60,973 nt of DNA. It comes from Collinsella sp. TM09-10AT. Lineage in GTDB: Bacteria > Actinomycetota > Coriobacteriia > Coriobacteriales > Coriobacteriaceae. Below are positions 1 to 60,973 of this stretch, one piece after another. The stretch spans positions 15,957 to 76,929 of the forward strand of contig NZ_QSOP01000010.1 of the NCBI RefSeq assembly GCF_003436275.1. The letters run 5' to 3'. Position numbers and translations under genes: made by a program. A model generated the notes under the pieces. It had not been told where the DNA came from and ran no database searches. It worked only from the letters and a program-made list of their open reading frames with translations. The first letter of the stretch is position 1. Every line of letters begins with the position of its first letter.

Positions 1-15
1 GGGCTCGACAAATCT

Positions 16-62
16 CTGGTGCCCCCGGGCGGATTCGAACCGTCGACACCCGCTTTAGGAGA
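16..62. repeat. Distal attachment-site repeat (tRNA-Arg 3' fragment)
   Basis: These 47 bp are identical to 13666-13712 and copy the anticodon-proximal, T-arm and acceptor 3' part of tRNA-Arg without its 5' half. Identity stops at 62 (GA followed by T here, GA followed by G in the intact tRNA), which marks the recombination limit. This is the far-end att site. Sequence before 16 would be original chromosome. Confidence 0.9.
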
Positions 63-218
63 TATGATTTAATGCTACCCCCTACCATTCATCAAGCATC
101 ATTGAACATCATATAACCGCAGATAAACATAGCAGTTTGTGTCTTTTGCCTCCGGTAGCTGCGCCTACGCTTTTACAAACATATTACTAACAGCTTTAGC
201 TAAACTGCACTCAATGAA

Positions 219-233
219 TTGTTGAAAACTATT
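219..233 (+). repeat. Candidate integrase arm-type site, left
   Basis: TTGTTGAAAACTATT lies about 156 bp inside the left att repeat and recurs exactly at 13507-13521, about 144 bp inside the right one, in the same orientation. The near-symmetric placement suggests an Int or Xis arm-binding site. The role is inferred. Confidence 0.5.
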
Positions 234-253
234 CAAAGAAACGGAGTGCAAAG

Positions 254-1501
254 ATGTCAGAACAACCACTAATTAGCGGAAGAGGCACGTGTTGGAAAGA
301 CAAGAGATCACCTAACACCTATCGCTATTATTTTTCCCTTGGGGTCAAGGACCCTAAGACAGGGCGTTACAAACGATCCCCAACTTATACGGTTCGTTGC
401 AAGACTAAAACAGAAGCTAAGGCTGCAATGCAGGCCAAGCTGGCTGAAATCAACTCCTCTGGCACGATCACTAAAACTAAAAAGCCCACTTTGCTTGCGT
501 CCTACTGCTGGGCCTTTCATGAAAATAGGGACACCGAGCTTGCGCCAACGAGCTATGAAAGAGAAGCGTACGATTGCAGGCATATCGAAGACCTATTCGG
601 TGCGTTTCAGACAATTGAGGGGCTAACTCCCGATCTAATCGAAGAAACATATGCCGAAGCTCGTCGTACGGGAAAATACAAACCATCTGAGCTTGTACGA
701 ATCAATGCGAAACTGCGCCAGATTCTGTCGAATGCAGTCGCAAAGAGAATAATTGACCGAAACCCCTGCGCTACCGTTCATGTTCGCAGACCACGCAACA
801 AAAGAGAATCACTGACAATCGAGCAAGTAGCTACCCTATGCACACATCTTCAACACATTGAGCTCACCGCCGAAGCTGTTGGTACGCTAGTACTAGTGTA
901 TACGGGTATGCGAAAAGGCGAGATGCTGGGCCTCGAATGGCGCGATTGGGACCCTGCCAATAAAACCTTGAAAATTGACAGGCAGTACACCAACGATCAT
1001 GAACTGAGGGCACCCAAGTCACAAGAAAGCCAACGCAAAATCCCCGTTGGAGAAACCCTGGCCGAACGTCTTCAATCATGGTCAGCCATACAAAAAGAGC
1101 TCCTGGCCTCTCTGGGGCTGTCCCAGACTGGCAGCATTCCCATCATTAGCGATATTGCTGTCGAGCAAGGGGTCCCTACTGTCTGTCACATGAAGAACTA
1201 CATCTTCAACCATTGGTTTCGCGATTTCGCAGTTAGCTGCAATCTTGGAATCTATGAGCCGAATAATTCGACTGGCGGAAAACTATATAAGGGCATCTGC
1301 CCGCATCAGCTCAGGCATTGCGTAAGCACTTTTATGCTGGCGAACGGATCGGACGTTAGAAGCGTGCAAGGAATTCTTGGCCACGCGGACCCCAATATCA
1401 CGCTCAAAACGTATACAAGCCTCGTTCAACAATCAGAAATAAAAGCAGTTAAAGGCTACGAAGACTTCATCAACGCCTATATACAGAGAAGCGAGAAATA
1501 G
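254..1501 (+). CDS. int: Tyrosine-family site-specific integrase
   Basis: A 415-residue phage-type tyrosine recombinase that would catalyse integration and excision at the tRNA-Arg att repeats. The C-terminal catalytic domain (about 190-400) shows all key residues: Arg220 in TGMRKGEM, His351 and Arg354 in HQLRH, His377 in ILGHADP and the nucleophile Tyr387 in LKTYTSL. The N-terminal part holds an AP2-like arm-binding segment (residues 8-70) and a core-binding SAM-like segment (about 80-170). The ATG at 254 follows a GGAG motif at 242. It lies 190 bp from the left att repeat and reads inward. Base composition is AT-richer than the chromosome, consistent with transfer. Confidence 0.95.
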   Translation: MSEQPLISGRGTCWKDKRSPNTYRYYFSLGVKDPKTGRYKRSPTYTVRCKTKTEAKAAMQAKLAEINSSGTITKTKKPTLLASYCWAFHENRDTELAPTSYEREAYDCRHIEDLFGAFQTIEGLTPDLIEETYAEARRTGKYKPSELVRINAKLRQILSNAVAKRIIDRNPCATVHVRRPRNKRESLTIEQVATLCTHLQHIELTAEAVGTLVLVYTGMRKGEMLGLEWRDWDPANKTLKIDRQYTNDHELRAPKSQESQRKIPVGETLAERLQSWSAIQKELLASLGLSQTGSIPIISDIAVEQGVPTVCHMKNYIFNHWFRDFAVSCNLGIYEPNNSTGGKLYKGICPHQLRHCVSTFMLANGSDVRSVQGILGHADPNITLKTYTSLVQQSEIKAVKGYEDFINAYIQRSEK

Positions 1502-1535
1502 CATGTTTTTCATTCATCGTTTTATTCATAATATT

Positions 1536-1553
1536 ACGGTACTATAATACCGT
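1536..1553. promoter_or_regulatory. Inverted repeat between int and xis
   Basis: ACGGTA and TACCGT flank a 6-nt AT-rich spacer in the 218-bp gap downstream of the integrase. It could be an operator for the following gene or a weak int terminator; nothing decides. The rest of 1502-1719 holds no other feature I can support. Confidence 0.3.
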
Positions 1554-1719
1554 TTCCGCAGGTAGATGCTATATTTGATTGACAACTAATGAGTTTTAAT
1601 ACATGCTAAAGCTGTCAGATGGCTACGCATGTAGTCATAGAAACCGGCCCCCCAAGTGCTTATGAACCTGGTAAGTCTTACAAGCACAGGGAGGGCCCTC
1701 ATTGAAAGGATAGCTCATC

Positions 1720-1965
1720 ATGGCTACTCCAAAGATTAGCACTCAGGCGTCCACACCGACTTTCCCCACTGGTGCCGCTCAGTGCAATCGGTTGCTCCGC
1801 GTTAACGATATCCGCGAACTCACTGGCTGGAGCGAAAACACCGCACGCAAATTCATGCGCGAGTCCGGCAAGCTCATCCAAATCCATTGCTCGTATTACA
1901 TGTTTGAAAGCTCGTTTTATGAGCTTTTCAAGCAGCTTGAAGGTCGTACCGCCCACCTTGACTAG
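1720..1965 (+). CDS. Excisionase-like helix-turn-helix protein
   Basis: An 81-residue protein whose centre (LRVNDIRELTGWSENTARKF) is a MerR/excisionase-type winged helix-turn-helix. Small proteins of this kind next to an integrase usually direct excision (Xis) or regulate int. The start ATG is preceded by GAAAGGA with suitable spacing. The stop overlaps the ribosome-binding site of the next gene, so the pair is probably co-transcribed. The assignment rests on size, fold signature and position. A pure transcription-factor role is the alternative. Confidence 0.7.
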   Translation: MATPKISTQASTPTFPTGAAQCNRLLRVNDIRELTGWSENTARKFMRESGKLIQIHCSYYMFESSFYELFKQLEGRTAHLD

Positions 1966-1974
1966 GTGGTAAAC

Positions 1975-2361
1975 ATGAGCGAGCTACCGTCAATTTCCGA
2001 CATATTCAACGATGATGTTACCGAGCAACGAAAGATTATAGAGAAAATGGATAAAGCTATTTTTATTTCAGTGCCCGAGTGGGCGTGCTGCGTCACCACC
2101 GTTGCCGCCGAGCGTCTCATCCTCGGCCTCGTATGGAAGTTTGGAAAACCTTCCAAAAACAAACGGCCCATGGGCTTTTGCGCTAGAAGCAAATGGATTG
2201 AGGATCACTACCACTTGAGCAAGAACACGATATCCCGAGCCTATACTTCTCTAAAGGATAAGGGGTATATTCAAAAAACTGGTGATGGCAGCTGGATGCT
2301 TAATTACGCTGCAATCTACCGCGCCGCGATCGAAAACGCTTGGGAGCCCCCGAAATCTTAA
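1975..2361 (+). CDS. Winged-helix DNA-binding protein of the element
   Basis: A 128-residue protein starting at ATG 1975, chosen because AGGTGG at 1964-1969 sits 5 nt upstream; an in-frame GTG at 1966 is the alternative. Residues around SKNTISRAYTSLKDKGYIQK form a GntR/replication-initiator-like winged helix. The preceding segment, with FCARSKWIEDHYH, resembles the helix-turn-helix proteins that follow xis in many Firmicutes and Actinobacteria elements. It is probably a regulator or replication accessory. It is coupled to the excisionase-like gene, and base composition is as AT-rich as int. Confidence 0.65.
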   Translation: MSELPSISDIFNDDVTEQRKIIEKMDKAIFISVPEWACCVTTVAAERLILGLVWKFGKPSKNKRPMGFCARSKWIEDHYHLSKNTISRAYTSLKDKGYIQKTGDGSWMLNYAAIYRAAIENAWEPPKS

Positions 2362-2382
2362 GTCCACAGCCCGACTATCGAC

Positions 2383-2706
2383 GTGGGCTTCTGTCAAACA
2401 ACCGAGTTAAAAACCACTGAGCCAGAATCCGCTTCAATAGAAGAGGATTCTGGCTCAAATGATATCCGACCATTCACGCAGCATGTCTACCGCAATCTGG
2501 CAAGAATCGAGGACGGGGAAACCGTCATCGAGGTCGTGAAGGTCGGTAATCGCCAGGCGTCTACAAAAACATGCCGCGGATGTAAAATGAAGCAGGGTCG
2601 AACCGAAACAGTTCCCGGACAATTGGCGTCCGGCCAGACACTTCGATTCGACCCTTTCTCATACCTGCATCTAAAATACTCCCATAATCATTCTCGACAT
2701 CTTTAA
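2383..2706 (+). CDS. Possible small hypothetical protein
   Basis: A 107-codon frame opening with GTG at 2383. Residues 30-60 (HVYRNLARIEDGETVIEVVK) look protein-like, but the beginning is occupied by a perfect 13-bp hairpin and the end is compositionally odd. I see no ribosome-binding site and no family. It may be a decayed remnant of an element gene rather than a live one. Confidence 0.25.
   Translation: MGFCQTTELKTTEPESASIEEDSGSNDIRPFTQHVYRNLARIEDGETVIEVVKVGNRQASTKTCRGCKMKQGRTETVPGQLASGQTLRFDPFSYLHLKYSHNHSRHL
2418..2457. repeat. Perfect 13-bp stem-loop after the wHTH gene
   Basis: TGAGCCAGAATCC (2418-2430) pairs perfectly with GGATTCTGGCTCA (2445-2457) across a 14-nt loop. No T-run follows on either strand, so it is not a standard intrinsic terminator. 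An origin, protein-binding site or RNA-processing hairpin is possible. Confidence 0.6.
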
Positions 2707-2969
2707 CGCCATCACTCTCCCGCCACCAGCACGTCGTAGGTGCTATTTTCAACGAATCGATATGACCGCCCATTCATGTTCTTTAAGGCACGTGATACCA
2801 TGAAAACGTGCGGTATTTCTCCAATCGAAAACCTGCGTGAACGTATGACTTGAGACGCTTTTAGAACTCACCAAGCGCAGGACAAACACAACTCAACAGC
2901 GGCCGCGTATTTGTTCCCAGCCGTACGGCATGGCGGAGCCATGCCCATTGTTGATTGGAGTGCCGCACG
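2707..2969. other. Non-coding gap without recognisable feature
   Basis: These 260 bp lie between the possible small protein and the coiled-coil gene. I see no convincing gene, RNA or repeat, apart from the ribosome-binding site GGAG at 2957 for the following gene. Confidence 0.4.
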
Positions 2970-3548
2970 ATGACAGACAACCCGAACGACAGAAAAATCA
3001 GCGAGACGCCCGGCGCGAAGGACGTCCTCGATGAGGCCGCCGAGCAGATTGAAAAGGCTTGGCGAGAGAAGCTGCTGCGCGAGACCGCCGATCTCAAGAC
3101 CGAGAACGCGTTACTCAGGGCCCAGCTCGACGAATTCAACCGCAAGCTCGTCGAGGCGAGAGACCGGAACGAAAGACTTGAGGCCGACTGCAATGAGCGG
3201 GTCGCCTTTATCGAGGAGAAGTTCGAGCTCGACACCGCGAGCATCGAGCTCGAAAACAATGAGCTCCATGCCGCGAGCGTCAGATACCTCGCCGATGCCA
3301 GGGAGCTCAGCAGGCAGGTCGTCCAGCTCCACGCCGAGGCTGAGGCCATGTCCGATGAGATCGAGCGTCTGCGCGTCAAGCGTGACGCCGCGTTGAAAGC
3401 CCAAGCCGAGCTGAGCGATGCGCTACTGGCCCAGCGCGACCTGATGGCCGAAGTCGCCGCCCTCAAGGACCGCCTCGCCGCCTCCGAGCGGCGGGCGACC
3501 GTGGCCGAGGCCAAGGTCGAGGTCATGACCAAGATGAGGGGCGAGTAG
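2970..3548 (+). CDS. Coiled-coil protein of unknown function
   Basis: A 192-residue soluble protein starting at MTDNPND, chosen over an upstream TTG because GGAG lies 9 nt before this ATG. From residue 20 to the end it is almost entirely charged heptad-like sequence (Glu/Lys/Arg with Leu and Ala), predicting a long coiled coil, with no signal peptide, membrane segment or enzyme motif. It stands alone, convergent with the phosphoesterase operon and separated from it by a perfect inverted repeat. Element-borne coiled-coil proteins can be structural, replication or exclusion factors. I do not recognise the family. Confidence 0.7.
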   Translation: MTDNPNDRKISETPGAKDVLDEAAEQIEKAWREKLLRETADLKTENALLRAQLDEFNRKLVEARDRNERLEADCNERVAFIEEKFELDTASIELENNELHAASVRYLADARELSRQVVQLHAEAEAMSDEIERLRVKRDAALKAQAELSDALLAQRDLMAEVAALKDRLAASERRATVAEAKVEVMTKMRGE

Positions 3549-3577
3549 TCCCGCGCCCTTCCTGTCAGGTAACTGAT

Positions 3578-3618
3578 TTCTAGAAACCTTCTAGAGCGCT
3601 TTTAGAAGGTTTCTAGAA
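3578..3618. terminator. Perfect 16-bp inverted repeat between convergent genes
   Basis: Positions 3578-3593 and 3603-3618 are exact reverse complements around a 9-nt spacer. It sits where two convergent genes meet and also encodes the last few codons of the phosphoesterase gene. Each arm contains TCTAGA. No T-run follows on either side, so termination by the stem alone is uncertain. Confidence 0.5.
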
Positions 3619-4328
3619 CCGGGCGCAGCATCTTCGATCGGCACGATGTCTCGGTAGATAAGGCGATGCCTGGTGTCGCACCATTTATCGCGATGGTAGT
3701 GACCGAAGAACCAGACGCGGTAGCCGAGCCGTCCGTCGAGCTCACCCAGGAATCGCTGAAGCCGGTCGTCCCGATACTCGCGCCCAAGCTCGCGACACAG
3801 CCCCTCAGCAAGGGCAGCCGGCGCCTCGTGAGTCACAACGTGGTCAACTTTCCAGCCCACGCGGTCGAGCGAGGCGCGGCAGTGCTCCATCTCTTCCTCG
3901 CTCGGCATCTCCTCGGGCCACCAGCTCCTCCCCTCCCTGCGATACTGCCTGTCGTTGCTCGTGGCACCGCCCATGGCAAGGACCGTGAGCCCGTCGATAT
4001 CGAACACCTCCCCGCGCATCAGGTGCAGCACGTGCGGTCGCGCCTCATGGACGAGCCCGCCGTTCCACTCCCGCACCGGCAGCCCGGCCAGGGCGTGGTG
4101 GTTCTCATGGTTGCCGTCTACGAAACACGTGGTCCAGGGCTTCGATTCGAACCAGTCGAGCCAGTATTTCTCGGCGTTGGATCCATCCCAGACAAAGCCG
4201 AAGTCGCCGGCCACGATCACTGCGTCATCGCGCGTCAGGGTCCGGCCCAGTGGCCAAGACCTGAAGGCGAACCGGCTGGACCCGTACTCGGCCCTGCCGT
4301 GCACGTCGCCTGTCACATAGACCGTCAT
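3591..4328 (-). CDS. Metallophosphoesterase (third gene of tandem operon)
   Basis: A 245-residue calcineurin-like phosphoesterase with the full metal-site series: GDVHG near the N-terminus, GDFGFVW, GNHEN, a central HVVTHEAP and a C-terminal GHYHRD. The start (MTVYVTGDVHG) is fixed by a TGATG overlap with the stop of the preceding gene, implying translational coupling. It is clearly related to that gene (same opening MTVYVTGD, same GEVFDIDG/GATS core), so the two look like a tandem duplication. The final residues NLLKAL come from the inverted repeat at 3578-3618, so the C-terminus may have been replaced. The substrate is not predictable from sequence. Confidence 0.85.
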   Translation of the reverse strand: MTVYVTGDVHGRAEYGSSRFAFRSWPLGRTLTRDDAVIVAGDFGFVWDGSNAEKYWLDWFESKPWTTCFVDGNHENHHALAGLPVREWNGGLVHEARPHVLHLMRGEVFDIDGLTVLAMGGATSNDRQYRREGRSWWPEEMPSEEEMEHCRASLDRVGWKVDHVVTHEAPAALAEGLCRELGREYRDDRLQRFLGELDGRLGYRVWFFGHYHRDKWCDTRHRLIYRDIVPIEDAAPGSRNLLKAL

Positions 4329-5053
4329 CAGTACGCACCCCACGGCAGGAGTTTGTCCCCGAGCCTCACGATCCGGTCATACAGCACCGTGTGCCGTTCG
4401 TCCGGGTTGCCGTCTCGGTGAAAATGGCCGTAATACCAGCGCTTGTAGTCCAGGCGATCCTCGATCTCGTCGAGGAATCCGGTCAGCCGGTCCACATCAG
4501 GGCGTTCCCAGCCCGGGTCCGGGTAGAGCGTCGGCGAGAGCATGCGCGTGGCGCAGGTATGGGTGATGACGCAGTCGACCTTCCAGCCGACCTCGTCGAG
4601 CTTGGCCCGCGCGGCATCGAATTCGCGCTCGTCCGGGAGCTCCTGAGGCCACCAGCTGGAATACGGCACGCGGTATTCCCTGTCCACGCTCGTGGCACCG
4701 CCCATGGTGAAGACCGTCGAGCCGTCGAGCTCGAAGACCTCCCCGCGCATGAGGCGGCGGATAGACGAAGTATCCGACAGGCGTTGCGTCAGCCCACCGT
4801 GCCACAGTTCCATGGGTCGCTCCGCCCAGTGATCGAAGCGCTCGTGGTTGCCGTCGACGAACAGCACCGTGTAGGGGCGCGACTCCAGCCAGGCGATATC
4901 GGCGCATTCCTCGGCAGAGAAATCCCACGGAAAGCCAAAGTCGCCGGCGACGACGAGATAGTCGTCGCTGGTAAGACTGTCGCCAAGCTCCCAGTCGCGG
5001 AGCTTTTGCATGTCGAGCCCACCGTGGATGTCGCCCGTCACATAGACCGTCAT
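4328..5053 (-). CDS. Metallophosphoesterase (second gene of tandem operon)
   Basis: A 241-residue calcineurin-like phosphoesterase starting MTVYVTGDIHGG. Metal-binding motifs GDIHG, GDFGFPW, GNHER, CVITHTC and GHFHRD are all present, so it should be an active two-metal phosphatase or phosphodiesterase in the cytoplasm. The ATG overlaps the upstream gene by four bases (ATGA), and its own stop overlaps the next start. An unbroken longer frame runs 5' of this ATG, but that is the shadow of the neighbouring gene. It is a paralogue of the gene at 3591-4328. Confidence 0.88.
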   Translation of the reverse strand: MTVYVTGDIHGGLDMQKLRDWELGDSLTSDDYLVVAGDFGFPWDFSAEECADIAWLESRPYTVLFVDGNHERFDHWAERPMELWHGGLTQRLSDTSSIRRLMRGEVFELDGSTVFTMGGATSVDREYRVPYSSWWPQELPDEREFDAARAKLDEVGWKVDCVITHTCATRMLSPTLYPDPGWERPDVDRLTGFLDEIEDRLDYKRWYYGHFHRDGNPDERHTVLYDRIVRLGDKLLPWGAY

Positions 5054-5688
5054 CGGATCGCCTCTTCCCTCTTGTACGCCGCCAGCTCGCGCTCGACCTG
5101 CCTGTCGCCGGTCTCGTTGACCCACCAGGGCCATTTCACCCGGCCGCACGGCTCGCCGACTCCGGCGAACCATTCCCTCAGCTCGTCGAGGCTCACCGGG
5201 GAGTGCCCGTTGGCATCGCAACCGACGTCGTAGCGCAGAAGGCCCTGCTTGCGGTTGAACTCGTTGTACGCGCCGCCGCTGCTGTGGATGTGCCCGTGGA
5301 GGTGCCACGATCCATGGCTCATGCCCTGCCAGTCGGCCATGGGGTAATGGCTCAGGACGATCTTCTGCCCGTCGATCTTGAGCACGCAGATCGGCGGCTC
5401 CACGGTGAAGGCGCCAGCGACCGCCGGCTGGGTCCAGTCCTTGTCGTGGTTTCCCGGGACGAGGTGGATGCGCCTGCAGGCGATCCGCTTGCGCAGCCCG
5501 TAGGCGTCCTGGGCGGTCATCTTGAATGAGAAATCCCCCAGGATGTAGAGCTCGTCGTCCACGGCAACCCTGCCGTTGATGTTGTCGACGATGGCGTTGT
5601 TCATCTGCCAAATCGTCTCCCACGGGCGGTCGGTGAACTTCAGCACGTTCTCATGCCCGAAGTGGGTGTCGCTGGTAAACCAGATCAT
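5050..5688 (-). CDS. Metallophosphoesterase (first gene of tandem operon)
   Basis: A 212-residue phosphoesterase of a different subtype from its two neighbours, opening MIWFTSDTHFGHENVLKF and containing GDFSF, GNHDKDW, SHYPM and HLHGHIHSS. This small stand-alone type is common on phages and mobile elements. The start at 5688 follows GGAGAC with 6-nt spacing. A longer frame upstream has no ribosome-binding site and crosses a hairpin, so I reject it. It is the first gene of a three-gene overlapping operon. The substrate is unknown; nucleotide or RNA-end phosphate is plausible. Confidence 0.87.
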   Translation of the reverse strand: MIWFTSDTHFGHENVLKFTDRPWETIWQMNNAIVDNINGRVAVDDELYILGDFSFKMTAQDAYGLRKRIACRRIHLVPGNHDKDWTQPAVAGAFTVEPPICVLKIDGQKIVLSHYPMADWQGMSHGSWHLHGHIHSSGGAYNEFNRKQGLLRYDVGCDANGHSPVSLDELREWFAGVGEPCGRVKWPWWVNETGDRQVERELAAYKREEAIR

Positions 5689-5710
5689 TTTTATGTCTCC
5701 TTTTATCGCT

Positions 5711-5745
5711 AAAAAACGTTCTCCTTCGAGGTCAGGAGACGTTTT
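5711..5745 (-). terminator. Hairpin with T-run upstream of phosphoesterase operon
   Basis: Read on the minus strand, AAAACGTCTCC and GGAGAACGTTTT pair with one bulge across a 10-nt loop and end in a run of T, 23 nt before the first phosphoesterase start. It looks like an attenuator, or a terminator for transcription arriving from the peptide gene upstream. Confidence 0.5.
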
Positions 5746-5882
5746 ATGAGCGACATGAGGTGCATATCCCTCATGTTTCAAGCTCCAATCTGCCGGATTT
5801 GCCCAACTATATAAGTTTACGCCCACGCGCGAACAGGATTTGATTTTTGAAATATGGACGAATTCCTCGTCAGGAGGGTAAA

Positions 5883-5957
5883 ATGGTGCCGACGGCAGCC
5901 CAAGTTGTAGAGAGCTGGGCAGAGCCGTTGCTTAATGAAGTTGGGTCATCGTCTTAG
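5883..5957 (+). CDS. Possible 24-residue peptide
   Basis: A very short frame (MVPTAAQVVESWAEPLLNEV, then four residues) preceded by AGGAGGG with 5-nt spacing, an unusually strong ribosome-binding site. It runs into the 3' end of the convergent peptide gene at 5954, overlapping it by a few bases. It may be a chance frame; the strong Shine-Dalgarno is the only support. Confidence 0.25.
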   Translation: MVPTAAQVVESWAEPLLNEVGSSS

Positions 5958-6079
5958 CGACGGTGGCCTTTCTTTTTGGGCTTCGAACCCTGCTTGAGTG
6001 CCTTGGAAAGGCCGACAAGGGCCGTGAGGAGCGAGACCATAGCGGTCAGGAGCTTCACGAGCTCGGTGAAATCGGTCAT
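5954..6079 (-). CDS. 41-residue hydrophobic peptide with basic tail
   Basis: The frame encodes MTDFTELVKLLTAMVSLLTA followed by a short helix and a Lys/Arg-rich tail ending KKKGHRR. One hydrophobic or amphipathic helix of about 22 residues plus a cationic end resembles holin-like or type I toxin peptides, though I cannot name a family. GGAGG sits 8 nt before this ATG; an ATG two codons earlier is too close to it. The gene stands alone between the relaxase and the phosphoesterase operon, on the same strand as both. The function is inferred only from shape. Confidence 0.6.
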   Translation of the reverse strand: MTDFTELVKLLTAMVSLLTALVGLSKALKQGSKPKKKGHRR

Positions 6080-6175
6080 GGGCATCACCTCCCATCAAAT
6101 GGAGGGCTCTGCCCGGCACGAGGGCTGCCGACAGCAAGGACGATTCTATCAGAGCGGCTGACCCCCGCCGATCAA

Positions 6176-6212
6176 TTCATACTCCTCATCCTCGCCGAAT
6201 TGCGAGTATGAA
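6176..6212. promoter_or_regulatory. 9-bp inverted repeat upstream of peptide gene
   Basis: TTCATACTC (6176-6184) and GAGTATGAA (6204-6212) are perfect inverted repeats with a 19-nt spacer, between the relaxase stop and the small peptide start. It could be an operator or a terminator for the mob genes. There is no T-run. Confidence 0.35.
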
Positions 6213-6266
6213 AGAATCGGCACTGGATGGCAGCGCGCTAGGGCACCGACGATAGGCTTTCCAAAA

Positions 6267-7466
6267 CTAGCGAGGCGTGTCTCCGCGATCGTAATCGCCT
6301 CGGTCGACCGCGCGATCGACCTGCGGCGAGATATCGCCGTTGCCACCATGGGCTCGTCCTGCGGCGCGAACGCGGTCATCGCCAGCATCGGGAACGGCGC
6401 CGGCGTAACGGTTGCGAATCTCCCTTGCGTAACCGCGCCGGGCAAGAAGCTCATCACGAACCGCCGGATCCTCGAGCAGATCTTCATCGCACTTCGGTGC
6501 GATGAACTTAGGAAAGAGATTGTAGGCGACGCCCTTGCTCGCCTTTGCCTGCTCGACCCACGCCGAATACGCCTTCTTAAGCCGTTGAATGTAAATCTCG
6601 CAACGCCTCTCATAAGGAAGGGCTCGCTCGGCCTCCAGCACGTTATTTTTGAAGGCCGCCTCAAGTTGCTTGACCGCAAACCTCCCGTCAAGACGAGTCA
6701 GGTTGAAAGTGCACTTCGGGTTGCCGGCCTCCTTGATATCGAGATCTGTCGCATAGACTCGATTGTTCTTAATGAAAATGTCTACGCCCCATGAGGCAAG
6801 TAACTTTTTAAACTGCTCCATATTCTTCGGATGACCTTCGTTGATTGCAAGATGGATCAACTCGCGCAGATTGTTTTTATAACTGTACTCACCGCGACCG
6901 ATAATCTCCTTTTCTGTGTCGCGCGGCTGGCGATCGCGAATCTTCGAATTCTTCTTTCCTTTTTCGAGCTGGGCGAGATTCCAGTCCTTATCGAGTTCGC
7001 GGACCCATGAGGCGCGTTCGTACTTTCCATGCCGCCCGCCCGTCTCGCAACGCTTGCCGGTTAACAAATCGGTACGGTTGATCGCCATGTGCACTGCGTA
7101 GCGTTTTCCCGCCTTATCGCTTTCTTCGTGCAGCGCGAGAATCACTTGTTGATGCGGATAGTGCTTCGCAAGCCATTGCTCCGCGTAGACCAAACATGCA
7201 TCGGGGGTCATCTTGCCCCCGTTGCATGAGCATTCTTCCGGAAGGAACGCGAGGATCTGATGAAGCAGGATTACGTTTTTGGCTCCGGCTCTCGATGGTT
7301 TGTCGTGATGGAAAACCTTTCTGGTTCTATCCATTTTCGAAAACCAGCGATCGCTGTATTCGATGTTCCAGCCGCCACGCGCAAGCGCATCTTTTCCGTT
7401 GATGTATTTACGGACGTTCTTTGCGTAGCGGTCGCTCGAAACGCTTTTCTGTTTGATAACCGTCAT
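6267..7466 (-). CDS. MobP-type relaxase
   Basis: A 399-residue relaxase that would nick oriT and pilot the strand during conjugative mobilization. It shows the family pattern of an N-terminal catalytic Tyr region (SSDRYAKNVRKYI), then a metal-binding His segment (LALHEESD...RYAVHMAINRTD, about residues 110-135). The C-terminal third is charged and ends in an Arg/Asp/Gly-rich tail that appears disordered. The start overlaps the mobC-like stop by four bases, so the two proteins are translationally coupled. No coupling protein or mating-pore genes accompany it, so it must use a co-resident conjugative system. The exact MOB subclass is from memory of the family. Confidence 0.85.
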   Translation of the reverse strand: MTVIKQKSVSSDRYAKNVRKYINGKDALARGGWNIEYSDRWFSKMDRTRKVFHHDKPSRAGAKNVILLHQILAFLPEECSCNGGKMTPDACLVYAEQWLAKHYPHQQVILALHEESDKAGKRYAVHMAINRTDLLTGKRCETGGRHGKYERASWVRELDKDWNLAQLEKGKKNSKIRDRQPRDTEKEIIGRGEYSYKNNLRELIHLAINEGHPKNMEQFKKLLASWGVDIFIKNNRVYATDLDIKEAGNPKCTFNLTRLDGRFAVKQLEAAFKNNVLEAERALPYERRCEIYIQRLKKAYSAWVEQAKASKGVAYNLFPKFIAPKCDEDLLEDPAVRDELLARRGYAREIRNRYAGAVPDAGDDRVRAAGRAHGGNGDISPQVDRAVDRGDYDRGDTPR

Positions 7467-7996
7467 TTCACATCACCACCGACGAAATAGCACTTCTCGA
7501 GCTCGTCGATGAAACGGTCTAGCTTACGCCCAACTTGGTAAACCTTTTCGAGTGTGCGGAAAACAGCTTTCTCGTTGTACGCAGGAAGCCCCTGGGCGTT
7601 CACGAAGTACATCAGCTGATTGAGGTTTGTTCCTTCCTTCAAAAGCTCGTGATAGATCTTGTCGATCGACGCCCGATTGACATCGTTTTTCTCGACATTC
7701 CCTTTGAGCAGTACGCGCCGCGCATACGAGCTCACGGTCACGCCAAGGGAATCAGCATTGCTTTCGATTTTCTTTTTTTCTTCCGGCGAGACCCGGACGT
7801 GAATGTCATCGGTTCGGAATTTCTGCCCAGCGATTTCCGAAAAACCAAAATCGATATCGAGATCGTCGGCATTGCACAAAACGAAGCGGATGAGTTCCGC
7901 CTCGCTCATCTCATGTCGCTTTGCGATTGCAGCGATGGTTTTCTTCTCGTCATTTGAAAGAGACGCCTTGACGGTGTGTGGGCGGAGCCTGCTCAT
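7463..7996 (-). CDS. MobC-like relaxosome accessory protein
   Basis: A 177-residue protein with two parts. A ribbon-helix-helix-like segment around residues 65-100 (HVRVSPEEKKKIESNADSLG) would bind oriT DNA. The family signature GTNLNQLMYFVN near residue 125 is typical of bacterial mobilisation proteins of the MobC group. It would load the relaxase at oriT. The start ATG follows GAGGAGGA closely. The upstream 450 bp are full of hairpins, as expected for oriT. It overlaps the relaxase gene by 4 bp. Confidence 0.82.
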   Translation of the reverse strand: MSRLRPHTVKASLSNDEKKTIAAIAKRHEMSEAELIRFVLCNADDLDIDFGFSEIAGQKFRTDDIHVRVSPEEKKKIESNADSLGVTVSSYARRVLLKGNVEKNDVNRASIDKIYHELLKEGTNLNQLMYFVNAQGLPAYNEKAVFRTLEKVYQVGRKLDRFIDELEKCYFVGGDVK

Positions 7997-7999
7997 GAT

Positions 8000-8460
8000 T
8001 CCTCCTCGGAAAACGAATCAGCGATCGGAGAGGCCTCCGATCAAAACCTGCTATGCGATTCGCTTTCCTTGATGAGGAACGGCTGGCGTCGTTCCAAAAA
8101 TGAAGAATCGTCGCCGCGATTCTTCATCGCGAAGTTTCAACTTCACAATAACCTTATCGCCGCAGCAGGCGATAAGCAAGGTCTGTGGCGTGGTGTTTTT
8201 GGGGTCCGAATGGGCCCACAAAAATGCCACCCACAGTCATCTTGCAATCACCGGGACGGCGATTGGGCGGAGCGTAGCGTAGACACGAAATGAGAGGCCT
8301 CGTTTCGAGCGAAAGGCTTCGCGGTGTCGTAGTGTCAGCGGAGACCGTGAGCGGAAGCGAATTTTTAACGCGAAGAATGCTGAGTGTTAGAAATTCGCTG
8401 TAGCGAGAGCGGAGCGGTAATGCGAATGCGAGGGATGCCGAGCTTTTGCATTACCGCGCA
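8000..8460. other. Probable oriT: cluster of six inverted repeats
   Basis: The gap upstream of mobC holds no convincing gene but six stem-loops: 8023-8042 (8 bp), 8076-8095 (6 bp), 8101-8126 (10 bp), 8153-8176 (9 bp), 8286-8307 (9 bp with one wobble) and 8357-8398 (13 bp, one mismatch). A long-loop 10-bp repeat lies at 8414-8457. The first and fifth share a GAGAGGCCTC core. Position next to mobC and this density of dyads fit an origin of transfer. The nick site itself I cannot place. Confidence 0.55.
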
Positions 8461-8610
8461 GCGGACTCCGGGCGAGGGCTGGAGCGAGTTGATGGAAGAC
8501 CTTACCGATTTGCGGAAGGTTTTGCCCGAAGCATCCGGCACCGCCGGATTCTTTTGGAACGGCCTCTCGTTTGATTGCTTTCCTATCGTTTGCTCCCAGA
8601 TTGGGCGTCT

Positions 8611-8635
8611 AAAAAAGGCGGTCGAACCGGCCGCC
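8611..8635 (-). terminator. Intrinsic terminator of lipoprotein gene
   Basis: On the minus strand GGCGGCC and GACCGCC pair (one wobble) around GGTTC and are followed directly by six T. It lies about 50 bp downstream of the lipoprotein stop. Confidence 0.85.
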
Positions 8636-8686
8636 CACAAATAAATAATCTATTTACCGAATGTAAGAGGAGAGGAACGATGCACA

Positions 8687-9340
8687 TTACTCCCAGTGGC
8701 CGGCGACGTCGACAACCCAATGTTGTCCCGTAGCCTGCTGTTCATAATGTCCCTGGTCCTCAGATGTGGTATACGAATCGTTTACGACAGATCCTCCGAT
8801 GCCGCCGTTATCCATATCATTATGAACCCACGAATAGGCGGCATCTTCGGAATCGAAGGGCCCTACCATAGTGCCACCATGGTTGACCCAGAAACGAGGA
8901 TGGCGCGTATACACTACATTCGGCACCCAGACCTGGCTGTAATCTGTCTCCCAATGTCCCTGCTCGGCAACCCACTTCTTCTGGCTACCGCCGTTGGAAG
9001 AGGAATTGTTGCTGCCGGAACTCTGCGAATTGCCGGAATTCTGCTTGGAGTCGGAGGAGTTTCCCTTGCTGTCAGACTTCGACGAGTCGGAAGACTTGTT
9101 ATCCTCTTTCTTGGAGTCATCGGACTTCTGGTCCTTGCCGTCGGATTCTTTCTTCTCCTCGGTCTTGGTTCCAGAGGTTTGCGAAGCCTTTTCTCCACTT
9201 GGCTTCTTTTTTTCTTTAGCTTTTACTGCCGCAATGGCCCCTTCCGCAGAACCGCTCTCCTGCTTTGCAACGCTGGCGCATCCGAGCTGAGGCGCCGAGA
9301 GGCACACTAAAAGCGCAACGACAATGGCCCTTGTTCTCAT
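8687..9340 (-). CDS. Lipoprotein with Ser/Lys/Asp-rich linker
   Basis: A 217-residue predicted lipoprotein. Residues 1-21 form a signal peptide ending in the lipobox QLGC, with Cys21 as the acylated residue. Residues 35-120 are a low-complexity Ser/Lys/Asp/Asn/Gly linker that could span the wall. The C-terminal 95 residues are Trp- and Tyr-rich, with VAEQGHWETDYSQVWVPNVV near the start and VVDVAGHWE at the end, suggesting a repeated GHWE/GQHW motif. Similar proteins occur in other Coriobacteriia, in my recollection, without a known role. It is cargo of the element, next to the large wall protein but with its own terminator. Confidence 0.75.
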   Translation of the reverse strand: MRTRAIVVALLVCLSAPQLGCASVAKQESGSAEGAIAAVKAKEKKKPSGEKASQTSGTKTEEKKESDGKDQKSDDSKKEDNKSSDSSKSDSKGNSSDSKQNSGNSQSSGSNNSSSNGGSQKKWVAEQGHWETDYSQVWVPNVVYTRHPRFWVNHGGTMVGPFDSEDAAYSWVHNDMDNGGIGGSVVNDSYTTSEDQGHYEQQATGQHWVVDVAGHWE

Positions 9341-9362
9341 ATCAATCTCCCAGTCACTGAAA

Positions 9363-9398
9363 CCGGGCGTTGGTCACTAGTCAGTGTCCAACGCCCGG
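9363..9398 (-). terminator. Hairpin terminator of the CAP surface protein gene
   Basis: CCGGGCGTTGG (9363-9373) pairs perfectly with 9388-9398, with a further CACT/AGTG stem in the loop. It starts just past the surface-protein stop, followed on the minus strand by a short T-run. Confidence 0.65.
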
Positions 9399-9405
9399 CT
9401 CGCAT

Positions 9406-12400
9406 CTACATCTGCTCGCGGCGCTTCTTTTGATCGAGGAAGACGCCGGCTGCCACGAGGACGGTACCGCCGATGACGAACGTCTCGCCGATGAGTCCCG
9501 CGCGGTCACCGGTCTGGGCGAGGCTGCCGGGCTGGGCGGTATCCTTGCCGGTGAGGTGCTTCGGGGTGTATGCCGCCTGTTGCTTTGCGACCTCCTCTGC
9601 CTCCTGTCGTGCGATCTCATCGGAAAGCTTCTGCTCCGCTGCGATGCGGTCGGATTTCGCCAACTCGTAGGCGGCGAGTGTCGCATCGTAGCCGGGCTGG
9701 AGCTCGTCCACCGCGGCCTGCTTCTCGTCCAGGATGGCCTTGGCGGGCGCGACCTTGGCACGTGCCTCGACTGCTGCGGCGAAAAGCGCGTTGAGGGCGT
9801 CATCCGCGTTCACATCATGGCCGGAAGCGATCGCCGCGCCGGCATCGATGGAGTTCAGCTTCGACAGCTTGGCGTCTGCCTGCGCCTTCGCCTGCTCGGC
9901 GGCGGAGACCAGGGACTCGGCGGCGATGGTATCCGCCTTCGCGGCATCGAGCGCGGCCTTGGTGTCATTGACGGCCTTTACTGCATCCTGCTCGCGCTGC
10001 TGTGCCTCTGCGAGCTTCGCGGCAAGACCGGTGAGGATGTCGAGGTTCGACTGTGCGTCCTCGAGATCGGTCTGGGAGCCGGTGAGCTTGTCGGCGGCAA
10101 CGCCGGTGTCGGCCCTTGCGGCATCGACGGCACGCTGGGCATCTGCGAGGGCGCTCGCGGTGCCGTCCGCCTTTTGCTTGGCGGCGGCGAGGACGGTCGC
10201 CTTCTCGGCCTGGTCGGCTGCCGCCGCGTCGTGGACGCTCTTTGCGGTATCGAGCACCTTCTTGGCGTCGGCGACGTCCTGGAAGAACTTCGCGAGGTCG
10301 GCGTTCGCATCGTCCACGCCCTGCTGCTTAGCAGCGGTGTCCGCCTTGGCGGAATCCAACTTAGACTGTGCGGTCGTTACGGCTGCGTTGGCAGCATCAA
10401 AGGCGACCTGCTTCTGCTGGACGGTCGACTTTGCCGTATCGACTGCCGCGTTGGCGGCATCGAGGTCCGATTTCGCCGCATCAAGCTCGGTCTGGGCATC
10501 CGTGACGCCCTGTTGCTTGGCGGCGACATCAGCATTGGCGGCATCGACGGCACGCTGGGCATCCGCGACGCCCTGCTTCGCGGCATCGACACCTGCCTGT
10601 GCGGAATCCGCTGCGACCTGCTTCTGCTGAACGGTTGCGGCGGCGCCGGCGGCTGCCTGCTTCTTGGATGCGAGATCGGCCTTGGCTGCGTCGAGTGCGC
10701 TCTTGGCGTTCTTGAGGCCGTTGATATAGGAGGTCAGCTTCTGCTCATACTCGTCGACGGACATGGGGTTCATGTTCCAACCGGAGCCTGCCCAACCCAG
10801 GTTTGCGGTATCGAAGCTGTCGGTCTTCCAGCCGTTCATGGTTCCCTTGCTGCAGACCGCCATGCCCATATAGCCGATTTCAGGGCTGATGACATGCAGG
10901 TAGTGACCGACAGTTGCGGGATATCCGGCAACCTTAAAATGCTGGTTGACATAGGATTCAATCCCACTATGCGACTTGTAGAAGTCTACGGCATCCTTAC
11001 CGATTAGACCGGTGACGCCATAGAGCTCCTGAACCGCCTGATCGAAGAAAGCCTTTTCTTGGTCCACCCACTGCGGTTTCGGATCGGTTCCATAGTTCCA
11101 TGCGAGGTTTTCGCTCGTATCAAACTGCATGGAATGCCCAAACTTGACATCGGAATAGTTCGCGTTGGCAATCGCTGCCGCAATGAGCTTGTACGTGACC
11201 TGGAGCTCAGAGAGACCGACGGACTTGCGGTACTCGTTGATGGACTTCATGTACGGGATTGCCGCGAGCATGTTGTCGAGACTGGTCGCGTCGAGGCTGT
11301 TCCCCACCTCGGTGTAGCCCTTGTGTGTGCAGTTCTGGATGATCTCGATGGCTGAATCGGCACCCATGGCACGGAAGAAGCCGATGGCTCCCTGCTTGAG
11401 CTGCGCGTCGGCTGAATCGAGTTTCGCCTGTGCCTCGTCGACTTTCTGCTGCGCGGCGGTCACGGCGGCGGCTGCGGTATCCTTTGCAGTCTTGGCGTTC
11501 GCGAGCTCTACGTCGGCGGCTGCCTTGGCGGACTCGGCGTCCCTGACAGCCTGCTTCGCGGCATCCAGCTTGGCGACGGCGTCGGCATTCGCCTGCTTGG
11601 CCGCATCGAGGTCGGCGTTCGCGGCATCGAGTGCGGACTGGGCGGCGTTCACACCGGATTCGGCATCGGCCGCGGCCTGCTGCTTTACGGAGAGGGACAC
11701 CTGGGCATCATTCAGGTCAGTCTGCGCCGTTGCCGCAGCGGACTGCGCCTGCTCGAGCTCGGACTCGCACTGGGACTGTGCCTCTCGTGCGGCGGCGAGG
11801 GCTGCCTCCGCGTCCGCGACCTTCTGCTTCGCGGCATCGTACTCAGGACCGCTGGCGCCTGCCTCCGCTGCGGCGAGGTCTGCTTTCGCCTTCTCGTAGG
11901 CGGCGCTGGCGGCTGCGGCCTTCGCATCCGCCGCGTCCTTGTTCTGCTTGGCTGCAGCGAGGACAGAATCGGCGGCATCCTTTGCAGACTGGGCCGCAAC
12001 CAGCTTGGACTGGGCATCGGCAAGCGTCGCGTTGGCGTTGTCCAGTTCGGCCTGTGCCCTGTCCACGGCATCCGTGGCGTCGCGTACCGCCTGCTCGGCG
12101 GCACGGATAGCCTCCGGGGTGGCGCTTACGGCATCTGCCTTGGCTTTATCGAGGGCATCCTTGGCATCCTGGGCCGTCCTGAGGGCGGACTGGTACGCTT
12201 CGTCCTTCTCGGACGCATCCGCCTTAGCGTCTGCGAGACCCGCCTTCGCCTGCTCGAGGTCCTTGCCGGCGGCATCGGCGGCGTCCTTGCCCTCTGCGAC
12301 CTGACGGGCGTACTCGTCCATTGCCGCTCGGTCGGCTGCCGTGCCGGCGCTGACTGCAGAATCGTAGGATGCCTTAGCCTGGTCGCGGGCGGAAGCAACC

Positions 12401-12780
12401 TCGTTGTAGGGACCGGCGGCCTCATCGTAGGATGCCTTGGCGGCGGCCTCCTTCGCCTTCGCCTCGTCGACTGCCTTCTGCAGGTCCGCGATGGTCTGTG
12501 CGGCGGATTTTGCGCCGGTACCGGCTGCCGCGCCGGCGTGGGCGGCGATCGGCGACATCACGGCGGGGTGCTGCGTGCCCCCGTCACCGGTCTGGGCGAA
12601 TGCCGCGAACGGTGAGATGAGGCTCGATCCGGTCATGGCGGCCATGGTCGCCGCGGTGACGGTCAGACGCGCGATCCCCTTCGGAGTGTGAATCTTTTTG
12701 TTTGGCAGTGCGGAGAAGTGATCGCCACCGGCAGCGAAATGCTTTCCCTGAGTCATTGTGCTGTTCCATTCCTTTTCCAT
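9406..12780 (-). CDS. Sortase-type surface protein with coiled coils and CAP domain
   Basis: A 1124-residue wall-anchored protein. The N-terminal 63 residues are an extended signal peptide (hydrophobic part ending FAAFA). Residues about 75-460 and 700-1060 are Ala/Asp/Lys/Gln-rich repeats strongly predicting coiled coil, comparable to streptococcal antigen I/II stalks. Between them, about 463-680, lies a globular CAP/SCP-like domain (SINEYRKSVGLSELQ, FGHSMQFDTSENLAW, VGHYLHVISPEIGYMGMAVC). The end is a sorting signal: LAQTG near residue 1088, a hydrophobic span and the tail KKRREQM. The start at 12780 has a weak ribosome-binding site; MTQGKHFA at 12756 is an alternative. It is probably an adhesin carried as cargo, controlled by the palindromic promoter shared with xre. 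Confidence 0.85.
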   Translation of the reverse strand: MEKEWNSTMTQGKHFAAGGDHFSALPNKKIHTPKGIARLTVTAATMAAMTGSSLISPFAAFAQTGDGGTQHPAVMSPIAAHAGAAAGTGAKSAAQTIADLQKAVDEAKAKEAAAKASYDEAAGPYNEVASARDQAKASYDSAVSAGTAADRAAMDEYARQVAEGKDAADAAGKDLEQAKAGLADAKADASEKDEAYQSALRTAQDAKDALDKAKADAVSATPEAIRAAEQAVRDATDAVDRAQAELDNANATLADAQSKLVAAQSAKDAADSVLAAAKQNKDAADAKAAAASAAYEKAKADLAAAEAGASGPEYDAAKQKVADAEAALAAAREAQSQCESELEQAQSAAATAQTDLNDAQVSLSVKQQAAADAESGVNAAQSALDAANADLDAAKQANADAVAKLDAAKQAVRDAESAKAAADVELANAKTAKDTAAAAVTAAQQKVDEAQAKLDSADAQLKQGAIGFFRAMGADSAIEIIQNCTHKGYTEVGNSLDATSLDNMLAAIPYMKSINEYRKSVGLSELQVTYKLIAAAIANANYSDVKFGHSMQFDTSENLAWNYGTDPKPQWVDQEKAFFDQAVQELYGVTGLIGKDAVDFYKSHSGIESYVNQHFKVAGYPATVGHYLHVISPEIGYMGMAVCSKGTMNGWKTDSFDTANLGWAGSGWNMNPMSVDEYEQKLTSYINGLKNAKSALDAAKADLASKKQAAAGAAATVQQKQVAADSAQAGVDAAKQGVADAQRAVDAANADVAAKQQGVTDAQTELDAAKSDLDAANAAVDTAKSTVQQKQVAFDAANAAVTTAQSKLDSAKADTAAKQQGVDDANADLAKFFQDVADAKKVLDTAKSVHDAAAADQAEKATVLAAAKQKADGTASALADAQRAVDAARADTGVAADKLTGSQTDLEDAQSNLDILTGLAAKLAEAQQREQDAVKAVNDTKAALDAAKADTIAAESLVSAAEQAKAQADAKLSKLNSIDAGAAIASGHDVNADDALNALFAAAVEARAKVAPAKAILDEKQAAVDELQPGYDATLAAYELAKSDRIAAEQKLSDEIARQEAEEVAKQQAAYTPKHLTGKDTAQPGSLAQTGDRAGLIGETFVIGGTVLVAAGVFLDQKKRREQM

Positions 12781-12839
12781 GCCATGTCCGACTAGGCATC
12801 AGAACTCTTTCCAATAAAGGTAATTATGCGCCTTAACAG

Positions 12840-12880
12840 GGATTGTTGTATATAGTCCGTTGGCATAAATACAACAATCC
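12840..12880. promoter_or_regulatory. Palindromic divergent promoter/operator
   Basis: GGATTGTTGTAT (12840-12851) and ATACAACAATCC (12869-12880) are perfect 12-bp inverted repeats. The same bases form two facing promoters. Minus strand: TTGTTG at 12877-12872, a 17-nt spacer, and TATATA at 12854-12849. Plus strand: TTGTTG at 12843-12848, a 17-nt spacer, and TAAATA at 12866-12871. An XRE dimer binding here would silence both the surface gene and itself. Confidence 0.7.
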
Positions 12881-13153
12881 ATGACTCTTTTTGTCATGGA
12901 TACGAAGACGCTTCAGAAATCATTCGGCATGAGATGCAAAGAGCTCCGCGCTGGACTCGGGTACAGCCAGGAGCAGTTCGCCAATTTGATTGAGATGGAT
13001 CGTTCCTACTACGCGAGCATTGAAGTCGGACGAAGAAATGTGAGTCTTTCAAACCTCTGTAAAATTGCCAATGGATTCAACATGTCAATTGCTGCGCTGA
13101 TGACTGGTGTCACCGATTCAACGGATTGGTCAATCAATCAGCGAACGCAGTGA
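12881..13153 (+). CDS. XRE-family transcriptional regulator
   Basis: A 90-residue Cro/CI-type protein. Residues about 10-70 form a five-helix HTH_3 domain, with QEQFANLIEMDRSYYASIE and the invariant-type VGRRNVSLSNLCKIA. There is no effector domain, so it should be a simple DNA-binding repressor. ATG 12881 directly abuts the predicted transcription start, suggesting near-leaderless translation. ATG 12896 (MDTKTLQ) is the alternative; neither has a Shine-Dalgarno. Divergent from the CAP surface protein across a perfect operator, it most likely governs that gene. Duplicated terminators follow it. Confidence 0.85.
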   Translation: MTLFVMDTKTLQKSFGMRCKELRAGLGYSQEQFANLIEMDRSYYASIEVGRRNVSLSNLCKIANGFNMSIAALMTGVTDSTDWSINQRTQ

Positions 13154-13161
13154 GCGAATCA

Positions 13162-13228
13162 ATCGACGGCGTAGCCGGCGGCAAGGTCACGGCACGTGAC
13201 CGCGCAGCGAGCTCAGCGAGCGAAGGGG
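13162..13228 (+). repeat. 67-bp tandem repeat, copy 1
   Basis: Matches 13255-13321 with about two differences, at 93-bp spacing. Each copy contains the dyad GGTCACG-GCA-CGTGACC and is followed by its own GC hairpin with a T-rich tail. Confidence 0.85.
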
Positions 13229-13247
13229 GGGCAGCATCGCTGTCCCC
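13227..13247 (+). terminator. Terminator hairpin after repeat copy 1
   Basis: A 9-bp stem (one G-T pair, CAGC/GCTG core, loop ATC) followed by ATTCTTTAT, at the 3' end of the first repeat and downstream of xre. Confidence 0.6.
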
Positions 13248-13254
13248 ATTCTTT

Positions 13255-13321
13255 ATCGACGGCTTAGCCGGCAGCAAGGTCACGGCACGTGACCGCGCAG
13301 CGAGCTCAGCGAGCGAAGGGG
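13255..13321 (+). repeat. 67-bp tandem repeat, copy 2
   Basis: Second copy of 13162-13228. The repeat-plus-terminator arrangement is duplicated as a unit. Confidence 0.85.
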
Positions 13322-13337
13322 ACGGCGTCGCCGTCCC
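13319..13337 (+). terminator. Terminator hairpin after repeat copy 2
   Basis: GGGACGGC and GCCGTCCC pair perfectly around GTC and are followed by TATTTCTTTAT. It is a probable intrinsic terminator for xre, backed by the earlier copy. Confidence 0.65.
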
Positions 13338-13665
13338 TATTTCTTTATAATCTATTTCTCTATTAATTGGTTTCACCAAGATGGGTATGACACAAGCTTC
13401 TGAACAGGCTTTTTATCAGAAAATTCAAAGCTACCGAATCATCAAAATGGTGATATTTTTTACCCAAAAGAGGGAAGCGCGTCACCAAAATGGAACCGAC
13501 TAACAGTTGTTGAAAACTATTATCCCCAAAATGGTGATTTCCTGTTTTCGGTGGAAAACTCGGGAAGTCATAATATTTACTTACCAGATTTACAAACAAA
13601 AGCAGTTCTTAGCCCTAAAACCAGAACAGGTCAGAAGCAAAAATAACTCCTGACCTGCAATTTTC
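13338..13665. other. AT-rich right end of the element, no gene
   Basis: This AT-rich stretch contains three CAAAATGG motifs (13443, 13485, 13527), the arm-like 15-mer at 13507, and an 8-bp inverted repeat CAGGTCAG/CTGACCTG (13627-13657) just outside the tRNA 3' end. A short minus-strand frame here looks fortuitous. I read it as the att recombination arm. Confidence 0.5.
13507..13521 (+). repeat. Candidate integrase arm-type site, right
   Basis: Exact second copy of the 15-mer at 219-233, near the tRNA end of the element. Three CAAAATGG motifs lie close by (13443, about 13485 and 13527), which may be additional binding sites. The role is inferred. Confidence 0.5.
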
Positions 13666-13712
13666 CTGGTGCCCCCGGGCGGATTCGAACCGTCGACACC
13701 CGCTTTAGGAGA
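13666..13712. repeat. tRNA-proximal attachment-site repeat
   Basis: Second copy of the 47-bp direct repeat, lying inside the intact tRNA-Arg gene. Insertion restored a complete tRNA on this side, the usual outcome for tRNA-targeting tyrosine integrases. Confidence 0.9.
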
Positions 13713-13742
13713 GCGGTGCTCTATCCCCTGAGCTACGGAGGC
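13667..13742 (-). tRNA. tRNA-Arg (anticodon CCT)
   Basis: A 76-nt cloverleaf on the minus strand with the CCA end encoded. The acceptor GCCTCCG pairs with CGGGGGC, the anticodon stem CCGCT/AGCGG encloses the loop CTCCTAA (anticodon CCT), and the T-loop GTTCGAATC is standard. It is the integration target of the element. The gene is intact here and its 3' fragment is repeated at 16-62. Confidence 0.97.
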
Positions 13743-13820
13743 ATGTTGTACTAGTGTAGCAGATTTACACGTTGTGATGCAGCGTGTAGCCACTCTTCGA
13801 AGTTGCGGTGGAACAGCCCT

Positions 13821-14022
13821 CCGGAAAGTGCGTCCCACTATCCAGGCAAATTCTGGGTCAGACTTTCCCCATGGGACCTCGCTGGGAAACTGTGTCCCAG
13901 AATTTCGACTCGAAACGGGACACGGTTTCCCAAACGGGCCCGTTCCGGAAACTACATCCCGCAATCGGCACTCGAACCGGGATGCACTTTCCCGATCGAG
14001 CCTCATGGGAAACCGCGTCCCA
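13821..14022. repeat. Array 1 of alternating inverted 17-nt repeats
   Basis: Seven related units start at 13821, 13854, 13884, 13916, 13945, 13977 and 14006 (spacing 29-33). The consensus is CCGGAAACTGCGTCCCA-like. Units 1, 3, 5 and 7 are on one strand and 2, 4 and 6 on the other, so neighbours can pair into hairpins. A related array lies at 38518-38685. Adjacent to manO, with no gene inside. Confidence 0.8.
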
Positions 14023-14046
14023 CTTTAGGGGGGCGCTCTTTAATGA

Positions 14047-14445
14047 CTAGTTGCCTTTGTGGAAAAGGTTCTTGAAGACGGAGGGGATGCTCTTGGCGCC
14101 CTTGGCCGTCACATCGATAAAGTCGGGCGAACGAACGAGCTTGTCCTCGTCAATGTACTTACGCACCGCGCGAAGCGTTTCCTTGTCATTGCGCGTCGAA
14201 AACGTAAAGTGGCCATTCTCTTTGGTAAAGATGGCAAAACGCGTAATCTTCTTGGTGCCGCGCAAAACCTCGGCGGCAATATAGTCGACCTCGTCCCACG
14301 GGATTTGGATATAATCCTCGGGATTACGCTCGTTATAGTACTCAAACGCCTTATTGCCCACCATCACGTTACCGTGACTGGTAAGCCCCATCAGGCAGGT
14401 TGCCGGCGTTGCCAGATCGACCGTGCTGTTCTGAGATTGCGCCAT
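14047..14445 (-). CDS. manO: DUF956 family protein, PTS-associated (ManO-like)
   Basis: A 132-residue cytoplasmic protein of the DUF956/ManO type, found almost exclusively beside mannose-class PTS genes. Landmarks are TCLMGLTSHGNVMVGNKAFE near the N-terminus, IQIPWDEVDYI in the middle and FTKENGHFTFSTRND after it. It has no transport motifs. Family members are linked to regulation of the man operon, though the mechanism is not settled. Start 14445 (MAQSQNS) follows GAGGCG; a longer frame upstream lacks a site. It lies downstream of manZ after a hairpin at 14475-14508, so expression is probably attenuated relative to the transporter. Confidence 0.8.
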   Translation of the reverse strand: MAQSQNSTVDLATPATCLMGLTSHGNVMVGNKAFEYYNERNPEDYIQIPWDEVDYIAAEVLRGTKKITRFAIFTKENGHFTFSTRNDKETLRAVRKYIDEDKLVRSPDFIDVTAKGAKSIPSVFKNLFHKGN

Positions 14446-14474
14446 ACGCGCCTCGCCCTCCAATAAAAACAATC

Positions 14475-14508
14475 GGACCGCATCCAGTGTACCCACCGGG
14501 TGCGGTCC
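14475..14508 (-). terminator. Attenuator between manZ and manO
   Basis: GGACCGCATCC (14475-14485) pairs with GGGTGCGGTCC (14498-14508), with one wobble. On the minus strand the stem is followed by GATTGTTTTTATTGG. It would terminate most transcripts leaving manZ. Confidence 0.65.
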
Positions 14509-14565
14509 GTTTCAATGGCTCAAAAGCCCTTGCCTAGCAACTCTCGGTCTTAAGCCGAAGCGTGC

Positions 14566-15486
14566 TTACATGAAGCCGCAGACGCGACCGATGATGCCGA
14601 CGGCGAAGAGAGCCAGGATGATGACGATCGGGCTGACCTTCTTCTTGAGGAGCTTGCAGACCAGCAGGGTCAGGCACACGGCGGCAAGGCCGGGGATGAG
14701 CTGATCGAGGTTGGCCTGAAGCGTGGTGACCTTCACCGGGTCGAGTGCGTTGGCACCGACAGAGCTGTACATCGTCAATGCCTGCTTGATGCCCTCAGAA
14801 CCGGCGGGCAGGTTGGCCCAGTCGATATAGGCGCCAGCGGACTGCGTGACCTTGGAGACGACCGGGGTGAAGGAGATGGACACCCAGCGCTCGACCAGGG
14901 CGCCGATGATGAACATACCCAGGATGGAAGCACCCTCGGTGACCTTGCCCATCAGACCGCCGGAGAGGTCCTTGGCGATGGAGGAGCCGACCTTGTAGCC
15001 AAACTCCTGCGTGTACCACAGGAAGGCGTAACGGATGATGTTCCACGCGAAGAAGAACAGCAGCGGACCGGCGATGCTGCCGGACAGGGCCAGGGAAGCG
15101 CCCAGTGCGCCCAGAATCGGGCGAAGGGTGAACCAGAAGGCGGGGTCGCCGACGCCGGCGAGCGGGCCCATCATACCGACCTTGACGCCCTGAATGGCGA
15201 CGTCGTCAATCGGAGCACCGTTGGCGCGCTCCTCCTCGAGGGCGAGGGTAACGCCAATGACGGGGGCGGAAACATAGGGGTGGGTGTTATAGAACTCCAG
15301 GTGGCGCTTAAGAGCGGCAATCTGGTCATCCTTGCTGGTGTAGAGCTTCTTGATCGCAGGGATCATTGCGAAGCACCAGCCGCCGTTCTGCATACGCTCG
15401 TAGTTCCACGAGCCCTGAAGGAACTGATGACGGAAGCAAACCTTCTTACGGTCAGCCTTGGTGAGCTGAATCTTGTTCTCTGCCAT
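14566..15486 (-). CDS. manZ: PTS mannose/fructose/sorbose family IID subunit
   Basis: A 306-residue membrane subunit of the mannose-class phosphotransferase permease. The N-terminal hydrophilic half contains the family blocks FRHQFLQGSWNYERMQ and GPLAGVGDPAFWFTLRPI. The C-terminal part has a membrane region ending in a hydrophobic segment (VSPIVIILALFAVGIIGRV). With IIC it forms the sugar channel for mannose, glucose or glucosamine-type substrates. The ATG at 15486 is preferred over GTG 15495 because GGGGAG sits 8 nt upstream of it. It is the third gene of manXYZ, 16 bp after manY. Confidence 0.92.
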   Translation of the reverse strand: MAENKIQLTKADRKKVCFRHQFLQGSWNYERMQNGGWCFAMIPAIKKLYTSKDDQIAALKRHLEFYNTHPYVSAPVIGVTLALEEERANGAPIDDVAIQGVKVGMMGPLAGVGDPAFWFTLRPILGALGASLALSGSIAGPLLFFFAWNIIRYAFLWYTQEFGYKVGSSIAKDLSGGLMGKVTEGASILGMFIIGALVERWVSISFTPVVSKVTQSAGAYIDWANLPAGSEGIKQALTMYSSVGANALDPVKVTTLQANLDQLIPGLAAVCLTLLVCKLLKKKVSPIVIILALFAVGIIGRVCGFM

Positions 15487-15502
15487 ATGTATCACTCCCC
15501 TC

Positions 15503-16321
15503 CTACTCGTAATCGTTCAGAATGTCGCCGAGCGGGTCACCGGAGCCACCGCCCATGCCGCCACCCTGCTTGGCCAGATCCTTAAGGCCAAGGTAGATGA
15601 GGGCAAGGGAGATGCCGATGAGGCCAAGGGCGATCAGCGTGAGCTGAGGGATGGCAGCAAGGACAAAGCCGAGGATGAAGAACGGCCAGGTCTCCTTGGT
15701 GGCCATCATGTTGATGACCATGGCGTAACCGACGGAAGCGACCATGCCGCCGCCGACAGCCATGCCGCCGGACAGCCAATCGGGCATAGCGTTAAGCGCG
15801 TTGGTAACGGCCTCGGCCGGGATGATGCACAGAAGTACTGCCGGGATGGCGATACGAACACCCTGCATGAGGATGCCGGCGTACTGCCAACGCTCGATGC
15901 CGGCGAAGTCGCCCTTCTCGGCGCAGGCGTCCATGCCGTGAACCATAGCGGTAGCCAGGGTACGGCAGATCATGGTCAGGAACAGACCAGCGACCGACAG
16001 CGGGACGGCGACGGCGATGGCGGCGGTAACGGCCTTGGCCGAATCGGTGGCGCCACCGTTGAGGGCGAGCACCATGATGATCGAAGAAGCGACCGAGGCC
16101 AGAGCGGCGTCAGGCGCGACGGCGGCGCCGACGTTAGCCCAGCCAAGGGCCATCATCTGGAGCGAACCGCCCAGGAGGATGCCCTCCTGAAGGTGACCGG
16201 TTACGAGACCGATAAGCGTGCATGCCACGAGCGGCTGATGGAACTGGAACTCATCCAGAATGCCTTCCATACCGGCAAGCAACGCGACAATCGCAACAAG
16301 CAGAATAGTGATTGCAGACAT
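15503..16321 (-). CDS. manY: PTS mannose/fructose/sorbose family IIC subunit
   Basis: A 272-residue polytopic membrane protein. The N-terminal block GILDEFQFHQPLVACTLIG and LGGSLQMMALGWANVGAA are the IIC signatures, and most of the length is hydrophobic helices. It forms the translocation pathway with ManZ. A Gly-rich tail (GGGMGGGSGDP) precedes the end. GGAGGG lies just before the ATG, 18 bp from the manX stop, so the operon is tight. Confidence 0.93.
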   Translation of the reverse strand: MSAITILLVAIVALLAGMEGILDEFQFHQPLVACTLIGLVTGHLQEGILLGGSLQMMALGWANVGAAVAPDAALASVASSIIMVLALNGGATDSAKAVTAAIAVAVPLSVAGLFLTMICRTLATAMVHGMDACAEKGDFAGIERWQYAGILMQGVRIAIPAVLLCIIPAEAVTNALNAMPDWLSGGMAVGGGMVASVGYAMVINMMATKETWPFFILGFVLAAIPQLTLIALGLIGISLALIYLGLKDLAKQGGGMGGGSGDPLGDILNDYE

Positions 16322-16339
16322 GTATCGGACCCTCCTTTA

Positions 16340-17329
16340 CTATGCTTGAGCGGCCAGTTCGGCCTTAGCTTTCTTCAACATGGCGTCGAGATCCTCGGAG
16401 GAATCCGAAGGAACCTTGCGGACCTCGAACTTGACGCCCTTGGCCTTGAGAGCCTCGATGGTCTTGACGTCGTCATCGCCCATAGCGACAGCGTTAGTGA
16501 CGACGACCTTGCCCTTGGAGTGGGCCATGGAACCGATGTTGGCTTCCTTGATGTCGACGCCGGCCTCGATGGCCCTGAGCAGATCCTGCGGGTTCTCGAA
16601 CAGCAGCATCGCCTTGGTGTCGCCAAAGCGCGTGTCCTTGACGACCTCGGCCATCTTCTTGATGGGCACGACGTTGGCGTGGACTCCCGGAGGGGCAGCC
16701 TGCTCGATCATGGTCTTGCGGAGCTCGTCGTGAGCAACGCCGTCGGAGACCACGATGATGCGGTTGGGGTTGATCTGCTTGGTCCACGTGGTGGCCACCT
16801 GACCATGCAGCAGACGCGTGTCGATACGGACGTGGGCGATCTTGATGTGCCCGTCGCCGATCACCGTTCCCGGAGGAATGGCACCCGCAGGAGCAGCGGC
16901 GGCCGCAGCCGGCTTCTTCTCCTCGGGCTCCAGAGACTCGGGCTTGACGCGCACGCCGGCCTTAGCCTCAGTCACGAGATGTTTTGCGATCGCATGTGCA
17001 GTGTTCTTTGCGTCAAAGCGCTGCGAATATGCCTCGATGAGCATAGGCAGGTTGACACCGGTGACGATAGCCCAGGAATCATGGCCCTCGATGAGACCGC
17101 TGATCTGGTTGAAGGGCGTGCCGCCCCACAGATCAACGAGGAAGAGCACCTGCTCCTGGTCCTCGAAGGAAGCGACTGCTTCCTCGACCTTGGCTCGGAA
17201 GTCGTCGGGGCCCATGCTCGGCTCGAGCGAGACCACGGCTACAGACGGCTGATCGCCAAAGACCATCGAGCCCGTCTGCTTGATTCCAGCCGCCAAGTCA
17301 CCATGGCTAGCAAGAACAATACTTACCAT
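16340..17329 (-). CDS. manX: PTS mannose-class fused IIA-IIB subunit
   Basis: A 329-residue cytoplasmic phosphotransfer protein. The IIA domain (1-130) carries the phosphorylated His9 in LASHGDLA. A Pro/Ala-rich hinge (about 140-160) leads to the IIB domain, whose active His lies near residue 175 in RIDTRLLHGQV. It passes phosphate from HPr to the incoming sugar at ManYZ. The start is ATG 17329, seven bases after AGGAGG; an adjacent GTG codon upstream is not needed. First gene of manXYZ, with a cre-like operator about 85 bp upstream. Confidence 0.94.
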   Translation of the reverse strand: MVSIVLASHGDLAAGIKQTGSMVFGDQPSVAVVSLEPSMGPDDFRAKVEEAVASFEDQEQVLFLVDLWGGTPFNQISGLIEGHDSWAIVTGVNLPMLIEAYSQRFDAKNTAHAIAKHLVTEAKAGVRVKPESLEPEEKKPAAAAAAPAGAIPPGTVIGDGHIKIAHVRIDTRLLHGQVATTWTKQINPNRIIVVSDGVAHDELRKTMIEQAAPPGVHANVVPIKKMAEVVKDTRFGDTKAMLLFENPQDLLRAIEAGVDIKEANIGSMAHSKGKVVVTNAVAMGDDDVKTIEALKAKGVKFEVRKVPSDSSEDLDAMLKKAKAELAAQA

Positions 17330-17413
17330 CACATAACCTCCTTTTTGTCTACGTATTTCCTACACGACAATAAAGGAGTATACCTGTTCGCCTTGTGGAT
17401 TTATAGCTAAATT

Positions 17414-17427
17414 CGCAAACGGTTGCA
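17414..17427. promoter_or_regulatory. cre-like LacI-family operator upstream of manX
   Basis: CGCAAACGGTTGCA, read on the minus strand as TGCAACCGTTTGCG, fits the TGNAANCGNWNNC pattern of catabolite-response or LacI-family operators and lies in the manX leader. The identity of the regulator is unknown; binding is inferred. Confidence 0.45.
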
Positions 17428-17430
17428 TTA

Positions 17431-17603
17431 TTTGTTTAAACGTCTAAGTTTGTTACAAATTGATTACGTTGCTGATTTACAGCTCATTGCCTACTAAAAC
17501 GTGATTTCCCAATTACTTTCACAGATATATACAGACACTCTGTTCATTAACGCCGCTTTTAGGTTAATCCCAATGCGCCTGCGTGCCGCTATTTTGTTTA
17601 AAC
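17431..17603. promoter_or_regulatory. Two GTTTAAAC sites in the manX upstream gap
   Basis: TTTGTTTAAAC occurs at 17431-17441 and 17593-17603 in the AT-rich gap between manX and hypA. The palindromic core GTTTAAAC could be a regulator site. The gap (17330-17706) has no gene and ends in the long hairpin at 17647-17702. Confidence 0.3.
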
Positions 17604-17646
17604 AGACATAACTTGACTAATTGTATAACTTATGATCTAGCGCAAG

Positions 17647-17702
17647 TAGTCGTTGGGGACGTTCTTAAACGACTAGTCAAACAAGAACGTCCCCAACGAC
17701 TA
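17647..17702. repeat. Perfect 20-bp-stem hairpin repeat (GGGGAC type)
   Basis: Positions 17647-17666 and 17683-17702 are exact inverted complements, with GACTAGTC in the loop. The stem contains GTTGGGGACGTTCTT. It sits just past the hypA stop and could also terminate that gene. Similar long-stem hairpins recur across the window. Confidence 0.8.
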
Positions 17703-17706
17703 GGGG

Positions 17707-18135
17707 CTAGACGATGTGGAGAGGGTTAGCGGCGTCGACGGCGTCGGGGGCGTCAGAAGGGCCGTCGGGGGCAGCGTCTGTCGGGTCCTCGTCGGGGGTC
17801 TCGATCTGCTTGATCATGACCTCCTGGCCCTGCAGCAGATAGGTCTCGCCGCTACCGCAATGGGGGCAGGTCTTGCCGTGCTCGACCGTCGCGTAGTCGC
17901 AGCCGCACGCCTCGCAATGCGTCACGGCCTCGACAGGCTCCACAATAAGCTCCGCGCCCTGCGTGATAGGCTTTTTATCTGCCGCCCAGCGCCAAGCGTC
18001 AAGCAGCAGATCGGGAACGACGCCCGAGACCTCGCCCAGCAGCAACGTCACACTCGAAACGCGACGCACGCCATTGGCGCGCGCCACATTCTCAACATCG
18101 CGAATGATGTGATACACAATCCCTAATTCATGCAA
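17707..18135 (-). CDS. hypA: Hydrogenase nickel-insertion protein HypA
   Basis: A 142-residue nickel metallochaperone for NiFe-hydrogenase maturation. It begins with the canonical HELG after a TTG initiator, so His2, the nickel ligand, is preserved. GGG lies 7 nt before the TTG, and longer upstream frames break the conserved N-terminus. The zinc site is Cys74-Cys77 and Cys90-Cys93 (CEACGCD, CPHCGS). The last 30 residues are an acidic Pro/Asp/Ala tail longer than usual. It is isolated 31 kb from hypFCDE and next to the sugar PTS rather than in a hyp operon. A GC-hairpin separates it from the upstream oxidoreductase. Confidence 0.9.
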   Translation of the reverse strand: MHELGIVYHIIRDVENVARANGVRRVSSVTLLLGEVSGVVPDLLLDAWRWAADKKPITQGAELIVEPVEAVTHCEACGCDYATVEHGKTCPHCGSGETYLLQGQEVMIKQIETPDEDPTDAAPDGPSDAPDAVDAANPLHIV

Positions 18136-18180
18136 GTCGAAACCCTTTCTGCAGAGGTTGATTCGATGCAAACTCAAAGC

Positions 18181-18216
18181 AAGGGGACGGCGAAATCTAG
18201 TCTGCGCCGTCCCCTT
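18181..18216 (-). terminator. GC hairpin between oxidoreductase and hypA
   Basis: AAGGGGACGGCG (18181-18192) and CGCCGTCCCCTT (18205-18216) pair perfectly across 12 nt. It lies 16 bp after the oxidoreductase stop and 46 bp before the hypA start. It also has the GGGGAC core of the dispersed hairpins. Confidence 0.6.
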
Positions 18217-18231
18217 ACCCGCCATGGTTAC

Positions 18232-21009
18232 CTATTTACGACCGAACTTAATCTTGATGGCGCGCTTCAAAGCGTACTTGCCGAGGCTCGGGAGCTTTTG
18301 CTCGTATTTGACCATCGTGGAGCACTCGGGGCGGTCGCGATCCAGATGGATGGCGTCAAACGCGCACTTGGTGGTGCACAGGCCGCAGCCGATGCACTTG
18401 TTGGGGTCGACGATCGAGGCACCGCAGCCCAGGCAGCGAGCGGTCTCGGCGCGCACCTGCTCCTCGGTAAAGGTCTCGACGTACTCGCTAAAGGGCGCAG
18501 CCTTCTCGCGCTCGCGGTCGACACGTGCCACCTCGCGGCTTGCGTTGTCATAGCTCTCAATCACAACATCGTCGCGGTCAAGCGCGGTGTAGCGGCGCTG
18601 GTTGCGGCCGATGGTGAGCGTGGAGCCCGGCTGCACAAAGCGATGGATGGACACGGCGGCCTCGTGACCGGCGGCGATGGCGTCGATAGCAAAGCTGGGA
18701 CCGGTATAGACGTCGCCGCCCACAAAGATGTCGGGCTCGGCGGTCTGGTACGTCTGCGGATCGGCAAGGGCACCCTGGCCGCGGCCGAGCTCCACCTTGG
18801 AGCCAGCCAGCAGGTCGCCCCACACAATGGACTGGCCAATCGACATGACGACACGGTCGGCATCGACACGACGCAGGTCGTTCTCGTCGTACTCGGGCGC
18901 AAAACGGCCCTCGTCGTCAAAGACGCGCGTGCAGCGCTTGAAGGTGATGCCGCACACACGACCGGTCTCGTCCAGGTGAACCTCCTTGGGACCCCAGCCG
19001 CAGCTGATGTGAGCACCATCCTCGATGGCCTCGCGACGCTCCTCCTCGCTGGCGGGCATCTGAGCCTCGCTCTCCAGGCAGAACATCTCAACATGCTCGG
19101 AGCCCAGACGGCAGGCGTTGCGCGCGACATCGATGGCCACGTTGCCGCCGCCCACCACGATGGTGCGGCCGGGCAGCGCGTTGATCTTGCCACTGTTGAC
19201 CTCGCGCAAAAAGTCGACAGCCACCGTCACGTCCTCGGCATCCTCGCCCGGAATGCCGGCAAGGCGTCCGCCCTGGCAGCCGATGGCAACATAGAAGGCC
19301 TTAAAGCCCTGCTCGCGCAGCTCGTCGAGCGTCACATCACGACCGACCTCCACGCCATAGCGGAACTCGGCACCCATCAGGCGAATAACCTCGACCTCGG
19401 CCTCAATAACGTCCTTCTGCAGCTTAAAGCTGGGAATACCGTAAGTGAGCATGCCGCCCGGGCGCTCGTTCTTCTCGAACACGACGGGCTTGTAGCCCTT
19501 CTCGGCCAGGTAGAAAGCGCAGGACAGGCCGGCCGGACCGGCACCGATAATAGCGATCTTCTGATCGAAGCCGCCAGCGCGCGTCGGCGTCACCACGGGC
19601 GGGACATAGCGGGTCGCGGCATCCAGATCGCGCTGGGCGATGAACTTCTTGACCTCGTCGATAGCCACGGCGGCGTCCACACGACCGCGGGTGCAGGCAT
19701 CCTCACAGCGGCGGTTGCACACACGGCCGCAGATAGCGGGCAGCGGGTTCTCGCGCTTGATGAGCGCCAGCGCCTCGTCATAGCGACCCTGCGCCGCGAG
19801 CTTCAAATAGCCCTGAACGGCGACATGCGCGGGGCAGGCCGTCTTGCAGGGAGCGGTGCCGGACTCATGCGTCTCGATGCGGTTGTCGTTGCGGTAGTTG
19901 GGCGACCACTTGGTATGGTCCCACTTGGTGGCATCGGGCAGCTCCTGGCGCGGATACTCGGGCACCTGTCCGCCCGCCTTTTTGCTGCAGAGCTTCTGGC
20001 CCAGCTTGGCGGCGCCGGCCGGACACACCTCAACACAGCGACCGCAGGCCACGCACTTGTCCTTCTCGACCTTGGCGACATAGGCCGAGCGCGACAGGTT
20101 GGGCGTGTTGAACAGCTGCGAGGTGCGCAGGGCGTAGCACACGTTAACGTTGCAGTTACAGATGGCGAAGATCTTGTTCTCGCCGTCGATGTTGGTGATC
20201 TGGTGCACAAAGCCGTTGTCCTCGGCCTGGCGCAGGATGTCGTAAACCTCGTCGCGGGTCACGTAATGGCCACGGTCGGTCTCGACCACGTAGTCGGCCA
20301 TATCGCCCACAGCGATGCACCAGTCGGCCGGATCGTCGGCGCAGCCTTCGCCCATCACGCGGCGGCTCGCGCGGCAGCTGCAGGTGCTGGCGGCATATTT
20401 GCCATCGTATTTGTCGAGCCAATGCTCGATATGCTCGATCGGCACCGAGGTGCTCGCGGCATCGATGGCCTTCTCGACCGGAATGACATGCATGCCGATG
20501 CCGGCACCGCCGGGCGGCACCATCGGCGTGGCCTTGGACAGCGGGCCTTTGGATGCCTGCTCAAAAAACTTGGCATAGACCGGATGCTCCTCGAGCTGGC
20601 TCACGCGCATGTTGAGGAACTCGGCAGAACCCGGCACCAGCATGGGCAGCACCCACTGCTTGGCGCGCTCGGGGTTTTCCCAGTTGTACTCGAGCAGACC
20701 CGTGTAGCTCATGTCGTCGAGCATTTTTTCGATATCGGCCTCGGGCATGCCGGTGAGCTTGACCATCTCGGGCAGCGTATAGGGACGGCGCATCTTCATC
20801 TTGCAGAGCACTTCGGCCTGCTCGTCGGTTGCGGCCTCGGCAAACGACCAGTACTCGTAGCCCAGCAGCTCGTCGCGGTGCAGCAGGCGGTTGGTGCAGT
20901 GCTCACACAGTTTGACGATGGCCTCGCGCGGATGCTCCGGTATCGGCGGCACGAACTCCGCGCCGATATCGGGCTCGGTATAGCTAATCCCCGGTCCGTT
21001 GAGAATCAT
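18232..21009 (-). CDS. Multi-cluster Fe-S/FAD oxidoreductase (GltD-like)
   Basis: A 925-residue electron-transfer protein. Residues 1-310 are a Cys-rich N-terminal domain (LCEHCTNRLLH, STCSCRAS, ICNCNVNVC). A ferredoxin motif CVACGRCVEVCP lies at about 319-330. Residues 380-930 resemble the glutamate synthase small subunit: Fe-S cysteines CKTACPAH and CGRVCNRRCEDAC, FAD motif GAGPAG near 490 and NAD(P) motif VVGGGNVAID. A C-terminal cluster CLGCGA...CIGCGLCTTKC follows. It probably moves electrons between NAD(P)H and ferredoxin or an unknown acceptor, without a GltB partner here. The start at 21009 follows GAAGGGAC. Divergent from a TetR gene. Confidence 0.8.
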   Translation of the reverse strand: MILNGPGISYTEPDIGAEFVPPIPEHPREAIVKLCEHCTNRLLHRDELLGYEYWSFAEAATDEQAEVLCKMKMRRPYTLPEMVKLTGMPEADIEKMLDDMSYTGLLEYNWENPERAKQWVLPMLVPGSAEFLNMRVSQLEEHPVYAKFFEQASKGPLSKATPMVPPGGAGIGMHVIPVEKAIDAASTSVPIEHIEHWLDKYDGKYAASTCSCRASRRVMGEGCADDPADWCIAVGDMADYVVETDRGHYVTRDEVYDILRQAEDNGFVHQITNIDGENKIFAICNCNVNVCYALRTSQLFNTPNLSRSAYVAKVEKDKCVACGRCVEVCPAGAAKLGQKLCSKKAGGQVPEYPRQELPDATKWDHTKWSPNYRNDNRIETHESGTAPCKTACPAHVAVQGYLKLAAQGRYDEALALIKRENPLPAICGRVCNRRCEDACTRGRVDAAVAIDEVKKFIAQRDLDAATRYVPPVVTPTRAGGFDQKIAIIGAGPAGLSCAFYLAEKGYKPVVFEKNERPGGMLTYGIPSFKLQKDVIEAEVEVIRLMGAEFRYGVEVGRDVTLDELREQGFKAFYVAIGCQGGRLAGIPGEDAEDVTVAVDFLREVNSGKINALPGRTIVVGGGNVAIDVARNACRLGSEHVEMFCLESEAQMPASEEERREAIEDGAHISCGWGPKEVHLDETGRVCGITFKRCTRVFDDEGRFAPEYDENDLRRVDADRVVMSIGQSIVWGDLLAGSKVELGRGQGALADPQTYQTAEPDIFVGGDVYTGPSFAIDAIAAGHEAAVSIHRFVQPGSTLTIGRNQRRYTALDRDDVVIESYDNASREVARVDREREKAAPFSEYVETFTEEQVRAETARCLGCGASIVDPNKCIGCGLCTTKCAFDAIHLDRDRPECSTMVKYEQKLPSLGKYALKRAIKIKFGRK

Positions 21010-21102
21010 AGTCGTCCCTTCTCTTGCCACAGCCCGGCGAGACCGCAGCGCCCCTCTTTTTTTGCAGGCCGGGCATGCCCCCATGCCTTTCACCCGCCAT
21101 TG

Positions 21103-21140
21103 TTGACATTGTGTCAAAAATAGTATTGACGAACCGTCAA
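21103..21140. promoter_or_regulatory. Two TetR-type operators in divergent promoter
   Basis: TTGACATTGTGTCAA (21103-21117) and TTGACGAACCGTCAA (21126-21140) are each 6-bp inverted repeats with 3-bp spacers, centres 23 bp apart. They lie between the divergent oxidoreductase and tetR genes. Each half-site also reads TTGAC, a -35-like element, so binding should block transcription both ways. Confidence 0.7.
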
Positions 21141-21198
21141 CAATATTCAAGACTGTTAGGCGAACGGTCAGGCAAAAGAGGATGAAAGGCGGCAAAAC

Positions 21199-21861
21199 AT
21201 GGGCAACAACGCAGCAGATATCTCTGTGGTCGATGCCGTCCCCGCATCCGATAGCGCGGCAAAACGCCTGACGGGCGACGAGCGCCGTCGCGAGATCCTC
21301 GCCGCTGTGCGCGTCGTGAGCGCCGAGCTTGGTGTGTCCCATCTTTCGGTATCGGCCGTGACCAAGCGGGCTGGCTGCACGCGTTCGCTGTTCTACCACT
21401 ACTTTGCCGATATGGATGCCGCCGTCACCGCCGTTATGGACGAGGCAATCGACGGCTTTATCGCCGAGCTCGAGCAGTGGAACGCCAGCCGCACGGTTGG
21501 CGACATCGAAGGCGCACTCGACACCGTTGCTCCGCTCTTTAAGCGCCTGGTCGTGAGCGGCCACGAGTTGCCGAGCACGCTCACCTCGAGCAGCGGCGCG
21601 CTCTACGGCGGCTTTTTGCACAACGTGGTCCAGCGCGTGGCGCAGTATATCTGCGATACCACCGTGGTGGATTTTGTCGCCCATCACGAGCTACGCATCG
21701 ACCATGTCTACGAGACGTTCTACACCCTCATCATGGGGCTGCTGATGTATATCCGCACGCACCCCGATGTGCCCGACGAGACAGTCAAGGAAATCATCGC
21801 CTCGACGCTCCATATCGAGGGCTATACCGCCAAGTATCAGGAGCGCAAGCCCCAGAACTGA
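21199..21861 (+). CDS. TetR/AcrR family transcriptional regulator
   Basis: A 220-residue regulator. Residues about 30-75 form the TetR DNA-binding domain (RREILAAVRVVSAELG, VTKRAGCTRSLFYHYFADMD). The rest is an all-helical ligand and dimer domain that I cannot match to a ligand. It is divergent from the Fe-S/FAD oxidoreductase, with two tandem operators between, and 62 bp upstream of the DUF5692-like membrane protein. It likely controls both. The ATG at 21199 is preceded by AAAGGCGG. Confidence 0.88.
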   Translation: MGNNAADISVVDAVPASDSAAKRLTGDERRREILAAVRVVSAELGVSHLSVSAVTKRAGCTRSLFYHYFADMDAAVTAVMDEAIDGFIAELEQWNASRTVGDIEGALDTVAPLFKRLVVSGHELPSTLTSSSGALYGGFLHNVVQRVAQYICDTTVVDFVAHHELRIDHVYETFYTLIMGLLMYIRTHPDVPDETVKEIIASTLHIEGYTAKYQERKPQN

Positions 21862-21923
21862 CGACATTTTGCCAAACTGCCCGCGACGGAAGAGGGGACG
21901 CGGGCGCATGAAAGGAGAGCAGC

Positions 21924-22931
21924 ATGCTGTTCGATGTCTGGGGTAGCGATACCCTTATCCACTGGGTCGGCTGGGCGATGGTCTTTATCGGCCTGATCGT
22001 GCTCAACGAGGTCGGCCGCCGCACCAAGCTGGGCGCGGCAATCATCTTTGGCGTAGCTCCGCTTGCCATGACCATCTACTGCGTCGCCATCGCCATCGGC
22101 GTTTCGCAGGGTGCCGAGTGGGCACTCACCAACCCCACCCATGTGTACCAGAACAGCTGGTTCCACTACGCCAAGGTATACGCGGCGCTGGCCGGTTGCT
22201 GGGGCTTCATTGCCATTAAGTACCAGTGGGGCAAGATCGGCAAGGCGCATTGGTTCCGCGCGTGGCCGTTTGTGATCGTCGCCATCAACATCATGATCGC
22301 CGTCGTGTCCGACTTTGAGAGCGCCTATCACTTCTTTGTCCTGGGCCAGTCCACCTGGGTCACCTCCGAAGGTGCCACGCAGCTCGCCGGCTGGAACAAC
22401 GTGTTCAACGGCATCGCCGGTATCATCAGCATCTTCTGCATGACCGGTTGGTGGAGCGTCTACGCCTCCGAGGACAAGACCGACATGCTGTGGCCCGACA
22501 TGACCTGGGTCTACATCATCGCCTACGATATCTGGAACTTCTGCTACACCTACAACTGCCTGCCCACCCACTCCTGGTTCTGCGGCTTTGCGCTGCTGCT
22601 GGCGCCCACCGTCGCCGCCTTTATCTGGAACAAGGGCGGCTGGATCCAGAACCGCGCCTTTACGCTTGCTATTTGGTGCATGTTTGCCCAGGTGTTCCCG
22701 TACTTCCAGGAGGAGTCCATCTTTGTGACCCACTCCACGCTCGACCCCGGCGCCGCTACCGCGGTCTCGATCGCCGCACTGGTCGCCAACATCGCCGCGA
22801 TCATCTACATCGCCTACCGCGCCAAGAAGCTCGGCCGCAATCCCTACAAGCAGGATGTCTTTGAGGGCACCAGCGATTGGGAGAAGGCTACCGCTCGCCG
22901 CGCCAAGGTGGATTACGCACACGCCGAGTAA
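21924..22931 (+). CDS. Multi-pass membrane protein (DUF5692-like)
   Basis: A 335-residue integral membrane protein with about nine hydrophobic segments and many Trp and Tyr residues (NSWFHYAKVYAAL, DMLWPDMTWVYIIAYDIWNF). I associate it with the uncharacterised DUF5692 family, from memory. It has no known transporter motif. AAAGGAGAG precedes the ATG. Its association with tetR and a redox enzyme suggests a small regulon, perhaps uptake or conversion of the TetR ligand. It ends in a strong terminator. Confidence 0.7.
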   Translation: MLFDVWGSDTLIHWVGWAMVFIGLIVLNEVGRRTKLGAAIIFGVAPLAMTIYCVAIAIGVSQGAEWALTNPTHVYQNSWFHYAKVYAALAGCWGFIAIKYQWGKIGKAHWFRAWPFVIVAINIMIAVVSDFESAYHFFVLGQSTWVTSEGATQLAGWNNVFNGIAGIISIFCMTGWWSVYASEDKTDMLWPDMTWVYIIAYDIWNFCYTYNCLPTHSWFCGFALLLAPTVAAFIWNKGGWIQNRAFTLAIWCMFAQVFPYFQEESIFVTHSTLDPGAATAVSIAALVANIAAIIYIAYRAKKLGRNPYKQDVFEGTSDWEKATARRAKVDYAHAE

Positions 22932-23000
22932 CGCGCTCGCTGCCGTCCGCATTTGGATGCAGGCGCGTCTCTTTGGCTCCGTAATCTCGCGTTATGCGCA

Positions 23001-23040
23001 GCCCCCGGAAAGCAATTCGTTTGCTTTCCGGGGGCTTTTT
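23001..23040 (+). terminator. Strong intrinsic terminator
   Basis: GCCCCCGGAAAGCAA pairs perfectly with TTGCTTTCCGGGGGC around TTCGT and is followed by five T. It ends the tetR/membrane-protein transcript. Confidence 0.95.
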
Positions 23041-23173
23041 GCTGTCGCGCGTGCATTCATGCACATATTCACAATGTATCGCGCAGATAAAATCGAATTT
23101 CCGACTGCACGCCAGCTCTATGTGACCTTAATTTTGGGTACATTGTTGTCCCGATATTGAGCTTGGGGGATAT

Positions 23174-24661
23174 ATGGAAAATGAGACGAGGGGCCAAGAG
23201 GACGCGGCCCAAGATGCAGCGGCGTGCGCCGAGGCCTTGGAGAGCCTAGACCGGTTTTCGCTGGACGAAGTTGCGTTTGACGAGACAATCGTCGACATGC
23301 AGGACGCGGCGGGCGATGGCATACCGGATACGGGCGACGACGTCGAGGATGCTCGCGATGAAGCCGATGTCGAAAAAGGCGATGACGAGGGCAATGGCCA
23401 ACCGGAACCCAACGCGGGAGATGAGACCTCCCTGCTTGGCGACTTGCCCGTCGACGAATCGCTCACCCGCGAGCTCCCCGGCTTGGGCTCTGCGCCAGTC
23501 GTCGACGAGACCATCGCCATGGGAGATATTCCCCTGCCGTCCGCTCCCTCGGCACACGAAGCCGAGGTTCGTCATCGTAAGATGTCGCCCAAGCGCCGCA
23601 ATCTGATGGTCGCCGGTGTCGTGGCCGTCGCGCTCGTCGCCGGCGGCGCGGGCTATGCGGCTTGGAACGGATACCAGCAAGAGCAGGCCGCCGTAGTTGC
23701 CGCAAACGCCCATACCATGATGTCGGTGCAAATTGGCGTACATGCCGCGGGACTCGACTGCTCCACCGGCTCAAAGATCCCCGTGCAGGTGAGTGGCCAG
23801 GACTCCGACGGCTCTTCTGTGAGCGAAACGCTCTACGTTGACGAGCACGGCCGCGGCATCAAACTGCTGCCCGGCGATTACACGCTCTCCATCGCTGCCT
23901 CCCCCATCGCGGCCGACGGCACCATCTATACCGTCCCGACCACCAAGACGCAGGTCACCGTTAAGAGCGATGGACAGGATTTAAGTGCCCAGGCTGCCTT
24001 TAAACTCAAGGTGCCTTCGGCCGACACGGTAACCAACGACCAGATCGACGCCGCCGCCAAGTATGCCGAGGAAGGCGGCGCGAGCTCCGCCGCCACCGCC
24101 AAGGTGCTCCAGCAGGCGGCAACCGCGCGGCGCGACGCCGCCGTCAATGCCGTGAGCGCGCAAAAGGCACAGGCAGCCCGTGATGCCGACGCCCGTCACA
24201 AGGCAACCGACCTCTACCAGCTCGATATCCCCGTCGAATGGTACGGCAAGGTCGAGACTTGGCAAAATGGCAGCACGCTATGCATCTATCTTGCCGGCGA
24301 CAGCGATACGCCGATTGTGACGCTCGTCGCGGTGCGCGAGGGCGAGAGCTTTACGCCCGATGAGGGCGATACGGTTTTGGGTGCGGCCAATCTAGGCAAC
24401 GGTTATACCGTCTACGCCAGCGGCCCCGTCTATCCGTACGTGGTGCCCCAGACCATCAACGGGCGCACGCAGAACCCCGTGTCGACCTATCCCATGGACA
24501 CAGCCATTGAGCTTGTCGAGCTTACGACCGGCAACCGCTACACCTACAGCCAGATCAAGAGCGTGCTGGTCGGCAAAGACGGCAAGGCCGACGCTGCCAC
24601 CAAGCTCGAATGCGACTACATCGCCCAGATTCTGCTGCCGAGCATCAAGGCCCAGGACTAG
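23174..24661 (+). CDS. Single-pass membrane protein with acidic N-terminus
   Basis: A 495-residue protein. Residues 1-135 are an acidic, probably disordered cytoplasmic segment (many Asp/Glu). RHRKMSPKRRN is the stop-transfer-like basic stretch before one membrane helix (LMVAGVVAVALVAGGAGYAA, about 145-165). The exterior part starts with a coiled segment and a beta-rich region (IPVQVSGQDSDGSSVSETLY). An Ala-rich stretch (about 290-335) precedes a C-terminal domain (TDLYQLDIPVEWYGKVETW) resembling a repeated exported domain of Coriobacteriia. No enzyme motif. GGGGG before the ATG is the likely ribosome-binding site. Function unknown; a surface sensor or wall-associated protein is possible. Confidence 0.65.
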   Translation: MENETRGQEDAAQDAAACAEALESLDRFSLDEVAFDETIVDMQDAAGDGIPDTGDDVEDARDEADVEKGDDEGNGQPEPNAGDETSLLGDLPVDESLTRELPGLGSAPVVDETIAMGDIPLPSAPSAHEAEVRHRKMSPKRRNLMVAGVVAVALVAGGAGYAAWNGYQQEQAAVVAANAHTMMSVQIGVHAAGLDCSTGSKIPVQVSGQDSDGSSVSETLYVDEHGRGIKLLPGDYTLSIAASPIAADGTIYTVPTTKTQVTVKSDGQDLSAQAAFKLKVPSADTVTNDQIDAAAKYAEEGGASSAATAKVLQQAATARRDAAVNAVSAQKAQAARDADARHKATDLYQLDIPVEWYGKVETWQNGSTLCIYLAGDSDTPIVTLVAVREGESFTPDEGDTVLGAANLGNGYTVYASGPVYPYVVPQTINGRTQNPVSTYPMDTAIELVELTTGNRYTYSQIKSVLVGKDGKADAATKLECDYIAQILLPSIKAQD

Positions 24662-24696
24662 CCGGGCGCATCATGGTACTCCCCAACCGTGATGAA

Positions 24697-24718
24697 GGGG
24701 CCAGGAGGTCCTGGCCCC
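24697..24718. terminator. 9-bp hairpin between convergent genes
   Basis: GGGGCCAGG and CCTGGCCCC pair around AGGT between the membrane-anchored protein and the convergent ATPase. It has no T-run, so it is a weak or factor-assisted terminator. Confidence 0.45.
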
Positions 24719-24734
24719 ACAGATCCGTAGATGA

Positions 24735-26087
24735 TTAGGCAAGGAGCCACTTCCATGCGGGCACAGCGTGTACCACACCGTGTTCACATGGAATATCGGC
24801 CTGTTCATCCATAGTAACGATTACCGACTCGCCAAGATCAAACTGGGCCATCGAGGCATCGAGGGCTGCAATTTCGCGTTCGCGCGTTTTCTCGCTTGCC
24901 ATATCCACACTCACCTGAGTCAGGCTATAAGCCTGCATGAGAAGTGCATCCCCAGCCACAAAGTCAACCTCATGGCTTTTATTCTTCTCCTTGACCAGTA
25001 GGCGGCAGACCGAACCGACCCGCACCGCAGGAGTCCTTCTTCTGAGCGCATTGAACACCGCAGTCTCGAGCCTCTGGCCCTGGTCCAATGCCGATGCGGG
25101 AGAGAATGCTCCAAACATCGCAGGATCGACAGCGTAGACTTTAGACGCAGACCGCGTATTATTTGCAAGTGAACGCGTAAACTCCGGCACAGAAAACAGC
25201 AGGTAGGCGTCCTCGTAATACTCAAGTAAGTCGCTGAGCGAATTACGACTGACGGGTATCTGCCTGCTCTTGAACTCGTTGTACACCTTGTTCACCGACA
25301 GCTCTCGTCCCGAAGATGCCATACACCGCGTCAGAAACAGTGAGGCCAAACGAGGGCTCTTGACGTCGTAACGCTCCACAACGTCCATAGCGACCGTTCG
25401 CGACGCATATTCCTGTAGCAGCTGAATCGCGTCTGCGGGCGTCTGCTCAAGTGTCGCGATGAATCCCCCTCGCTCGAGATATCCGACCAGATGGTGTCGG
25501 AGCAACGCTGCAGCGCTTGAGGAGAAGGGCGCGTTCGACTCAGGAACGCTCCCCGTCTTATATCGGACGTATTCCGAAAAACTCAACGGAAAAAGCTCTC
25601 GCACAAGAGAACGGCCCCTGAACTCGCTCTTAAGTTCTGAGGACAGCATCTTAGAAGAAGATCCCGTCACGTAAACGGTCGCCTTCTCCGTATCGACCAC
25701 GCGTCGCAGAAACGCACCCCATTCGGGTATTTCCTGGATCTCGTCAAAGAAAAGGTAGGCGCCCTCGCCTCGAGCAGCAGGATATAGTGCATAGAATGTA
25801 TCGAGCACGTCCGCTAGTAGCGATGGCTCATACGGACGCAAGCGCTCATCCTCAAAATTGAAATATAGCATCCGGTCAAGCTCGACGCCTTGGCCCTGAA
25901 GCCGCCGCATCTCCTGATACAGGCGATACGTCTTTCCACAACGACGGGCGCCCACAATCACATATACGATGTTGTCGCGCTTTGGCTCCTGCGGGTTGCC
26001 CAGATCAAGGTCGCGCTCAAAGACCTGCGGAATCCCCTGTTGCTCAAAGTCCTTTATTTTTTGAGCCACCAAGTCGTTGAATGCCAT
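24735..26087 (-). CDS. AAA-type ATPase with DUF4143-like C-terminus
   Basis: A 450-residue ATPase of the archaeal/bacterial AAA_14-DUF4143 type. Walker A is GARRCGKT (46-53), Walker B is LFFDEIQE with Asp115-Glu116, and a sensor segment VYVTGSSSKML and an Arg-rich SEFRGRSLVREL follow. The C-terminal half (about 220-450) matches the DUF4143 layout, with a nuclease-like HEVDFVAGDALL near residue 375. Such proteins are widespread in gut anaerobes, often laterally acquired, and their role is unknown. Codon use looks less GC-biased than its neighbours. The ATG is immediately downstream of a perfect 26-bp inverted repeat. Confidence 0.82.
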   Translation of the reverse strand: MAFNDLVAQKIKDFEQQGIPQVFERDLDLGNPQEPKRDNIVYVIVGARRCGKTYRLYQEMRRLQGQGVELDRMLYFNFEDERLRPYEPSLLADVLDTFYALYPAARGEGAYLFFDEIQEIPEWGAFLRRVVDTEKATVYVTGSSSKMLSSELKSEFRGRSLVRELFPLSFSEYVRYKTGSVPESNAPFSSSAAALLRHHLVGYLERGGFIATLEQTPADAIQLLQEYASRTVAMDVVERYDVKSPRLASLFLTRCMASSGRELSVNKVYNEFKSRQIPVSRNSLSDLLEYYEDAYLLFSVPEFTRSLANNTRSASKVYAVDPAMFGAFSPASALDQGQRLETAVFNALRRRTPAVRVGSVCRLLVKEKNKSHEVDFVAGDALLMQAYSLTQVSVDMASEKTREREIAALDASMAQFDLGESVIVTMDEQADIPCEHGVVHAVPAWKWLLA

Positions 26088-26094
26088 AATTCTC

Positions 26095-26156
26095 CAATCT
26101 TGCTCTCCTGCTAATCAAGATTATAACGATTCTTGATTAGCAGGAGAGCAAGATTG
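26095..26156. promoter_or_regulatory. 26-bp perfect inverted repeat with -10 in the loop
   Basis: 26095-26120 and 26131-26156 are exact inverted complements. Read on the minus strand, the 10-nt loop contributes TATAAT, a consensus -10, just upstream of the ATPase ATG. TAATCAAGA occurs in each arm and again as its complement near 26163. It could be an operator, or an RNA hairpin sequestering the start. Confidence 0.6.
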
Positions 26157-26295
26157 TGCGTATCTTGATTAATGGATAAGCAAGTTTTCTATTAGTGGCC
26201 CCTCCCGGAGGATATCGAGCGGCCGAGGGGGGCAGGCATGAACGCCTCTAGCCGAAAACAAAGTAGCTAAAAAAGCCCCGTCCCAAATGAGCTAC

Positions 26296-26469
26296 TTAAC
26301 GCCAGGGGTCAGCTTCGAAGAGGGGCTCGCGCTCGGGGCGGCGATCGCTGTAGGGATCGTAGCCGTCATCGTCCTCGTTCTCGGCACGGATGTAGGGGTC
26401 GCGCGGCTTGGGCGCCGGCTTGGACGTGGGCCTGGGCGCCGGCGCGCTTGTCTTGATCTCGTCTTTCAT
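26296..26469 (-). CDS. 57-residue Pro/Asp-rich small protein
   Basis: A short gene with AAGGAG 8 nt before its ATG (an ATG two codons upstream is too close). The product is hydrophilic: a Pro/Lys/Ala-rich start (KTSAPAPRPTSKPAPKPRD) and an acidic Tyr/Asp/Arg end finishing FEADPWR. It has no fold or membrane segment that I recognise. It sits 54 bp after the clpB terminator, on the same strand as clpB. The strong ribosome-binding site and clean stop argue that it is real. Confidence 0.65.
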   Translation of the reverse strand: MKDEIKTSAPAPRPTSKPAPKPRDPYIRAENEDDDGYDPYSDRRPEREPLFEADPWR

Positions 26470-26518
26470 CTGCATAGCTCCTTACATCGCATCCGTTCGG
26501 CATCATCGATTGTCGCAC

Positions 26519-26555
26519 GAAAAAGGGCGGCGGACCCAATGGATCCGCCGCCCTT
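26519..26555 (-). terminator. Intrinsic terminator of clpB
   Basis: Read on the minus strand, AAGGGCGGCGGA and TCCGCCGCCCTT form a 12-bp stem around 9 nt, ending in CCCTTTTTCG. It lies about 45 bp beyond the clpB stop. Confidence 0.9.
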
Positions 26556-26600
26556 GGCGTTTAGAGACGGCTGGTAGATTTTAAGGCATATCCCAAAAAT

Positions 26601-29228
<2,628 letters not shown>

Positions 29229-29317
29229 GGAATCACCTCTCTTGGGGCGGCCGCCCTACGGGGCGGCTTCACGTTGTTCGAGAAGTATTGTTGCCAGCTT
29301 TGCGCGATCTTATACAC

Positions 29318-29344
29318 AAATCTAAGTCTCTATATATAAGATTT
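29318..29344. promoter_or_regulatory. Putative HspR operator upstream of clpB
   Basis: AAATCTAAGTC, 5 bp, then ATATAAGATTT. The identical half-elements with the same spacing occur at 38360-38386 upstream of dnaK. The outer AAATCT and AGATTT are inverted repeats. It differs from the CTTGAGT-N7-ACTCAAG HAIR consensus of other actinobacteria. Confidence 0.65.
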
Positions 29345-29405
29345 TCTGAGTGATTGATGGATAGGGTACTGAGATGTCAGCCCGCCGCTGCCCAGGCGCA
29401 CTACC

Positions 29406-29462
29406 GTCTCGATCTGTAACATCTAGCAGCCATTTTTGATCCTAGATGTTACAGATCGAGAC
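29406..29462. repeat. Perfect 20-bp-stem hairpin
   Basis: 29406-29425 and 29443-29462 are exact inverted complements with a 17-nt loop (GTCTCGATCTGTAACATCTA in the left arm). It lies in the gap between clpB and the minus-strand exported protein, next to the first CCACCACAAAG repeat. Confidence 0.75.
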
Positions 29463-29471
29463 AGACCGAAA

Positions 29472-29506
29472 ACCACCACAAAGAGGACAGGCACCTTTGT
29501 GGTGGT
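29472..29506. repeat. ACCACCACAAAG hairpin repeat, copy 1
   Basis: A 12-bp perfect stem (ACCACCACAAAG / CTTTGTGGTGGT) with loop AGGACAGGCAC. It abuts the 3' end of the exported-protein gene at 29515. Two near-identical copies follow at 30276 and 31143. Confidence 0.85.
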
Positions 29507-29514
29507 CGCGGTCT

Positions 29515-30225
29515 CTACTCCTTCGCCGAACCCGTACTTCCCGATTCGACGATCCAGGGCATCTCATCCTCGAACAGCCATGTACGGGCAGACCCACTAT
29601 CGCGTGCAGTCTGCGGGTCAGGCAAGCAGGTCTGTTCATAGGCATCTTGGATACACTGACCCATAAAATCGTTGAGCTCGGTCTGGTCGCCCTCCATGAC
29701 ATAGGCGACATCGCCGTCCATGATGTAGATGCCCGGACCCTCATTGCCCTCGTAGCCCGGATCGTACGAGACATCACATAACTTTGCGCCGTTTGCAGTG
29801 TCCAGCTCGATGGACGAGTGGCATCCGCCAACCATGTCGTTCGCTTTTGCCCGATAGGACGCATATCCGTACCAACGCTTAAATGTTTTGCCCTTGAGTA
29901 GCTCGGACGCCCTATCGATCAGGCTTGTATCCGTGGTATAGCGCATGGCCCCAAGCTGAATACGCGGATAATTGCTAATACCCAGCACAGCCGGCTGCTC
30001 ATCAAAATCAACGGTAATGGTCTCGGGCTTGTCGTCGCCGGTCAGAAGTTCGACAGATTGAGTCACAGGCTTGACCACCGGCTCCGTCACCGCAGCAGGT
30101 AGAAATGCCATACCGACAGCGCCCGCGCCAACCACAGCGATCGCAAGCGCCAAAACAATCAATCCAATACGGGCAGGACTTCTCACAGCAAAGCACCTCG
30201 CAACGCAAACCTTCGCTACCTGCAC
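29515..30225 (-). CDS. Exported protein with signal anchor, unknown function
   Basis: A 236-residue protein. A basic N-terminus (VARCFAVRSPARIG) leads to one hydrophobic helix (LIVLALAIAVVGAGAVGMAF), after which the protein should be outside. The exterior part has scattered Cys (GGCHSSIE, LCDVSY, GQCIQDAYEQTC) that may form disulfides. I recognise no domain. A second exported protein at 30421 shares the layout (short anchor, GQC near the end) and points the other way, so the two may be diverged paralogues. The 195-bp gap between the two starts contains the second hairpin copy. Confidence 0.6.
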   Translation of the reverse strand: MQVAKVCVARCFAVRSPARIGLIVLALAIAVVGAGAVGMAFLPAAVTEPVVKPVTQSVELLTGDDKPETITVDFDEQPAVLGISNYPRIQLGAMRYTTDTSLIDRASELLKGKTFKRWYGYASYRAKANDMVGGCHSSIELDTANGAKLCDVSYDPGYEGNEGPGIYIMDGDVAYVMEGDQTELNDFMGQCIQDAYEQTCLPDPQTARDSGSARTWLFEDEMPWIVESGSTGSAKE

Positions 30226-30275
30226 TAATGATATCGCCAGCCAGCACTATTACCAAAAGAAGCCGCGCGCTCCTC

Positions 30276-30310
30276 ACCACCACAAAGGGGACAGGCACCT
30301 TTGTGGTGGT
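30276..30310. repeat. ACCACCACAAAGG hairpin repeat, copy 2
   Basis: A 13-bp perfect stem (30276-30288 / 30298-30310) with loop GGACAGGCA, between the divergent exported-protein genes. Confidence 0.85.
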
Positions 30311-30420
30311 TTTCGACGCTAACGGTCGACCATCTCGCGCAATGAGATTAAACTTGAATTGCTCTCTGAACATATCCATTTCTGCCTATCCTCAACAGAT
30401 CTTTGTCTCGAGGAGCGCAT

Positions 30421-31089
30421 ATGAAGCCGCCTCATTCCACCGGTCGCAACGTCATCGCCATTCTCGCCATACCCATCGTGATGCTCTTCCTTATCGTCAT
30501 CACGCCCTTTTCCCTTGGTATCACCTCGCCCTTCGATTTATGCGGAATGGTCGACGCCGGCTCGCGTGCCACCTCGCTCTCCTTTATCTGTCGCGGCGTG
30601 TTTTACGAAGATGGAATTCCCACCGGAAGTTGGCAGTCAAAGTTGCCACTGCTCGGTCAGATCGACGGATGCTCCCCCTATTTCTGCCTTGGACCTCAGA
30701 CGCTAAACTATCTAATCGACGACCAGCCACTCGACTTCATCACCCTCGCCTACGACTACGCACCAAACACCGATGAGCGTCACATGAACCAAGTCCTCGA
30801 CAAGATGCTTGGACAGTGCGGGCTCACCGAGGAGGCCGGTCGAACCATCTATAGCAACCAGAAATTAAAGCGAACAGAACTCCGCCGTGTCGGAAAAATC
30901 AAAGGGCGAAACGGGGCCGCCTACTGGGATGCCTGGGCAACACGCGACAAGGGCGAATTCGGACACAGCACCTATATGGTCACTGTCTACACCAAAGACG
31001 GAATTAAGGACAATGTTGACGATTTCGCGTCATCCAAACTCGGCATCCCCAAAACAACCAAACCCGCCAGCCCAGATGAAATTCTGTAG
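30421..31089 (+). CDS. Exported protein with signal anchor, unknown function
   Basis: A 222-residue protein starting at ATG 30421 after GAGGAGC. Residues 11-33 (VIAILAIPIVMLFLIVITPF) are a single membrane anchor. The rest is predicted extracytoplasmic, with Cys residues in FDLCGMVDAG, SFICRGVF, GCSPYFCLG and GQCGLTEEAG. Around residues 125-190 the pattern QVLDKMLGQC...NGAAYWDAWATRDKG...TYMVTVYTKDG recalls the companion gene at 29515. No known family. Hairpin repeats lie on both sides, so the pair may have moved as a unit, although this is speculative. Confidence 0.6.
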   Translation: MKPPHSTGRNVIAILAIPIVMLFLIVITPFSLGITSPFDLCGMVDAGSRATSLSFICRGVFYEDGIPTGSWQSKLPLLGQIDGCSPYFCLGPQTLNYLIDDQPLDFITLAYDYAPNTDERHMNQVLDKMLGQCGLTEEAGRTIYSNQKLKRTELRRVGKIKGRNGAAYWDAWATRDKGEFGHSTYMVTVYTKDGIKDNVDDFASSKLGIPKTTKPASPDEIL

Positions 31090-31142
31090 AGCCGCCCATT
31101 AACATGCCGCTCAACGATCACAACAGCATCGAGCTCGTCCCC

Positions 31143-31177
31143 ACCACCACAAAGGTGCCTGCCCCCTTTGTGGTGGT
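31143..31177. repeat. ACCACCACAAAGG hairpin repeat, copy 3
   Basis: A 13-bp stem (31143-31155 / 31165-31177) with loop TGCCTGCCC, followed by TTTT, so it can also terminate the gene ending at 31089. Confidence 0.85.
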
Positions 31178-31272
31178 TTTCAACAAAAAGAAGCCGCCCC
31201 GATAACAGAGGCGGCATCAAGCAAGTCTATTTATTAGCGTCCCTCAAGACCCAACGAGAACGCAGAAATGTA

Positions 31273-31346
31273 GCCCGGGGCTTACCCTTTCCCGAACGCG
31301 GCCCTCGCGAAGCGCGTGAGCGGGCGGGAAAGGGTAAGCCCCGGGC
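31273..31346. repeat. Perfect 22-bp-stem hairpin downstream of hydratase
   Basis: 31273-31294 and 31325-31346 are exact inverted complements, with a smaller GC stem inside the 30-nt loop. It begins 15 bp past the hydratase stop and is a plausible terminator, but has no T-run. Confidence 0.8.
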
Positions 31347-31361
31347 GGACAATTAAGTGCG

Positions 31362-33662
31362 CTACTCGGCAGCGGCCTTGAACTTGTTGTAGTTGATCAG
31401 GCAGCCGGCCTTGACGATGGCACGCTCCTCTGCCGTCATATCGGCAATGTAGAGCTCAATCTGCTCGACCGCACCATCGGCGCGCACCACGTAGGCGGCG
31501 ATGTCCTTCAGGTCGCCATCGAGCGCGGCACGGATACCCGGCACAAAGACGTAATCGCCCACCTCAAAGTTGGGCTCGGCCTCCATCTGGAAGGGCACCA
31601 TGCCCCAGTTCATCACGTTGGAGCGATAGCGCTTGGTGGCGTACTCGTGGACGATGTTGGCCAGGCCGCCAATTACGCGCTGGCAGCTCGCGGCCTGCTC
31701 GCGGGCGCTGCCGTCGCCAGGCTTCTTGGCGTAAATCATGGAACCGAACTCGGTCGCCTTGGCATCGGCCGCGACACCCGCGCCGGCCAGCGCCTCAAAC
31801 ACACCGGCAAGCTCGGCATCGAACGCCGCCAGGTCGCCCGCGGACTCGCCGGCAACGCGACGCTTCTCCACAGCGTCGACCTCCTTGGAGCGACCCACGT
31901 AGGCCGGGTCGCGGCGGCTCAGCGTAAACTCAGCCAGGCCCAGCGGGTTGGAGCGGAAGGAGCTCGTCTCGCCCGAGGGAATGAGCTCGTCGGTCGTGGT
32001 GACCGGGTCCATGATCTTGGAGCAAACCTTGAGCAGGATGTCGTCGCCGAGCGGCTCCATCGCGGGCCACGGCTTGATGTTGGGGCCTTCGACCAGCTCG
32101 TCGGCAGGCTCCGCCTTGCCAAAGCCCCAGTACACGCGCTTCTTGTACGGCGCGTCGTCAAAGGTGTACTCGCAGGCCTCGTCCCAAGTGTCCTCGGGCA
32201 GGTCGGTCGCCGGCGTCAGGACGCCGCCGTTGGCAGCCGTTGCCGCAATGGAGCGGGCGTCCATCAGGGCCACGGCGCTCAGCTGGCCATTACCCGGCTT
32301 GGAACCCTCGCGGTTGGGGAAGTTGCGCGTGGTGTGACGGATCGAAAGGCCGTTGTTGGCGGGCGTGTCGCCGGCGCCGAAGCACGGGCCGCAGAATGCC
32401 GTGCGCACGATTGCGCCGGCCTCCATGAGGTCGTAGATGTAGCCGCGGCGTGTAAGTTCGAGCGCCACGGGCTGGCTCGTGGGATAGACCGACAGCGAGA
32501 ACTCGCCGCAGCCGGTATTGGCGCCCTTGAGCACGCGGGCAGCCTGGACCACGGAGTCATAGTTGCCGCCCGAGCAGCCGGCGATAACGCCCTGCTGCAC
32601 GTGCAGCTTGCCGTCGACGATCTTGTCGAGCAGGCTAAAGTGCGTCTTGCCCTCGCCGATCTTGGCGGCCTCGAGCTCCACCTCGTGCAGGATGTCCTCG
32701 AGGTTCTCGTTGAGCTCGTCGATCTCAAAGCCGTTGGAAGGATGGAACGGCAGTGCGATCATGGGCTTGATGCTCGACAGGTCGACCTCGACGCAACCGT
32801 CGTAGTAGGCGACATCGGCGGGCTTGAGCTCGCGATAGTCGTCGCCGCGGCCGTGCATGGTCAAAAACGCGTGCGTGTCCTCGTCGGTGGCCCAGATGCT
32901 CGACAGGCAGGTGGTCTCGGTGGTCATGACGTCAACGCCGTTGCGGTAGTCGGTCGTCATGCTCGCGATGCCCGGGCCCACAAACTCCATGACATTGTTC
33001 TTGACGTAGCCCTTGGCAAAGACGGCGCGAATGATGGCGAGCGCCACGTCGTGCGGGCCGACGCCGGGGCGCGGGGCGCCCGTGAGGTAGATGGCCACGA
33101 CGCCGGGATAGGCGACATCGTAGGTGTCGCGCAGCAGCTGCTTTGCCAACTCGCCGCCGCCCTCGCCCACGGCTATGGTACCCAGGGCACCATAGCGGGT
33201 GTGCGAGTCGGAACCCAGGATCATCTTGCCGCAACCGGCGAAGTTCTCGCGCATAAAGGAGTGGATGACGGCGATGTGCGGCGGAACGAAGATGCCGCCG
33301 TACTTCTTGGCTGCGGAAAGGCCAAAGACGTGGTCGTCCTCATTGATGGTGCCGCCCACGGCGCACAGCGAGTTATGGCAGTTGGTGAGCACGTAAGGCA
33401 GCGGGAACTGCTCCATGCCCGAAGCGCGCGCCGTCTGGATGATGCCGACAAAGGTGATGTCGTGGCTCGCCATGGCATCGAAGCGAATCTTGAGTGCCTC
33501 GGGGTCGCCCGACGTATTGTGTGCCTGGAGGATCGAATACGCGATGGTGCCGCGCTTGGCATCCTCGGGTGTCTGCGTAATACCGCGCTCGGCAGCCTCG
33601 GCCGCAGGCACAACCTCGCTGCCGCCGCGCAGGTAGATGCCGTCCTCGTACAGCTTGACCAT
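31362..33662 (-). CDS. Aconitase-family hydratase
   Basis: A 766-residue iron-sulfur dehydratase of the aconitase superfamily. Cluster ligands are the Cys in [11 protein letters not shown] and the pair in [11 protein letters not shown], and other blocks are [20 protein letters not shown] and [10 protein letters not shown]. The C-terminal swivel domain ends with [20 protein letters not shown]. It is shorter than AcnA and looks like the uncharacterised YbhJ-type hydratases, so citrate to isocitrate activity is likely but not certain. The start [14 protein letters not shown] at 33662 follows GGGAGA and matches family N-termini; a longer frame upstream lacks a site. No citrate synthase or isocitrate dehydrogenase is in the window. 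Confidence 0.85.
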
Positions 33663-33804
33663 ACTGTCTCCCACTCTGCCCAAAAGATTTGGGCGCATAG
33701 CATACATTCGTTCAATATCGTGCCATAGAACGGTTGCGAGTGGGTTACGAATCTCTGCGTTCACTTTATCTCAGTAAAGCAGAGGACGAGTTAGGTCCTG
33801 GGGA

Positions 33805-33920
33805 GGCAGACTTAGACGCTCAAATGACGAGAGTGGATAATCTCCCACTTTGAGCCTGCAAACAGGCAAAAAACGGGAGATTATCCACTCTCATTCTGCA
33901 GGTACTCATTTAAGTCTGCC
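33805..33920. repeat. Compound nested hairpin between hspR and hydratase
   Basis: Three nested stems: outer GGCAGACTTA / TAAGTCTGCC (33805-33814 / 33911-33920), middle 18 bp perfect (33829-33846 / 33875-33892) and inner GCCTG / CAGGC (33854-33867). It is composite, like two palindromic repeats inserted one inside the other. It may end the hspR transcript. Confidence 0.75.
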
Positions 33921-33950
33921 CCCAATGAGTGCCCGGCAGCGTCGGCGGAG

Positions 33951-34367
33951 CTATAGGTCGCTACCCGTACCTAGCAGCTTGCGCATGACTTGCTCGGGGT
34001 TGACCGAGCCGTCGCGCGGGGCCAGGGCGGTGATCTTCTTCTGCATCTTGTACTCGTGCAGCTCGTCCTCGAGCTGGCGCACGCGTGCGCGGAGTTTTTC
34101 GTTCTCGCGCTCGCGCTCCTCGGCACGCTCCTTCATATCGAGGATGCGCACCACGCCGGCAAGGTTGATGCCCTCGTCAGTCAGCTGGTTGATGAGCTCC
34201 AGGCGCTCGATATCGGCACGCGAATACAGACGCGTGTTGCCGCCCGAGCGCTGGGGGTTCACCAGGCCCTTGGACTCGTAGACGCGCAGAGTCTGCGGAT
34301 GCATGCCGGTCAACTCGGCCGCCACGCTGATCATGTACAGCGGTTTATTCCTATTGTCCTCGGCCAT
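33951..34367 (-). CDS. hspR: Heat-shock repressor HspR (MerR family)
   Basis: A 138-residue MerR-type repressor. The DNA-binding domain (10-75) contains YMISVAAELTGMHPQTLRVY and ESKGLVNPQRSGGNTRLYS. A coiled-coil segment (ERAEERERENEKLRARVRQL) mediates dimerisation. In actinobacteria HspR, together with DnaK, represses dnaK and clpB. It is the last gene of dnaK-grpE-dnaJ-hspR here, and a shared operator precedes both dnaK and clpB. The gap to dnaJ is 72 bp. Confidence 0.93.
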   Translation of the reverse strand: MAEDNRNKPLYMISVAAELTGMHPQTLRVYESKGLVNPQRSGGNTRLYSRADIERLELINQLTDEGINLAGVVRILDMKERAEERERENEKLRARVRQLEDELHEYKMQKKITALAPRDGSVNPEQVMRKLLGTGSDL

Positions 34368-34439
34368 GCTACCTGACCCCTTTCCGTCTCGTTATCGTCC
34401 ATCATAAGCCCGCGGGCGTGGGCGTGCGCCGCGACCGCC

Positions 34440-35405
34440 CTAGTACGTCGCCTTGTAACGATTGACCTTCTCGCGATAGTCGCGCGTGTCGGCCTCGCGC
34501 AGCTTGGCCATGGCATCGCGCTCGTCATCGGATAGGTTCGTGGGGACCTGCACCTTGATCTCGACGAGCAGCGCGCCCGTACGGCCACGGTGTTTAACGT
34601 CGGGCGCTCCCATCTCCTTAAAGCGGAACTTCTTGCCCGTCTGGGTGCCCGCCGGCACCTTCAGACGAACCGTCGCGCCGCCGGGTGTGGGCACATCCAC
34701 CGTGCAGCCGAGCGCCGCCTCGTAAACCGAGATCGGTACCTCCATGGTCACATCGGCACCTTTACGCTTAAACAGCGGATGCTCCTCCACGTGCGTGGTC
34801 ACGACCAGGTCACCGCGCTCGCCGCCGGCAACGCCATACTCGCCGCGACGCTTGTAGCGCAGCTTGCCGCCATCCACGGCGCCCGCAGGCACCGAGACCG
34901 TAATGGTCTGCTGCTCGCCCGTCGAGGGAATGCGGTAGGTGACCTTGTGCGTCACGCCGCGGAACGCGTCCTCGGCCGTCACGTCGACAGTCAGCGACAG
35001 GTCGCCGCCCTTGCGAGCACGGCTGCGGCCCGCGCCGGCACCGGCAGCACCCGCAGCCCCGGCAAAGCCCGAGCCCCAATCGCTGCCCCAGGCGCCGTTG
35101 CCGCTAAAGATGCTGTCGAAGATATCGCCCCAGCCGCTCGCACCGGCGCCGGCACCGTAGCCGCCGCCATACGCGCCGCCCGCGCCCGGCATGCCGCCGA
35201 ACATGAGCATCTGGTCGTACTCTTTGCGCTTCTTCTCGTCCGAAAGCGTCTCGTAAGCCTCGCTAATCTCCTTGAACTTGGCCTCGTCGCCGCCGGCATC
35301 GGGGTGGTATTTTTGCGCGAGCTTGCGAAACGCGCTCTTGATCTCTTTGTCGGAGGCGCTCTTGGATACGCCCAGGATGTCATAGAAGGTTTTGCCTGCA
35401 GCCAT
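34440..35405 (-). CDS. dnaJ: Co-chaperone DnaJ (zinc-finger-less, CbpA type)
   Basis: A 321-residue J protein that stimulates DnaK ATPase and delivers clients. The J domain (5-70) has the essential HPD in KYHPDAGG. A Gly/Phe/Ala-rich region follows (about 75-135, with [20 protein letters not shown]), then the two beta-sandwich client domains ([34 protein letters not shown]). The four CXXCXGXG zinc motifs are absent, so this is a class B/CbpA-like DnaJ. It follows grpE after a GC hairpin, so its level may be lower than DnaK-GrpE. Confidence 0.93.
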
Positions 35406-35477
35406 CGTAGCTCCTCTCCTGTTTCATCCACCGCTCAACGGGCGGCGGCTCATACTGTCATATGGCACTAGGCCAGA

Positions 35478-35507
35478 AAGGGCCCCGGGTGTTGCCCCGG
35501 GGCCCTT
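35478..35507 (-). terminator. Internal attenuator between grpE and dnaJ
   Basis: AAGGGCCCCGGG and CCCGGGGCCCTT form a perfect 12-bp stem around TGTTGC, just past the grpE stop, with a short T-run on the minus strand (CCCTTTCTGG). It probably lowers dnaJ-hspR expression relative to dnaK-grpE. Confidence 0.7.
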
Positions 35508-35512
35508 CTCAA

Positions 35513-36355
35513 TTACTCCTCGGTGCTCTCGGCCGTATCGGCCGTAGCATCCTCGGGCGCCGCTTCGGGCTCCGGTGCGGGGCGTTTCTCGCCACCGTAG
35601 GTCACCGTCACCATCGCGGAGCGCAGGATGCGATCCGCCATGCGGTAGCCCTTCTGGTACACGTCGTTGACGGTCTCGTCGTACTGCGATGCGTCCTCGA
35701 CACGCCCCACGGCCTGGTGCTCGAGCGGATCGAACGCCTCGCCCTTGGGGTCGATGGGCTCAACGCCCTCGTGCGCAAACACATCGAGCAGCTTGGCATG
35801 CACCGCATCAACGCCATCGACGAACTGCTTAAAGTCGTCGGAAAGCTCCTGGCTACGGGCATGGTCGATTGCACGCTCGATATCGTCAACCACCGGCAAC
35901 AGCGCGGTGACAAGCTTCTCGGTCGCGCGCTCGCGCTCGGCGATACGCTCGCTGGCGGTGCGGCGACGGAAGTTCTCCCAGTCGGCCTGCAGACGGGCGG
36001 TACGCTCGGTGGCGTCCTTTGCCTTGTCCTCGGCGGCCTTCTGAGCCTCTGCCGCAGCATCGAGCTCGCTGCGTACGTCGGCAAGCTCCTTTTGGGCCTG
36101 CTCGAACTTGAGCTTAAAGTCGTTGTCGGCGGCTTCCTCACCGGCGCGGATAGCGGCTTCCACCATCTCGTCCTCGGTCATCGTCGCCTCCTTGTTGGAA
36201 TCCTCTACCTGGTTCTCGGCAGCCTCGGCGGCCTCGGCCTCGTTGGCCTCGGTATCGTCGACGGCCTCTACGGGAATCTTCACGTCCTTCTCCTCAGAGT
36301 CAACGGGGGCGGCGCCAGCGGCGGCCGCCTCCGTGCGAGCTTTACGGGCGGACAT
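35513..36355 (-). CDS. grpE: Nucleotide exchange factor GrpE
   Basis: A 280-residue GrpE that releases ADP from DnaK. An acidic, Ala/Glu-rich N-terminal extension (1-90) is longer than usual. The coiled coil (about 85-130) leads into the GrpE signature: LQADWENFRRRTASER, LLPVVDDIERAI, and near the end GYRMADRILRSAMVTV. The start is 2 bp past the dnaK stop, so translation is coupled. The C-terminal tail is again acidic. Confidence 0.95.
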   Translation of the reverse strand: MSARKARTEAAAAGAAPVDSEEKDVKIPVEAVDDTEANEAEAAEAAENQVEDSNKEATMTEDEMVEAAIRAGEEAADNDFKLKFEQAQKELADVRSELDAAAEAQKAAEDKAKDATERTARLQADWENFRRRTASERIAERERATEKLVTALLPVVDDIERAIDHARSQELSDDFKQFVDGVDAVHAKLLDVFAHEGVEPIDPKGEAFDPLEHQAVGRVEDASQYDETVNDVYQKGYRMADRILRSAMVTVTYGGEKRPAPEPEAAPEDATADTAESTEE

Positions 36356-36357
36356 GA

Positions 36358-38250
<1,893 letters not shown>

Positions 38251-38359
38251 TAGAAATTCCCTCTCTCTTTTGCGTTCGCGCCGCCTCGACGATCTGTCGC
38301 GCGGCGCTTCGGCTTGTCTTTCAGGATGTAGTGTATCCCCTTATGGGCCGGAATATACA

Positions 38360-38386
38360 AAATCTAAGTCAATTCATATAAGATTT
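38360..38386. promoter_or_regulatory. Putative HspR operator upstream of dnaK
   Basis: AAATCTAAGTC, 5 bp, ATATAAGATTT, the same element as 29318-29344 before clpB and in the same orientation relative to the gene. The spacer bases differ while both arms are identical, which argues for selection on the arms. Confidence 0.68.
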
Positions 38387-38517
38387 CTTATTGTTGAGAG
38401 TTTAGGTTCTTAAATGCGCAGGTAGATGCGCTGAATGAGTTCTCGGCAAATCTATTGAGATCTATGTAGAGATGGCTGAGGTTTGCGTCCGGGGGTGCCT
38501 GGGGGCCGTCTTGCGGC

Positions 38518-38685
38518 AAGCGCATCCCGGTTTGAGCGTGGATTCCGGGTCGCAGTTTCCGTCTGAAGGCTCAACCGGAAACCGTATCCCGTTTTGAGAG
38601 CTGATACCGGGTCGCAGTTTCCGCTAGCGGGCCCAACCGGAAACTGCGACCCGGTTTTCGGCCAAATAACGGGATGCCCTTTCCG
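38518..38685. repeat. Array 2 of alternating inverted 17-nt repeats
   Basis: Units start at about 38518 (partial), 38545, 38575, 38607, 38637 and 38670, with 30-33 bp spacing and alternating strand. The core is CCGGAAACTGCGACCCGG or its complement. It belongs to the same family as 13821-14022. It fills most of the 660-bp gap between dnaK and the ferredoxin. Confidence 0.8.
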
Positions 38686-38734
38686 CAGGCGCGCTCAATA
38701 GGTCAATATTACAAGTCACCTATAGCTAACATTT

Positions 38735-38766
38735 GCGCAGCTCAACGGCCCCACCTGCGCGTTTTT
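38735..38766 (+). terminator. Orphan terminator-like hairpin
   Basis: GCGCAG and CTGCGC pair across 14 nt, followed by G and six T on the plus strand. No plus-strand gene lies upstream for several kilobases, so it may be chance or the end of an unannotated RNA. Confidence 0.35.
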
Positions 38767-38819
38767 TAGTAAACCTTGGCATACTCGGCGAACGGTATGA
38801 AGATGCCGGCCAGAGGGTA

Positions 38820-38847
38820 TTGCAAACGGTCGCTCCCGTGGTATGTT
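38820..38847 (+). promoter_or_regulatory. Candidate ferredoxin promoter
   Basis: TTGCAA (38820-38825), a 16-bp spacer and TATGTT (38842-38847) lie about 60 bp before the ferredoxin start. Confidence 0.4.
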
Positions 38848-38908
38848 TTTGCCCGAATCAAACCGACGCGCATCGCCTGTAGCGTCGGTCAACAGAGAGG
38901 AAACTACC

Positions 38909-39094
38909 ATGGCTCATCCCGTAATTGATGCCGACGAGTGCATCGCTTGTGGCGTTTGCGTCGACTCCTGCCCCGCTGGCGTTCTGGAGCTCCAGGACGT
39001 CGCTACCGTCGCCGACGAGGACTCCTGCGTCGCCTGTGGCGCTTGCCAGGACGCTTGCCCCGCTGGCGCGATCACCGAGATCGTCGAGGAGTAA
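38909..39094 (+). CDS. 2[4Fe-4S] ferredoxin
   Basis: A 61-residue clostridial-type ferredoxin carrying low-potential electrons. Two clusters are evident: Cys11, 14, 17 and Cys50 for one, Cys40, 43, 46 and Cys21 for the other, in CIACGVCVDSCPAG and CVACGACQDACPAG. The internal repeat is complete, with no truncation. AGAGAGG precedes the ATG. It is monocistronic, with its own promoter-like sequence and a strong terminator. It could partner pyruvate:ferredoxin oxidoreductase or hydrogenase, or the oxidoreductase at 18232; none of these links is shown. Confidence 0.95.
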   Translation: MAHPVIDADECIACGVCVDSCPAGVLELQDVATVADEDSCVACGACQDACPAGAITEIVEE

Positions 39095-39137
39095 CAACTC
39101 CCCCACTTGCACACTCAAAAGTACACCGTGCACAAAA

Positions 39138-39171
39138 AAGGAGGCTTCCGCATCGCCGCGGAGGCCTCCTT
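39138..39171 (+). terminator. Terminator of ferredoxin gene
   Basis: AAGGAGGCTTCCGC and GCGGAGGCCTCCTT form a 14-bp stem with one wobble around ATCGCC, followed by TTGTTTG. Flanking A and T runs make it bidirectional. Confidence 0.85.
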
Positions 39172-39213
39172 TTGTTTGTACAGGCAGCTAATTGGGGACG
39201 GGGCTACCTTGGC

Positions 39214-39280
39214 AGTTGCGGTGGAATAGTTCCTGGCTCATTGCTTAGGTGCCGATTGTAGGAACTATTTCACCGCAACT
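39214..39280. repeat. 21-bp-stem hairpin repeat
   Basis: 39214-39234 and 39260-39280 are inverted complements with one G-T pair. The arm AGTTGCGGTGGAA also appears singly at 13801, beside array 1, so parts of these repeats are shared. It ends 18 bp from the niaR stop. Confidence 0.75.
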
Positions 39281-39298
39281 TATAAAGACAGTATCGGG

Positions 39299-39844
39299 TT
39301 AGGACAAATCATCCTCGTAGGGCATTAAATCGGCAAGGTAGCCTTTCTCCTTGAGTATGGCCTCGATCTCGTCGAGGGTCTGCTCGTCTTCCGCCGCGAT
39401 GCGATGGAAGTGGTAGCCGCTCGTCACCGTCAGCAGCGGGAAGCTCTTGCCGCTGGCGATGCCCTCTAGGTAGCGCTCGACATCGCGGCGGTTGCGGATG
39501 TCCAGGTCGGCCGTGATCTTGCCGTACACGCGGTGATTGACGATCACGTTGAGCACGGCGCCACCGGCGTCGACGATACTCGTGAGCTCATCGCCTGCCT
39601 GCTCCACGCTGTGGCGAACCTTGACCAAGCGCGTGGGCACGGCGGGGCTGCTGGGGGCCTCCTGCAGCACGTAGCCGCGGTTGGTCGCCACGATATCGTG
39701 CCCATCGGCACGCAACAGGGCAATATCCTGAACCACGACCTGACGGCTCACGCCAACCTCGCGGGCAAGTGCGCTGCCCGAAACGGGCTCCTTGGCTCCT
39801 TCGAGCACGCCCATGATGGCACGGCGACGCTCGCGGGCGTTCAT
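39299..39844 (-). CDS. niaR: Niacin-responsive repressor NiaR
   Basis: A 181-residue repressor. An N-terminal winged HTH (REVGVSRQVVVQDIALLRAD) precedes the C-terminal 3H domain, named for conserved His residues, which are visible in KVRHSVEQAG, VIVNHRVYG and TSGYHFHRI. The family binds nicotinic acid through a metal and shuts off NAD synthesis. It is the last gene of nadA-nadB-nadC-niaR, and its ATG overlaps the nadC stop (TAATG), so it probably autoregulates via the palindrome at 43207-43250. Confidence 0.92.
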   Translation of the reverse strand: MNARERRRAIMGVLEGAKEPVSGSALAREVGVSRQVVVQDIALLRADGHDIVATNRGYVLQEAPSSPAVPTRLVKVRHSVEQAGDELTSIVDAGGAVLNVIVNHRVYGKITADLDIRNRRDVERYLEGIASGKSFPLLTVTSGYHFHRIAAEDEQTLDEIEAILKEKGYLADLMPYEDDLS

Positions 39845-40704
39845 TATTTACCGTCCAGCAGACGCAGGTGCTTAAGCGAGAGGTCGAGGATCGGCGCAGA
39901 GTGCGTCAGGGCGCCCGAGCTAATATAGTCGACACCCAGATCGGCCAGGGCGCGAATGTTGCTGGCGTCCACGTTGCCCGAGCACTCGGTCTTGGCGCGA
40001 CCGGCGATAAGCTCGATGGCGGCGGCCATGTCGTCATGGGTCATGTTGTCGAGCATGATAATGTCGGCACCGGCCTCCACGGCTTCGCGCACCATGTCCA
40101 GGTTCTCGCACTCAATCTCAACTGTCGTGGTAAACGACGCATGGGCGCGCGCCATCTCGATCGCGCGCGTCACGCCACCGGCGGCATCGATATGGTTGTC
40201 CTTGAGCATGACGGCCGTCGACAGGTTGTAGCGGTGGTTGCTGCCGCCGCCAATCTCAACCGCCGCCTTCTCAAACACGCGCATGCCCGGCGTGGTCTTG
40301 CGCGTGTCGACGAGCACGGTCTTGGTTCCCTCGAGCGCCGCGGCCATGCTGTGCGTGTAGGTAGCGATGCCGCTCATGCGCTGCAGGTAGTTGAGCGCCA
40401 CGCGCTCACCCGAAAGCAGCACGCGCGCATCGCCGCGCACCTGACCCACATGGTCGCCGGCGTGCACCTCGTCGCCATCGGCAACGTCGAGCAGCACCGA
40501 GCTCTGCGAATCCAGCAGCTCAAAGGTACGGGCAAACACATCCAAGCCGGCGATGATGCCGTCGGCCTTGGCGATAAGCTCCACCGTGGCGGGACGCGCC
40601 GTGGGGCACACGCTCGCCGTGCTCACGTCCTCAAACGTAATGTCCTCGCGCAGAGCCTGCAAAATCAGATCATCGACGACGAGCTTCATGGTAATGGGAT
40701 TCAT
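39844..40704 (-). CDS. nadC: Quinolinate phosphoribosyltransferase
   Basis: A 286-residue enzyme converting quinolinate and PRPP to nicotinate mononucleotide. The hallmarks are LLSGERVALNYLQRMSGIAT, VLVDTRKTTPGMRVFEKAAV, GGGSNHRYNLSTAVMLKDNH and DIIMLDNMT. Length and order are normal. GAGGAG lies 7 nt before the ATG and only 3 bp separate it from nadB. Confidence 0.96.
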   Translation of the reverse strand: MNPITMKLVVDDLILQALREDITFEDVSTASVCPTARPATVELIAKADGIIAGLDVFARTFELLDSQSSVLLDVADGDEVHAGDHVGQVRGDARVLLSGERVALNYLQRMSGIATYTHSMAAALEGTKTVLVDTRKTTPGMRVFEKAAVEIGGGSNHRYNLSTAVMLKDNHIDAAGGVTRAIEMARAHASFTTTVEIECENLDMVREAVEAGADIIMLDNMTHDDMAAAIELIAGRAKTECSGNVDASNIRALADLGVDYISSGALTHSAPILDLSLKHLRLLDGK

Positions 40705-40707
40705 GGT

Positions 40708-42084
40708 CTACTCCTCTGCGGCCTGCGTGCCGGCGGCACGGGCCAAATCATCGATTGCAAGGGTATCGGAACTCAGGGCGCGATGGCGTCCATCGAGCGC
40801 GGGCTCGCCCGCCTGCTCCACGGCCAGCGACTCGCCGGTGCGCATGTACCACGCGGCGCGACGACCCCAGACCAGCGCCTCGAGCAGACTATTTGATGCA
40901 AGGCGATTCTTGCCGTGAACGCCGTTGCAAGCCGTCTCGCCCGCGGCGTAGAGCTCGGGCATCGAAGTGCGGCCGTCCTTATCGACCCATACGCCGCCCA
41001 TAAAGTAGTGCTGCGTGGGCGTAACGGGGATGGGCTCGTCCAAGATGTCGCGGCCGTCCTCAAGGCAGCGCGCGCGAATGTTGGCAAAGTGCCCAGTCAC
41101 CACGTCGCGCTCGACGGGGGCAAAGCTCAGCCACTCGTGCTCGGTGCCGTCCTGCTTCATCTGCTCGCGGATGGCGGCAGCGACAACGTCGCGCGGCTGC
41201 AACTCGTCGGTAAAACGCTCGCCGGCGGCATTGAGCAGAATCGCGCCCTCACCGCGGCAGCTCTCGCTGATCAGGAACGTACGGCCTGGCTGCGGCGAGA
41301 ACAGGCCCGTGGGATGGATCTGCACGTAGTCCAGGTGCTCCATCTTAATGCCGTGCTCCTGCGCGATGTAGCAGGCGTCGCCCGTGAGCTGCGGGTAGTT
41401 GGTCGAATGGTCGTATACGCCACCGATGCCGCCCGTCGCCCACAGCGTATGGCGGGCATGGATCTTAAACGGCTTACCGACATGCACGCCCTCAGCGGCA
41501 TTTGCCAGCTCGTCGGCGGGGCGAGCTGAATCGTCCTCGTCCACGGCAACAGCGACGACACCAGTGCACACCGTGGCCCCATCGCGCTCGGCCGTCAGGA
41601 TGTCGGTCATGGCAACGTGTTCGAGAATCTGCACGTTGTCCAGCTTGCGGACGGCCTGAAGCAGCTTGGTCGTAATCTCCTTGCCCGTAATGTCGGCATG
41701 GAAGGCAATGCGCGGACGGCTGTGCGCGCCCTCGCGGGTAAAGTCGAGGCCGCCATCGGCCTTGCGCTCAAAATCCACGCCCATCGCTAGCAGGTCGTTG
41801 ATGACCGAGCGGCTCGAGCGGATCATGATGTCGACGCTCTCGCGGCGGTTCTCGTAATGGCCGGCGTGCATGGTGTCCTCAAAGAAGGCATCGTAGTCCG
41901 AGCCCTCGGGCAGCACGCAGATGCCGCCCTGCGCGAGCATCGAATCGCACTCGTCGACCGCGCCCTTGGAGAGCATGATCACGCGCGTACTCGTCGGCAG
42001 GTTGAGCGCCGCGTACAGGCCCGCCACGCCGCAGCCGGCAATGACGACGTCGCACTCCATATCGGGGTATTGCTTGGTTTCCAC
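40708..42084 (-). CDS. nadB: L-aspartate oxidase
   Basis: A 458-residue FAD enzyme oxidising L-aspartate to iminoaspartate for NadA. The N-terminus binds FAD (VVIAGCGVAGLYAALN). Catalytic and substrate blocks are seen in GGICVLPEGSD, HTLWATGGIGGVYDHSTNYP and HPTGLF. It is shorter than the roughly 530-residue E. coli enzyme and lacks most of the C-terminal helical domain, as in several anaerobes. The GTG start at 42084 is preceded by GGGAGAGG; an ATG-led frame further upstream runs into a hairpin repeat and is rejected. Confidence 0.92.
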   Translation of the reverse strand: METKQYPDMECDVVIAGCGVAGLYAALNLPTSTRVIMLSKGAVDECDSMLAQGGICVLPEGSDYDAFFEDTMHAGHYENRRESVDIMIRSSRSVINDLLAMGVDFERKADGGLDFTREGAHSRPRIAFHADITGKEITTKLLQAVRKLDNVQILEHVAMTDILTAERDGATVCTGVVAVAVDEDDSARPADELANAAEGVHVGKPFKIHARHTLWATGGIGGVYDHSTNYPQLTGDACYIAQEHGIKMEHLDYVQIHPTGLFSPQPGRTFLISESCRGEGAILLNAAGERFTDELQPRDVVAAAIREQMKQDGTEHEWLSFAPVERDVVTGHFANIRARCLEDGRDILDEPIPVTPTQHYFMGGVWVDKDGRTSMPELYAAGETACNGVHGKNRLASNSLLEALVWGRRAAWYMRTGESLAVEQAGEPALDGRHRALSSDTLAIDDLARAAGTQAAEE

Positions 42085-42101
42085 AGGAATCCTCTCCCTT
42101 G

Positions 42102-42136
42102 AATGTGACATAAGGAACCGTCCCTCATGCCACATT
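42102..42136. repeat. Small hairpin repeat between nadA and nadB
   Basis: AATGTGACATAAGG pairs with CCTCATGCCACATT (two wobbles) around a loop containing AACCGTC. It occupies the whole nadA-nadB gap and resembles the other GTCCC-containing hairpins. Confidence 0.65.
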
Positions 42137-42139
42137 GTT

Positions 42140-43165
42140 CTAGCGTGCTGCGTACTCGAGCATGCGGTCGAGCGTGAGCTTGGCCTGGTCTGCCGCCTCG
42201 TCCGAGACGCCGATCTGCACCTCGCCCTCGCCCGTCTCCAGGCAGCGCACGAGCTTTTCGAGCGTGATGAGGTCCATGTTGACGCAGGTGGGCTGCACCG
42301 CGGGGAAGTAGAACTTCTTGCCGGTGCCCTGGCAGCGGCGCTCGAGCTCGTAGAGCACGCCGCGAACCGTCACGATAATGAACTCGCTCGCGTCGGACTC
42401 CTCGGCATACTTGATGATGCCGGCGGTGGAGCCGATGTAGTCGGCCTCGGCCAGGACGTCGGCCTTGCACTCGGGGTGCGCCAGCACGAGCGCGTCGGGG
42501 TGGGCCTCCGTCGCGTCGACGATCTGCTCGACGGTGATGATGTGATGGCGCGGGCAGTAGCCGTTGTTGAGAATGACGTGCTTTTGCGGCACCTGCTCGG
42601 CTACGAAGCGGCCGAGGTTTTGGTCGGGAATGAACAGGATATGCTGCTGCGGCAGCTCGGACACGATCTTGACGGCGTTGGAGCTGGTGACGCACACGTC
42701 GCTCCAGCTCTTGATCTCGACCGTGGAGTTGACGTAGCAGACCACGGCCAGGTCGTCGCCGTACTCGGCGCGCGCCGCGTCGACCGTCTCGCGCTTGACC
42801 ATATGAGCCATGGGGCAGTCCGCGCCCGGCTCGGGCAGCAGCACGGTCTTGGTGGGGTTGAGCAGCTTGGCGCTCTCGCCCATAAACTCCACGCCGCACA
42901 GCACGATGGTCTGCTGCGGCAGGCTCTTGGCGAGCTTAGCCAGGTAGAAGCTGTCGCCGACGTAATCGGCCACAGCCTGGACCTCGGGCGCCACGTAATA
43001 GTGCGCCAGGATCACCGCGTCGCGCTGGGTTTTAAGTTGCTGAATGGCCTCGACGAGCTCTGCGGGCACCAATGCCGCGCGCTCCGTTGCCGTCGTTGCC
43101 GATGCCAGGCCGGCCGCAATGTCGCGTGCAAGCTCCGACGCATCCATGTTCGCGCTCTGTGCCAT
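42140..43165 (-). CDS. nadA: Quinolinate synthase
   Basis: A 341-residue [4Fe-4S] enzyme condensing iminoaspartate with dihydroxyacetone phosphate to quinolinate. Cluster cysteines are in LCGVEFMGES, NGYCPRHHI-type sequence and QPTCVNMD. Other blocks are ILAHYYVAPEVQ and VYCHPEC-like VLAHPECK. GAGAGGGG precedes ATG 43165. First gene of the NAD operon, under the palindromic promoter at 43201-43250. Confidence 0.95.
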   Translation of the reverse strand: MAQSANMDASELARDIAAGLASATTATERAALVPAELVEAIQQLKTQRDAVILAHYYVAPEVQAVADYVGDSFYLAKLAKSLPQQTIVLCGVEFMGESAKLLNPTKTVLLPEPGADCPMAHMVKRETVDAARAEYGDDLAVVCYVNSTVEIKSWSDVCVTSSNAVKIVSELPQQHILFIPDQNLGRFVAEQVPQKHVILNNGYCPRHHIITVEQIVDATEAHPDALVLAHPECKADVLAEADYIGSTAGIIKYAEESDASEFIIVTVRGVLYELERRCQGTGKKFYFPAVQPTCVNMDLITLEKLVRCLETGEGEVQIGVSDEAADQAKLTLDRMLEYAAR

Positions 43166-43200
43166 CAAGGCCCCTCTCTTTTGGCGAATCTTGGGGCTTT

Positions 43201-43250
43201 AGTATGACACCTAGGTTTACAGCTGACAAGACAGCTGTAAACCTAGGTGT
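43201..43250 (-). promoter_or_regulatory. nad operon promoter with NiaR-type palindrome
   Basis: 43207-43225 and 43232-43250 are perfect 19-bp inverted repeats around ACAAGA. On the minus strand TTGTCA (43229-43224), a 17-bp spacer and CATACT (43206-43201) form a promoter whose -35 and spacer lie in the palindrome. NiaR bound here would block RNA polymerase. The NiaR assignment is inferred from the operon content. Confidence 0.65.
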
Positions 43251-43269
43251 AAAGTTGGAATAAAGATTC

Positions 43270-43338
43270 AATCTTGGAGCGGGTCCGTTTTCGAACTAGC
43301 AAGCTGAGGATAGTCGAAAATGGATCCGCCCCAAGATT
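43270..43338. repeat. 25-bp imperfect inverted repeat
   Basis: 43270-43294 and 43314-43338 pair with two wobbles and one mismatch. It lies just outside the larger MITE-like element and upstream of nadA, pointing away from it. Confidence 0.65.
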
Positions 43339-43371
43339 CGAGCAGCCCGTTTTGTCCTGGACCAAGGGGCA

Positions 43372-43580
43372 GTGGTCAAAAAAGGCCAAATATGAGTACT
43401 GTCACCAAATTAGTAGCAGCGATTTTCCGGTCCAGATCAGCAAAATCGCCTTGTTTGGAGCCCGATCGTGACTCTGACGGACGAAAATCGATGCGCTTTT
43501 GGCCGCTGGCACCGATTTTGGAGGCCATTTGGCTGCCACTAAACTGGTAACAGTACTCATATTTGGCCTTTTTTGACCAC
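43372..43580. mobile_element. MITE-like element with 31-bp perfect terminal repeats
   Basis: 43372-43402 and 43550-43580 are exact inverted complements (left arm begins GTGGTCAAAAAAGGCCAAAT). Homology continues inward imperfectly for about 18 bp. The 147-bp interior has no gene. Size and symmetry suit a non-autonomous transposable element; I see no target duplication. Confidence 0.55.
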
Positions 43581-43725
43581 CGGGCTTCCGACAGACCCCA
43601 AAAGCGGGCCCGAATCGCTCGATTCGGACCCGCTGGGGGTAGCGAGCACAATCGAGGTGTAAGAAGCAAGAGAGGGCCATCGCCTAGAATCGTCAGCGCC
43701 TAGATATTCAACGAGAGGAAAGACA

Positions 43726-44120
43726 ATGGTCCGCAGCGACATGCTACCCCAGCCGGACCGGGGGCTCGGCCTCGACCGGCCCCAGACCGAGGCATTTCAC
43801 CGACGAGTTCAAGAGGAAGATAGTCGATCTCCACAACGCCGGAAAGCCCAGGCGCGAGGCCATGGACGAGTGCGACCTCGACAAGAGCACCGTGGAGAGG
43901 CGGGTCAAGTCGATAAACGAGACCGGCTCGCCGCGCGCCGCGGACAACCGCACGCCCGAGCAGAACCGGATCCTGGAGCTCGAGCGCGAGAACCGCAGGC
44001 TCCGGATGGAGGTCGATGTCTTAAGACGAGCGGCGCCAGCATACGCTCGGAAGTCAGGGCCATGGCGGCCAACGGGGGGCCGCTGCCCCATATCGGCGCA
44101 GCGCTGGCATCGAGGCCTTC
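43726..44120 (+). pseudogene. IS3-type transposase OrfA remnant
   Basis: Transposase-like coding is present but disrupted. In the frame entered at CAT 43793 it reads HFTDEFKRKIVDLHNAGKPR, then DLDKSTVERRVKSINETGSP, then a leucine-zipper-like ELERENRRLRMEVDVL, typical of IS3-family OrfA. No start codon exists in that frame; the ATG 43726 is in another frame. After about 44020 the match is lost and the sequence stops at the end of the intact IS at 44121. It is a decayed copy of a different IS. Confidence 0.6.
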
Positions 44121-44159
44121 TGACCTGTGTCAAGATTTCGGACACGCAAGCTCGAGGAA

Positions 44160-45041
44160 TCAAGCGGCCATAGGCATGGCCTCGGGCTTGGGCTCGGTTC
44201 TCTCGAAGAAGGCCGCCATGGCCTCGGCCGGCACCTTGTAGCCGATCGTCGAGCGGGGCCTTCGGCGGTTGTAGTACGCCTCGATGAACTCGACCACCGC
44301 GTGCTTGGCGGAATCCCTGGTCGGGAAGCTGCGCCTGTAGCACATCTCGTTCTTCAGCGTGGCGAGGAACGACTCGGCCACCGCGTTGTCGTGGCAGTTG
44401 CCGGTGCGGCTGCAGGACAGCCGCACGTCGTTGTCGCGCGCCCATTCGGCCAGAAGCCTGCTGGTGTACTGGGCGCCGCGGTCGGCGTGGAATATCGCGT
44501 TGCCGGCCACGTAGCCGCGCGATTTGGCCGACGCCAGCGCCGAAACCACGATGTCGGCGGTCATGCGCTCGGAGAGCGACCAGCCCACCACCATGCGGGT
44601 GTTGAGGTCGATGACCGTCGACAGGTACAGCCATCCCTCGCCGGTGCGCAGGTAGGTGATGTCGCCCACGAGCTTGTAGGTTGGAACGGGACTGGTGAAG
44701 TCGCGGCGCACCAGGTCGGGCCGGGGCCTGGCCTTCGGGTCGGGGATGGTGGTGCGCTTCCTGGCGTTGGGCGTGCAGCCGCGTATTCCCAGCTCGCGCA
44801 TCAGCTTGCGCACCCTGTACAGGGTCAATCCGGAGAACTCGCCGGGCAGGAAGCATTTCACGAACCGGAAGCCGAACCTGCGGTCCGACTCCAGCCACAC
44901 GCGCCGGACCGCCTCGCGCTCGGCCGACCAGTCTTCTCGCGGGCAGCCGTTGGAGAGCCACGAGTAGAAGCCCGATCGGCTCACGCCGAGCACGCGGGCC
45001 ATCATTTTCACCGGGAATTCGGCCTTCTCCGCCAACATCAT
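44160..45041 (-). CDS. IS3-family transposase OrfB (DDE integrase)
   Basis: The catalytic part of the transposase. It has an HTH_21-like segment (RRVWLESDRRFGFRFVKCF), then a retroviral-type integrase core with the D, D, E triad: GDITYLRTGEGWLYL, IFHADRGAQYTS and NCHDNAVAESFLATLKNE. The tail YYNRRRPRSTIGYKVPAEAM is standard. It is normally made as an OrfAB fusion by -1 frameshifting at AAAAAAG (45094-45088, minus strand). The interval given is from an in-frame ATG; the same frame extends 5' through the slip site. All catalytic residues are present. Confidence 0.9.
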   Translation of the reverse strand: MMLAEKAEFPVKMMARVLGVSRSGFYSWLSNGCPREDWSAEREAVRRVWLESDRRFGFRFVKCFLPGEFSGLTLYRVRKLMRELGIRGCTPNARKRTTIPDPKARPRPDLVRRDFTSPVPTYKLVGDITYLRTGEGWLYLSTVIDLNTRMVVGWSLSERMTADIVVSALASAKSRGYVAGNAIFHADRGAQYTSRLLAEWARDNDVRLSCSRTGNCHDNAVAESFLATLKNEMCYRRSFPTRDSAKHAVVEFIEAYYNRRRPRSTIGYKVPAEAMAAFFERTEPKPEAMPMAA

Positions 45042-45055
45042 CCGGTAGCATGCGG

Positions 45056-45340
45056 CTACGCCTGGCTTTTGGCGAAGAAGGCCGCGGCTTTTTTCAAGAA
45101 GGCGTTCTCCATCTCGAGCTCGCGTATGCGCCTTTTCGCCTCGCGAAGCTCGCGGTCCTCGGCCTTGGGGTCGGGCCCGCCGGCAAGCTCGCGCCGGCGG
45201 CTCTGCACCCACTTGTTCACGGTCTTGGAATTCAGGCCCAGTTCTGCGCAGCATTCCGTTATCGGCCTGCCCGTCGAGATGATGTAGTCGGCGGTCTCGC
45301 GCCTGAACTCGTCGGTGTACTTGGCGGCTGGGTTGGACAT
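45056..45340 (-). CDS. IS3-family transposase OrfA
   Basis: A 94-residue DNA-binding subunit. Its helix-turn-helix (YTDEFRRETADYIISTGRPI and ITECCAELGLNSKTVNKWV) binds the IS ends, and the leucine-zipper-like LREAKRRIRELEMENAFLKK permits multimerisation. The zipper end contains the slippery AAAAAAG, where ribosomes can shift by -1 into orfB. Without the shift, OrfA ends at ...FFAKSQA. Confidence 0.92.
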   Translation of the reverse strand: MSNPAAKYTDEFRRETADYIISTGRPITECCAELGLNSKTVNKWVQSRRRELAGGPDPKAEDRELREAKRRIRELEMENAFLKKAAAFFAKSQA

Positions 45341-45422
45341 AGCATACCGTCCTCTCGGTCGTCGATGAATGCATTCTAAAGGATTGGGCCTCTAGCATGC
45401 GTGTCCGAAAAGACGATACAGG

Positions 45423-46541
45423 TCAGACAACCCAATCAGACGTCGTCTCGAGCACGTCCTCTGCACGGTCGAGCGTGCTTCTGGCCTTGGCACCCTGTTT
45501 GAACCACGAGCGCAGGTCCTCGAGCGTGCTGCCCGCTGCGTACACCTTGATTTTGCGACCGCCTTTCGTGGTCACCGTGCAACGGTCGCCGCTCTCGCTA
45601 TCCTCGTGCGCCGTGACCTTCTTGAGATAATCGCGGCGGAACGCCACGACGCGGGCGTTGCTGATCTCGATGAACCAATCGTCGTCGACAAGCGAGGTGC
45701 CCGTGGCACCTCGGCTCGCCATCTCCTCGGCGAAGGAGAAACCGAGTTCGCGCTCCTGTCTGCCGATCTCGTAGATACCACGGGCGGGCATGCTGAGCAT
45801 GAGCAGAGGCAGGAGTCCCCCTATGAACAGGAAGAGGCATGGGACGAGCAGGAGCAGACGAGCACCGGCGTCGGTGAAAACAGCCATGAAGGCGATCACG
45901 AGCGAGAAGACGAGCGCCATACCGTTGAAAACAACCGTCAACGGCTTGATGGCAGACCAACACAGACCCGCCTTGGTCATCGGGCCGTCAACAGCGTCCG
46001 AGACCTCGATGCCCTCTTCCTCCAGACGGGCGAGGAGGTTGAGCGAGCACACCCCCTCGAGGCTTATCGAGCAGAACTTCCGGTCGCCCTCGAACAGGTC
46101 GATCCTCATCATCTGCGTGTGAAGCGTTGCACGGGTGATGTTGCCAAACGTCGTCTCCTTGCGGATGCCGAAGGCGTTACGCGAGAGAATTCGCTCACCG
46201 TCCACGTCGATGCGCGGGATGCTCAGCAGGGCCCAGATGGCCATGCCCGCGAGCGCCATGGCGTGACCGAACCACACAAGTTCGTGGTCCCACTCGCCCA
46301 ACGAGACGCCCTGCCAGACGTAGACACCCAGCATGAGCAGTTCGAACGCGACGGCGCAGCAGGCGATGATCGTGCGAATGGCAGCGGGCATGCGCACCGT
46401 GAAGCGATCGAGGCTGTCCGTCGCCTCACTGCGCTCGCGCGCGCCGCGACGGGCGACCCATGCAGTGAGCGGACCGACGATGAACACCACCATCGCCACG
46501 CGCAGGAACGATTCGAGTATGTCGCCCATATTAACCACCAT
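45423..46541 (-). CDS. Membrane protein truncated by the IS
   Basis: A 372-residue protein with four to five membrane helices: two near the N-terminus (VAMVVFIVGPLTAWVA; TIIACCAVAFELLMLGVYVW), one following, and a pair at about 215-265 (FNGMALVFSLVIAFMAVF; LLLLVPCLFLFIGGLLPLL). A C-terminal soluble region (DDDWFIEISNARVVAFRRDY) follows. Its TGA stop is the first three bases of the IS end, so the native C-terminus is lost or replaced; how much is unknown. ATG 46529 (MGDILES) is an alternative start. No recognised family. Divergent from the sensor kinase. Confidence 0.65.
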   Translation of the reverse strand: MVVNMGDILESFLRVAMVVFIVGPLTAWVARRGARERSEATDSLDRFTVRMPAAIRTIIACCAVAFELLMLGVYVWQGVSLGEWDHELVWFGHAMALAGMAIWALLSIPRIDVDGERILSRNAFGIRKETTFGNITRATLHTQMMRIDLFEGDRKFCSISLEGVCSLNLLARLEEEGIEVSDAVDGPMTKAGLCWSAIKPLTVVFNGMALVFSLVIAFMAVFTDAGARLLLLVPCLFLFIGGLLPLLMLSMPARGIYEIGRQERELGFSFAEEMASRGATGTSLVDDDWFIEISNARVVAFRRDYLKKVTAHEDSESGDRCTVTTKGGRKIKVYAAGSTLEDLRSWFKQGAKARSTLDRAEDVLETTSDWVV

Positions 46542-46632
46542 CCCAATAGAAAACGTGAATTTGGGAGACTATAGCAGAGCGAAGCGATCTGCACGGCATC
46601 GTCCGGGTGTTTTCGGCATACGGTGGAAGCTG

Positions 46633-47787
46633 GTGGGGGTCGGCGCCGTAACCGGATGCGCATTCGGCCTCGCCAATGCCGTCGGCGGCGAGCTTTTCGC
46701 CCGACAGGCCTATCCACTCGTCGTGTATCTGCCGCTTGTCGTCTACCTGTGCGTACGCTATCGCCTGAGTCCGCTGCTCGCCATCCTGGGCGTTACCAGT
46801 GCCTACCTGAGCTGCCAGTTTAGCAACTGGATGGGCATCGCCGCATTCGCTGCCACCGATTCGCAAATCGCATATTACGCGGCGCGCATCATCACGACGC
46901 TCGGCGTCTTTGCGATCTTGCTGCATTGGGCCAGAGACATCGGTCCGCGCCTGGCGGCCAAAAGCCCCACCGAGTTGGAGATTCTGCTCATCCTGCCGCT
47001 CGTCTACTACATCTTCGACTACGCCACCAACGTCTATACCACGCTCTTCCACTCGGGCTCGGTAGTAACCGTTGAGTTTTTGGCGTTCGCCCTCTGCGCG
47101 TTCTACCTTATGTTTCTTGCCGTCTACCTTCGCGAATACGAGGCAAAGGAAATCGCCGAGCGCGAGCGCTGGATGCTCGCGACCCGCGACAGCGCGGCCA
47201 TCAAAGAGCTCGAAGCCTGGCGCCAGTCCGGACGCGAGCTCTCGGTTCTCCGTCACGACATGCGCCACTACCTGCGCGGTCTAGCGGCCCTGATCGAAGA
47301 GGGTCACACCGATGAGGCACTCGAGCGCATCGACGCGCTCTGCGAGACCAACGACCGCACCGCCGTGCGCCGCTACTGCGCCAACGAAACGGTCAACATT
47401 GCGCTCTCGTCGCTTTCCGCGGACATCAACGCGCACGGCATCACCGCCGACCTGCACGCCGCCGTGCCCGAAACCGTCCACGTGGGCGATGTCGATCTAT
47501 TCAGTGTGGTATCGAACGCCCTGGACAATGCCATCGCCGCGGCGAGCGCCGCCCCCGAAGGCAAGCGGTTTGTCGACCTGGACCTTCGCTACGAAGACGG
47601 TCAGCTTCTATTGCTGATTTCCAACACGTTTGGCCGTGCGCCGCACATGGTCGACGGCATGCCCGTGGCTCAGCACACTGGGCACGGCTTTGGCACCAAG
47701 AGCATTATGCTTGCCGTCGAGCGCATGAACGGCAACTGCCAGTTCCGCATTAACGGCGACCGGTTTGAGCTGCGCGCCGTGATGTAG
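46633..47787 (+). CDS. Orphan GHKL sensor histidine kinase
   Basis: A sensor kinase of the AgrC-like GHKL type. Five to six membrane helices form the input domain (LVVYLPLVVYLCVRYRLSPL; IITTLGVFAILLHWA; LEILLILPLVYYIFDYATNV; VEFLAFALCAFYLMFLAVYL). The phosphoacceptor is in LSVLRHDMRHYLRGLAALIE, the N-box is VVSNALDNAIAAA, and the G-box is GHGFGTKSIMLAVERM. GTG 46633 is chosen because GGTGG lies 6 nt upstream. The frame is open further 5' with no good start, so the N-terminus may be incomplete. No response regulator is adjacent; its partner is elsewhere or lost. Confidence 0.8.
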   Translation: MGVGAVTGCAFGLANAVGGELFARQAYPLVVYLPLVVYLCVRYRLSPLLAILGVTSAYLSCQFSNWMGIAAFAATDSQIAYYAARIITTLGVFAILLHWARDIGPRLAAKSPTELEILLILPLVYYIFDYATNVYTTLFHSGSVVTVEFLAFALCAFYLMFLAVYLREYEAKEIAERERWMLATRDSAAIKELEAWRQSGRELSVLRHDMRHYLRGLAALIEEGHTDEALERIDALCETNDRTAVRRYCANETVNIALSSLSADINAHGITADLHAAVPETVHVGDVDLFSVVSNALDNAIAAASAAPEGKRFVDLDLRYEDGQLLLLISNTFGRAPHMVDGMPVAQHTGHGFGTKSIMLAVERMNGNCQFRINGDRFELRAVM

Positions 47788-47805
47788 GGGCTGCCGCCAA
47801 CCTCG

Positions 47806-48381
47806 CTACAGCGGTGCAGCCGCCGGGGTCAGCTGCTTAATGTAGGCCCACATGCGCTGCTTGGCGGCCTTGTCGGTGAGCGCCGCCTCAAAACCGTCGA
47901 GCGCCAGCACGCGGCGCCCCTGCACATGGGCAACCAGGCCGGGCTTGAGCATGGCGGTGTCAAAGTCATCAATTGCCACAAGCATATCGGCATAGGTCTC
48001 GCGCATGACATCGGCCGCACTGTTGTCCAGCAGCAGCACCGCCTCGGGGTCCAAGGTCTCCAGCGCCTCGCGGAACAGGTCGCACGTCAGGGCCTCGCCC
48101 GCCGCGACCGCTCCGTCGCCCGCGCCGGCGACGCTTGCCAGCACACAAAAATCCTCGGGGGCATATCCGATGGCACCGAGCGCCTTGCGCAACGCGGCGC
48201 CATCCGCGCCGGCGGCCAGCTCGCCGCCCGAGCACTCGGCTTCATCCAAATCGCCTTTGACCAGCACAATCGGCGAGCACGCGTTGCCCGCGATACGCAC
48301 ACCGCGATCTGCAAGCGACGCGAGCTCCTGCTCGGTCGCCTGAGCGATGGCTTCTTTTTTCTGGCTTTGTGACGTGGGCAT
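47806..48381 (-). CDS. Conserved-looking cytoplasmic protein, unknown function
   Basis: A 191-residue soluble protein starting at MPTSQSQKKEA (GGAGAG lies 5 nt before). Recognisable stretches are RGVRIAGNACSPIVLVKGDL, LRKALGAIGYAPEDFCVLAS and GRRVLALDGFEAALTDKAAK. The alternating alpha/beta look and the order of blocks faintly recall uracil-DNA-glycosylase-fold proteins, but the catalytic motifs of that fold are not visible, so I do not assign it. It is convergent with the kinase and divergent from trxA. Confidence 0.55.
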   Translation of the reverse strand: MPTSQSQKKEAIAQATEQELASLADRGVRIAGNACSPIVLVKGDLDEAECSGGELAAGADGAALRKALGAIGYAPEDFCVLASVAGAGDGAVAAGEALTCDLFREALETLDPEAVLLLDNSAADVMRETYADMLVAIDDFDTAMLKPGLVAHVQGRRVLALDGFEAALTDKAAKQRMWAYIKQLTPAAAPL

Positions 48382-48517
48382 GCGCTCTCCAATCGTTTGC
48401 GTGCCCACCATTATATAAAAGAGCCGCCCGCGAGTGGTTGCTTTGCGGGCCGCTGGGTATAAGCACGGTCGTACTGAGTTTTACGCGGCCGAGCCGCGTC
48501 GTATTATGGAGGTCACC

Positions 48518-48838
48518 ATGGCTGACATTAAGCAGATTACCCCCGAGAACTTCGGCGCTGTCGTCAACGATAGCCTGCCCGTACTGGTTGATTTTTGGGC
48601 CCCGTGGTGCGGCCCCTGCCGCTCGCTCTCGCCCATCGTAGACGAGGTTGCCGACGAGCTGGCCGGCAAGTTGGCTGTGGCCAAGTGCAACGTCGACGAC
48701 AACCAGGACCTGGCCATGAAGTATGGCGTCATGAGCATCCCCACGCTGATTGTGTTTAAGAACGGCGAGGAGATCGACCGCTCGGTCGGCGCTCTGCCCA
48801 AGGCGAGGCTGCAGGCGCTGCTGGAGAAGCATCTGTAA
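48518..48838 (+). CDS. trxA: Thioredoxin
   Basis: A 106-residue thioredoxin with the redox pair Cys31 and Cys34 in FWAPWCGPC. The cis-Pro segment is SIPTLIVFKNGEEI. It reduces protein disulfides with thioredoxin reductase. ATG 48518 follows GGAGG at 6 nt; the open frame upstream is not part of the protein. Single gene. No thioredoxin reductase is in the window. Confidence 0.97.
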   Translation: MADIKQITPENFGAVVNDSLPVLVDFWAPWCGPCRSLSPIVDEVADELAGKLAVAKCNVDDNQDLAMKYGVMSIPTLIVFKNGEEIDRSVGALPKARLQALLEKHL

Positions 48839-48949
48839 TACGCTTGTTACTTACCCGCCGTCCATGAGCGGTTTTGTACCGCTCGCCGGACTGCCGGGTG
48901 CGGCGCGTGCGACCACGGATAGTATGGTAGTCACAAACAGCCCCCAGTG

Positions 48950-48982
48950 AACGGGTGCGAGTCGCACAGACTCGCACCCGTT
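48950..48982 (+). terminator. Intrinsic terminator of trxA
   Basis: AACGGGTGCGAGTC and GACTCGCACCCGTT form a perfect 14-bp stem around GCACA and run into TTCTTATG. It is about 110 bp past trxA. Confidence 0.8.
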
Positions 48983-49059
48983 TTCTTATGCAGTGGCGCG
49001 CAGAGCGGGCGTAGTAAAATCTGAACCGCCGGATTACCGCCTACACAAGGAGATTTCCC

Positions 49060-49308
49060 ATGCATGATGTTGGAATGAACATGAGCCAGCTTGCCATGAG
49101 CGTCAAGCAGGTCGACGACACCATTGAGCTCGCTCACGAGTGGAGCCATCAGCTGCTGCACGCGACCGAGAACTTTGACATGGAGCGCATTGGCGCCAAG
49201 CTCGAGGCCGCCATGTCTGCGCTGCACGAGGCGCACGATGCGCTCGAGGGCTACGAGGAGGCCATCGAGGCAGATCACAACTCCGTCGGCTCTGTGAAAC
49301 TGGTGTAA
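49060..49308 (+). CDS. Small His-containing protein upstream of nikR
   Basis: An 82-residue acidic, mostly helical protein. ATG 49060 follows AAGGAGA. The composition is Glu/Ala/His-rich (AHEWSHQLLHATENFDMERI; ALHEAHDALEGYEEAIEADH), with seven His, but no classical metal motif. It is placed two bases before nikR and in front of the hyp genes, so I infer a role in nickel handling or as a small partner of NikR. I do not recognise the family. Confidence 0.7.
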   Translation: MHDVGMNMSQLAMSVKQVDDTIELAHEWSHQLLHATENFDMERIGAKLEAAMSALHEAHDALEGYEEAIEADHNSVGSVKLV

Positions 49309-49309
49309 C

Positions 49310-49804
49310 GTGGCCGAGCACGAGCACACGCACGATCACGGTGTGGACGACGATGCGAGCTGCCGCTGCAGCGGCTCCAGCTCCGAGCTGGTCCGCTTTT
49401 CGGTCACCGCGCCCGACGACCTGCTGCGCCGCTTTGACGAGCAGATCGCGCGCCGCGGTGACGTGGCCAACCGATCCGAGGCCGTACGCGATCTGATTCG
49501 CGCCTCGATCGCTAAGCAGCAGATGCGCACGCCCGACGAGCAGGTCATCGGTTCGCTCACCATGATCTATGACCACCATACCGGCGATCTGACGCGCCGT
49601 CTGGACGAGGTGCAGCACGACTACACCGACGAGATCGTCTCGACCATGCACGTGCATCTGGACCACCACAACTGCCTGGAGATTCTGGCGCTCAAGGGTC
49701 GCGGCGAGCGTGTCTACGAGCTGGCCGACCGGTTGCTGGGGCTGCGCGGCGTTAAGCACGGCGAGCTCACGTGCGCCGCCACCAAGCAGAGCCTGGGGCT
49801 GTAG
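49310..49804 (+). CDS. nikR: Nickel-responsive regulator NikR
   Basis: A 164-residue regulator. The ribbon-helix-helix domain (27-70) has LVRFSVTAPDDLLRRFDEQI, and the ACT-like nickel domain has the full ligand set His103, His114, His116 and Cys122 in HVHLDHHNCLE. A 25-residue N-terminal extension rich in His and Cys (HEHTHDHG, CRC) is unusual and may add metal binding. The start GTG 49310 overlaps the upstream stop region by spacing of one base. It would repress nickel uptake genes and fits its position before hypF. Confidence 0.92.
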   Translation: MAEHEHTHDHGVDDDASCRCSGSSSELVRFSVTAPDDLLRRFDEQIARRGDVANRSEAVRDLIRASIAKQQMRTPDEQVIGSLTMIYDHHTGDLTRRLDEVQHDYTDEIVSTMHVHLDHHNCLEILALKGRGERVYELADRLLGLRGVKHGELTCAATKQSLGL

Positions 49805-49862
49805 CGGGATTTCCCACAGCGCACCTGCCATAAAGGGACAGGTTTCAACGAAGGAAGGTCGC

Positions 49863-52301
49863 ATGCGGCATGTGCATATTCATGTAACGGGCATTGTGCA
49901 GGGCGTTGGCATGCGGCCATTTGTGTATCGCGAGGCTATGGCGCATGGCATTTGCGGCTGGGTGCTCAACGCGGGCGATGGCGTGCACATCGAGGCGCAT
50001 GCTTCAGTCGAGGCACTCGACGGCTTTGTCGCCGCGCTGTCGGAGCACGCGCCTGCCGCGGCCCGCGTTGAGCATGTCGCTGTTGCAGACCTGGAGCCCG
50101 ACGCTTGGGATGCCGACGATGAGCAGGTCTTTCGTATTGTAGCGTCGCAGGATCAGACCGTGCACACGACGCTCATCTCTCCCGATATCGCCACCTGTGA
50201 CGACTGCCTGCACGAACTGTTCGACCCCACCGACCGACGCTATCACTACCCCTTTATCAACTGCACCAACTGTGGGCCGCGCTTTACCATCATCCGATCG
50301 CTGCCTTATGACCGAGCGGCCACGTCGATGGATTGCTTTCCTATGTGCCCCGAGTGCGCCGCAGAGTATGGCGACCCGCTTGACCGGCGCTTTCATGCGC
50401 AGCCCGATGCCTGCTATGACTGCGGGCCACATATTACCTGGCGCGAGGCGGCGGGCGACATGGGGCTCGAGGGCTCGGGGGCGATGCCGGCCGTCGGCAG
50501 CACGCGCGAAACCAGCGATGCCATTATTGACCGCTGTGTCGAGCTGCTGGCCAGCGGCGGTATTGTCGCCATCAAGGGGCTGGGCGGATTCCATATGGCC
50601 TGCAACGCCGCCAATGAGCAGGCGGTGGTCGAGCTGCGCCGTCGCAAGCGCCGCAGCAACAAGCCGCTTGCCGTTATGGTGCGCAGCCTTGCCGATACTG
50701 AACGCCTGTGCCATGTCGATGATGCCGAGCGCGACTTACTGGCCGGCAGCATCCGCCCCATTGTGCTGCTGCGCCGCCGTGTTGTTGGCGAGGGAGATTC
50801 CCCCGACGGCCTTACACTCGCGCCATCCGTCGCGCACGATCTACCCGAGCTCGGCGTCATGCTCCCCTATACACCGCTTCAGCATCTGCTGCTTGCAGCT
50901 GCCTCGTCGCATGGCATGCACGCGCTGGTCATGACCAGCGGAAACCTGAGCGAGGAACCTATCGAGACCGACGATGCCCTTGCATGGGAACATCTTGTTG
51001 CCGCCGGCATCGCCGACGCGCTACTTGGCAACGACCGTGCGATTCTCTCACGCTACGACGACTCCGTGGTACGTGTGGTCGACGGCACCGTCATGCCTGT
51101 GCGTCGCGCACGCGGATATGCGCCGCAACCGTTGTCGCTGCCGGCGCTCGACGGCACTGCACCCTGCGTGCTCGCCTGCGGGCCGCAGCAAAAAGCCACG
51201 ATCGCGCTCACGCGCGAGGACGCCGACGGCCATGTGGCCTGTTTTGTGTCGCAGCATATCGGCGATGTCGAAAACGGCGCGACCTTCGATGCCTGGAGCG
51301 CCGCCCGCGCACGTCTAGAAAACCTCTTTGACCTGACGCCTGCCGCCCTGGCATGCGACATGCATCCCAGCTATCTGTCGAGCCAGTGGGCGCGTGAGCG
51401 GGCACGGGAGCACAGTCTGCCGCTAATCGAAATCCAACATCATCATGCGCACATCGCGAGCGTAATGGCAGAGGCGATTGTCGCTGGCCGGCTTGCGCCC
51501 GATGCGCGCGTCCTCGGTATTGCCTTCGATGGTACGGGTGCCGGCACCGACGGCACCATATGGGGCGGTGAGTTTCTTATCGCCGGCCTTGCCGATTTTG
51601 AACGCGCCGCGCACCTGCGCACCTGGGCGCTGCCAGGCGGAGCCACATCCGTGCGCGATGCCCGGCGCAATGCCTTTGCCCTGCTGAGCGAGCTCGGCCT
51701 GCTCGAGCATCCGGGTGCCGCGGGGCTATTGGGCACCCTCGACGAGCAAACACGCAGCGTGACAGCCACCATGATCGAGCGCGGCATCAACAGCCCGCGT
51801 ACCAGCAGCATGGGGCGTCTCTTTGATGCCGCGGCAGCGATTCTGGGCATCTGCGGCAAGGCAACCTACGAGGGCGAACCCGCCATAGAACTCGAAGCCG
51901 CCGCCTGGCGCGCGCTCGGCGGTAAGACCGTTCGTCTCGACGACAATCACACAGGCGTATTCACGTCTGCCGACGACTCCCCCATCTTGGACCCCCAACC
52001 GCTCATCGAAGCTCTTCTGAATGGAATCGAGGCAGGCGCGCCGGCCGACAGGCTCGCCCTCGGGTTTCACATCGCCATTACGCACGCTACGACCCACATC
52101 GCACGCGAAATCTGCGCGCGCGAAGGCATCGATACCGTCGCGCTCTCGGGCGGTGTGTTCATGAACCGGCTTTTGCTTCAGCTCCTTACCCACGAACTCA
52201 AAGACGCCGGTCTTGCCGTCTTGGTCCCCCACGCTGTACCCGCCAACGACGGCTGCATCGCCTACGGTCAGGCCGCCATCGCTCGCGCTCGCCTCGCGTA
52301 G
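49863..52301 (+). CDS. hypF: Carbamoyltransferase HypF
   Basis: An 812-residue enzyme supplying the carbamoyl group that becomes the CN ligands of NiFe hydrogenase. Domains in order: acylphosphatase (GIVQGVGMRPFVYR, 10-90), zinc fingers (CDDCLHELFD, CTNCG, CPECAAEYGD, CYDCG, about 110-190), YrdC-like ATP domain (GGIVAIKGLGGFHMACNAAN, about 230-400) and Kae1-like carbamoyltransferase (IQHHHAHIASVMAE, about 520, and LSGGVFMNRLLLQ). ATG 49863 follows GAAGGAAGG. The length is slightly above typical. First hyp gene of the nikR-hypFCDE cluster. Confidence 0.96.
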   Translation: MRHVHIHVTGIVQGVGMRPFVYREAMAHGICGWVLNAGDGVHIEAHASVEALDGFVAALSEHAPAAARVEHVAVADLEPDAWDADDEQVFRIVASQDQTVHTTLISPDIATCDDCLHELFDPTDRRYHYPFINCTNCGPRFTIIRSLPYDRAATSMDCFPMCPECAAEYGDPLDRRFHAQPDACYDCGPHITWREAAGDMGLEGSGAMPAVGSTRETSDAIIDRCVELLASGGIVAIKGLGGFHMACNAANEQAVVELRRRKRRSNKPLAVMVRSLADTERLCHVDDAERDLLAGSIRPIVLLRRRVVGEGDSPDGLTLAPSVAHDLPELGVMLPYTPLQHLLLAAASSHGMHALVMTSGNLSEEPIETDDALAWEHLVAAGIADALLGNDRAILSRYDDSVVRVVDGTVMPVRRARGYAPQPLSLPALDGTAPCVLACGPQQKATIALTREDADGHVACFVSQHIGDVENGATFDAWSAARARLENLFDLTPAALACDMHPSYLSSQWARERAREHSLPLIEIQHHHAHIASVMAEAIVAGRLAPDARVLGIAFDGTGAGTDGTIWGGEFLIAGLADFERAAHLRTWALPGGATSVRDARRNAFALLSELGLLEHPGAAGLLGTLDEQTRSVTATMIERGINSPRTSSMGRLFDAAAAILGICGKATYEGEPAIELEAAAWRALGGKTVRLDDNHTGVFTSADDSPILDPQPLIEALLNGIEAGAPADRLALGFHIAITHATTHIAREICAREGIDTVALSGGVFMNRLLLQLLTHELKDAGLAVLVPHAVPANDGCIAYGQAAIARARLA

Positions 52302-52447
52302 ACGGCGTTGCGATAGGCTGTTTTGCCAGCCTGCGCGCCGCCGTCTCACAGGTGTAACGCGTTTGCTCGTGACTCCCGCGAGCGCTACCATCAACTGATG
52401 GGTAATTAGGCGCCTGTCCAGCGCAAAACGTATAAAAGGGGAACATT

Positions 52448-52708
52448 ATGTGCCTTGCCGTTCCCGGTAAAGTGGTCAAACGCGACGACGACCTTAAGGC
52501 GACCGTCGACATGATGGGCATCGAGCGCCCCATTTCGCTGCGCCTCGTGCCGACGGCACAGGTAGGCGACTATATTCTCGTGCACGCCGGCTTTGGCATT
52601 CAGATTGTCGACGAGCAGGAAGCCCAAGAGACACTCGAGCTCGTCAATACCATGACCGAGCTGGCCGAAGAGGACCAACTCGCCACCAACCCGGCCGAGG
52701 CATACTAG
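52448..52708 (+). CDS. hypC: Hydrogenase maturation chaperone HypC
   Basis: An 86-residue chaperone that delivers the Fe(CN)2CO unit with HypD. It begins MCLAVPGKVV, with the essential Cys2, and has GDYILVHAGFGIQIVDEQEA near the middle. GGGGAA lies before the ATG. The C-terminal acidic helix is normal. Its stop overlaps the GTG of hypD by one base. Confidence 0.95.
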   Translation: MCLAVPGKVVKRDDDLKATVDMMGIERPISLRLVPTAQVGDYILVHAGFGIQIVDEQEAQETLELVNTMTELAEEDQLATNPAEAY

Positions 52709-53820
52709 TGGCGGCGGCGCAGCCGGTTCGCTCCGGTATCGACTTTTCGGCATTTCGCGACCCCAAGCTGGCCCGCGAGCTCATCGATCGTATTCATGAG
52801 CTTGTCGGCAACCGCAGCATCAACCTTATGGAAGTCTGCGGTACGCATACCGTGAGCATTGGCCGCTATGGCTTTCATTCCATTATGCCGACGGGGCTCA
52901 AACTGCTAAGCGGCCCGGGGTGCCCCGTTTGCGTCACCGCCAACCGCGACATCGATCACGCAATCGCGCTTTCCAACATGGACGGCGCCATCATCACCAC
53001 CTTTGGCGACATGATGCGCGTGCCCGGATCGTCCACCTCGCTTGCCGCGCAAAAGGCGGCGGGGCGCGACATCCGCATCGTCTATTCTCCGCTCGACGCA
53101 CTCGACATTGCCGAGCAAAATCCCGAACGCCCGGTCATCTTTATGGGCGTCGGCTTTGAGACCACAACGCCCACCATTGCCGCCGCCATCCTAGAGGCCG
53201 ACGCGCGCGAGCTCCAGAACTTCTCGGTCTACTGTGCTCACAAGACCACGCCGCCGGCTCTGCGTGCGATCTCCAACGACCCCGAAACGACCATCGACGG
53301 CTTTATCCTGCCTGGTCACGTCGCTACCATCACGGGCCTGGCACCCTTTAGGTTTTTGGTCGATGAGTTCGAGACCCCCGGCGTAGTCACCGGGTTTGAG
53401 CCGGTCGATATCTTGCAGGGCATCTGCATGCTGGTCCAGATGGTTGTCGAGCACAGGCCCGCAATCGACAACGCCTACCGCCGTGGCGTCAATGCAGACG
53501 GCAATCCCGTAGCGCGCCAGCTGGTCGAGCAGGTGTTTGAGCCGTGCGACACCACGTGGCGCGGACTGGGACCGATTGCGGCTTCGGGTCTTTCCATCCG
53601 ACCCGAATTCGCGCGCTTTGATGCCGGCGCCCGCTTTGATGTGCCCGTTGAGGCGACGGTCGAGCCACGCGGGTGCCGCTGCGGCGACGTGCTGCGCGGA
53701 GCCATCACGCCGAGCGACTGCCCGCTGTTCGGCCACGCATGTACGCCCGAACACCCCGTCGGCCCCTGCATGGTGAGCTCCGAAGGCAGCTGCGCGGCGT
53801 ACTTTAGATACCGCGACTAG
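52708..53820 (+). CDS. hypD: Hydrogenase maturation scaffold HypD
   Basis: A 370-residue iron-sulfur scaffold on which Fe(CN)2CO is assembled. Signatures: VCGTHTVSIGRYG, LLSGPGCPVCVT, TTFGDMMRVPGS, FMGVGFETTTPT and, near the end, CRCGDVLRGAITPSDCPLFG and CTPEHPVGPCMVS. The GTG start at 52708 overlaps the hypC stop, implying coupling. Confidence 0.95.
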   Translation: MAAAQPVRSGIDFSAFRDPKLARELIDRIHELVGNRSINLMEVCGTHTVSIGRYGFHSIMPTGLKLLSGPGCPVCVTANRDIDHAIALSNMDGAIITTFGDMMRVPGSSTSLAAQKAAGRDIRIVYSPLDALDIAEQNPERPVIFMGVGFETTTPTIAAAILEADARELQNFSVYCAHKTTPPALRAISNDPETTIDGFILPGHVATITGLAPFRFLVDEFETPGVVTGFEPVDILQGICMLVQMVVEHRPAIDNAYRRGVNADGNPVARQLVEQVFEPCDTTWRGLGPIAASGLSIRPEFARFDAGARFDVPVEATVEPRGCRCGDVLRGAITPSDCPLFGHACTPEHPVGPCMVSSEGSCAAYFRYRD

Positions 53821-53868
53821 CCCGGACGCCCCCACGTACCGGCACCACCCACGATTGGAGTTTTCGAT

Positions 53869-54903
53869 ATGTCCCGTAATGCCACCGATAGCACTGTCCT
53901 GCTGGGCCACGGCTCCGGCGGCCAGATGATGAAGCGCATTATCGATGAGGTCTTTCTGGATGCCTTTGGGTCGCCCGAGCTGCTCGCGGGCAACGATGCC
54001 GGCGTCGCTGCGCTGCCCGCAAGCGGGCGAATCGCCATGTCGACCGACAGCTTTGTGGTAACGCCGCAGTTCTTCCCCGGCGGCAATATCGGCCGCCTCG
54101 CCGTATGTGGAACCGTCAACGACGTCGCGACCTCGGGCGCCAACGTGCGCTACCTCTCATGCGGCTTTATCCTCGAAGAGGGCTATCCCATGGACAAGCT
54201 CCGCCAGATCGTTCAGACCATGGCCGAAACGGCACATGAGGCAGGCGTGAAGATTATCACCGGCGACACCAAGGTGGTCGAGCGTGGAGGTGCCGACGGC
54301 GTCTACATCAATACCGCCGGCGTGGGCGAAGTGCCCGCGGGCGTAGCGCTCAGCGGTGCAAACTGTCGGCCCGGCGATGTCATCCTGGTGTCGGGTACGC
54401 TAGGCGACCACGGCATCGCCATCATGAGCCAGCGCGAGGGCTTGGCGTTTTCGAGCAACATCGAAAGCGACGCCGCACCGCTCAATCATCTGATTGCCGA
54501 CGTGCTCGCCGCCGCCCCCGACACCCGCTGCTTCCGCGACCCCACGCGCGGCGGCCTGGCATCCACGCTCAACGAGTTTGCCCAGGCCAGCGGCGTTGCC
54601 ATGGAGATCGACGAGGATGCCGTGCCCGTGCGCCCCGACGTGCAGGCCGCCTGCGAGATGCTCGGTTACGATGTGCTGCAGGTGGCAAACGAGGGCAAGA
54701 TGGTTGCCGTGGTGCCGGCCGAGCAGGCCGATGCCGCACTGACGGCCATGCGCGCCGCGCGCTACGGCGAAAACGCCGCGATTATCGGTCGCGCGCTGCC
54801 GCTTGCCGAGGGCGCCCGTCCCGCCGTGCGCGTACGCACCGGCTGGGGATCGACCCGCATCCTCGACATGCTCGTAGGAGAACAGCTGCCGAGAATTTGC
54901 TAG
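53869..54903 (+). CDS. hypE: Hydrogenase maturation protein HypE
   Basis: A 344-residue PurM-like enzyme that dehydrates the carbamoyl group to a cyano group. It ends in the required PRIC with Cys344, the modified residue. Other blocks are LLGHGSGGQMM, STDSFVVTPQFFPGGNIG, GTVNDVATSGA and TGDTKVVERG. The start codon follows TTGGAG. Last gene of the cluster; hypB is not next to it. Confidence 0.96.
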   Translation: MSRNATDSTVLLGHGSGGQMMKRIIDEVFLDAFGSPELLAGNDAGVAALPASGRIAMSTDSFVVTPQFFPGGNIGRLAVCGTVNDVATSGANVRYLSCGFILEEGYPMDKLRQIVQTMAETAHEAGVKIITGDTKVVERGGADGVYINTAGVGEVPAGVALSGANCRPGDVILVSGTLGDHGIAIMSQREGLAFSSNIESDAAPLNHLIADVLAAAPDTRCFRDPTRGGLASTLNEFAQASGVAMEIDEDAVPVRPDVQAACEMLGYDVLQVANEGKMVAVVPAEQADAALTAMRAARYGENAAIIGRALPLAEGARPAVRVRTGWGSTRILDMLVGEQLPRIC

Positions 54904-54992
54904 CGGCTGCTCTGCAAGCTGCTCAGCATCCGGCCACAATCGGCCCGCCCATTTTCACTGGGACGTTGGCCCACTCAAACTGCGAGGAGATG

Positions 54993-55033
54993 GAAGGGCC
55001 CTCCTGCCGAGCTGATCGGTAGGAGGGCCCTTC
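54993..55033. terminator. 18-bp-stem bidirectional terminator
   Basis: 54993-55010 and 55016-55033 pair (one G-T) around GCTGA, GAAGGGCCCTCCT at the base. It lies between hypE and the convergent surface-protein gene and can serve both. Confidence 0.75.
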
Positions 55034-55084
55034 GCTTTGCAAGACCATACTCCTTGCAGTATTTACCTGGTAGGCAGAGGCTCG

Positions 55085-58000
55085 CTACGCCGCGCGGCGT
55101 TTGGTGTAGACAAACCAGCCGCCGACGGCCCCGATACCGACGATGCCCACGGCAACGCCAGCGATAGCAAAGCCGTTTGGACCCGCGTCCGCAGCCTTGT
55201 TGGCGGCGCCGGCGCTCAACGCGGCGGTCTTGCCGGACGTACCCGACTTTTTGCCGCTCTTGTCTGTCTTACCGGCGACGGAAGACTCCGTCAAATCCTT
55301 CTTGCCGGATTCAGCCTCGTCCTTGGAATCGCCAGCTGCCTTGGCGCCCTCGCGCGAGGAAGCACCGGCCATCTTGGCGGCCACAGGAGCCATTACGCCC
55401 GCAAAACCGCCGGTCCCGTTGCCGGCACCGCCGTCCGACCCGGCACCCGGCGTCAGGACGCCCGGCGCCACCGTGGGCTTCTGCGGGTCCTTGCTGCTCG
55501 AGCCCTTGCCCGCCGTCACGGCCGTCTTCCAGGCAATCGTCTCTCCCGAGGAGACACGATATGTCGTGAGCGCGCGGAGCGCCTGCTCGGTCGCCATGGC
55601 GTTGGCCGCGCCGCCCTTGCTGTGCGCATAGCCGTTGCCGCCGTCCACGCGGTACAGGTCCAGCGCGCAGACCACGTTGGTCACAGCATTTGCAAACCCG
55701 TTGACGGGGTTGGCCGGGTCTCGGTCGAGCGAAAGCAGCGCGAGGATCACCTGGGCATTGGCCTCGGCAGAACCAAAGTCGCAGGTGCCCGCATTCATCT
55801 TGCCCTTGAGGTAGGAGAGGCCATTCTCGATGGCAGCATCGACCTTGGTGTCAACCGCGTAAGGCGCCACGGCCTGGATCGCCATAGCCGTCAGGTCCAC
55901 GTCGCCCAGGCGCGTACCCTCCACAGCCGCGTCGCTGCCGAGGAGCTCACAGACGGCATCCACGAGACTCGCGCACGTCCAGGTGGAGCCGGCGGGCGCA
56001 TCCGAGCCGCTCGCATTGAGCGCCATCAGCGCGAAGATCTTCTCGTTGGCGCGCGCCATATCGGTGCGGCTGCAGATGAGCTCGACCAGGTTGACGCCGT
56101 CATAGTTGGTGATGTCCTTGCCTATGGCGGAGAGAGCCAGCGCCACACGCTCGGTCTCGGTCAGAGCGCAGGTCGCACTCCCCCACTCGGCCTTGTGCTC
56201 GGCCAGCGAGGCATGGTAGTTGTCGAGCAGCTTGGAATCGATCTTGCGGCCCGCCTTGGCAAAGTCGTAGATCTCCCACTCGTCGCCGTACTGGAAGGCG
56301 TCGGAGCTGCGGCGCGCGTCGATGAACGCAGCGGCAGCGTCGATGCCCGCCGAGGCGGACTCACTCGTGGCGGGGCTCGCGGCCACACCGGCCACGGTGA
56401 TGGTAAGCGTCACGGGCTCGGCGGGGGCAGTCGTGTCCACCGGCGTACCCGTCGCGACCACCGTGCCGGCCGAAAGCGCCGTCACCGTGTAGTCGCTCGA
56501 GGCCACGTACAGGCCGTCGTCGGGAGCGCCGTCGACGTGCTTCCAAGCGCCCTTCTCGTTGCGGTCGATGCTCACGATCCCCGAGGCGTCCTTGCCGTCG
56601 AGCGTCTTGAACGTCCAGGTGAGGCCGGGTTCGGTCACGCTCCAGCCGTCCGCGTCGTTCTTGCCGGTAAAGGCCAGGTCGAGCTTTTGCGCCGAGCCGG
56701 CCTTGAGGTAGAGGCTGTCCGTGCCGGCCGTCACGCTCGCAAGCGGATTTTGGTAAGCATAAGTCACGTCGCACGACGCGCTGATGACCTTGCCATCGGC
56801 GTCCGTGTCGGGCAGCGTCGCGGTAAACGTGGTGGTGCCAGCCTTGTACGCCGTGTAGCCGATCTCGCCCGCGGTGGTGTAGGCCGCCACGGCAGGATCG
56901 CTGCTCGTCACGGTAAAGTTGTCGCGGTTGGTGGCGTTGTCGGGCGCCACCACCGGGCGTGCGTGATCGGTCAAAAACGCGCCGCGCTCGGAGAGTGGGC
57001 TGCGGCCCTGCAGGTAGACGGTGGCGCCGTCCTCGTTATAGCCCATCGAGATGGACGTGGCGGCCACGGCTTCGGACGTCAGCGTCACGCTCTTGGAGCC
57101 GGCGCCCGCAGATGCGGCGTCGCGCGGGGTAACGGTAATCGTGGCACTGCCGGCATGCTTGAAGTAAAAGCAGGCCGAGTAGTCGTTGCTGTAGATGGTC
57201 GTAGGATCGCTCGAGGCAAAGTGGAAGCGGCTGAACGAGACGGGCACGTACTCGCCCTTATCGGCATCGACGTAATGCACGCGAATCTCGAGGTTGCGCA
57301 CCTCGGAGCCCTGGACGGTAGCCGTACCATCGGTCACGTTGCTCACGGTGCCGTCGGAGGCACGATACCACAGCTCAAAGTCGTCGAACTGCTTGGCTTT
57401 GGCCTTGATCTTGATGGTAGCCACGGTCTGCTCGGAGCCATCGGCCTTGCGCTCGGTGGCGGTCACCGTGCCGGTAGCGTTGTCGTAGACGTAGAGCTCT
57501 CCCGTGGACTCGTTGATGCCGATGTTGCCGCGGTTGGCGTCATCGGTGCCCCAGGTGATGGTGCTCGTGGCCGGGACGCCCTTAAGTGCAAAGACGCCAA
57601 GTTTGCGGTAGGCGTCCACAGCATCAGGCGAAACCTCGAGCATATGGCCGGCAACCGTCTGGCTGGTGCCGTCGTTGGCCGTGAAGCTCACGGTGTAGGC
57701 GTCGGCGGGCGTGGTGTCCTCGGGCGCCTGGTAGCTGTTGCCCGAGCCAAAGACCGGCGTGCCATTTTTATCGATACCCCAGCTGCTACCGTTGGCGCCG
57801 CAGTTGGCGTTGATAAGATCGGCGAAGGCATCGGTGGCCATGTCGGCGGGGTCGACGGCATAGGAGTTGACGAATGCCGAGGCGGGAGCGTCCATCTTGT
57901 TGGTGAGGAATGCGCCCCAGTAGGTGTTGACGAGCTGGCCCGCGCTATAGGTCGCGAACAGCGCGCCCGCTGTGCCCTCGGAGGTCGACACGCAGTTGGA

Positions 58001-59629
58001 CACGATGCCGCCGTCGAGCGTACGCGCAAAGCCCGCAACGCCCTTGCCGGTCACACTCGTGGAGCAGTTGAGCACGGCACCCTGAACCTTGTTGCCCAGG
58101 GGGCCGAACGCCTTACCGTCCGTCGCCTGCTTGAGTTCACCGGAAAACGAGATGTTCTGCACCACGCCCGTGGAGGCAACGCCGTCCATGAGCGACTTCA
58201 CGCCGCCACCGTTGGCGAAGGTGATGGTGTGGCCCTGGCCGTCGAGCGTGCCCGCGAGCATGCCCATGGGGGCAAAGAACCAGCTGTCATCGATGGTGAT
58301 GTCGTTGTCGAGAACGTAGTAGGCGTCGGCGTCGGCGGGCTTGAACTTGTTTTCGAGGTCGCTCTGCGAGCTCAGGCGCACTACGTTCTGCGGCCGAGCC
58401 ACGGGCTCGGTGGGCTTGGGCTTCTCGAGTGCGGCAATGGCATCGGTGAGCGCCTTGGTTGCGCCGTTGACCTCGACCTGTGCGGCATCGTCGTTGGCGT
58501 AGACGTCCTGGGCGCTCACAAGGGCCTCGGCGAGCTTCGACCAGCTCTCGGCCGTGTAGTCGCCCTCGACCCTGGCGCTGGCATCGTCAATCGCAGCCTT
58601 AAGGGCATCCTTGTTCACGACGACCGCAGCACCGCCCGAGACCAGCACGGGCAAACCGCCCTGTGCAGACCAGCTAAAGCCGGTGGCAGGAGCATCGGTG
58701 TTGAGCTTATCGACCGAGGCCTGGGTCTTGAGGTCGTCGACAGAGATTTTGCTGCCGAAGGAAGAATCATTGCCAAAACCGCAAGCCTGGTCGCCCGCGG
58801 TGAAGAGGTTGTTGACCATAGCACCGGAGCTATACCGGCAAACGAGACCATGAGCGAAATAGCCCGACATCGATCCGGAAACGTAAGAGTTGATTACAGA
58901 CCCACCGTTGAGCGTTCCCACCAGGCCACCGTAATCGGCCCAAGTGCCGCCATCGCTCAAAGTGACCGTCGACCAGCACATCTGCACGGTTCCCGAGCAA
59001 TTGATCGCAAGGGCGCCCTCATAATCGCCCATGGTTGCCCGGCCCGTCACGCCCAGATTCTGCACCGTGCCAGTCACGCTCTTCGCAAGTGCCTTGCCGT
59101 TAAGCACGATGCTGTGGCCCTGGCCATCGAGCGTGCCGGCCACGGTCTCGATCTGCTGGTCGGCGCCAAGACTGATATCCGCCGTAAGCCTCACGACGGC
59201 CCCAGCCTCGATGGTGGTAGGCAGCTCGCCAGCAGAAGAGACCGTCATGGTCTCGCCGGCCTTGGCAACGCGCACGTCACGTGCCTGCTGAACATCGGCG
59301 TCGTCATCGTCGACGTTCACCGCAGCGGCGTTCTGCCCGTCCGCACTCAGCATGGCGGCAAGCCCCTCATCGGCAGACGGAGCAACGTCGGATCTTGCCT
59401 CGTCCGCCGACGCCTCGGCGCCTTCAGCACCCGTCTGCTCGTCCGCAGTGAAACTCGACTCGTCGGCATTCTCGGCAGTATCCGCCTGCTGCGAGGCCTG
59501 GGCCTGCGCCTGCACAGCGATCTCTGCCACGCCCTCGGCAAATGCCGACGTACCCGGCATCGACCAGACTAGCAGCACCGAGAAAGCAGCGGCCCCCAGG
59601 CGCTTGAGCATAATGTTGTTTCGCGTCAC
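55085..59629 (-). CDS. Giant surface protein under a cobalamin riboswitch
   Basis: A 1514-residue exported protein. The signal peptide ends SAFA near residue 31, then comes an acidic low-complexity stretch. Two beta-helix regions with GLUG-like repeats (about 146-276, GTLDGQGHSIVLNG, GGLVGTLNGGSVINSYV; and 416-610) flank a FIVAR-like helical segment (about 338-400). Ig-like beta domains follow (about 646-1076). Residues 1106-1363 form an alpha/alpha-toroid of the terpenoid-cyclase/transcobalamin type (GSAEANAQVILALLSLD; GGAANAMATEQALRALTTYR). A Gly/Lys/Ser linker and one membrane helix with KRRAA anchor the C-terminus, without LPXTG. GTG 59629 follows AAGGAG. The riboswitch suggests corrinoid binding; this is inference. 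Confidence 0.8.
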   Translation of the reverse strand: MTRNNIMLKRLGAAAFSVLLVWSMPGTSAFAEGVAEIAVQAQAQASQQADTAENADESSFTADEQTGAEGAEASADEARSDVAPSADEGLAAMLSADGQNAAAVNVDDDDADVQQARDVRVAKAGETMTVSSAGELPTTIEAGAVVRLTADISLGADQQIETVAGTLDGQGHSIVLNGKALAKSVTGTVQNLGVTGRATMGDYEGALAINCSGTVQMCWSTVTLSDGGTWADYGGLVGTLNGGSVINSYVSGSMSGYFAHGLVCRYSSGAMVNNLFTAGDQACGFGNDSSFGSKISVDDLKTQASVDKLNTDAPATGFSWSAQGGLPVLVSGGAAVVVNKDALKAAIDDASARVEGDYTAESWSKLAEALVSAQDVYANDDAAQVEVNGATKALTDAIAALEKPKPTEPVARPQNVVRLSSQSDLENKFKPADADAYYVLDNDITIDDSWFFAPMGMLAGTLDGQGHTITFANGGGVKSLMDGVASTGVVQNISFSGELKQATDGKAFGPLGNKVQGAVLNCSTSVTGKGVAGFARTLDGGIVSNCVSTSEGTAGALFATYSAGQLVNTYWGAFLTNKMDAPASAFVNSYAVDPADMATDAFADLINANCGANGSSWGIDKNGTPVFGSGNSYQAPEDTTPADAYTVSFTANDGTSQTVAGHMLEVSPDAVDAYRKLGVFALKGVPATSTITWGTDDANRGNIGINESTGELYVYDNATGTVTATERKADGSEQTVATIKIKAKAKQFDDFELWYRASDGTVSNVTDGTATVQGSEVRNLEIRVHYVDADKGEYVPVSFSRFHFASSDPTTIYSNDYSACFYFKHAGSATITVTPRDAASAGAGSKSVTLTSEAVAATSISMGYNEDGATVYLQGRSPLSERGAFLTDHARPVVAPDNATNRDNFTVTSSDPAVAAYTTAGEIGYTAYKAGTTTFTATLPDTDADGKVISASCDVTYAYQNPLASVTAGTDSLYLKAGSAQKLDLAFTGKNDADGWSVTEPGLTWTFKTLDGKDASGIVSIDRNEKGAWKHVDGAPDDGLYVASSDYTVTALSAGTVVATGTPVDTTAPAEPVTLTITVAGVAASPATSESASAGIDAAAAFIDARRSSDAFQYGDEWEIYDFAKAGRKIDSKLLDNYHASLAEHKAEWGSATCALTETERVALALSAIGKDITNYDGVNLVELICSRTDMARANEKIFALMALNASGSDAPAGSTWTCASLVDAVCELLGSDAAVEGTRLGDVDLTAMAIQAVAPYAVDTKVDAAIENGLSYLKGKMNAGTCDFGSAEANAQVILALLSLDRDPANPVNGFANAVTNVVCALDLYRVDGGNGYAHSKGGAANAMATEQALRALTTYRVSSGETIAWKTAVTAGKGSSSKDPQKPTVAPGVLTPGAGSDGGAGNGTGGFAGVMAPVAAKMAGASSREGAKAAGDSKDEAESGKKDLTESSVAGKTDKSGKKSGTSGKTAALSAGAANKAADAGPNGFAIAGVAVGIVGIGAVGGWFVYTKRRAA

Positions 59630-59807
59630 CCGTTCTCCTTCTTTCGCGAACCTGCAATAGAGCCATGGCGAAGAAGGCGGGACAGGCGATACCCCGGCAG
59701 CACAAAGGCGCACGTCAGCCACCCTATCGGCAGCAAAACACACGCTCAGCAGCACCCCTTGTAGACCGGAATCCAGCGGCAAACAGAAAGGCCCTCGGTT
59801 TCGAGAA

Positions 59808-59913
59808 GAGCGCGGGCAGGTAATCTGGCTCGCGGGCGCGCCCGCACACAGTAACCGCCTTGCTCGGGATTCTCACCCGATTCCCCTTTATGCGCTCGCG
59901 CGCACCCGTGCTC
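59808..59913 (-). promoter_or_regulatory. Cobalamin riboswitch
   Basis: On the minus strand the leader reads GAATCGGGTGAGAATCCCGA (59883-59864), then GGCGGTTACTGTG, then the B12 box AGCCAGATTACCTGCC (59830-59815). GAGCACGGG (59913-59905) and CCCGCGCTC (59816-59808) close P1 with one mismatch. These are the conserved parts of the AdoCbl/MeCbl aptamer. It lies 178 nt before the surface-protein start; high cobalamin should reduce expression. Confidence 0.9.
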
Positions 59914-59937
59914 CGGCTTCTATTTTTTAACGGAGGA

Positions 59938-59967
59938 AGTGTACGTTACCGCAGGTAAATTGGTCAA
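59938..59967 (-). promoter_or_regulatory. Promoter of the riboswitch transcript
   Basis: TTGACC (59967-59962), an 18-bp spacer and TACACT (59943-59938) on the minus strand, placing transcription start near 59931, just ahead of the aptamer. Confidence 0.6.
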
Positions 59968-59993
59968 TGCACTACACAAAAACCGCCATATCC

Positions 59994-60007
59994 GAGCCAT
60001 ATGGCTC
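59994..60007. promoter_or_regulatory. 14-bp palindrome in the divergent gap
   Basis: GAGCCATATGGCTC is a perfect palindrome, with further partial symmetry outside (TCCGAGCC / GGCTCCCGGA). It lies between the riboswitch promoter and the phosphatase gene and could bind a regulator of either. Confidence 0.4.
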
Positions 60008-60185
60008 CCGGATAACCGCCTATAGGCAACCTCTATCGCCACCAGGCCGCTGACGAACCAAACCCACCCACAAGATTGAGCGGCCCGAATGCCCCCGCGG
60101 GACTTTTGACCCGCCCATTCCCGGCTGGGCGGCACGCGCTATTATGGTTGCCGTTTGCGTGAGCTATATAGATGGGAGCGTACCT

Positions 60186-60851
60186 ATGGCAGCTTTTTCC
60201 ACCGTGATCTTTGACCTTGACGGCACCATCCTCAACACGCTCGAGGACCTGGCGGCCGCCGGCAACCATACCTGCGAGACGCACGGCTGGCCTACGTTTG
60301 CCGTCGACGAGTACCGCTACAAGGTGGGAAACAGCATGCTCAAGCTGGTTGAGCGCTTTATGCCCGCCGAGTATGCGGGCGACGGCCGTATGTTTGAGCA
60401 GACGCTTACCGAGTTTAGGGCTTACTACGGCGAGCACAAGGAGGACCACACCGCCCCCTATGCCGACACGATCGAGATGCTCGACCGCTTGCGCGCCGCG
60501 GGTGTGCAGCTTGCCGTACTCACTAACAAGGACCACGTCTCGGCGGCTCCGCTTATCGAGAAATACTTTGGTTCCGAGCGCTTTGCGCTGGTGCAGGGCC
60601 GTGTCGATGCGTTTCCGCCCAAGCCCGAAGCACCCGTCACGCTGCATGTGATGGAAGAGCTGGGTGCCGATCCGGCAACCACGCTCTATGTGGGCGATTC
60701 CAATGTCGATATCCTGACCGGCCACAACGCCGGCCTTAAGAGTGCGGGCGTCAGCTGGGGCTTCCGCGGCCGCGCAGAGCTGGAAGCCGCCGGCGCCGAC
60801 TACGTGGTGGACACCCAGGCAGAGCTCACGGCGCTGGTACTGGGCGAGTAA
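60186..60851 (+). CDS. gph: HAD-family phosphatase (phosphoglycolate phosphatase-like)
   Basis: A 221-residue HAD hydrolase. Motif I is FDLDGTILNT (nucleophile Asp10-Asp12 region), motif II is LAVLTNKDH, motif III KPEAPVTLHVMEELG and motif IV VGDSNVDILTGHNAG. The cap domain (15-90) is of the small helical type. It is close to Gph/PGP, which removes phosphate from 2-phosphoglycolate, but substrates of this group vary. GGGAGCG lies before ATG 60186; an earlier frame has no site. Divergent from the riboswitch gene. Confidence 0.88.
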   Translation: MAAFSTVIFDLDGTILNTLEDLAAAGNHTCETHGWPTFAVDEYRYKVGNSMLKLVERFMPAEYAGDGRMFEQTLTEFRAYYGEHKEDHTAPYADTIEMLDRLRAAGVQLAVLTNKDHVSAAPLIEKYFGSERFALVQGRVDAFPPKPEAPVTLHVMEELGADPATTLYVGDSNVDILTGHNAGLKSAGVSWGFRGRAELEAAGADYVVDTQAELTALVLGE

Positions 60852-60881
60852 CCGCCCATCCCTCCCACGGGCAGCTAATGT

Positions 60882-60906
60882 GGGACGGAACTCTTTTAGC
60901 CGTCCC
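60882..60906. repeat. Short GGGACGG hairpin after gph
   Basis: GGGACGG and CCGTCCC pair around an 11-nt loop with T's, with GTG/CAC just outside. It could end gph and is of the same GTCCC type as the dispersed hairpins. The last 65 bp of the window hold nothing else I can support. Confidence 0.55.
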
Positions 60907-60973
60907 CCGCACCAAAGAAATGTCCCCAGCTGCCGGCAGAGACGATATGAGCAGGACATAAAAACATTGAGAG

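Follow-up and report, generated by a model that had tools for sequence, protein, structure and literature searches.

A single-gene unit behind a cobalamin riboswitch

The window, which is the whole stretch of 60,973 nucleotides from Collinsella sp. TM09-10AT that was analysed, carries a reverse-strand gene for a giant surface protein and, upstream of it, a cobalamin riboswitch. The features of the locus are:

53869-54903, + strand: flanking gene, hypE (named from sequence)
54993..55033, no strand assigned: strong inverted repeat between the 3' ends of two convergent genes (read from sequence)
55085..59629, - strand: open frame of the giant surface protein gene, 1514 aa, stop included
55088..55183, - strand: C-terminal hydrophobic anchor and KRR tail, residues about 1483-1514 (read by eye)
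55514..56383, - strand: alpha/alpha toroid, residues 1083-1372 (AlphaFold2, Foldseek, VIA-align, profile A2)
55880..55903, - strand: motif DVDLTAMA, residues 1243-1250, in the toroid (alignment A2)
58424..58612, - strand: FIVAR domain, residues 340-402 (PF07554, 34.4 bits, cut-off 29.2)
58640..59278, - strand: repeat segment, residues about 118-330, read as a beta-helix in the preliminary description; no Pfam match
59537..59629, - strand: putative signal peptide region, residues 1-31 (hydrophobic stretch read by eye)
59627..59640, - strand: ribosome binding site AAGGAGAA and GTG start codon (sequence)
59782..59807, - strand: candidate expression platform, TTCTC complement and weak terminator-like hairpin (speculative)
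59798..59924, - strand: cobalamin riboswitch aptamer, compact form, B12 box GCCAGATTACCTGCC (RF00174 and model R1)
59938..59967, - strand: sigma-70-like promoter TTGACC-18-TACACT, directly upstream of the aptamer (consensus scan)
60144-60851, + strand: flanking gene, HAD-type phosphatase (named from sequence)

The open frame starts with a GTG codon at 59629, preceded by AAGGAGAA, and its stop lies at 55085. Since both flanking genes are on the + strand, the gene is a single-gene unit, as the preliminary description of this DNA had held. Hydrogenase maturation genes (hypF, hypD and hypE) were recognised by eye at 49710-54903 of the window. In the protein layout proposed earlier, the signal peptide corresponds to a hydrophobic N-terminus and the membrane anchor to a C-terminal hydrophobic helix followed by KRR, both read by eye, and the FIVAR domain scored above its cut-off. 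FIVAR was the only Pfam match of the protein at E values up to 1, and LPXTG was absent, by eye, from the C-terminus. The beta-helix and Ig-like stalk segments are plausible by eye and stay unconfirmed, with no Pfam or NCBIfam match in these regions; a sub-threshold Glug match was found in the relative from genome G021, which is 53% identical to the window protein. The orthologs in G001 and G029 are 92% identical to the window protein.

The covariance-model search proposed together with the cobalamin aptamer and its B12 box returned a match to the full length of the Rfam model RF00174 (model positions 1-189) at 59798-59924(-), with 48.1 bits and an E value of 5.5e-9. This score is above the curated gathering score of 31.5 bits, and the match is the sole cobalamin match inside the window. 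R1, a riboswitch model derived from 16 RF00174 matches in genomes of the same order (2 of the 16 from the toroid locus of G050), scored 59.2 bits at the identical place. The aptamer lies on the strand of the gene, in its 5' leader, and ends 168 nt from the GTG start; the upstream position is as first described, and the distance of 178 nt given at that time was counted from 59808. The sigma-70-like site is weak by itself, as one was found against 0.8 expected by chance in the scanned stretch. In the candidate platform, TTCTC (59803-59807) is complementary to GAGAA of aptamer loop L5 and overlaps the weak terminator-like hairpin, at which a tail is present; the pairing comprises 5 bases, and the L5 kissing-loop complement transfers poorly to the G021 riboswitch. 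As the leader folded no better than shuffled sequences (z 0.79), we claim no switching mechanism. The aptamer is also found upstream of the orthologs in G001, G029 and G066, and RF00174 scored above the gathering score at each of these three loci. In G021 it is more divergent: R1 gave 40.9 bits and RF00174 gave no report, and most of the core, the B12 box and loop L5 are retained.

The toroid domain and its fold

An alpha/alpha toroid had been proposed at about residues 1106-1363. The AlphaFold2 model of residues 1091-1372 (pLDDT 89.8, pTM 0.89) agrees with this, the predicted toroid spanning residues 1083-1372, and the toroid family profile A2 scored 317 bits on the window protein. The window protein is thus predicted to have the alpha6/alpha6 toroid that serves as a criterion of the transcobalamin, intrinsic factor and haptocorrin family. 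The comparison with transcobalamin was divided: with the toroid alone, Foldseek ranked transcobalamin as the best match (6.4e-4), but terpene cyclases were equally high by Z. The fold is also common to sugar epimerases. In a low-confidence profile alignment the motif DVDLTAMA falls opposite SVDTAAMA (Asp176) of human transcobalamin. Sequence-profile similarity to the carriers was not significant, with 0 carriers among 41 PDB matches at E up to 10 and an hhalign probability of 7.8% for toroid against carrier. No DUF4430 domain was found in the window protein (best score 5.0 bits), nor did any other frame of the window match one at E up to 1.

Riboswitch and gene are kept together in Collinsella

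The toroid is present in 4 of 43 Collinsella genomes (G001, G029, G066 and G021), and the four best R1 matches of the same 43 genomes are in these four, directly upstream of the gene. The pairing of riboswitch and gene is therefore not due to chance and is kept together in four Collinsella genomes, G001 being the nearest to the window among those compared. Weaker R1 matches, of 32.4 to 33.5 bits, occur in 16 further Collinsella genomes. In one of these, G007 (L237:5313-5465), the match lies ahead of a CbiK-like protein, and FecCD-like and ABC genes come next; the same order, behind an R1 match of 36.8 bits, is seen in G032 (L238), all these genes being named from sequence. This CbiK-like protein behind the riboswitch of other Collinsella is secreted, and its locus lies near CbiD.

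Precisely these 16 genomes encode a BtuC-like protein that shares at least 97% identity with the G007 one. In this comparison, which covered 42 genomes with G066 outside the set, the G007-type BtuC had no match at E up to 1e-20 in G001 and G029, and G021 had distant BtuC-like matches only (37% and 32%). CbiD was found in 17 of the 43 genomes, namely the same 16 and G032, and in none of the 4 toroid genomes; 22 further Collinsella genomes have neither CbiD nor toroid, and with such numbers the absence of CbiD from the toroid genomes is suggestive, not significant. A B12-binding-domain protein of about methionine synthase size was present in all 8 genomes examined. Each of the four toroid genomes has one such frame, of 855 to 887 aa, which from its size would be methionine synthase. 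Because they combine this protein with the lack of CbiD, the toroid Collinsella appear to need cobalamin and not to make it, and, in the three genomes searched, they appear to lack the G007-type BtuC.

Riboswitch and gene form a discrete insert of ~5.3 kb (window 54906-60188) between two conserved genes, where G007, G065 and G003 have 109 bp of unaligned sequence between the same two neighbours. G001 shares the gene order of the window; the G021 gene sits elsewhere. Judged from these alignments, the riboswitch and the toroid gene are a gained module. A relative 95% identical to the toroid protein of the window, P0016, represents 3,038 member sequences; given this cluster size, the toroid gene is common in some sequenced samples.

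Linkage beyond the genus

In the same order, RF00174 scored above the cut-off in 34 of 148 genomes. Examination of 40 regions showed cobalamin riboswitches followed by toroid genes in G048, G050, G095 and G125, so that the genome search first suggested for other Coriobacteriia did find the riboswitch-gene pair. Further along the G048 and G095 loci come a DUF4430 protein and components of a transporter. In G048 the double-toroid giant is separated from the cobalamin riboswitch by a 627-aa frame (L062:5260-7140) whose N-terminus is signal-like; this frame has no Pfam match and may be another component of capture.

Scanning genome contigs with the toroid profile gave at least 79 loci, of which the best 79 were used. 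Three are the Collinsella orthologs; the remaining 76 among the matches listed (1 Collinsella, the rest nearly all Firmicutes by title) were searched with R1. At E<1e-4, a riboswitch lies upstream on the same strand in 50/76 of the toroid loci among the matches listed, on the opposite strand in 2/76 and downstream in 4/76; where the full 10 kb upstream was available, the figure was 41/55 among the matches listed. By chance, about 0.4 loci would be expected to have one upstream, a rough estimate made by hand from 156 RF00174, not R1, matches across 39 such genomes, about 121 Mb in total. EcfT or EcfS was encoded on the same strand in 50 of the 76 loci among the matches listed, and on the opposite strand in 1 each. 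A riboswitch, a giant with in-chain DUF4430, a separate DUF4430 protein, EcfT and EcfS occurred together in 31 of these 76 listed loci, and neither riboswitch nor ECF parts in 16. The profiles used here were made with six sequences for DUF4430, four for EcfT and three for EcfS, most of them taken from loci within the 76.

The Enterococcus canis locus reads, in order, riboswitch, 2242-aa giant with cyclase-like and DUF4430 matches, 404-aa DUF4430 protein, CbiQ-family EcfT, fused EcfA pair (TIGR04520 above cut-off) and EcfS. In a Bacillota MAG (L153:1245-3496), 3 consecutive cobalamin riboswitch matches lie within 2.3 kb upstream of the toroid gene.

Carrier architecture and DUF4430 partners

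The protein search gave 214 relatives. When the best 120 of these and the query were examined, 80 of the 121 proteins had DUF4430 in the same chain; of the 29 nearest to the window protein, none did. In one relative, P0041, DUF4430 directly follows the toroid, as in transcobalamin. The model of this 436-residue toroid-DUF4430 unit (pLDDT 89.2, pTM 0.77) had only haptocorrin, transcobalamin and intrinsic factor as its top 15 PDB matches, with E values of 5.9e-10 to 2.4e-8, and the next match after the carriers was squalene-hopene cyclase (5.6e-5). It also matched the isolated transcobalamin beta domain (5no0, E 3.2e-3; 5np4, E 4.0e-3). The rmsd to the carriers is 22 to 24 A, the two domains matching singly with a different relative placement, and VIA-align on the same model spanned the toroid alone and ranked terpene cyclases first. 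When six DUF4430 proteins were used for a profile search of the PDB, the outcome was 20 chance-like matches and no carrier.

G029 has a 2449-aa frame with three DUF4430 domains (L199:8590-15936(-)), followed by a 298-aa DUF4430 frame. The C-terminal tail of this giant is 42% identical to the window protein over 1395-1513, and an AdoCbl-II-like riboswitch adjoins it upstream (L199:15945-16055(-); 30.5 bits against a cut-off of 36.5, E 0.0026). R1 also matches the leader of this giant and the corresponding locus of G066, as well as the start of the corresponding open frames in G001 and G007. In G021 there is only one DUF4430 match, and the stretch around that gene holds an unrelated lysine riboswitch (L202:123-289, 64.4 bits). 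No ECF parts were recognised by eye beside the Collinsella DUF4430 locus; ECF S-type proteins were found in all 8 genomes searched, none of them tied to B12.

From the DUF4430 giant behind a second riboswitch and its similar anchor in G029 we put forward, tentatively and with limited confidence, that Collinsella of this group may make a split transcobalamin. It would consist of the toroid giant and the DUF4430 giant, behind separate riboswitches, and the small DUF4430 protein; the giants would trap corrinoid between them at the surface, and Firmicutes and Coriobacteriia would hold a widespread carrier-like capture system. A split carrier of this kind could compete with host intrinsic factor and haptocorrin.

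A model for corrinoid capture and its alternatives

We consider it likely that the locus encodes a riboswitch-controlled, anchored surface protein that takes part in the extracellular capture of cobalamin or corrinoid by a Gram-positive cell, probably an undescribed route for catching B12 outside the cell. The riboswitch, the gene, the toroid fold, their conserved linkage, the operon-like context and the two-domain carrier-like fold of a relative are the findings behind it, and the apparent need of the toroid genomes for imported cobalamin also speaks for it. At low intracellular cobalamin the gene would be expressed, and at high cobalamin the aptamer would shut it off, OFF being the usual behaviour of cobalamin riboswitches. 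The anchored giant would project a transcobalamin-like toroid from the cell surface, and bound corrinoid would be handed to a membrane importer, probably with the help of DUF4430 proteins, the counterparts of the beta domain in transcobalamin. Many Firmicutes relatives have the giant, the DUF4430 protein and the ECF parts in a single stretch led by a riboswitch; the Collinsella relatives of the window have their pieces at separate loci. We infer the ligand and the direction of regulation, and for Collinsella also the partner and the importer. The corrinoid capture proposed for gut Coriobacteriia in the preliminary description thus stands as the best explanation, but it is not limited to Coriobacteriia, the 76 loci among the matches listed being nearly all from Firmicutes, and the window protein supplies the toroid half only.

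It seems unlikely to us that the toroid of this B12-regulated surface protein has another task, such as glycan binding, adhesion or the grasping of host B12 carriers, with the riboswitch acting as a sensor of nutrient status. Repeats and FIVAR fill much of the window protein in an adhesin-like manner, the toroid fold is shared with sugar epimerases and the protein is without DUF4430; however, relatives often share their stretch with ECF importer parts, which an adhesin would leave unexplained, and 80 of the 121 proteins (best 120 of 214 relatives and the query) have a carrier-like DUF4430 in chain, although none of the 29 closest does. A degenerate riboswitch, its pairing with the gene being a fossil without regulatory effect, is very improbable: the compact aptamer, at 48 bits, is below most above-cut-off RF00174 matches in the order (best, 110) and its leader folds like shuffled sequence, but the copies in G001, G029 and G066 score above the gathering score and the divergent G021 copy keeps most of the core, the B12 box and loop L5. 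An exported surface terpene or prenyl cyclase-like enzyme, an identity raised by the toroid fold and weak profile similarity shared with class II terpene cyclases (squalene-hopene cyclase, drimenyl-PP synthase), is scarcely credible because DxDD, the catalytic motif of these enzymes, is missing from 22 of 22 aligned toroid rows, and also in view of the B12 riboswitch and ECF context and of a protein that appears to be secreted and anchored, in a place where one would not expect a substrate of this kind.

Among the matches listed in a search of full-text literature, with subscription papers and preprints outside its scope, we found no description of these proteins, and the term "transcobalamin-like" was absent. 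Cobamide capture by Gram-positive gut bacteria is a largely open field, and acquisition in Firmicutes is called less known in the consulted part of a 2022 paper on Bacteroides B12-binding proteins (PMC8941943). If capture by the anchored toroid is true, a widespread B12-switched, carrier-like surface system would account for part of Gram-positive cobamide capture and would be a candidate competitor for host B12 carriers; it would bring a bacterial counterpart to the question of how intrinsic factor and transcobalamin arose, and suggest a role for giants named DUF4430, prenyltransferase-like or S-layer without a function in their names.

Comparison with known systems

BtuG and BtuH have the outer-membrane BtuB as partner, and to our knowledge Gram-positive bacteria are without it. 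In the consulted parts of PMC6143338 and PMC8941943, BtuG and BtuH of gut Bacteroides are, like the protein proposed here, surface-exposed B12-capture proteins from riboswitch-controlled uptake loci, but have other folds, a beta-propeller and a C-terminal domain that is reported to have no known structural homologs. ECF-CbrT likewise is an ECF-type cobalamin importer of a Gram-positive, and sits in nrdJ-cbrS-cbrT-pduO in L. delbrueckii; the toroid loci encode EcfT, a fused EcfA pair and EcfS, whereas the consulted part of PMC5997447 mentions no extracellular capture protein for CbrT. DUF4430 (PF14478), given as the C-terminal domain of transcobalamins in the part consulted of PMC4350170, is in partner proteins of the toroid loci and absent from the window protein. 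With transcobalamin, intrinsic factor and haptocorrin the window protein shares the alpha/alpha toroid, and with transcobalamin an SVDxxAMA-like motif in register with Asp176; the relative combining toroid and DUF4430 matches these carriers first in the PDB. In contrast to them, the window protein has the toroid half only and appears to be anchored to the bacterial cell on a long putative stalk.
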